Origin: a virus
Reading direction: 5' to 3' (one strand)
DNA: 24,535 bases
IMG/VR virus record: IMGVR_UViG_3300030110_001802
Coordinates: 1 to 24,535 of that record
Within the stretch, counting starts at the first letter, position 1; every line of letters starts with the position of its first letter. Below the pieces are notes generated by a model, which was given only the letters and a program-made list of their open reading frames with translations, did not search any database and was not told the DNA's origin. The translations under genes were made by a program, and so were the position numbers. Below, piece by piece: positions 1 through 24,535 of this stretch.

Positions 1-386
1 CAGGAGATAGTTGTGCGAACTTTAGTTGGCTAGTACAACATGGTATGGAGTTATGCTTTGAATATACCAGAAGGTATAACAAGATACATAAATGTCAACA
101 AGTTATTATGGATATAAGAGAAACAGATTGGGGTACATTGCAATATAAACCTATGGAAATAACACCACACCCACAATGTATGCCAGATAAATACAAGTGT
201 ATCAGAGAAGGTGGGTATCTTACAGAACAAATGTCTAGTCAGTATGGTGGTAATGATGCTGTACTAGCATACAGAAGATACTATGTGAATGATAAGAAAG
301 ATATAGCCAAGTGGGAGAAGTCAAGACCTATGCCAGATTGGTATGATGTAGGGAATGATTATTATAAGGAGAGTATAAATGTCTAA
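1..386 (+). CDS. Conserved phage protein of unknown function, 5' end outside the window
   Basis: An ATG lies at 45, but the frame stays open upstream to the window edge. The upstream codons read like part of the same protein (NFSWLVQHG joins smoothly to MELCFEYTRRY), so I treat this as the 3' part of a longer gene. Visible motifs are a C-x-EY-x2-RY-x-K-x-HK stretch near the beginning, a CMPDKYK motif in the middle, an AYRRYYVNDK motif, and a W-rich C-terminus. This pattern resembles small proteins widespread in marine phage genomes whose function I cannot name. No signal peptide or membrane segment is seen. The stop overlaps the start of the next gene by 8 bases. Confidence 0.65.
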   Translation, partial: GDSCANFSWLVQHGMELCFEYTRRYNKIHKCQQVIMDIRETDWGTLQYKPMEITPHPQCMPDKYKCIREGGYLTEQMSSQYGGNDAVLAYRRYYVNDKKDIAKWEKSRPMPDWYDVGNDYYKESINV

Positions 387-588
387 GAGATATATGATAT
401 TAACTAAAGCTGAGATTAATTATGAGTATGAAGTAGATGCAGACTCAGAAGAAGAAGCAAGGGAGAAGTGGAATGTTTTTGGTTCTGATATAATTCATAT
501 AGAAACATGGTATCCTGAGCAAGACCAAGAAGTAATTATTGAATTAGAAGAACTAGATAAACCTTATCGTAAAGGTAAGTATAAATAA
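379..588 (+). CDS. Small acidic hypothetical protein (69 aa)
   Basis: This ATG-started gene overlaps the end of the preceding gene by 8 bases and is preceded by a GGAG ribosome-binding site at 368-371. The product has a short beta-rich N-terminus followed by VDADSEEEAREKW, a pattern seen in many small DpnD/PcfM-like phage and plasmid proteins. That resemblance is weak and gives no function. The C-terminus is rich in Glu, then Lys/Arg. It is probably the last gene of the upstream transcription unit, because a promoter and a long untranslated leader follow it. Confidence 0.6.
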   Translation: MSKRYMILTKAEINYEYEVDADSEEEAREKWNVFGSDIIHIETWYPEQDQEVIIELEELDKPYRKGKYK

Positions 589-591
589 TTG

Positions 592-620
592 TTGACATAT
601 ATTTTTAGATATGTTAACTT
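592..620 (+). promoter_or_regulatory. Sigma70-like promoter
   Basis: A consensus -35 box TTGACA (592-597) is followed by a 17-base spacer and TAACTT (615-620). A TG one base upstream of the -10 makes it an extended -10. It lies just after a stop codon and drives the structured leader and the early genes from 769 onward. Confidence 0.5.
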
Positions 621-639
621 AACAATGTGATGTCGATTA

Positions 640-745
640 GGTGGGACAGATACCTTGAGGTACTAACAAAAGAAATTGGTTAGTAAGTATAATGGGAATC
701 CTATTAGCCGAAGCTCTTGCGGGTATATGAAACTTCGGAGGCATC
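640..745 (+). ncRNA. Structured 5' leader, candidate cis-regulatory RNA
   Basis: About 150 bases separate the promoter at 592-620 from the first convincing start codon at 769. They contain four closely packed hairpins found by eye: TACC/GGTA (651-662), TACTAAC/GTTAGTA (661-685), AATGGG pairing with TCCTATT (691-705, one G-U pair) and CCGAAG/CTTCGG (708-738). The first two share bases 661-662, so they partly compete. An alternative pairing of GCC (707-709) with GGC (740-742) could extend the last stem toward the ribosome-binding site. It does not match any riboswitch class I can recall, and no tRNA T-loop is present. It could be a regulatory leader, a small RNA or simply a stabilising 5' UTR. 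Confidence 0.35.
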
Positions 746-768
746 ACACAACCAGAGAGGAGAAGAAC

Positions 769-984
769 ATGGCAACATGGAGTAAGAAGATTTCTTTTAA
801 CCCTGCCACAGACTTAGAGCCAGAGGTATGGGCAAAGATATTAGATAAGTTTATCTTTATGGCAAAAGAGAATGGAGATATAAGCACATGTCAGATGACT
901 GAGTTTGAATGTCGTGCTACTCTATTGGACAAGGTAGATGAGATGGACAATCAAAGCTATAGTCAAGGAGAGTTATACGAATGA
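769..984 (+). CDS. Small hypothetical early protein (71 aa)
   Basis: I place the start at the ATG at 769 because a strong GAGAGGAG ribosome-binding site precedes it. Upstream in-frame starts would translate through the hairpin-rich leader. The product begins MATWSKKISF, contains a helical middle segment (EVWAKILDKFIFMAKENGD) and two cysteines, and ends with an acidic tail. No known domain is recognised. Its stop overlaps the start of the next gene (ATGA), consistent with translational coupling in an early operon. Confidence 0.6.
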   Translation: MATWSKKISFNPATDLEPEVWAKILDKFIFMAKENGDISTCQMTEFECRATLLDKVDEMDNQSYSQGELYE

Positions 985-1166
985 TACAGAACTTCTTTCA
1001 TTATGGTGGCATGGCATTAATGATGTACGGATTTATTAGTGGTATGTTTTTACCTTCAGAGTTTACCATTTTGGTAACAATAATAACAGTAACCATGGGA
1101 TTAATAATGTTTTTAATTTCCATATTAATAGGAGATATGTTCGATGAGCACAGAGAATGGTGGTAA
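981..1166 (+). CDS. Small membrane protein with two predicted TM segments (61 aa)
   Basis: The start overlaps the previous stop (ATGA). The product is strongly hydrophobic: one segment near residues 8-24 (GGMALMMYGFISGMFL), a second near 28-51 (FTILVTIITVTMGLIMFLISIL), then a short charged tail (DMFDEHREWW). This fits a two-helix inner-membrane protein. Phages use such early membrane proteins for superinfection exclusion or takeover of host membrane functions, but nothing here assigns a role. It overlaps the following gene by 23 bases. Confidence 0.6.
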   Translation: MIQNFFHYGGMALMMYGFISGMFLPSEFTILVTIITVTMGLIMFLISILIGDMFDEHREWW

Positions 1167-1431
1167 AGATCCTTTACGTACTGGAAACTTACTGGACTTA
1201 GTAAATAAAATAAAACATATAACAGACTCTTTAGGTGAGCCACATGGTATTGAGTGTCTTACGTTTTGGGAAATACAAGAACTAAGAGATCTTACTGAAA
1301 GAGTAAGAGAGAATTATCGTATAGTCTATAAAAAGAGAATAGATGATGAAGGTATAGCACGTCCTAGTTGGTGGAGTGATTATGTATATGAAGATCATCC
1401 AGAGGCATATCATGAAGAAGAAGGAGAATAA
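1144..1431 (+). CDS. Hypothetical early protein (95 aa)
   Basis: This gene starts inside the 3' end of the membrane-protein gene. It encodes a soluble, charged protein with a predicted helical middle (DLVNKIKHITDSL, then FWEIQELRDLTERVREN) and a W/Y/E-rich C-terminus (SWWSDYVYEDHPEAYHEEEGE). I recognise no domain. The overlap with its neighbours and the conserved codon phase argue for a real, co-transcribed gene. Confidence 0.55.
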   Translation: MSTENGGKDPLRTGNLLDLVNKIKHITDSLGEPHGIECLTFWEIQELRDLTERVRENYRIVYKKRIDDEGIARPSWWSDYVYEDHPEAYHEEEGE

Positions 1432-1432
1432 C

Positions 1433-1600
1433 ATGGTCAGTAGATATATAATTGATAATGAGTTTGAGAAAGAAGATAGTATTGATGAAGAGTTAATGGT
1501 ACAAGTGAGAAGCATAGCTACATCTGTGGCAGGTCATCCAGTATCAGATGAAGATGCTATTGAGTTTTACAACAGTTATAACAAATATTATGGAGGTTAG
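1433..1600 (+). CDS. Hypothetical small protein (55 aa)
   Basis: The start at 1433 is chosen because AAGGAG (1421-1426) lies at the right distance upstream. The longer reading from 1376 would overlap the previous gene by 56 bases without its own ribosome-binding site. The product is acidic, begins MVSRYIIDNEFEKEDSIDEE and ends with SDEDAIEFYNSYNKYYGG. No known family is recognised. Confidence 0.5.
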   Translation: MVSRYIIDNEFEKEDSIDEELMVQVRSIATSVAGHPVSDEDAIEFYNSYNKYYGG

Positions 1601-1601
1601 T

Positions 1602-1688
1602 ATGGATTATCTATTAAGAATCTTAGTTAACCCTATGAACTGGATGTATTTATGTATAATATTTTTATTGTTAGGAATATTTATTTAA
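1602..1688 (+). CDS. Single-TM microprotein (28 aa)
   Basis: A GGAGG ribosome-binding site (1592-1596) precedes an ATG that follows the previous stop by one base. The product is 28 residues: a short N-terminus (MDYLLRILVNPMNW) and one hydrophobic helix (MYLCIIFLLLGIFI). It is small, but the good ribosome-binding site, tight spacing and clear membrane-helix composition support translation. The role is unknown. A strong promoter begins nine bases after its stop. Confidence 0.4.
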   Translation: MDYLLRILVNPMNWMYLCIIFLLLGIFI

Positions 1689-1696
1689 AAAATAAC

Positions 1697-1724
1697 TTGA
1701 CAGGATTTTTAAAGTCTGTATAAT
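1697..1724 (+). promoter_or_regulatory. Strong sigma70-like promoter before the replication genes
   Basis: Perfect consensus boxes are present: TTGACA (1697-1702), a 16-base spacer and TATAAT (1719-1724). It sits directly upstream of the primase-helicase gene, with an AT-rich leader and an AAGGAG ribosome-binding site before the ATG at 1785. Confidence 0.75.
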
Positions 1725-1784
1725 GTCTTTAAAAGAAACTTAGAAAGATAATAATTATAATAATAATCTTATTAAGGAGCATTA

Positions 1785-3431
1785 ATGAATACTAAAGAGT
1801 CTCATATAAGTTGTCCAGTTTGTCCATCTTCAGATGCATTTACCATCTATGAAGATGGGCATGGTCATTGCTTCTCATGTCTTACAACATTAACAAAGGG
1901 AGATGTAGATAGAATGTTTGATAATATAATACAAGAACCACAACCTACTGAGGATATATCTATGTCTCAGGTAGATGCAGTTGGTAAAGGTCGTGACGGA
2001 CACCAACCTATTGATGATAGGAAATTGTCTTTTGCCACAGTCAAAAAGTTTAATGTAACAGTAGAGCAAGGAGTAGCTCAGTACTATCCTTACTATGATT
2101 CGGATAGGAATCATGTTGCCAACAAGGTACGTAGAGCAGGTAAACAATTTACATGGGAAGGTACACCAAAGGTAGCTACTCTATTTGGTCAGCATGTCTT
2201 TGGCAAAGAGTCAGCCAAAGGTATAACAATTACTGAAGGAGAACTAGATGCCATGGCTTGTTATCAGCTGCTTGGTTCAAGGTATCCTGCTGTCTCAGTA
2301 CACAATGCACAATCAGCCAAGAAGAATTGTCAACAGAACTACAAGTATCTGGATTCATTCAAAGAGATTGTTATTTGTTTTGATAATGATGAGGCAGGTA
2401 AGAAAGCAAGTGAGGAAGTATCAAGACTCTTTCCTAACAAAGCTAAGGTCATGATACATAGCAATGGCATGAAGGATGCATGTGATTATCTCATGGCAGA
2501 TAGAGATGAAGAGTTCAGGAATGCATGGTTTGGTGCTGAGAGATATACACCTTCAGGAATTGTATCTGGTAAATCTTTATATAGCAGATTAAAGAATAAG
2601 AAAAAACCTGATTGTCTTGCTCTACCTTGGACTGCATTACAAGATCTTACTTATGGACTTAGATTAGGTGAGATGTGGACTATCACAGCAGGATCAGGTA
2701 TGGGTAAGACACAAGTATTACGTGAGTTAGCTTATCATATACAAAATAGTTGTAATGATAAAATAGGTATGATGTTCTTTGAAGAAACATTGGATGATTC
2801 AGGCAGAGGTATTATAAGTTTGGGTGCTAACAAACCTTTACATCTACCTACCACCGAAGTTACTGAGGAAGAATTTGATGAAGCTTTTAAGATTACATTG
2901 GGTTCAGATAAGTATCATTTCTTTGATGCAATGGGTATTAACGAGTTAGATAAAGTAGAAGAGGCTATCAGATATTTAGCTCAGGCAGAAGAGTGTAGAT
3001 ACATCTTCCTTGACCACATCTCTATCTTAGTGAGTGACCAATCACAAGGTGATGAACGTAAGGCATTAGATGCAATAGCTCATTCTTTAAGACATCTTTG
3101 TCAAGAGCTAAACATCTGGCTAGGTATGGTCAGTCATAGTAAAAGACCTACTGGTAAATCACATGAGGAAGGTGGACAAACTTCTTTATCTGAACTGAGA
3201 GGTACAGCAGGTATAGGTCAGCTCAGTAACATGGTACTAGGACTTGAAAGAGATGGACAGAATCCTGATCCTACTGTAAGGAATACTACCTTGATAAGAG
3301 TATTGAAGAATAGATTCTCTGGATTGACTGGACCAAGTACATCTCTATACTATGACAGAAATACTAGTAGGTTAACAGAAGTCTTTCCAGATGAGGTAGA
3401 TGAAGACGTAGAAGATTTTGAGGAGCTGTAA
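1785..3431 (+). CDS. T7 gp4-like DNA primase-helicase
   Basis: This is the bifunctional enzyme that unwinds the replication fork and makes RNA primers for the phage polymerase. At 548 aa it is close to T7 gp4 (566 aa). An N-terminal zinc-binding module has Cys10, Cys13, Cys29 and Cys32 (CPVC and CFSC). A TOPRIM primase domain shows TEGELDAMA near residue 147 and CFDNDEAGKKA near 195. A RecA-fold helicase domain has Walker A GSGMGKT near 304-310 and Walker B FLDHISIL near 407-414, plus later ELRGTAGIGQLSN and KNRFSG motifs typical of DnaB/gp4 helicases. The gene follows a strong promoter and an AAGGAG site. Its stop overlaps the polymerase start. Confidence 0.95.
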   Translation: MNTKESHISCPVCPSSDAFTIYEDGHGHCFSCLTTLTKGDVDRMFDNIIQEPQPTEDISMSQVDAVGKGRDGHQPIDDRKLSFATVKKFNVTVEQGVAQYYPYYDSDRNHVANKVRRAGKQFTWEGTPKVATLFGQHVFGKESAKGITITEGELDAMACYQLLGSRYPAVSVHNAQSAKKNCQQNYKYLDSFKEIVICFDNDEAGKKASEEVSRLFPNKAKVMIHSNGMKDACDYLMADRDEEFRNAWFGAERYTPSGIVSGKSLYSRLKNKKKPDCLALPWTALQDLTYGLRLGEMWTITAGSGMGKTQVLRELAYHIQNSCNDKIGMMFFEETLDDSGRGIISLGANKPLHLPTTEVTEEEFDEAFKITLGSDKYHFFDAMGINELDKVEEAIRYLAQAEECRYIFLDHISILVSDQSQGDERKALDAIAHSLRHLCQELNIWLGMVSHSKRPTGKSHEEGGQTSLSELRGTAGIGQLSNMVLGLERDGQNPDPTVRNTTLIRVLKNRFSGLTGPSTSLYYDRNTSRLTEVFPDEVDEDVEDFEEL

Positions 3432-5065
3432 TGGATAGTGCACTTGTAATTGACATAGAAACTAATGGATTAAATCCTGATACCATCTGGTGTTTGGTGG
3501 CTCAAGATGTAGAGACTGGTGAGGTATTCGTCATGCGTACTGGACTCTATCTTGATGAACTGATTGGTAAGTATGACCGAATCATAGGACATAATATTAT
3601 TTCTTTTGATGCACCACAGATTGAAAAGATTTGGGGAACTAAGATACCACATGAGAAACTAATGGACACTATGATACTCAGTCAGATAGCTAGACCAGAC
3701 AGAGAGGGTGGACATTCATTAGGTTCATGGGGTGCACGATTATCTTTTCCCAAAGGAGATTACAATGACTGGTCACAGTACAGTCAAGAGATGTTGGACT
3801 ATTGTAAACAAGATGTAGCTGTAACTGTTAAGTTATACAATCATCTTCGTAATGAACTTAAAGGTTTCTCTCTTGAGTGTATTAAGTTAGAGCATGATGT
3901 TAAAAGAATAACATGCAGACAAGAGAATGATGGATTCTATTTGGATGAACCATATGCAATGAGCTTAGTAAGTAAATTAGAAAAAAGAATTAACGAGATA
4001 CGTGAACAACTGAGGGTAGTGTTCCCACCCAAACGCATTGAGACACAACTTAAAACAAAGTTAAAGGTTACAATGCAAGACTTCAATGTTGGTTCACGTA
4101 AGCAGATAGCAGAGAGATTAATGGAACGTGGGTGGGAACCTAAGAAGAAGACAGACAAGGGTAGTGTAATAGTTGATGAAGCTGTATTGAATACTATTAA
4201 TATGCCAGAGGCAAAACTAATAGCTGAGTATCTTATGTTACAAAAAAGAATTGCTCAGGTAAACTCATGGCTTGAAGCTCTTGACTCTTCTCCTGATGAC
4301 AGAGTACATGGGCAGGTACTTACCCTGAGAACTATCACAGGTCGTATGGCTCATGCCAAACCTAACATGGCTCAGATACCTGCAGGATACTCGCCATATG
4401 GTAAAGAGTGTAGAACATGTTGGACTGTACCCAAGGGTAGAGTATTGGTAGGTATAGATGCAAGTGGTATTGAATTAAGAATGCTTGCTCATTACATGAG
4501 AGATCCAGATTATACTCAAGAGATATTGAATGGTGATATACATTCATTGAATCAAAAGAATGCAGGACTCAAGACCAGAGACCAAGCAAAGACATTCATC
4601 TATGCATTCTTATATGGTGCAGGTTCCAAGAAGATTGGTTCTATTGTAGGTGGTAGTTCCAAGAAGGGAAAAGAATTAATAGATAACTTCCTTGACCAAA
4701 CACCTTCTCTTGCTAAACTAAGAAACAGAATAACAAATGAAGCAGGTAGGGGATGGCTCAGAGGATTGGATAACAGAAAGATATGGGTACGTTCACCACA
4801 TTCAGCATTGAATACCAAGCTTCAAGGTGCTGCTGCTGTGGTCATGAAGAAAGCATTAGTATTATTTGCCAATAGTTTAACAGATGATGTAAAGATTGTT
4901 GCCAATGTACATGATGAATGGCAAGTAGAATGTGCAGAGTCTGATGGAAATTTAGTTGGTAAGCTAGGAGTTAGTGCTATAATAAGAGCAGGACATGAAT
5001 ATAATTTAAACTGCCCACTTGACGGAGAGTATAAGGTAGGGCTCAACTGGTCGGAGACACACTAA
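3431..5065 (+). CDS. Family A DNA polymerase with 3'-5' exonuclease domain
   Basis: This is the replicative phage polymerase. The N-terminal proofreading domain shows VIDIETNG (Asp8, Glu10), GHNIISFD near 54-61 and YCKQDVAVTVKLY near 123. Polymerase motif A is DASGIELRMLAHYM near 343, motif B is RDQAKTFIYAFLYGAG near 383 and motif C is VHDEWQVE near 493. The residue four after the motif B lysine is Tyr, as in T7 polymerase (Tyr526). That position has been linked to rapid, virulent replication in viral polymerases. At 544 aa it is clearly shorter than T7 gp5 (704 aa), so the thumb/thioredoxin-binding region is probably reduced. No zinc-finger or DnaJ-like insert is seen. Confidence 0.95.
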   Translation: MDSALVIDIETNGLNPDTIWCLVAQDVETGEVFVMRTGLYLDELIGKYDRIIGHNIISFDAPQIEKIWGTKIPHEKLMDTMILSQIARPDREGGHSLGSWGARLSFPKGDYNDWSQYSQEMLDYCKQDVAVTVKLYNHLRNELKGFSLECIKLEHDVKRITCRQENDGFYLDEPYAMSLVSKLEKRINEIREQLRVVFPPKRIETQLKTKLKVTMQDFNVGSRKQIAERLMERGWEPKKKTDKGSVIVDEAVLNTINMPEAKLIAEYLMLQKRIAQVNSWLEALDSSPDDRVHGQVLTLRTITGRMAHAKPNMAQIPAGYSPYGKECRTCWTVPKGRVLVGIDASGIELRMLAHYMRDPDYTQEILNGDIHSLNQKNAGLKTRDQAKTFIYAFLYGAGSKKIGSIVGGSSKKGKELIDNFLDQTPSLAKLRNRITNEAGRGWLRGLDNRKIWVRSPHSALNTKLQGAAAVVMKKALVLFANSLTDDVKIVANVHDEWQVECAESDGNLVGKLGVSAIIRAGHEYNLNCPLDGEYKVGLNWSETH

Positions 5066-5235
5066 TGGAGTACGTATTACCAAGACACGTAGCAGAATTT
5101 ATAAAAGAAAAGAATCAATTAGAACATAAGATTAAAGAGCTTACTGAGGAGAATAATATTCTTCGTAACAACGTAAGGGATTGCGAGATACAATTAAGAG
5201 ATGCTCGCATCCGAATAAAAGACTTGACATCTTAA
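5065..5235 (+). CDS. Coiled-coil microprotein (56 aa)
   Basis: The start codon shares a base with the polymerase stop (TAATG), a classic re-initiation arrangement. The product is almost entirely one predicted coiled coil, with heptad-like Leu/Ile spacing from about residue 12 to 54 (for example NQLEHKIKELTEENNILRNN). It contains a single Cys40. Its place between the polymerase and the ssDNA-binding protein suggests a replication accessory role, but this is inference. The next promoter begins within its last codons. Confidence 0.55.
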   Translation: MEYVLPRHVAEFIKEKNQLEHKIKELTEENNILRNNVRDCEIQLRDARIRIKDLTS

Positions 5236-5252
5236 ACTGAATATGGTATAAG
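5224..5252 (+). promoter_or_regulatory. Sigma70-like promoter before the SSB-exonuclease module
   Basis: TTGACA (5224-5229), a 17-base spacer and TATAAG (5247-5252) form a near-consensus promoter. The -35 box lies inside the end of the coiled-coil gene. Transcription would start about 35 bases upstream of the SSB start codon. Confidence 0.65.
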
Positions 5253-5293
5253 ATGTTATTAACTTTAACAATTAACCACCGAAAGGATTGGAT

Positions 5294-5791
5294 ATGCCAG
5301 TAGTAACAGGTAAAGCTTATTGGGCAAAGCTAGATAGACCAGCTCAAAAGTATAATACGACTGCTCAAGAAGACACAGAGTATACTATAGACTTAACTAT
5401 TGATAAAGCTACACGTAAATTATTAGAAGGACTTAATCCTTCAGCTTCTATCAAGAACAAGAAAGATGATCGTGGAGATTTCTTCACGTTTAAAAAGAAT
5501 GCATTCAACAGAAAAGGTGAAGCTCTCCCTAAGCCTAGAGTTGTTGATGCTAAGAAGAACGACATCTCAGGTACATTGATAGGTAATGGATCTGACGTTA
5601 GAGTTATGTTCCGATCTGTAGAGATTGAGAACGTACCATCTATGGAAGGTAAGAATAAGTTTTACCTTGATGCTGTTCAAGTTATTGACCTCGTACCATA
5701 CGCAAAGTCAGAGGACTTTGATGAGGTTGATGGCTACGTTGCTGATGGTGCTGTAGCCAGTACCAACTCAGAAGAATCTGCTCCATTCTAA
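5294..5791 (+). CDS. Probable ssDNA-binding protein (165 aa)
   Basis: The start at 5294 has AAAGGA seven bases upstream, better placed than for the TTG at 5288. The protein begins with a beta-rich body (VVTGKAYWAKLDRP; DTEYTIDLTIDKATRKLL; KDDRGDFFTFKKNAF). It ends with a strongly acidic tail finishing in EESAPF. A small OB-fold body with an acidic tail ending in Phe is the hallmark of T7 gp2.5 and similar phage single-strand binding proteins, where the tail recruits polymerase and helicase. The position right before the exonuclease gene fits. The assignment rests on architecture and context rather than a diagnostic motif. Confidence 0.7.
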   Translation: MPVVTGKAYWAKLDRPAQKYNTTAQEDTEYTIDLTIDKATRKLLEGLNPSASIKNKKDDRGDFFTFKKNAFNRKGEALPKPRVVDAKKNDISGTLIGNGSDVRVMFRSVEIENVPSMEGKNKFYLDAVQVIDLVPYAKSEDFDEVDGYVADGAVASTNSEESAPF

Positions 5792-6627
5792 TGAGTAAAC
5801 GTGAGATTAGTTCTCTGTTAGAGGACATTGATGTATTATTTAATCAAGGTAGGACTCCTTCAGAAACTAATCTCACACTTTTAAAAGAGGGAATAGCTGA
5901 GTCAGTCATACAAGTTTTATCAGAGGTAAGAGATACTACTGGTAAGATGAGACTATCAAGTATAGGTAAAAAAGATAGGCAGTTATGGTATGATTACAAC
6001 GGGCATGAGAAAGAACCTTTGCCCACAGCTACCAAGATTAAATTTTTATTAGGTCATATAATAGAAGAGCTTACCTTATTCCTAGTGAGAGAAGCAGGAC
6101 ATAAGGTAGATAAATGTCAAGAAGAAGTAACAGTTAGCGGAGTTAAAGGACACATAGATGCAGAGATAGATGGAGAATTAGTTGATGTTAAGTCAGCATC
6201 TCCCTATGGATTTAGAAAGTTCTTTAATGGTACACTAGTAGACGATGATCCGTTTGGATACATCTATCAAATCTCTAGCTATGCTAAAGCTATGGGAAAA
6301 GATAAAGGATATTTTTTAGCAGTAGATAAATCAAATGGTTTCATGACATTACTAAAGACTGATGTCTCCGATGTAAAACCAGAGAAAAGAATTAGCCAAC
6401 TAAAAAAATTATTAGACAAGAAGACTCCACCTGAAAGATGTTATAAAGAAGTAGAAGAATCTAATGGTAATAAAAAATTACCTATTGGGTGTAAGTTCTG
6501 TGATTTTAAAACATTATGTTGGCAAGATTCTAATGATGGTTTTGGTTTACGTAACTTTAAATATGCTAGTGGTACTGAATACTATACTTATGTAAAGAAA
6601 GAGCCACGAGTAAGAGAGGACTTTTAA
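5791..6627 (+). CDS. PD-(D/E)XK exonuclease, Cas4/RecB-like with Cys cluster
   Basis: The 278-aa product belongs to the RecB/Cas4-like nuclease superfamily. The core shows HIIEELTLFLVREAG, then GHIDAEIDGELVDVKSAS, where Asp and the D-V-K triad form the PD-(D/E)XK metal site near residues 117-134. It continues with a YIYQISSYAKAMG segment (the QxxxY-like motif). The C-terminus has four cysteines (RCYKEV, GCKFCDF, TLCW) spaced as in the iron-sulfur cluster of Cas4/AddB-type nucleases. In T7-like phages this position is filled by the exonuclease that degrades host DNA, removes primers and supports recombination. It overlaps both neighbours by one base (TAATG). Confidence 0.85.
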   Translation: MSKREISSLLEDIDVLFNQGRTPSETNLTLLKEGIAESVIQVLSEVRDTTGKMRLSSIGKKDRQLWYDYNGHEKEPLPTATKIKFLLGHIIEELTLFLVREAGHKVDKCQEEVTVSGVKGHIDAEIDGELVDVKSASPYGFRKFFNGTLVDDDPFGYIYQISSYAKAMGKDKGYFLAVDKSNGFMTLLKTDVSDVKPEKRISQLKKLLDKKTPPERCYKEVEESNGNKKLPIGCKFCDFKTLCWQDSNDGFGLRNFKYASGTEYYTYVKKEPRVREDF

Positions 6628-7199
6628 TGCATTGGACTGACCTAAGAACTAACAAAGCTTTTAAACCTGACACATTAGATAGATTTGGATTTGTCTATGT
6701 TATAACTAATATTAAAACAAAGAAAAAATATATAGGATGTAAACAATATTATATAGGTAAAGACCAGACACCTTCTAAGTGGCAGTCTTATACTGGTTCT
6801 TCTAAACATCTTAATGAAGATATAAAAAAGTTAGGTAAGAAGAATTTTATATTTGAAGTAATAGATGAGTTTAAAAATAAAAGAAGTCTAGGTTACTATG
6901 AATTATTTTATCAAATGAAATACAATGTACTTGATAGTGTGATTGAAGGAACAGATGAACCTGCTTATTATAATAACTATGTAGGTGGTAAATATTATAG
7001 ACCAGTACAAGGACGTAAACCTATAGCTCCAGAAGTATATGAAGTAACTTTTACAGATAAAAGAAAATTAGTTATACCTAATCTTAAAATGTTTGCAAGC
7101 TTAAATAATTATGACAAGAGTCATCTCTGTAAAGTACAACAAGGTAAAAGAAAAAGACATAAAGATGTAGTCAGAGTAGAGACTGTGAGTGATGTCTAA
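6627..7199 (+). CDS. GIY-YIG family nuclease with C-terminal DNA-binding segment
   Basis: The N-terminal half has the GIY-YIG signature in the form FVYVITNIKTKKKYIGCKQ near residues 22-40, followed by TGSSKHLNEDIKKLGKKNF, an ELFYQMKY helix with the likely catalytic Glu, and an NNYVGGKY end. This is a single-strand-cleaving nuclease fold found in homing endonucleases, phage resolvases and restriction enzymes. After about residue 130 a second segment (VYEVTFTDKRKLVIPNLKMF, then KSHLCKVQQGKRKRHKDV) looks like the modular DNA-binding repeats (NUMOD/IENR-like) of homing enzymes. It lies within the recombination module, so it could replace the T7 gp3 resolvase or be a free-standing homing endonuclease. 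I cannot decide between these. Confidence 0.75.
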   Translation: MHWTDLRTNKAFKPDTLDRFGFVYVITNIKTKKKYIGCKQYYIGKDQTPSKWQSYTGSSKHLNEDIKKLGKKNFIFEVIDEFKNKRSLGYYELFYQMKYNVLDSVIEGTDEPAYYNNYVGGKYYRPVQGRKPIAPEVYEVTFTDKRKLVIPNLKMFASLNNYDKSHLCKVQQGKRKRHKDVVRVETVSDV

Positions 7200-7536
7200 C
7201 GAGGAGTCATTAGCTCAAGTACTTAATGAAGGAGTACATGATCATCATAGTCCTGAACGTGTACTCTGGTTGTGTGTTATACTACAACAATTATTAGATG
7301 CAACTAAACCAACTTATGAAGGAGAAAATGCTTACAATATTTTAATGAGAGACAGAGCAAGGTCATGGCTTACTTCTTCATATGGTGTAACAGCTACAGA
7401 TAGAGATGATGTATGTGACATGGCAGGAATAAATCCTGAATCTCTTACTGCGTTTACTAAAAAATTATTTAATACAAACGAAATAGAATTTGTAAGGAAA
7501 AGAATCAATGCAATATTACATGAGACTATAACATGA
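7192..7536 (+). CDS. Conserved hypothetical phage protein (114 aa)
   Basis: The ATG at 7192 is preferred to the GTG immediately before it, and it overlaps the nuclease stop. The middle of the protein (RDRARSWLTSSYG, then DDVCDMAGINPESL) matches a pattern common in small phage and prophage proteins, where Arg-Ala-Arg-x-Trp precedes a Cys-x2-Ala-Gly helix. I know no function for that family. The N-terminal half is helical, with WLCVILQQLLDATK. The ATGA overlap with the next gene indicates coupling. Confidence 0.6.
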   Translation: MSNEESLAQVLNEGVHDHHSPERVLWLCVILQQLLDATKPTYEGENAYNILMRDRARSWLTSSYGVTATDRDDVCDMAGINPESLTAFTKKLFNTNEIEFVRKRINAILHETIT

Positions 7537-7775
7537 CAGAAGATGATATATATAAAGCAGATGGATTTGAAGATGCTCTTATAGGTAGAGGACAACAGTT
7601 TAATACAAGTTTCTATGTTTATTCTTATACTAAATGCATAGAAATATTAATGCGAGAAGGTATGACAGAGGAAGAAGCTTTGGAATACTTTGATTATAAT
7701 GTACAAGGAGCATGGGTAGGTGAAGGAACTCCCATCTTCCTTTATGATGAAAGGTGGAGTGAGTGGAATGAGTGA
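7533..7775 (+). CDS. Conserved small phage protein (80 aa)
   Basis: The start overlaps the preceding stop (ATGA). The product contains YTKCIEILMREGMTEEEALEYF and then FDYNVQGAWVGEGTPIFL. This combination of an EALEYF helix and an N-V-x-GAW-VGE-x-TP segment is a recurring phage protein of unknown function. It overlaps the DUF3310 gene by eight bases. No metal site, signal peptide or membrane segment is evident. Confidence 0.6.
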   Translation: MTEDDIYKADGFEDALIGRGQQFNTSFYVYSYTKCIEILMREGMTEEEALEYFDYNVQGAWVGEGTPIFLYDERWSEWNE

Positions 7776-8037
7776 AGATAGTTTTGAAACACATGATGAT
7801 ATGGTTCGTGAGTCAGTAAAAGAAACAGCGAGTGCTAGACAAGTGGGTGGAAATCATTACAAAGATTGTGTAATACAACCAACAGAATATATAGTTAAAA
7901 ATAAGCTTGACTTTTTAGAAGGAAATGTGGTAAAATATATTACTCGACATAAAACTAAAGGACAAGAAGAAGACATAAGAAAAGTTATACATTATTGTGA
8001 ATTAATATTGGAGCATGTATATGATAAATGGAAATGA
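7768..8037 (+). CDS. DUF3310 domain protein (89 aa)
   Basis: The start at 7768 overlaps the previous stop region. A longer reading from 7720 would overlap that gene extensively. From residue 25 on it carries the full DUF3310 signature: ARQVGGNHYKD, IQPTEYIVKNKLDFLEGNVV, KYITRHKTKGQEEDIRKVIHY and a terminal CELILEHVYDKWK helix. This small domain is very common in phages and is often annotated as a nucleotide-kinase-like protein, but no activity is firmly established. The position just upstream of ribonucleotide reductase fits a role in nucleotide metabolism. Confidence 0.8.
   Translation: MSEDSFETHDDMVRESVKETASARQVGGNHYKDCVIQPTEYIVKNKLDFLEGNVVKYITRHKTKGQEEDIRKVIHYCELILEHVYDKWK
7907..7936 (+). 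promoter_or_regulatory. Possible internal promoter
   Basis: TTGACT (7907-7912), an 18-base spacer and TAAAAT (7931-7936) preceded by TGG resemble an extended -10 sigma70 promoter. It lies inside the DUF3310 gene and could give extra transcription of the reductase. It may be a chance match in AT-rich coding DNA. Confidence 0.3.
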
Positions 8038-8263
8038 ATTTAAATTAGAAGACGTATCAATATTTTTAAATGGAGATAACCTACACGTAATAGGAGACAA
8101 TGAAGAAGAAATTTCTGTATCTCTTTATGATTTAGCAGATGAATTATTTAATCAACCTATTGATGATCCTTCTTTAGTTCCTAAAGTTATTATAGGATTA
8201 TATAGTGTTATTAATTATATTGAAGAAAAATCTAATTCTTTAGAAACAAAGGTAATACACTAA
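8021..8263 (+). CDS. Acidic hypothetical protein (80 aa)
   Basis: GGAG at 8010-8013 fits the ATG at 8021 best; the ATG at 8015 would be too close. The protein is acidic, with a beta-like start (FKLEDVSIFLNGDNLHVIGD), then SVSLYDLADELFNQPIDDPS and a helical end (VIIGLYSVINYIEEKSNS). I recognise no family. It overlaps the DUF3310 gene by 17 bases and shares a TAATG junction with the next small gene. Confidence 0.5.
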   Translation: MINGNEFKLEDVSIFLNGDNLHVIGDNEEEISVSLYDLADELFNQPIDDPSLVPKVIIGLYSVINYIEEKSNSLETKVIH

Positions 8264-8442
8264 TGGCATATTCAGGTAAAGATTATTTAGGTGATAAAAA
8301 ATTATCACAAGAGTTAGCAGATAAGATACATAAATATTGGGTACATAAAGTACCTAACATCAAAGTATGGGTTGAACCTTTCTATATAGGGGAGACTAAA
8401 CTATGGCAAGTCCGTAACAATTTAATAATGAAATATAAATAA
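8263..8442 (+). CDS. Hypothetical protein (59 aa)
   Basis: This short gene begins at the TAATG junction and ends a few bases before the AAGGAG site of the reductase. The product is basic and aromatic, with DKIHKYWVHKVPNIKVWVEPF and WQVRNNLIMKYK. It fills exactly the gap between two supported genes with no internal stop, which argues for its reality. The function is unknown. Confidence 0.5.
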   Translation: MAYSGKDYLGDKKLSQELADKIHKYWVHKVPNIKVWVEPFYIGETKLWQVRNNLIMKYK

Positions 8443-8453
8443 AGGAGCTAAAC

Positions 8454-9128
8454 ATGGCATCATTACTGGGAAGTAATTACTTACCCACCGAATACCAGTC
8501 TTTCATTCACATGTCTAGGTATTCACGTTGGTTAGAAGACGAAGGTAGAAGAGAGAGTTGGAGTGAAACAGTAGGTAGACTTGTGTCTTTCTTCAAAGAA
8601 CATATAGATAATAATTATGATGGTGTAATTAAAAAGAAAGAATGGAATGATTTAGAAGAAGCTATTCTTTCATTACAAGTTATGCCAAGCATGAGAGCTT
8701 TAATGACTTCAGGTAAAGCATTGGAACGTGAGAATGTAGCAGGTTATAATTGTTCTTATATTCCTATTGATAGTCCCAGAGCATTTGATGAAGTACTATA
8801 TATACTTATGAATGGTACAGGTGTAGGGTTCTCTGTTGAAAGACAGTATGCTGATAAGCTTCCTACTATTCCTGATGTAGAGTTTGAACATACAGAAGAT
8901 GTAGTAGCTGTTGTTGATTCTAAAGAAGGATGGGCAAAAGGATTTAGAGATTTAATATCCTATCTCTACACAGGTAGAGTTCCTAAGATAGATGTAAATA
9001 AAATTAGACCTGCAGGTGCAAGATTAAAAACATTTGGTGGTAGAGCTAGTGGACCTCAACCTCTTGTTGATTTGTTTGGCTTTCCTCTATGGAATGCCAT
9101 GATATTGTTTGTAAGACAGGTGAGGTAG
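8454..9128 (+). CDS. Class II ribonucleotide reductase, N-terminal part (gene interrupted)
   Basis: An AAGGAG site precedes this ATG. The 224-aa product matches the N-terminal half of monomeric adenosylcobalamin-dependent ribonucleotide reductases, which convert ribonucleotides to deoxyribonucleotides for phage DNA synthesis. It shows MPSMRALMTSGKALERENVA, then YNCSYIPID with the first redox cysteine near residue 99, NGTGVGFSVERQ and GGRASGPQPLVDLF. After LVDLF (ending at 9077) homology stops and the frame runs through unrelated residues to a stop. The next homologous codons start at 9080 in another frame. About 14-15 conserved residues of the family are missing at the junction, so this looks like a frameshifting deletion of roughly 43 bases or an assembly error. 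The complete gene would normally be called nrdJ. Confidence 0.8.
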   Translation: MASLLGSNYLPTEYQSFIHMSRYSRWLEDEGRRESWSETVGRLVSFFKEHIDNNYDGVIKKKEWNDLEEAILSLQVMPSMRALMTSGKALERENVAGYNCSYIPIDSPRAFDEVLYILMNGTGVGFSVERQYADKLPTIPDVEFEHTEDVVAVVDSKEGWAKGFRDLISYLYTGRVPKIDVNKIRPAGARLKTFGGRASGPQPLVDLFGFPLWNAMILFVRQVR

Positions 9129-10348
9129 TAGTTGTAGGTGGTGTACGTAGATCAGCACTTATATCTTTATCTAATTTATCTGATCAAAGAATACGTGCTG
9201 CTAAAATGGGTGAATGGTGGAATGAAAATCCACAACGAGCATTAGCAAATAACTCTGTAGCATACACAGAGAAACCAGATCCCGGTATCTTTATGAAAGA
9301 ATGGTTATCATTATATGAAAGTAAATCAGGTGAGAGAGGTATGTTCAACAGATCATCTGCTCAAAAGAAAGCTGCAGAGAATGGTAGACGCAATGCTGAT
9401 TGGGATTTTGGTACTAATCCTTGTAGTGAAATTATACTTAGACCTAATCAATTCTGTAACTTAACTGAAGTTGTGTGTCGTTCTACTGATACTATGACTA
9501 CATTAGTAAAGAAAGTTAAGCTTGCTACTATACTAGGTACAATACAATCTACCTTTACAAACTTTGGTTATCTTCGTAAGAGATGGCAGAACAATACAGA
9601 AGAAGAAAGATTGCTTGGTGTATCTCTGACAGGTATCATGGATTGTGTTGAGCTGAATACTATTGATGGGCTTGCACCTAGATTAGAACTGTTAAAGAAA
9701 CATGCAGTAGATACTAACAAAGCTTTAGCAGATAAGTTAGGCATACCACAATCAACAGCTATCACTTGTGTTAAACCTTCAGGTACTGTGAGTCAGTTAG
9801 TAGATAGTGCTAGTGGTATACATGCTAGACATAATCCTTATTATATTAGAACAGTAAGAGGTGATAACAAAGATCCATTGACAGAGTTCATGATAGCATC
9901 TGGTATTCCTAGTGAACCTGATTATTTAAAACCAGAACATACTACTGTATTTTCTTTTCCTATGATGTCACCTAAAGGTTCAGTATGTAGAACAGACATG
10001 ACAGCTATTCAACAATTAGAGATATGGAAATGTTATGCTAAACATTGGTGTGAACATAAACCTTCTGTAACTATAAGTGTTAAAGAAGAAGAGTGGGTTC
10101 CAGTTGGTGCATGGTGTTGGGAAAACTTTGAGTATCTAAGTGGTGTATCTTTCTTACCTTTCTCTGATCATACATATCAACAAGCACCTTATCAAGATAT
10201 AGATGAGAAGACTTATAAGAAGTTAGTAAAAGCTATGCCAACTAATATTGATTGGAATAAACTACAAGACTTTGAGAAAGAAGATAATACGAAAGGATCA
10301 CAAGAACTTGCATGTACTGCAGGGGTATGTGAATTGGTGGACATATAA
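9089..10348 (+). CDS. Class II ribonucleotide reductase, C-terminal part (gene interrupted)
   Basis: Homology actually begins at 9080 (Leu-Ser-Ser before MECHDIVCKTGE), three codons upstream of the first ATG. It continues with VVVVGGVRRSALISLSN. The radical active site is intact: NPCSEI near residue 111 and FCNLTE near 122 give the thiyl and redox cysteines. KPSGTVSQL is present, and the C-terminal CTAGVC (Cys409, Cys414 of 419) is the swinging dithiol that regenerates the enzyme. There is no Shine-Dalgarno sequence before the ATG at 9089, so this part is unlikely to be an independent gene. Without the N-terminal cysteine and specificity region it should not be functional alone. No NrdB or metallo-cofactor partner lies nearby, which fits class II. 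Confidence 0.8.
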   Translation: MECHDIVCKTGEVVVVGGVRRSALISLSNLSDQRIRAAKMGEWWNENPQRALANNSVAYTEKPDPGIFMKEWLSLYESKSGERGMFNRSSAQKKAAENGRRNADWDFGTNPCSEIILRPNQFCNLTEVVCRSTDTMTTLVKKVKLATILGTIQSTFTNFGYLRKRWQNNTEEERLLGVSLTGIMDCVELNTIDGLAPRLELLKKHAVDTNKALADKLGIPQSTAITCVKPSGTVSQLVDSASGIHARHNPYYIRTVRGDNKDPLTEFMIASGIPSEPDYLKPEHTTVFSFPMMSPKGSVCRTDMTAIQQLEIWKCYAKHWCEHKPSVTISVKEEEWVPVGAWCWENFEYLSGVSFLPFSDHTYQQAPYQDIDEKTYKKLVKAMPTNIDWNKLQDFEKEDNTKGSQELACTAGVCELVDI

Positions 10349-10614
10349 TACGTTCACCTTGTGTTGGTGTATGTACACTAGAGAATGATATTTGTATTGG
10401 TTGTTTCAGAACAAGTGAACAAATATCTGACTGGGCTTTTTATAATGATGAAGAAAGAGAAAAGATAATGAAAGAAAGTAAACCTGCTATAGCTTCTGAA
10501 GATATTGGTTTAATGAGAAAGGTAATAACTTATTATCTTAATGGGTTTAGTCCTATTGATAAAGAGGAACAAGAAAAGTTAGTAAATTTATATCATAGAT
10601 TAGGGAGACTATAA
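10333..10614 (+). CDS. DUF1289 Cys-cluster protein, non-ATG start
   Basis: An open frame of about 93 codons carries the DUF1289 signature at its start: SPCVGVC, ENDICIGCFRTSEQISDW and then YNDEEREKIM. The four cysteines (C-x3-C-x6-C-x2-C) suggest a zinc or iron-sulfur site. The family is widespread in proteobacteria with no firm function. The frame contains no ATG, GTG or TTG upstream of the cysteines, since TGA at 10330-10332 closes it. The likely starts are ATT (10333), with AGGGG about nine bases upstream, or ATA (10345 or 10348). Starting at the first internal ATG would remove the whole cysteine motif. It overlaps the reductase stop and the methyltransferase start (TAATG). Confidence 0.65.
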   Translation: MGGHIIRSPCVGVCTLENDICIGCFRTSEQISDWAFYNDEEREKIMKESKPAIASEDIGLMRKVITYYLNGFSPIDKEEQEKLVNLYHRLGRL

Positions 10615-11225
10615 TGGATTTAAGATTACCAAAAGATGATAGACATTTTCAATACTACCTGAAGACAGTTGGACCTGAGTACCAAAAGAAACATAGAGAT
10701 TATTCTCTTAGCTTTGTAAAGGAACATGACATAGCTGTGGATGTGGGTGCTCATGTAGGTACATGGGCTATAGATCTGGAGAAAGTTTTTAATAAAGTAA
10801 TTTGTTTTGAACCTATTCAAGAACACATTGATTGTCTCATGGAAAACATACAGCATCCTGAGAAAGTAACTGTGATAGGAACAGCTCTTGGAGATCATGA
10901 AGAAGATGTAGTCTTTCTTGACTATGACCAACCAGATAATAGTGGTACTGCTAGTATAAGAAGTGAAGGTAAGTACAGATGTAAGATGAGAACCTTTGAC
11001 TCTTATAATATAGACAAGATAAACTATCTAAAGGTAGACATAGAAGGATATGAGTTAAACTTTCTTAGAGGTGCTAAAGAAACTATCATGAGAACTAAAC
11101 CAGTAATCAATATAGAAATTAAACCAAGTGTTGATGCTCATCTTGTGATGGATTATTTATCTGATGAACTAGGCATGACATTTCAAGGTAGAACAATCAA
11201 AGACTATGTATATATGTATACTTGA
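10614..11225 (+). CDS. FkbM family SAM-dependent methyltransferase
   Basis: The 203-aa product is a class I methyltransferase of the FkbM type, which O-methylates sugars and other small molecules. Motif I is VDVGAHVGTWAIDL near residues 42-55, followed by ICFEPIQEHIDCL, VIGTALGD and SGTASIRSEG. The family-typical YLKVDIEGYELNFLRGA is near 139-155 and VINIEIKP follows. It shares a TAATG junction with the DUF1289 gene. In phages such enzymes may modify host surface glycans or virion glycans. It is separated from the late-strand glycosyltransferases by the convergence point, so cooperation with them is only a suggestion. Confidence 0.85.
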   Translation: MDLRLPKDDRHFQYYLKTVGPEYQKKHRDYSLSFVKEHDIAVDVGAHVGTWAIDLEKVFNKVICFEPIQEHIDCLMENIQHPEKVTVIGTALGDHEEDVVFLDYDQPDNSGTASIRSEGKYRCKMRTFDSYNIDKINYLKVDIEGYELNFLRGAKETIMRTKPVINIEIKPSVDAHLVMDYLSDELGMTFQGRTIKDYVYMYT

Positions 11226-11250
11226 CAAATCAATAATCAATACCCATATA
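11222..11250 (+). promoter_or_regulatory. Sigma70-like promoter before the last + strand gene
   Basis: TTGACA (11222-11227) overlaps the methyltransferase stop codon. A 17-base spacer leads to CATATA (11245-11250); TATATA two bases further on is an alternative -10. Confidence 0.45.
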
Positions 11251-11271
11251 TAGTGTGGAAAGGAGAAACGC

Positions 11272-11430
11272 ATGTTTCATTATTATGTAGAACAACCTGT
11301 CGTTCCTCAAAAAGTTATTGAGAAAAGATGGAAAGAAAGTATTCAAAGTAAGATAGATAGTCTGGAAGAATACAAAAAAGATCTAGATAAAAAAATTAAA
11401 GAGTATAAAGAAGATTTAAAGGCTCTTTAA
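11272..11430 (+). CDS. Coiled-coil microprotein (52 aa)
   Basis: An AAAGGAG site (11259-11265) and its own promoter precede this ATG. The short N-terminus (MFHYYVEQPVVPQ) is followed by a very charged helix with Leu/Ile heptads (SIQSKIDSLEEYKKDLDKK, then EYKEDLKAL), so the protein is probably a small dimeric coiled coil. It is the last + strand gene before the convergence point. The function is unknown. Confidence 0.6.
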   Translation: MFHYYVEQPVVPQKVIEKRWKESIQSKIDSLEEYKKDLDKKIKEYKEDLKAL

Positions 11431-11480
11431 TAAAAATGTGCTCCTTGCCTCAGATTTTTGCTCCATAAATGAGGCAGGAG
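11431..11480 (-). terminator. Rho-independent terminator of the late (- strand) operon
   Basis: The sequences 11441-11452 and 11470-11480 form an 11-bp GC-rich stem (CTCC-TGCCTCA type) with one bulged base and a 17-base loop. Read on the - strand the stem is followed by CACATTTTTATT. The T-run is absent on the + strand side, so termination should act mainly on leftward transcription arriving from the structural genes. Confidence 0.65.
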
Positions 11481-11571
11481 TGCCCTCTAATACCCTTCGG
11501 TATACCTTAGTACCCTATCAATACCACTTCTTCTGTATCCTTTTTATACATCCGTTAAATAGATTTAGCTC
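11481..11571. other. Short convergent intergenic spacer
   Basis: No credible gene is seen between the terminator and the end of the secreted-protein gene. There is a small hairpin TACC-CTTC-GGTA at about 11501-11512 and an overlapping GGTATACC palindrome. No T-run follows on the + strand, so I cannot identify a second terminator for rightward transcription. Confidence 0.4.
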
Positions 11572-11916
11572 TTATAGGTCCGTTTCTTCTTCTATAAACT
11601 GTGAACCATAGTCTCCACCTACTAAACCACAAGCTACCTTGTCTCTTCCAGTAAGAATGAGTGTCCAACTGCCATTCTCTTTATTAACAAACAACTCAGC
11701 TAGGTTATCACCTGCTACTCCAAACCATTTTCTTTCTTCGTTATGAGTTTTGGTTAAATCATTAGTAAGATACTCATGCTTGGCACATATTAATGTTTTA
11801 GTTACTTGTCTTTGAAAAACATTTTCATTCTCTTGTGGTGACATCTCTTGTGCATGTGTTAATCCTGCTACAATAGCTATAGCAGGTAGTATAAAAGGTA
11901 ATATAATTTTAATCAT
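11572..11916 (-). CDS. Small secreted protein with signal peptide (114 aa)
   Basis: I choose the ATG at 11916 because AGGA sits eight bases upstream and the product then starts directly with a signal peptide: MIKIILPFILPAIAIVAGLT, with a likely signal peptidase I site after HA (residue 21 or so). The mature part contains two cysteines (LICAKHEY and VACGLVGG), which could form a disulfide in the periplasm. A motif GSWTLILTGRDKVACGL near the C-terminus resembles small secreted proteins seen in many phages and bacteria, but I cannot name a function. It is the last gene of the late operon and overlaps its upstream neighbour by eight bases. Confidence 0.6.
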   Translation of the reverse strand: MIKIILPFILPAIAIVAGLTHAQEMSPQENENVFQRQVTKTLICAKHEYLTNDLTKTHNEERKWFGVAGDNLAELFVNKENGSWTLILTGRDKVACGLVGGDYGSQFIEEETDL

Positions 11917-12133
11917 GATTATAATCCTCTGCAAACATATCAAGCACCATATCTAAAGCATCTTGTGCTTCAGCTGCTTTCTTTACTTGTATAGCAAACT
12001 CTTGAACTACATTACTATGTTCACCTATTCCTGTAGGTTTATCTAAATATATTTGTGCATTAGCCACAGCCACATCTCTTTCAGATTCAAAATGTTTTAT
12101 TGTAGCTTTAATCATTAGTTCTTTTTTTGTCAT
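11909..12133 (-). CDS. Hypothetical helical protein (74 aa)
   Basis: Three in-frame ATGs lie at 12145, 12139 and 12133. The last has GGAG six bases upstream and shares a TGATG junction with the preceding stop, so it is preferred. The protein is probably all helical (KKELMIKATIKHFESERDVA, then QEFAIQVKKAAEAQDALDMV) with an acidic end. It has no recognised domain. Its place in the late operon suggests a virion or morphogenesis-related role, but this is not shown. Confidence 0.55.
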   Translation of the reverse strand: MTKKELMIKATIKHFESERDVAVANAQIYLDKPTGIGEHSNVVQEFAIQVKKAAEAQDALDMVLDMFAEDYNHD

Positions 12134-12420
12134 CAACATCTCCATCTCTTTCTTGCCTGTCTCAATCTTGAGTTAGGATTCTTTGCAGCTTTAGGAAACT
12201 TCTTCATCTGTCCTGCTGAACGAGCACAGTAACTCTTTCTTCTTGCTGCTCTTTTACCTTTAGGTTTCTTCTCCGTTACAGCAGTCTGTAATTTACTGCC
12301 GGGATTTTGCCTACGATACTTAGCAACTCCCTTGGCTGATAGACCAGCACCTTTCTTAGTAGGTCTCTTTGCTCCACTCCCAATAGTCATACCTTTCATA
12401 TTACTTTTTTTTCTAGGCAT
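12133..12420 (-). CDS. Very basic DUF6321-like protein (95 aa)
   Basis: About a third of the residues are Lys or Arg. The pattern GLSAKGVAKYRRQNPGSKLQ, TEKKPKGKRAARRKSYCAR, SAGQMKKFPKAAKNPNSRLR and the terminal RKRWRC resembles a small phage family I know as DUF6321, with its conserved ARRKSFCAR core and Trp-x-Cys end. No function is established. The charge suggests binding to DNA or RNA. Two such basic proteins sit next to each other here within the late operon. The gene overlaps the upstream gene by eight bases. Confidence 0.7.
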   Translation of the reverse strand: MPRKKSNMKGMTIGSGAKRPTKKGAGLSAKGVAKYRRQNPGSKLQTAVTEKKPKGKRAARRKSYCARSAGQMKKFPKAAKNPNSRLRQARKRWRC

Positions 12421-12796
12421 TTCTATATTTCCTTGTCTTCGCTGCTATTTTTTTAGGTTGTTTAACAAATTGTTTACCTGCTTTTGTACCTTTTCTTTTT
12501 GCTCTTGTTGTTGCTGCATATTCTTTAGAAGATAACGATTTAATAGCTTTCTCTGGTAAATATCTTTCGCCTGTTTTACTGGAGGGTTTACCTGATTTAG
12601 TTTTCCATTTTTGTTTAGACCATTTAGAAAGCTTATTACTTTTTTTCTTAGTGCCTTTATATGAACCACCTGAATCTTTATAATATTTAACAGCCAACTG
12701 CATGGCTCTTGCACTATGTTTACCTCCCATCTTAGCTTTTGCTCTTGACTTAGCAGCTGCCCATTTCTTTGGATCACGTTTTGTAGCTGTACTCAT
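12413..12796 (-). CDS. Very basic DUF5872-like protein (127 aa)
   Basis: This is a lysine-rich protein with two parts. Residues 1-45 hold an A/K-rich helix (KKWAAAKSRAKAKMGGKHSA) and MQLAVKYYKDSGG. Residues 50-127 match the family I recall as DUF5872: KLSKWSKQKW, GERYLPEKAIKSLSSKEYAA, TTRAKRKGTKAGKQFVKQP and a KKIAAKTRKYR end. The family occurs in phages, giant viruses and bacteria. Its function is unknown, and nucleic-acid packaging or binding is a reasonable guess from charge alone. The start shares a TAATG junction with the upstream gene. Confidence 0.7.
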   Translation of the reverse strand: MSTATKRDPKKWAAAKSRAKAKMGGKHSARAMQLAVKYYKDSGGSYKGTKKKSNKLSKWSKQKWKTKSGKPSSKTGERYLPEKAIKSLSSKEYAATTRAKRKGTKAGKQFVKQPKKIAAKTRKYRNA

Positions 12797-13203
12797 TAGT
12801 GCCCTACTCCGTTACCATTTTTTCTAACTTTTTCTTTTAGTTTTTCTACATCCTCTTGTATCTTTTCTACTTGTCCATGTAAAAATTCTAAGTTTACTTT
12901 GTTGTGCATCCCATCTTCTAATAACTGCTCATGTTTAGCAATCACACTTGTAAGATGTTCTATTAACATAAACTGTTTAGCATCATCAGGTAAAGAACCT
13001 AGTTCACCTCGAGGCCAGAGGATTCTAAAGTTTGTATTCTTTTCTATATCAGAGTTAACAAGTTTATAATTTGTTTCTATATTATTAATACGTTCTATCA
13101 CACCGAAGTATGCCCATACTGCTACAGCAACAGCTATAACAATACTTAAAATATTTCTAATACTTAAATCAACTCCTGTATCTTCTCTAATCTTCATCGC
13201 CAT
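12796..13203 (-). CDS. Membrane-anchored coiled-coil protein (135 aa)
   Basis: Of the ATGs at 13212, 13203 and 13197, the one at 13203 has AAGGA at eight bases and is preferred. One transmembrane helix near residues 16-35 (NILSIVIAVAVAVWAYFGVI) is followed by a long, mostly helical domain with coiled-coil character at the C-terminus (VEKIQEDVEKLKEKVRK). The topology is compatible with N-in, C-out, as in inner-membrane spanins or other lysis-associated proteins. The neighbours include a holin-like protein and an Rz1-like lipoprotein, so a lysis role is plausible but unproven. Confidence 0.6.
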   Translation of the reverse strand: MAMKIREDTGVDLSIRNILSIVIAVAVAVWAYFGVIERINNIETNYKLVNSDIEKNTNFRILWPRGELGSLPDDAKQFMLIEHLTSVIAKHEQLLEDGMHNKVNLEFLHGQVEKIQEDVEKLKEKVRKNGNGVGH

Positions 13204-13303
13204 AATCCACATCCTTATCTACCATGCAATCACATTGATCACCACATAAACAAATCTCTCCTGTGCAGTTAGGCATTCCACATTTACATTCTTCTATTGA
13301 CAT
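13187..13303 (-). CDS. Cys-rich 38-aa peptide
   Basis: GGGAG six bases before the ATG at 13303 is a good ribosome-binding site. The product has seven cysteines within about 21 residues: ECKC, PNC, ICLC and QCDC, followed by a strongly acidic tail (MVDKDVDYGDED). Repeated Cys-x-Cys pairs suggest tight metal binding, like a very small metallothionein or zinc knuckle. It has no signal peptide. It overlaps the lipoprotein gene by ten bases and the following membrane-protein gene by 17 bases, so it is embedded in the operon. No family is recognised. Confidence 0.55.
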   Translation of the reverse strand: MSIEECKCGMPNCTGEICLCGDQCDCMVDKDVDYGDED

Positions 13304-13512
13304 AGCTGCTCCCATGCTTCGTTATGAATTAAAATTTGACGAGCAGTAGAGTTCGTTAATCTATCCTCATCTGATATAAGAATAGGTTCTATTAAAGAAC
13401 ACGAATTATTTACTGCGTTTCCACTTGTTAAGCAGCTTGTTAGTAACATCACTAATGGAAGTACGAGCAATGTCTGCTTTAAGTTTATCTTTTTTAGTTC
13501 TAAGTTTTGCAA
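13294..13512 (-). CDS. Rz1-like outer-membrane lipoprotein (putative o-spanin, 72 aa)
   Basis: The gene begins with TTG at 13512 inside the preceding gene in another frame, with AAGGA about ten bases upstream. After a short basic start (QNLELKKINLKQ) comes a hydrophobic signal LLVLPLVMLLTSC, with a lipobox ending at Cys27. The mature part is CLTSGNAVNNSCSLIEPILI, then SDEDRLTNSTARQILIHNEAWEQLC. This CxxIxPI...ISxED..T..TARQIL.HNEAWE..C pattern is a common small phage lipoprotein in lysis regions, often taken as Rz1-like. The nested arrangement is typical of Rz/Rz1 pairs, whose products fuse the inner and outer membranes at lysis. Confidence 0.7.
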   Translation of the reverse strand: MQNLELKKINLKQTLLVLPLVMLLTSCLTSGNAVNNSCSLIEPILISDEDRLTNSTARQILIHNEAWEQLCQ

Positions 13513-13621
13513 CTTTCTTTAATCCTTTTTTGACAGCTGCATCAGCTCCAGCTTTCCTCATTAATATGAAAGGTAGGATTTTAGTAATAAGATTAGCTAG
13601 AGCTGAGACAAAAGAAAACAT
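13406..13621 (-). CDS. Small membrane-associated basic protein (possible i-spanin partner, 71 aa)
   Basis: The N-terminus (MFSFVSALANLITKILPFIL) is hydrophobic or amphipathic, and the rest is a basic helix (AAVKKGLKKVAKLRTKKDKL, then DVTNKLLNKWKRSK). The o-spanin-like gene starts inside it in another frame and overlaps it by 107 bases. That layout resembles an Rz gene with an embedded Rz1, although this protein is short for Rz and its coiled coil is limited. It could equally be a pinholin-like or other lysis protein. The ATG at 13621 lacks a clear Shine-Dalgarno sequence and lies three bases after the PqqA-like stop, so re-initiation is likely. Confidence 0.5.
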   Translation of the reverse strand: MFSFVSALANLITKILPFILMRKAGADAAVKKGLKKVAKLRTKKDKLKADIARTSISDVTNKLLNKWKRSK

Positions 13622-13624
13622 GTA

Positions 13625-13699
13625 CTAAATTTCTGCACATGCATAGCAATTAATCTCAAGACCTACTGCTATTTCTCTCATTATTGGTTTCTTCCACAT
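13625..13699 (-). CDS. pqqA: PqqA-like peptide (24 aa, putative PQQ precursor)
   Basis: A 24-codon frame (MWKKPIMREIAV, then GLEINCYACAEI) closely resembles PqqA, the ribosomally made precursor of the redox cofactor pyrroloquinoline quinone. From memory, Methylobacterium PqqA shares W, P, the E-I-x-V-G-M/L-E core, Y and the A-E-I end at the same spacing. Glu15 and Tyr19 form the E-x3-Y pair that the radical-SAM enzyme PqqE cross-links with help from PqqD. A strong AAGGA site lies eight bases before the ATG, within the end of the holin-like gene, whose stop is four bases away. No pqqB, C, D or E is present in the window, so the peptide would need host enzymes or has another role. Two extra cysteines (18 and 21) are unusual. 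Confidence 0.7.
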   Translation of the reverse strand: MWKKPIMREIAVGLEINCYACAEI

Positions 13700-13703
13700 G
13701 GAA

Positions 13704-13910
13704 TTATTCCTTCCCAGTTTGTTTAGCTTTACCTATATTTAAGGCAGCCCATTCAAGCAACTTGTATACTTTACCAAGTGCTGAATTTGGATCAGGGGTT
13801 TTAGTTCCTGCTATTACTACACTAGCAACAGTTACTATAGATGTAACAGCAGCTATTATCTCAGGAGACATTGCCCATAATTGTTGTATAAGTCCTACTT
13901 CTTCAGTCAT
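13704..13910 (-). CDS. Holin-like small membrane protein (68 aa)
   Basis: A strong GGAGG site precedes the ATG. The protein has a short polar N-terminus, one hydrophobic segment (PEIIAAVTSIVTVASVVIAG, about residues 16-35) and a conserved-looking tail TKTPDPNSALGKVYKLLEWAALNIGKAK. Small phage proteins with one membrane helix followed by TPDPxxxxGKxYKxxEWxALNIGKAK are often annotated as holins. The nearby spanin-like genes support a role in membrane permeabilisation at lysis. No endolysin is adjacent, so the identification stays tentative. Confidence 0.55.
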   Translation of the reverse strand: MTEEVGLIQQLWAMSPEIIAAVTSIVTVASVVIAGTKTPDPNSALGKVYKLLEWAALNIGKAKQTGKE

Positions 13911-14205
13911 TATATTCCTCCATAGTCATTAAAGAATCCGAATGGATTTTATGTATCATTGTCTGTAAAGCAAAAGACAAATCAGTTAATTTAATTGATC
14001 CAGCAAAGTAATCCATTATAGGTTCATTCTTACTAAACATTAGAAGAACAAGACCTTCAACATCTCCTGTATCAATCTTATCTTGTAACATCTTAACACA
14101 TTTCTTCATCATTTCCAATGCCTTCTCCTTACCAACAGGAGTAAGGTCTCCGTCATCGTTGTGATCTTTGATATTACCAGAGTTAAAGTTAATTATATCA
14201 GCCAT
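13903..14205 (-). CDS. Hypothetical protein (100 aa or slightly shorter)
   Basis: The ATG at 14205 is chosen because AGGTG lies just upstream, while the longer frame from 14268 would overlap the glycosyltransferase gene by 71 bases. The product starts MADIINFNSGNIKD, has an acidic linker (HNDDGDLTPVGKEK), a helix with two lysine-flanked Met pairs (ALEMMKKCVKMLQDKI) and a second half containing DVEGLVLLMFSKNEPIMDYF and AGSIKLTDLSFALQTMIHKI. Small phage proteins with a D-x-x-G-L-V-L-x-x-x-S-K pattern are common but have no known function. It overlaps its neighbours by eight bases on each side. Confidence 0.6.
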   Translation of the reverse strand: MADIINFNSGNIKDHNDDGDLTPVGKEKALEMMKKCVKMLQDKIDTGDVEGLVLLMFSKNEPIMDYFAGSIKLTDLSFALQTMIHKIHSDSLMTMEEYND

Positions 14206-16384
14206 ATAACACCTGTTTATAATCAGGAGATAGCTTCTTACTACCATTAGTTTTCCATAAAGTACCACCTAATCCTGTACCATGTAGTTCTAAACTAATA
14301 TCTTTAGGTCTAGTATCAAAAAATTTCTCTAGATCCTGTGCACCAGCTAGTAATTCTCCTGTTGTCCAGAACTGTTCTTTATCTACATTAACTTTAAGAA
14401 AAGCTTTCTGACCTTCATCATCTAGTTTCTCTGGTTCTTTAGGCTCATCCTTTAAACTAAAATCAAAACCATGTAGTTTAAAATCTCTGAACCCTAGAGT
14501 ATGCATGATAGATACACTACGCATCGCAGCATTAGTACCACCAGTAATCCACACTATAGACTTATCCATATCGGGAACTCCTTGTGCTACTGCCTCACTA
14601 TATGCGTGCCATCCTATAATCTGTGCATGTTTCTCTAGTAGTAAATTAGTTACAGATATATCTGTCATACCAGCTACTAAAAATAATGTAGAAGGATCAA
14701 CTGTTTTAAATAAATCTGTTCTTACTACACCATGTGTAGACAAGCCAGTAACAGGTCTAGGATCTAGTATGGTACACACCCAAGGTTTAATACCATTCTC
14801 TAGTAGTATAGGATAAGAATGTTTAACACATACTACTTTAGCTTTAGGATTTTCTTTTATTTGTTTCTTAATTAAATCTATATCTAGTGAGGGACCAGCA
14901 GATACTAATATAATTGTACCATCATTAGCTGTGCATCCATGATTCATCCATCTAGGAATAAGTTTAAAATTTTCTTTTATGTTATTAAGTATATGTTCCT
15001 TTGGCATACTATCTTTAGGAGTTACTACGATAGGAACTTTAGGTTGAAATATATTTTCTTTCTTATCACATACTATAACTAAACCAATAAGACCTGTACC
15101 TAAACAAGGATCACTACTACGTAAGACAGAATTAGGTTTAGTAATCTTTTCTACTACTTGATTAACACCACAGTATTCTTCATCAGGTTTCTTACCCCCT
15201 TTATCTTTACCAAAGTAATCATCAAAAACAATTTGAGGATTATGTTTAAGCATTTCATAAGTATGATGTACAGTTTCATAAGATGTACCACCACCTATCA
15301 ATACAAAGTCAGCATTCATTTTTTCTTTAAGAGTTGTTTTAACATCACCCTTGTATAATTTATATGTAAGAGTTTTTCCTCCATCTCTTAATGTAAGAGC
15401 TAAGTCTTTTAATTTTTCTTCCATCTCTTTTAAACTAAACATAGGTTTATTATTAAACTCTTTAAGATTTAATTCAGGAGTAGTATCTTCAAACAAATCA
15501 TACCCAGTATAATGTACTGCATCTGTATGTTTTAATGCATGTTGAATCATCATGAGAGCACGAGCTCCTGTATTAGTACCTGTTTCTATAATTGTTTTAG
15601 GTTTGTAATGATCAACCATATCTCCTACAAATTTATAACGAGGAGCTAATGCATTAAGTTCTTTCTTCATACCTTTATTATGATACATGATACTGCTTAA
15701 ATGAGATTGACCAAAAGCATCTATACCTTTTACATTAGGAGTTAAGTTATCTGCTACTAAACCATGAGCTTTATGTACAATAAGAAGTCTATCAAATATA
15801 AAACCATCATGCCATTCTCTATATGCTATTGTTTCTCCAGCATCATAACAACCTCTGAAGTCTTCAAGAAATTCTTTACCCATCATACTTAAAAGATTAA
15901 TACCTATGAAAGAAGTTTCACTATAATCTATATCATTTCTACCGAGATGTATTATATCTTTATCACCTGCAGTTAGCTTATCTAAAAAAGACACAGGAAC
16001 ATCTGCATGAGTAATGGTATCTGCATCTAACCAAAACATCCAATGTGTTTTATCATGCCAATGACCACGAGCTGACTCCGTTAGACCATAGATTTTATGA
16101 CACCATTTAATACAATCTCTTTTCCAATCATAAGGTCTATCCCCTGTATGACTACTACTAATATGAGTCATCTTCTTTCTATACTCTAACATAGCTTTAA
16201 CATCATTTAAATTTTTATAAATAATATTCTTAGCTTTAGGTGCTGACTTAGGTAACTTAAAGTCATGATACCATGCTTCTAATGTTATACTTTTATCCCA
16301 ATGTTTTTTAAAACTCTTGAGCATTTCTTGTGCATATTTATTATAACCTTCTTCATTAAAGGAGGTGACTACTACGTAACTCAT
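14198..16384 (-). CDS. Glycosyltransferase / methyltransferase-like / DUF115 (MptE-like) fusion, 728 aa
   Basis: Three domains can be read. Residues 1 to about 230 look like a glycosyltransferase: MSYVVVTSFNEEGYNKYAQE, a metal-binding WLDADT near 119-124, and YREWHDGFIFD. Residues about 240-440 resemble a SAM-binding Rossmann domain (KTIIETGTNTGARALMMIQH near 258-278, GYDLFEDTTPE, ADFVLIGGGTSYETV). Residues about 480-680 match the DUF115/MAF family with its MptE-like fold: ILVSAGPSLDIDLIKKQ near 492, ENGIKPWVCTILDPRP, VWITGGTNAAMRSVSIM near 612 and LGFRDFKLHGFDFSL. MAF proteins transfer nonulosonic sugars to flagellin. Here the fusion could glycosylate a virion or host surface component. The stop of the upstream glycosyltransferase overlaps its start (ATGA), so the two are probably partners. 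Confidence 0.75.
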   Translation of the reverse strand: MSYVVVTSFNEEGYNKYAQEMLKSFKKHWDKSITLEAWYHDFKLPKSAPKAKNIIYKNLNDVKAMLEYRKKMTHISSSHTGDRPYDWKRDCIKWCHKIYGLTESARGHWHDKTHWMFWLDADTITHADVPVSFLDKLTAGDKDIIHLGRNDIDYSETSFIGINLLSMMGKEFLEDFRGCYDAGETIAYREWHDGFIFDRLLIVHKAHGLVADNLTPNVKGIDAFGQSHLSSIMYHNKGMKKELNALAPRYKFVGDMVDHYKPKTIIETGTNTGARALMMIQHALKHTDAVHYTGYDLFEDTTPELNLKEFNNKPMFSLKEMEEKLKDLALTLRDGGKTLTYKLYKGDVKTTLKEKMNADFVLIGGGTSYETVHHTYEMLKHNPQIVFDDYFGKDKGGKKPDEEYCGVNQVVEKITKPNSVLRSSDPCLGTGLIGLVIVCDKKENIFQPKVPIVVTPKDSMPKEHILNNIKENFKLIPRWMNHGCTANDGTIILVSAGPSLDIDLIKKQIKENPKAKVVCVKHSYPILLENGIKPWVCTILDPRPVTGLSTHGVVRTDLFKTVDPSTLFLVAGMTDISVTNLLLEKHAQIIGWHAYSEAVAQGVPDMDKSIVWITGGTNAAMRSVSIMHTLGFRDFKLHGFDFSLKDEPKEPEKLDDEGQKAFLKVNVDKEQFWTTGELLAGAQDLEKFFDTRPKDISLELHGTGLGGTLWKTNGSKKLSPDYKQVLYG

Positions 16385-17124
16385 ATCTTAAATCTTCCTC
16401 TTATACTATTTAAATGTTCTACTTCGTTGAGCCATTCTTGGGCATACTCAGTCTCTCTATAGTCTCTGAACCAAGGTCCGCCAAGGCTGTAATGAACAGC
16501 TTTAACCACGTTAGTATCTGGGCTGACGTCAGGTACATAGTTCCAACTATGAGGTAGAGTACCGATGTCAGAATTATCCAACCACCCAAACTGATGCAGG
16601 TAAGAACCATCAGAATGATTTGCTTTAGTCCTGTCCATTGTATTATTTTTGGGATGTCCGATATTCCAGAGAACAAGCGAAGACCATAATTTTTTATTGT
16701 AGTTTTGTTGAACCATTCCATCCATCTTTATCCCATCATCTAGAGTGTAATCATGCTTAACACACATGACTGCATAATCATTATTAACCATATCAAATAA
16801 CTCACAGACATCACCACGAAAAAGAAAATCAGAATCACAGAACATTGCCCATCCTTCTGTCATTCCATTACGTCTACATATTTCTGGTACTAAAAATCTA
16901 GTGTGAGAAAATTCGGTTGAGAAAGGTCTACCATCTGTGGTATCCCAGTACTGACCATCACCTTCTATTCGCCATGGTCTATCAAAGAGTCCTTGCCTTC
17001 GCAACTCTCTATGTTCTAATTTAATTATATCTACAGGAGCAGAAGAGTGCCTTCTTATGGAATGCTTACACACTTCATAGGGCACATGCTCACGAGAATC
17101 ATATCCAATAAAGATTCGTAACAT
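16381..17124 (-). CDS. GT8-like glycosyltransferase (247 aa)
   Basis: The ATG at 17124 has AAAGGAA seven bases upstream and starts directly at the conserved MLRIFIGYDSREHVPYEVCK strand, so I prefer it to the start at 17172. The protein has the Rossmann-like N-terminus of family 8 type enzymes, a TEFSHTRFLVPEICRRN helix, the DxD metal/nucleotide-sugar site FCDSDFLFRGD near residues 93-103, an LWSSLVLWNIGHPKN acceptor-side segment and a late AVHYSLGGPWF with a family-typical HY/GG pair. It probably transfers a sugar from a nucleotide donor. It is coupled to the DUF115 fusion gene downstream. Confidence 0.75.
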   Translation of the reverse strand: MLRIFIGYDSREHVPYEVCKHSIRRHSSAPVDIIKLEHRELRRQGLFDRPWRIEGDGQYWDTTDGRPFSTEFSHTRFLVPEICRRNGMTEGWAMFCDSDFLFRGDVCELFDMVNNDYAVMCVKHDYTLDDGIKMDGMVQQNYNKKLWSSLVLWNIGHPKNNTMDRTKANHSDGSYLHQFGWLDNSDIGTLPHSWNYVPDVSPDTNVVKAVHYSLGGPWFRDYRETEYAQEWLNEVEHLNSIRGRFKI

Positions 17125-17190
17125 GCTATTTCCTTTCATGTACGTATTATATGAGATATGTAAGGGCCTCACAAGGAAAAGTTTAGGAAC

Positions 17191-20100
17191 CTAACGATTT
17201 AATTCTATAGATCTTTGACGTAAAGGTTTAGATACAGGAGAGATAGCTCCCGGTAAGTTTGAATAAGCCTGTCTTAATCTACTATGAACACTTGTTTGAA
17301 TAGTGTTACTTGGATCTATCTTATCTTCTGGATCTTTACCAGCATCATGCTCTATAATTTCTCTAAAATAATCACTTACTTCATTCATTAATTTTCTTTT
17401 TTTATCTTCATCTTCTTCTCGGTAACTCATTAATACTTTTTTAGTTATACGATCTACATACTTATCTCTTATTGCAGACATTCTACTACCCATCCATTTA
17501 TTTCTTTGAGTTTGTTCTCTGCTTTTAGATACAGTTGTTGTAGTAAATCCAATAGCATTCCATAGTCTATCCATTCCGTCCAACCCATCATCTAATTGTC
17601 TTCCTGTTCCTGTAAATACACCTTCAGTAGAATTATAATATGCATTAACAAGATTAGTAGTCATAGCAGTTGGAGGAAAATATAAAGCAGCTTTAAAATA
17701 ATTTCCTTGAGCTATATTACCAAATACATTCTCTGACCAACCTTCAATAAAAGAAGCTGAAGGACCACCAATTAATTTAAAAGGTACTTGAAATATATTT
17801 CTTGTTTGCATATTTAATAAATTTTGAAACGGAGATAAAGCTATTCTTTTTCCTATACTAATAGGACCATAACCTTCCAGAGGTCCTCTTAATAAAGCTG
17901 CAGCAGTATCAGGATCAAGTCCAGCATCATCTACTAAAACTTCATTAAGAGTTTCATATACACTAGTTACAGGTAAACCTAAAGATTTAGAAAGTAATCT
18001 TACTATATCATCTAAATCATCTACAAATGGAAAAGCAAATAAACCACCTAAAGCCATTTGTTGTCCTACTAAAGCAATTAACATTCTTTGTCTTTGTGCA
18101 TTATCTACAAATGGTAATTGTTGATCTCCATATCTTCCAAACAATGCATTACCATATATTTCTATCATCATAGTAACAAAACCTAAGAACTGTAAAGGAA
18201 CACCACCTACTAATCTCATAGCTCTAGCTCTATTGTATGGATCTAAATTAAACTGTGTTGAATTAGAGACAGTAGTACCTGCTGCTTTTAATTCTTCTAG
18301 AGATCCTTGCCTTACTTCACTTAATCTTTCTTGTCCGGGTATACCATCAGCAAAAGTTATAAGTTCTTGAGTACCAAATTTTTTAGCTAATCTTATACCA
18401 GCAAGAGAAGCAGTCATTCTGTTAATCATCTCTCCACCAGCATACATACTTGTTAAGAATCTAGATAATTGTCCTGTTCTTTTAGTTATAATATTTGCAG
18501 CCTCAGTAGGAATACTATCACCAATGACTTTTTCTTTCATAAAGGTAGATGTTACATCAGCATTGTTTGCAATAGCTTCTGTATTCATTTTACCAAATGT
18601 ACCTTCTGCCATTTGCATAGACATAATAGTATATTCTTCTTCAGTAACAAATTTTTTCCATTTAGAATATAATTCATTTCCTCTAACTTCACTCGGAGTC
18701 CATTCACTTCTTGGTTTTCCTTTTTCTGGTAAAGGTGGAATCATAAACTCTTGAGGATTCCATATAATATTTTTTATCATTCTACCTGCATCTGAAAAAG
18801 ATTTAAGAACTGTTCCTCTTCCTTTTAATCCATATGCACCATAAAGAAAAGAAGCTGTTACAAAATTTTGAGATAAGTTAACCATTAAAGAAGATATATT
18901 ACCACCAAGAAATCCATTGAAGGCTACAGTTTTAAAGAAAGACATAGCAGAAGTTGGAGAGAAAACAAATTTAGCAGCAGCTTTACCAGTATCAGCTAAA
19001 GATTCTCCACCGAGTATACCAAAGGCAGGTCTTTCATCTGTTAGTTCTTTACGTTTTTCTAAAACTCTAAGCTCATCTCTTATATCAGACTCAGTATTTA
19101 AACGAGCTACTAATCTTCCAGCTTTTACTGTATATAAACCCATAGCTTCACCAACATATACCTCCATATTTTCTGGAGTTATATATCCAGCAATACCTCT
19201 ACTGTAAGTAGTATGTCTTTGAAAACTTCTCATTTTTAAATTGGTATTATAAGCTTTAATATTATTACGAAGTCTATCTTCAAATTCTTTTCTACCTGCT
19301 TCATCCATATTATTAAGTAATCTATCTTGTTCTAATATTAATCTTTCTATACTTTCTAATCCAACATCTATTTGATCTGCATCTGTTCCTTCTGAATGAC
19401 CTTTATATATTAATTCTACATCTTCATCAAATTCTAATTGACCAGTATTTGTATTTACTTTTTGATAATCATTTTTCCAATTAGGCATATGTTTATCTAC
19501 ATATTTTTTAGCAGATCTTTTAAAATTATTTTTATAAAGCACTCTACTATATGCAGGAACTACTACCTCTCTTCTAAATACTGTTTCATATTCTGGTTCA
19601 CCTTTTTTATTTACTACTACTTCACCGGTTTGTGGATCTCGTATTTTTTTACGGATGCTGATATACCCATCTCCTTCACGAACACTTGGAAAGTATCCAC
19701 TCTTTTGTTTTGCTTCCATATCTTCTATCATATTAGCAAGACCTTCATACTCTTCTTTTAAATCTAATTGAGCTACACTTTCAGTTTGAGATGAAAGTAA
19801 TTCTGCTCTTTGTCTTACTACTCCTGCCATAGTTGTAGGTAAAGGTTCTTGATTAACATCAGCATTATTATTTTTAGCATTCTGTTCTATATTTATTTCT
19901 ACTTCTTTTTGTAATGTTTCAAATAAATTAGGATCACTAACTCCTAGTCTTTCTATTCTACCCCAACCATTTATAATAGCTCTTGTATAATTGTTCCATA
20001 AAAAATCTAAAGATTGATAAATTGCTTTAACAGAATTAGCAGTTGCCACATCATTTATTACTATAGTATCACCTACTTCAAGTCCATACATTTTTTCATT

Positions 20101-23100
20101 AAAAGATTTACCACCTTGAGATTTATCTAAAGCATCTTGAAAATACTCTTTGGTATATCTTTCTGGAGCAGCTTCTACTCTATCAATTATTTCTTGAGTA
20201 TCAGTTAATATTTCACCATTAGGCAATTCGTCAGTAGGTGCACTTCTTACTTTTCCATAGTCTCTATAAGAAAATATATTTGGAATACTTAAAGTTAAAC
20301 TACCATCAGGATTATATGTAGGTGCTACCCCTATTGTTTTAGCAGCTTGTATTAACTTATCCGCTTGTCTTCTTTGTGTGCTATTTAATCCTGCATATGC
20401 TGAAGCCATAACCATAGATTTATTAACAATACCTCTAAATGTTTCATCATATTTTCTAAGTAATTTATGAAGAGGTCTATAAGCAGAAAATTTATCTGCT
20501 AAATATTGTTGACTATTAAACCACTTAGGATATAAACTAATATTAGCAAGTCCACCCTCAAGTTTTTCTTTAGATGTGACAAGTTCTTGAGGCCCATCTT
20601 TTTCATTATATTCAGCAAAAATTTTAGATTGACTTCTATTAGCTTTAGGATTAATTCCACCAGTACCATCTACTGTAGCAGCTTTTTCAGCATTCTCTAG
20701 TATGTCGGTATCTTGTTTTATATTCTTTTTTTCTGGTTTAGTTAATATTTTTTTTATTTCATCTCTAGTAGGATACCTTCCAAAAGCTGAAGAAGTAGGA
20801 ACATCTCGATTTATAAAATCATCTAGTTGTTTAACTAATTCTTGCTTTGTTTCAAGTTCTTCTCCAAGTGATATGATTTCTTGGTCAACTATTTTAACAG
20901 CATCTTTTTCTTTTAATAATCTATAATTTTTTCTAGCTTCTTTTTTAGATATTATTCTATCATTTATATCTAATATCTCTCCATTATATAAAGTAATATC
21001 ATCTAGCATTTCTTGAGGAGAAGAATAAGCTCTATCTTTTCTATTTCTAATACCACTATTTAATGAGTCTATTTTAAACTGTAGTTGTAAACTTACTCCT
21101 ACTGGGTAAGGAAGATTAGATAATTTATCTTGTGCTCTTCTTCCCGGAAATTCTACATCAACAAAATCAATTATACTCTCTCTTATACCAGCTAATTGTT
21201 GTTCATCAGTTTGTGGTTGGATACTAAATTTTTTATCATTACGTAAAGTTTTAATTCTATTTTTATTTCCTTTACCTCTTACTGTCCAACGAGATGCTTG
21301 TACATTTTGTAACGGACCTACATCTCTAGCCTCACTAACTTGCATTGTTTTTGGTTGTCCTCTTGGCAAGTCCTTCAGCTCTATTTCATATCCCATTCTT
21401 GATTCAAAGTCTCTTTTACTTTCTCTAGGTTGTATAGCATATATATTTTTCTTCTGTTCATGTTGCTCTAGAATCCAATCTCGTATTTGATTTTTACTAT
21501 GCCTATCTGCATATTCTATAGGAGAAACTTTTAGATAAGGACCATCCGAATTACTTTCTTTTATATATAAAACATTTCTTGTTTTTTCAGGTGTACCAAA
21601 GTCAGTAATACTTCCATAGCTATCTGTTTTCTGATTTTTTATTTTTCTAGTTTGTGCTTCAGCTGAGGTTAATGAGTTTCCTCCCATTTCTCTTAGGTCA
21701 TTATTATACGGTTGTGCCTTAATCTTATAATCAAATCCTTGATAAGAATTTTTAGCTACAAATTCTGGAAAAAAACCTTCTTGTGTTATATTAGAAAATA
21801 CAAGTTTACTTTTTATTGGCTTACCTTCTTCTTTTCTATTTCTAACTTCTTTAGTTGCAATAAATTCTTTATCACCTACTCTAAAATTATAAGTATCTTT
21901 ATTACCTTTAGTTTTCTTTTCACTTTGTAATGCTTTTAAGTCTTGTCCTTGTACAGCTTTAAGATCTTTATTGTTTAAACTTTTATCAGTATATTTCCAC
22001 TTAACTCCTTTTCTTTCTATAAATCCTTTATCTATTAAAGAAGTAAAAATAGATGATGCTGTTTGACTATCTTCAGGATCACTTAATCCAAATCTTTCTC
22101 TGAAAGAATCATATGTTTGTAATTTATTTTCTTTATTATTATAATTAAAATCAGAAGTTACTACTGCTTTCATATATTCTACAGGTTTTTTATTAACTTG
22201 ATTACTTAAATTTTTTAAATCTTCTTCTTGAATACGAACTGACTCTTGAGCAATTGCTTGATCATCAGGCTCATCTGGACGTTGACCTTCTTCTGTTACT
22301 GTAGATACATCTTTTAAAGATGCGTCTATTGCTGCTTGTTGTTGAGTTACTAAAGGATTATATGGAGACATAAATAATTCACCTAAATCTGCATCTAATC
22401 CTAAAATTATATTATCTTCTGGATCTCTTAATATTTTTATATCTCTAGCAGGATCATAATTTCTACCTGTAGCTGCTCCAGTAACTCCACCAAAACCAGC
22501 ACCAGCAATAACACCCATCACAGTAGCTTCTAATAATCTTTCAGCTCTATTCATTACTTCTTTATCAGTAACTGCTTCACCTATTTCAATAGCAGTAAGC
22601 TCTTGTAATCTTTCTGTCAAACCTTCTGAACCTGCACCTAATGTACCAATAGCTAAAGCTTTTCCTTTTCTTCCTCTAGGAAATTTTAAACGTGCAGCTT
22701 TAGTAAGAGCTCTAGTAGCTGTACCTATAGAACCTTTAGCTATAGATTCTGTTACTCCATTATTAATTAAACCTTTTAAGATAGTATCTTTTGGAATACC
22801 TTTTTTTAAACTGGCTAGAACAGGAACTGATAAAGCAGCTACATCAAGAGCACCAATAACAGCACCACCACCCAAAGCTGCCCAAGGATTTTCTGCATTA
22901 GGATCTAATTCTTTTATTGTAGATTGAACTTCACCTGTTCCTAAAACAGCAGAAGGTAAGAATGCACCAATACCAGCACCAATAGCAGCACCAAGAGGAA
23001 CACCTACTACTTTTAATGGAACGAGAGGACCTGTAAGAACATTAGCAATACCAGCACCAGCTTTAGCTCCAGCAAAACCACCTCCAAGAGACAAGCCCAT

Positions 23101-23517
23101 GGATGGTAATACTTCACCTAAACTTTGTTGTATGTAATCTACCCATGATTGTTTACCAACCACTATATTATTTACATCTTTTAATGCAAGACGAGGATCA
23201 ACTTTTTCTCTGGCAGCTAACTGTTCTTCATTCTTTTGTACTACCTTTTCACCATAAGCTTCTAAACCTTCTAATCCACTAGCTTCACCAACTGCATCAA
23301 GAAAGCTACCAAAACTTGCTTGTACATTATCAATACCTCTGGGAATACTTTTAAAGAATTTACCTGTACCTTTAGGTGCTTCTGCTACTTCTTCTACTAC
23401 CTCTTCTTTATTAGAAGAAGCCATATATCTACCAATAGCTCTATTCATTTCTGCGAGAGTAGCATTCTCAGGAAAGGAAACTTCTAAACCATTGGGAAGA
23501 ACAACTGTTTTACTCAT
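17191..23517 (-). CDS. Giant probable internal virion / DNA-ejection protein (2108 aa)
   Basis: This one gene fills a quarter of the window. AGGAG five bases before the ATG marks the start. Residues 1-35 (VVLPNGLEVSFPENATLAEM, then NRAIGRYM) match a short N-terminal module common in phage structural and tail-associated proteins. Residues about 145-235 and 325-350 are Gly/Ala-rich hydrophobic stretches (LSLGGGFAGAKAGAGIA) suited to membrane insertion. The middle is long, charged and helical. About 1500-1560 shows AMSFFKTVAFNGFLGGNISS and LMVNLSQNFVTASFLYG, and about 1770-1850 has several further hydrophobic helices. Size, Gly-rich membrane segments and late position fit an ejected T7 gp16-type inner-core protein. 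I see no lysozyme, transglycosylase or polymerase motif. Confidence 0.65.
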   Translation of the reverse strand: MSKTVVLPNGLEVSFPENATLAEMNRAIGRYMASSNKEEVVEEVAEAPKGTGKFFKSIPRGIDNVQASFGSFLDAVGEASGLEGLEAYGEKVVQKNEEQLAAREKVDPRLALKDVNNIVVGKQSWVDYIQQSLGEVLPSMGLSLGGGFAGAKAGAGIANVLTGPLVPLKVVGVPLGAAIGAGIGAFLPSAVLGTGEVQSTIKELDPNAENPWAALGGGAVIGALDVAALSVPVLASLKKGIPKDTILKGLINNGVTESIAKGSIGTATRALTKAARLKFPRGRKGKALAIGTLGAGSEGLTERLQELTAIEIGEAVTDKEVMNRAERLLEATVMGVIAGAGFGGVTGAATGRNYDPARDIKILRDPEDNIILGLDADLGELFMSPYNPLVTQQQAAIDASLKDVSTVTEEGQRPDEPDDQAIAQESVRIQEEDLKNLSNQVNKKPVEYMKAVVTSDFNYNNKENKLQTYDSFRERFGLSDPEDSQTASSIFTSLIDKGFIERKGVKWKYTDKSLNNKDLKAVQGQDLKALQSEKKTKGNKDTYNFRVGDKEFIATKEVRNRKEEGKPIKSKLVFSNITQEGFFPEFVAKNSYQGFDYKIKAQPYNNDLREMGGNSLTSAEAQTRKIKNQKTDSYGSITDFGTPEKTRNVLYIKESNSDGPYLKVSPIEYADRHSKNQIRDWILEQHEQKKNIYAIQPRESKRDFESRMGYEIELKDLPRGQPKTMQVSEARDVGPLQNVQASRWTVRGKGNKNRIKTLRNDKKFSIQPQTDEQQLAGIRESIIDFVDVEFPGRRAQDKLSNLPYPVGVSLQLQFKIDSLNSGIRNRKDRAYSSPQEMLDDITLYNGEILDINDRIISKKEARKNYRLLKEKDAVKIVDQEIISLGEELETKQELVKQLDDFINRDVPTSSAFGRYPTRDEIKKILTKPEKKNIKQDTDILENAEKAATVDGTGGINPKANRSQSKIFAEYNEKDGPQELVTSKEKLEGGLANISLYPKWFNSQQYLADKFSAYRPLHKLLRKYDETFRGIVNKSMVMASAYAGLNSTQRRQADKLIQAAKTIGVAPTYNPDGSLTLSIPNIFSYRDYGKVRSAPTDELPNGEILTDTQEIIDRVEAAPERYTKEYFQDALDKSQGGKSFNEKMYGLEVGDTIVINDVATANSVKAIYQSLDFLWNNYTRAIINGWGRIERLGVSDPNLFETLQKEVEINIEQNAKNNNADVNQEPLPTTMAGVVRQRAELLSSQTESVAQLDLKEEYEGLANMIEDMEAKQKSGYFPSVREGDGYISIRKKIRDPQTGEVVVNKKGEPEYETVFRREVVVPAYSRVLYKNNFKRSAKKYVDKHMPNWKNDYQKVNTNTGQLEFDEDVELIYKGHSEGTDADQIDVGLESIERLILEQDRLLNNMDEAGRKEFEDRLRNNIKAYNTNLKMRSFQRHTTYSRGIAGYITPENMEVYVGEAMGLYTVKAGRLVARLNTESDIRDELRVLEKRKELTDERPAFGILGGESLADTGKAAAKFVFSPTSAMSFFKTVAFNGFLGGNISSLMVNLSQNFVTASFLYGAYGLKGRGTVLKSFSDAGRMIKNIIWNPQEFMIPPLPEKGKPRSEWTPSEVRGNELYSKWKKFVTEEEYTIMSMQMAEGTFGKMNTEAIANNADVTSTFMKEKVIGDSIPTEAANIITKRTGQLSRFLTSMYAGGEMINRMTASLAGIRLAKKFGTQELITFADGIPGQERLSEVRQGSLEELKAAGTTVSNSTQFNLDPYNRARAMRLVGGVPLQFLGFVTMMIEIYGNALFGRYGDQQLPFVDNAQRQRMLIALVGQQMALGGLFAFPFVDDLDDIVRLLSKSLGLPVTSVYETLNEVLVDDAGLDPDTAAALLRGPLEGYGPISIGKRIALSPFQNLLNMQTRNIFQVPFKLIGGPSASFIEGWSENVFGNIAQGNYFKAALYFPPTAMTTNLVNAYYNSTEGVFTGTGRQLDDGLDGMDRLWNAIGFTTTTVSKSREQTQRNKWMGSRMSAIRDKYVDRITKKVLMSYREEDEDKKRKLMNEVSDYFREIIEHDAGKDPEDKIDPSNTIQTSVHSRLRQAYSNLPGAISPVSKPLRQRSIELNR

Positions 23518-23525
23518 AGTAACTC

Positions 23526-24535
23526 CTATTTAGGTACTGCTATAAGTTTACCATCCTTTGGAATAAAATCAAAGCTTCTTTCTGGAGTACCTCCTTTTGC
23601 TAACTTAACAGGACCACCTTCTTTTTGAGCTGGTGCAGGAGCTATAGGCATCTCAGTTATATAAGGATTTAATACAGTATTAATATCTATTTCAAGACCT
23701 TCACGTAAAGAAGTATCATCTATTAATTCTACAGCTTTCCTAAGTTGTTCTTTTTTATCTGGATCAATCTCATTTTTCATTGCATCTAAAAATGCAATTT
23801 TAAGTTGATCTCTTGATAAGTCTTTGGTAATACCAGCAAGAATTTTTGCTTCTTCTAATGCAGCAGATCTTAATGCAGCAGCTCTAGCTATGACAGCTTC
23901 GTCTGCAGCTATACCACCTTCTATTGCTTCACCAGCTGTTTCAAGTCCACCTAAAAGAGCACTCCTTATATTAGGAGCTTCTGCAATAGACCGAGCATTT
24001 TTTAATAGAGGACCAAATATTGCCATTCTTCTTCTTCTATCATCAAGGGTATCTTTCTTTTCTCTTTGTTCTTCAACTAGATCTTTTACTTTTTGTTGTT
24101 GATTCATAGCTTCAGTCATTTCTCTTATTTCAGCATCTCCTGCTCTTGTAGGATAGTCTTGATATTCTTCTTCTTGATAAGGAAGAAAAGGATTATTTTG
24201 TGTTCTTACTTTTAACACACTATCAGGAAATAATAATCTTTTTAATCCTGCATAACTTGGATCTACATCTTGACCAAAAGCTGCAGCACCTAGTTCAATA
24301 GCAGTTTCTGGTATTTTATATAAACTAGCTAAAGCATTTTCTGGCATAGCTTTAATAAAATCTATTGCTTGATCAACTAAAGAACCTTCATAACCAGAAG
24401 TAAATATACTTCCTTCTTCTTCATCTTCACGATAAGTAGGTGTACCCATATCAGCATAATTAGTCTTACCCATTCTTACTCTGTTACTAGGAGCATAACG
24501 ACTAGCTAAACCACCTTGTTGTAATTTTTTTACTT
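23526..24535 (-). CDS. Probable virion-associated protein, 5' end outside the window
   Basis: An ATG at 24473 gives 315 aa, but the frame stays open through 24535 with codons reading KLQQGGLASRYAPSNRVR before it. The ATG lacks a clear ribosome-binding site, so the true start is probably outside the window. The protein is helical and Ala/Glu-rich (EQREKKDTLDDRRRR; ETAGEAIEGGIAADEAVIAR) and ends with a Pro-rich linker and repeated GG motifs (KEGGPVKLAKGGTPERSFDF). Such QGG/EGG segments with short basic motifs occur in minor virion proteins of podoviruses. It is the gene just before the giant internal protein and is separated from it by eight bases, so a structural or ejection role is plausible. 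Confidence 0.55.
   Translation of the reverse strand, partial: VKKLQQGGLASRYAPSNRVRMGKTNYADMGTPTYREDEEEGSIFTSGYEGSLVDQAIDFIKAMPENALASLYKIPETAIELGAAAFGQDVDPSYAGLKRLLFPDSVLKVRTQNNPFLPYQEEEYQDYPTRAGDAEIREMTEAMNQQQKVKDLVEEQREKKDTLDDRRRRMAIFGPLLKNARSIAEAPNIRSALLGGLETAGEAIEGGIAADEAVIARAAALRSAALEEAKILAGITKDLSRDQLKIAFLDAMKNEIDPDKKEQLRKAVELIDDTSLREGLEIDINTVLNPYITEMPIAPAPAQKEGGPVKLAKGGTPERSFDFIPKDGKLIAVPK

Follow-up and report, generated by a model that had tools for sequence, protein, structure and literature searches.

The 24,535-nucleotide stretch of IMG/VR record IMGVR_UViG_3300030110_001802 analysed here (the window) comes from a marine phage and carries a stand-alone pqqA gene within its lysis cassette and, judged from its sequence, this gene encodes a genuine PqqA peptide. 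We consider it quite probable that the peptide is produced late in the infection cycle and passed on to the PqqB-E proteins of the host, raising PQQ for the host quinoprotein dehydrogenases. With good but somewhat lesser confidence, we further propose that stand-alone pqqA is a general and largely overlooked metabolic gene of phages infecting PQQ-making bacteria, and that several phage groups with no relationship to one another have acquired it in a "substrate-only" form, the variant being matched to the PqqA type of the host.

The pqqA gene comprises 24 codons, running from an ATG to a TAG (Table 1). A preliminary description of this DNA had based its assignment on Trp2, Pro5, Gly13, Glu15, Tyr19 and a C-terminal Ala-Glu-Ile, all of which are present; the peptide thus possesses the W, P, G and E-x3-Y residues at standard spacing and falls within the length of approximately 22–29 amino acids that defines the family. 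The Shine-Dalgarno site claimed for the gene was also located. Comparison with the PqqA models, proposed as a check, gave scores above both curated cut-offs: 28.4 bits for PF08042 (cut-off 21.1) and 31.1 bits for TIGR02107 (cut-off 20). This is the single PF08042 match in the whole record, and 14 control genomes contained no match above the cut-off. The window has a single W-P-G-E-Y match, and 100 shuffles of it have none. A scan of window proteins revealed no further pqq gene, and tblastn found no PqqB-E in the window, as had been stated previously; pqqA here is a stand-alone gene and not part of a pqqABCDE operon. Stand-alone pqqA copies occur in cells too, which indicates that a pqqB-E neighbourhood does not define the PqqA family. 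PHROGs has no family for the window peptide, and a PDB search with it returned no match.

Table 1. Features of the pqqA region of the window
Feature	Position	Strand	Evidence
pqqA, 24-amino acid PqqA precursor peptide MWKKPIMREIAVGLEINCYACAEI (stop codon included)	13625..13699	-	PF08042 and TIGR02107 matches; kept in 8 related contigs
E-x3-Y core from Glu15 to Tyr19; in known PqqA, PqqE links these two residues	13643..13657	-	sequence
Shine-Dalgarno AAGGAA, ~8 nt 5' of the pqqA ATG, within the 3' end of the preceding gene	13707..13712	-	sequence; site kept in related contigs
68-amino acid hydrophobic protein, holin-like by position (unproven)	13704..13910	-	weak match to phrog_9685 (unknown function)
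Rz-like inner-membrane spanin	13406..13621	-	phrog_1026 Rz-like spanin, E 6e-4
Rz1-like lipoprotein spanin, whose gene overlaps that of Rz out of frame; a longer ORF with a TTG start reaches 13512	13294..13494	-	phrog_1275 Rz-like spanin, E 1e-19

The placement of the gene inside a lysis cassette was borne out, since it is flanked by the small hydrophobic gene and the Rz/Rz1 spanin pair. Its start lies 4 nt past the stop of the former, and the Rz-like spanin starts 3 nt past its own stop. Promoter- and terminator-like sites showed no excess over shuffles. The presence of a phage DNA polymerase, a primase-helicase and spanins in the window, together with isolates possessing the same kind of gene, identifies this as a genuine phage genome and not contamination. 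Beside the spanins is a gene for a 42-amino acid cysteine-rich protein (13187–13315, minus strand) with a weak, below cut-off match to metallothionein; it is retained in related phages at 51–100% identity.

Related contigs were gathered via the neighbouring genes, giving eight others which cover the pqqA site, some of them near-identical (contigs read: L003, L004, L626, L627, L628, L629, L625/L149, L630/L005 and L631/L002). The search for the same microgene in related genomes, which the preliminary description had suggested, was successful: all eight have pqqA at the same site, between the same two neighbours, with the frame, Glu and Tyr kept. In the further members the 68-amino acid gene and Rz show 72–77% and 81–89% amino acid identity, respectively. 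Residues 11–24 of PqqA are invariant across the lineage and all codon changes there are synonymous, the variable positions being leader residues 4, 6, 7, 8 and 10. More distant relatives contain the same lysis cassette without pqqA, from which it follows that the gene is dispensable for the cassette and is gained or lost as a unit.

More than 300 PqqA genes were found in IMG/VR among the matches listed in degenerate-pattern scans. The first two scans used W-P-G-E-Y patterns in which E and Y were forced, with at least 120 matches each; at least 241 in-frame matches were obtained, all of which decode to stand-alone peptides of 23–29 amino acids. Because E and Y could not vary in these patterns, another two scans were made in which their codons were unconstrained. 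Both residues were kept in 240/240 of the matches listed, comprising 119/119 of the window type and 121/121 of the GFEVTMY type, and the core of the 119 window-type matches listed is in every case GLEIN[CS]YACAE. Pooled pN/pS among distinct phage pqqA genes was 0.23 (97 genes) and 0.27 (161 genes), values which ignore kinship and include some pattern-fixed residues, and the synonymous sites are highly diverged (pS 0.60–0.67). These ratios, obtained for the selection check proposed at the outset, argue for purifying selection acting on the PqqA core. The annotated neighbours of the other phage pqqA genes include GroES, portal, NifU, holin, major head protein, head-tail adaptor, terminase and ribonucleotide reductase (RNR), positions which suggest, though they do not prove, late expression. 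One cellular entry, PANU01000007.1, binned as Flavobacteriaceae SAT25, combines pqqA with phage polymerase, exonuclease and RNR genes, and its genome lacks PqqE; it is probably a misbinned phage.

In order to survey named phages, 50,697 phage records were searched by tblastn with PqqA of the GFEVTMY type. Nine records of methylotroph phages contain pqqA, namely P19250A, MEP301, Venkman, MEP401, MEP402 and four Melnitz isolates; the only other records with methylotroph-type PqqA are one uncultured phage and one bacterial-looking contig. The last of these, CAKLQF020000010.1 ("Acinetobacter phage MD-2021a"), was rejected as phage evidence: pqqB, pqqC, pqqD, a moaA-annotated radical-SAM gene and ppk adjoin the match, a row of genes that looks like a piece of bacterial chromosome. 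Methylotroph phages MEP431–434, named in the taxonomy, are not among the matches and may not be in the searched collection. Venkman, MEP301 and Melnitz represent three distinct viral groups (PMC10580990). None of five inspected records (0/5) has PqqA annotated: the site has either no feature at all or, on the opposite strand, a "hypothetical protein" gene that overlaps it; such opposite-strand genes, deposited in a Melnitz record (L594) and in MW202481.1 (L595), are probably wrong calls.

Whole-record HMM searches revealed PqqA in 5/5 methylotroph phages tested and in 0/9 Pelagibacter or Roseobacter phages, among them HTVC115P, HTVC103P and HTVC104P. These three, which infect SAR11/Pelagibacter, are the closest cultured relatives of the window phage by DNA polymerase. 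A tblastn search with the window peptide itself found no match in named phages, which means that its PqqA type is without a cultured representative in that collection. The window phage thus resembles P19250A, MEP301, Venkman, MEP401/402 and Melnitz in having a stand-alone PqqA above the cut-off, but theirs is of the beta/gammaproteobacterial type (GFEVTMYVMNK) and lies at other genome positions, whereas that of the window is of the alphaproteobacterial type.

Candidate hosts were sought by scanning 84,980 species genomes for EIN[x]YACAE, which among the matches listed occurs mainly in alphaproteobacteria and in some acidobacteria. The closest cellular peptides among these matches, MWKSPVVREVAVGLEINCYACAEI and MWKKPEIREVAVGLEINCYACAEL (e.g. 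in L371 and L387), are identical to the window peptide at 20/24 positions, and their genes are each directly upstream of pqqB, C, D and E. The operon PqqA of these marine alphaproteobacteria is also like that of the window in length, in its two cysteines and in its tail; it differs in lying in an operon, the window gene being alone in a lysis cassette without pqqB-E. Among the matches listed, the genomes with the nearest peptides are mostly 1.0–1.7 Mb in size and belong to one family of marine alphaproteobacteria. They are labelled Rhodospirillaceae, Alphaproteobacteria or Candidatus Pelagibacterales, and we suspect that they are AEGEAN-169/HIMB59-type organisms. PqqE scored above the cut-off in 24/28 genomes examined of this family, and a PQQ alcohol dehydrogenase did so in 8/10 host genomes tested. 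Based upon peptide similarity over 24 residues, we infer that this family may include the host of the window phage. The preliminary description had recommended looking for pqqB-E elsewhere in the phage genome or in the host: candidate hosts possess the complete pqq operon along with PQQ dehydrogenases, and no pqqB-E was found in the phage.

Cys18 and Cys21 had been called unusual and a possible basis for a different cross-link. Both are present in the operon PqqA of the best-matching hosts and are, therefore, normal in that group; since host PqqA has the same cysteines, they are no pointer to a different cross-link and we rejected this idea. In cells, an alphaproteobacterial metagenome-assembled genome (L348, 2141–2819) contains three tandem pqqA copies, and several related marine genomes contain 2–5, some away from pqqB-E.

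The maturation and dehydrogenase genes were sought in 50 PqqA-bearing phage records, many of 30–170 kb; five are complete isolate genomes, and fragments among the rest could hide genes. PqqE above the cut-off was found in 0/50 and a PQQ alcohol dehydrogenase in 1/50, and none of the viral loci examined contained PqqB-E. Phages thus appear to carry the substrate gene without the maturation genes. The one record with a dehydrogenase (IMGVR_UViG_3300025120_009955, 72 kb) combines pqqA with a full-length PQQ alcohol/methanol dehydrogenase, resembling the Lake Baikal report discussed below.

PqqA is consumed in PQQ synthesis, one PqqA per PQQ, which means that a phage with this gene would supply a consumable substrate and borrow the enzymes. 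The suggestion that phage PqqA could feed host PqqB-E is supported at the level of sequence by the model matches, the kept frame, Glu and Tyr and the constraint on the core, by phages without maturation genes and candidate hosts with the pqq operon and PQQ dehydrogenases, and by the association with methylotroph phages. We infer that the gene is probably expressed late, and that modification of its peptide and a rise in PQQ would follow, to the benefit of the phage. In this scheme pqqA would be translated from the late lysis-cassette message, and host PqqD/PqqE would bind the phage peptide and cross-link Glu15 to Tyr19. A host protease, PqqB and PqqC would then complete PQQ, and the extra PQQ would load the host quinoprotein (methanol/alcohol) dehydrogenases, sustaining the energy supply during infection. 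Since PqqA is consumed, a phage which shuts down host expression yet needs quinoprotein activity would gain by supplying the peptide, with the longer-lived host enzymes presumably remaining. Cell-free extract turned added PqqA into PQQ at 70–80%, and one methylotroph has five pqqA copies (PMC9851590). When single genes were raised in Gluconobacter, the gain in PQQ was greatest for pqqB, followed by pqqA and then the others (as cited in PMC7936290), and in work on PQQ engineering PqqA does not clearly emerge as the one limiting step (PMC9851590, PMC7936290).

Perhaps the peptide is instead a decoy which occupies host PqqD/PqqE, lowers PQQ synthesis and turns host metabolism from periplasmic oxidation. 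A PqqA-like peptide without maturation enzymes could compete for PqqD/PqqE, and it retains the leader, the putative PqqD-binding segment. A decoy need not, however, keep both reacting residues, as the phage peptides do in all 240 matches listed from the free-codon scans, and the combination of pqqA with a PQQ dehydrogenase in one Baikal phage population (PMC7678222) and in the 72-kb record fits supply, not inhibition. We regard a decoy as improbable. It is quite improbable, too, that host PqqE cross-links the peptide and that something other than PQQ results, e.g. a signalling molecule or an antimicrobial RiPP. The E-x3-Y core is what PqqE acts on, and the phage has no protease, PqqB or PqqC of its own that would commit the peptide to PQQ; but the phage peptides match host operon PqqA over their whole length, the C-terminal tail included, and no dedicated maturation gene was found beside phage pqqA.

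The location of pqqA, with a hydrophobic gene on one side and the Rz/Rz1 spanins on the other, would suit a recruited small protein with a membrane or lysis-timing role, and a lysis or signalling function had indeed been offered as the alternative. A lysis role is nevertheless very unlikely. The same cassette exists without the gene, the conserved part is the PqqE-reactive core, and the carrier phages show no consistent placement in lysis cassettes: elsewhere pqqA adjoins structural, GroES, NifU, RNR and other genes, which makes the lysis cassette one site among many and argues against such a function. A chance match or a decaying remnant from the host, to which the shortness of the gene and the 20/24 identity of the host copy might point, is scarcely credible given the lack of matches in shuffles, a pN/pS of about 0.25 and a frame, core and Shine-Dalgarno site kept across diverged relatives. 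Supply of PqqA to the host pathway is thus the reading we favour.

The statement that PqqA is not an established phage gene was nearly right, but one explicit proposal exists: in 2020 a study of Lake Baikal proposed a phage PqqA accompanied by a phage-encoded methanol dehydrogenase (PMC7678222). Like the window, the methylotroph phage population described there, VP_266, encodes a PqqA proposed to raise PQQ; its pqqA is accompanied by the phage methanol dehydrogenase, whereas the window has neither a dehydrogenase nor another pqq gene, and the type of host predicted for it is different. Viral pqqA was also listed among phosphorus genes in a 2026 reservoir survey (PMC13188868). We found no mention of pqqA as a phage gene in OM43-phage papers and a global ocean survey; this coverage of the literature is incomplete and we do not claim priority. 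Phage PqqA itself having been reported before, what is new is the breadth of its distribution, the fact that isolates carry it unannotated, the pattern in which phages bring the substrate alone, and its alphaproteobacterial type.

Like psbA, mazG and phoH, general auxiliary metabolic genes of phages, pqqA is a host-like metabolic gene kept by phages; it differs in encoding a substrate consumed one-for-one and not an enzyme or structural subunit. Prodigal, a common gene caller, ignores genes under 90 nt and would thus miss a pqqA of 72–75 nt, which is a likely reason for its being overlooked. If our proposal is true, gene callers that skip genes under ~90 nt hide pqqA from virome surveys. In surface waters, PQQ-dependent methanol/alcohol oxidation is a significant pathway for carbon, and if phages of methylotrophs and of small marine alphaproteobacteria routinely carry pqqA, infection may keep or raise this oxidation and the shortness of the gene would have kept it out of published surveys of phage genes. 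The gene might also serve as a simple host marker, in that PQQ producers are the probable hosts of phages with pqqA. The existence of cultured methylotroph phages with pqqA makes the idea directly testable.

The window also contains a gene for a B12-dependent RNR (8454–10348, plus strand), which is broken into two ORFs (8454–9128 and 9089–10348) that overlap and do not share a frame. In the near-identical contigs L005 and L002 it is one continuous frame; the split is a frameshift in the window contig, real or assembly-made.
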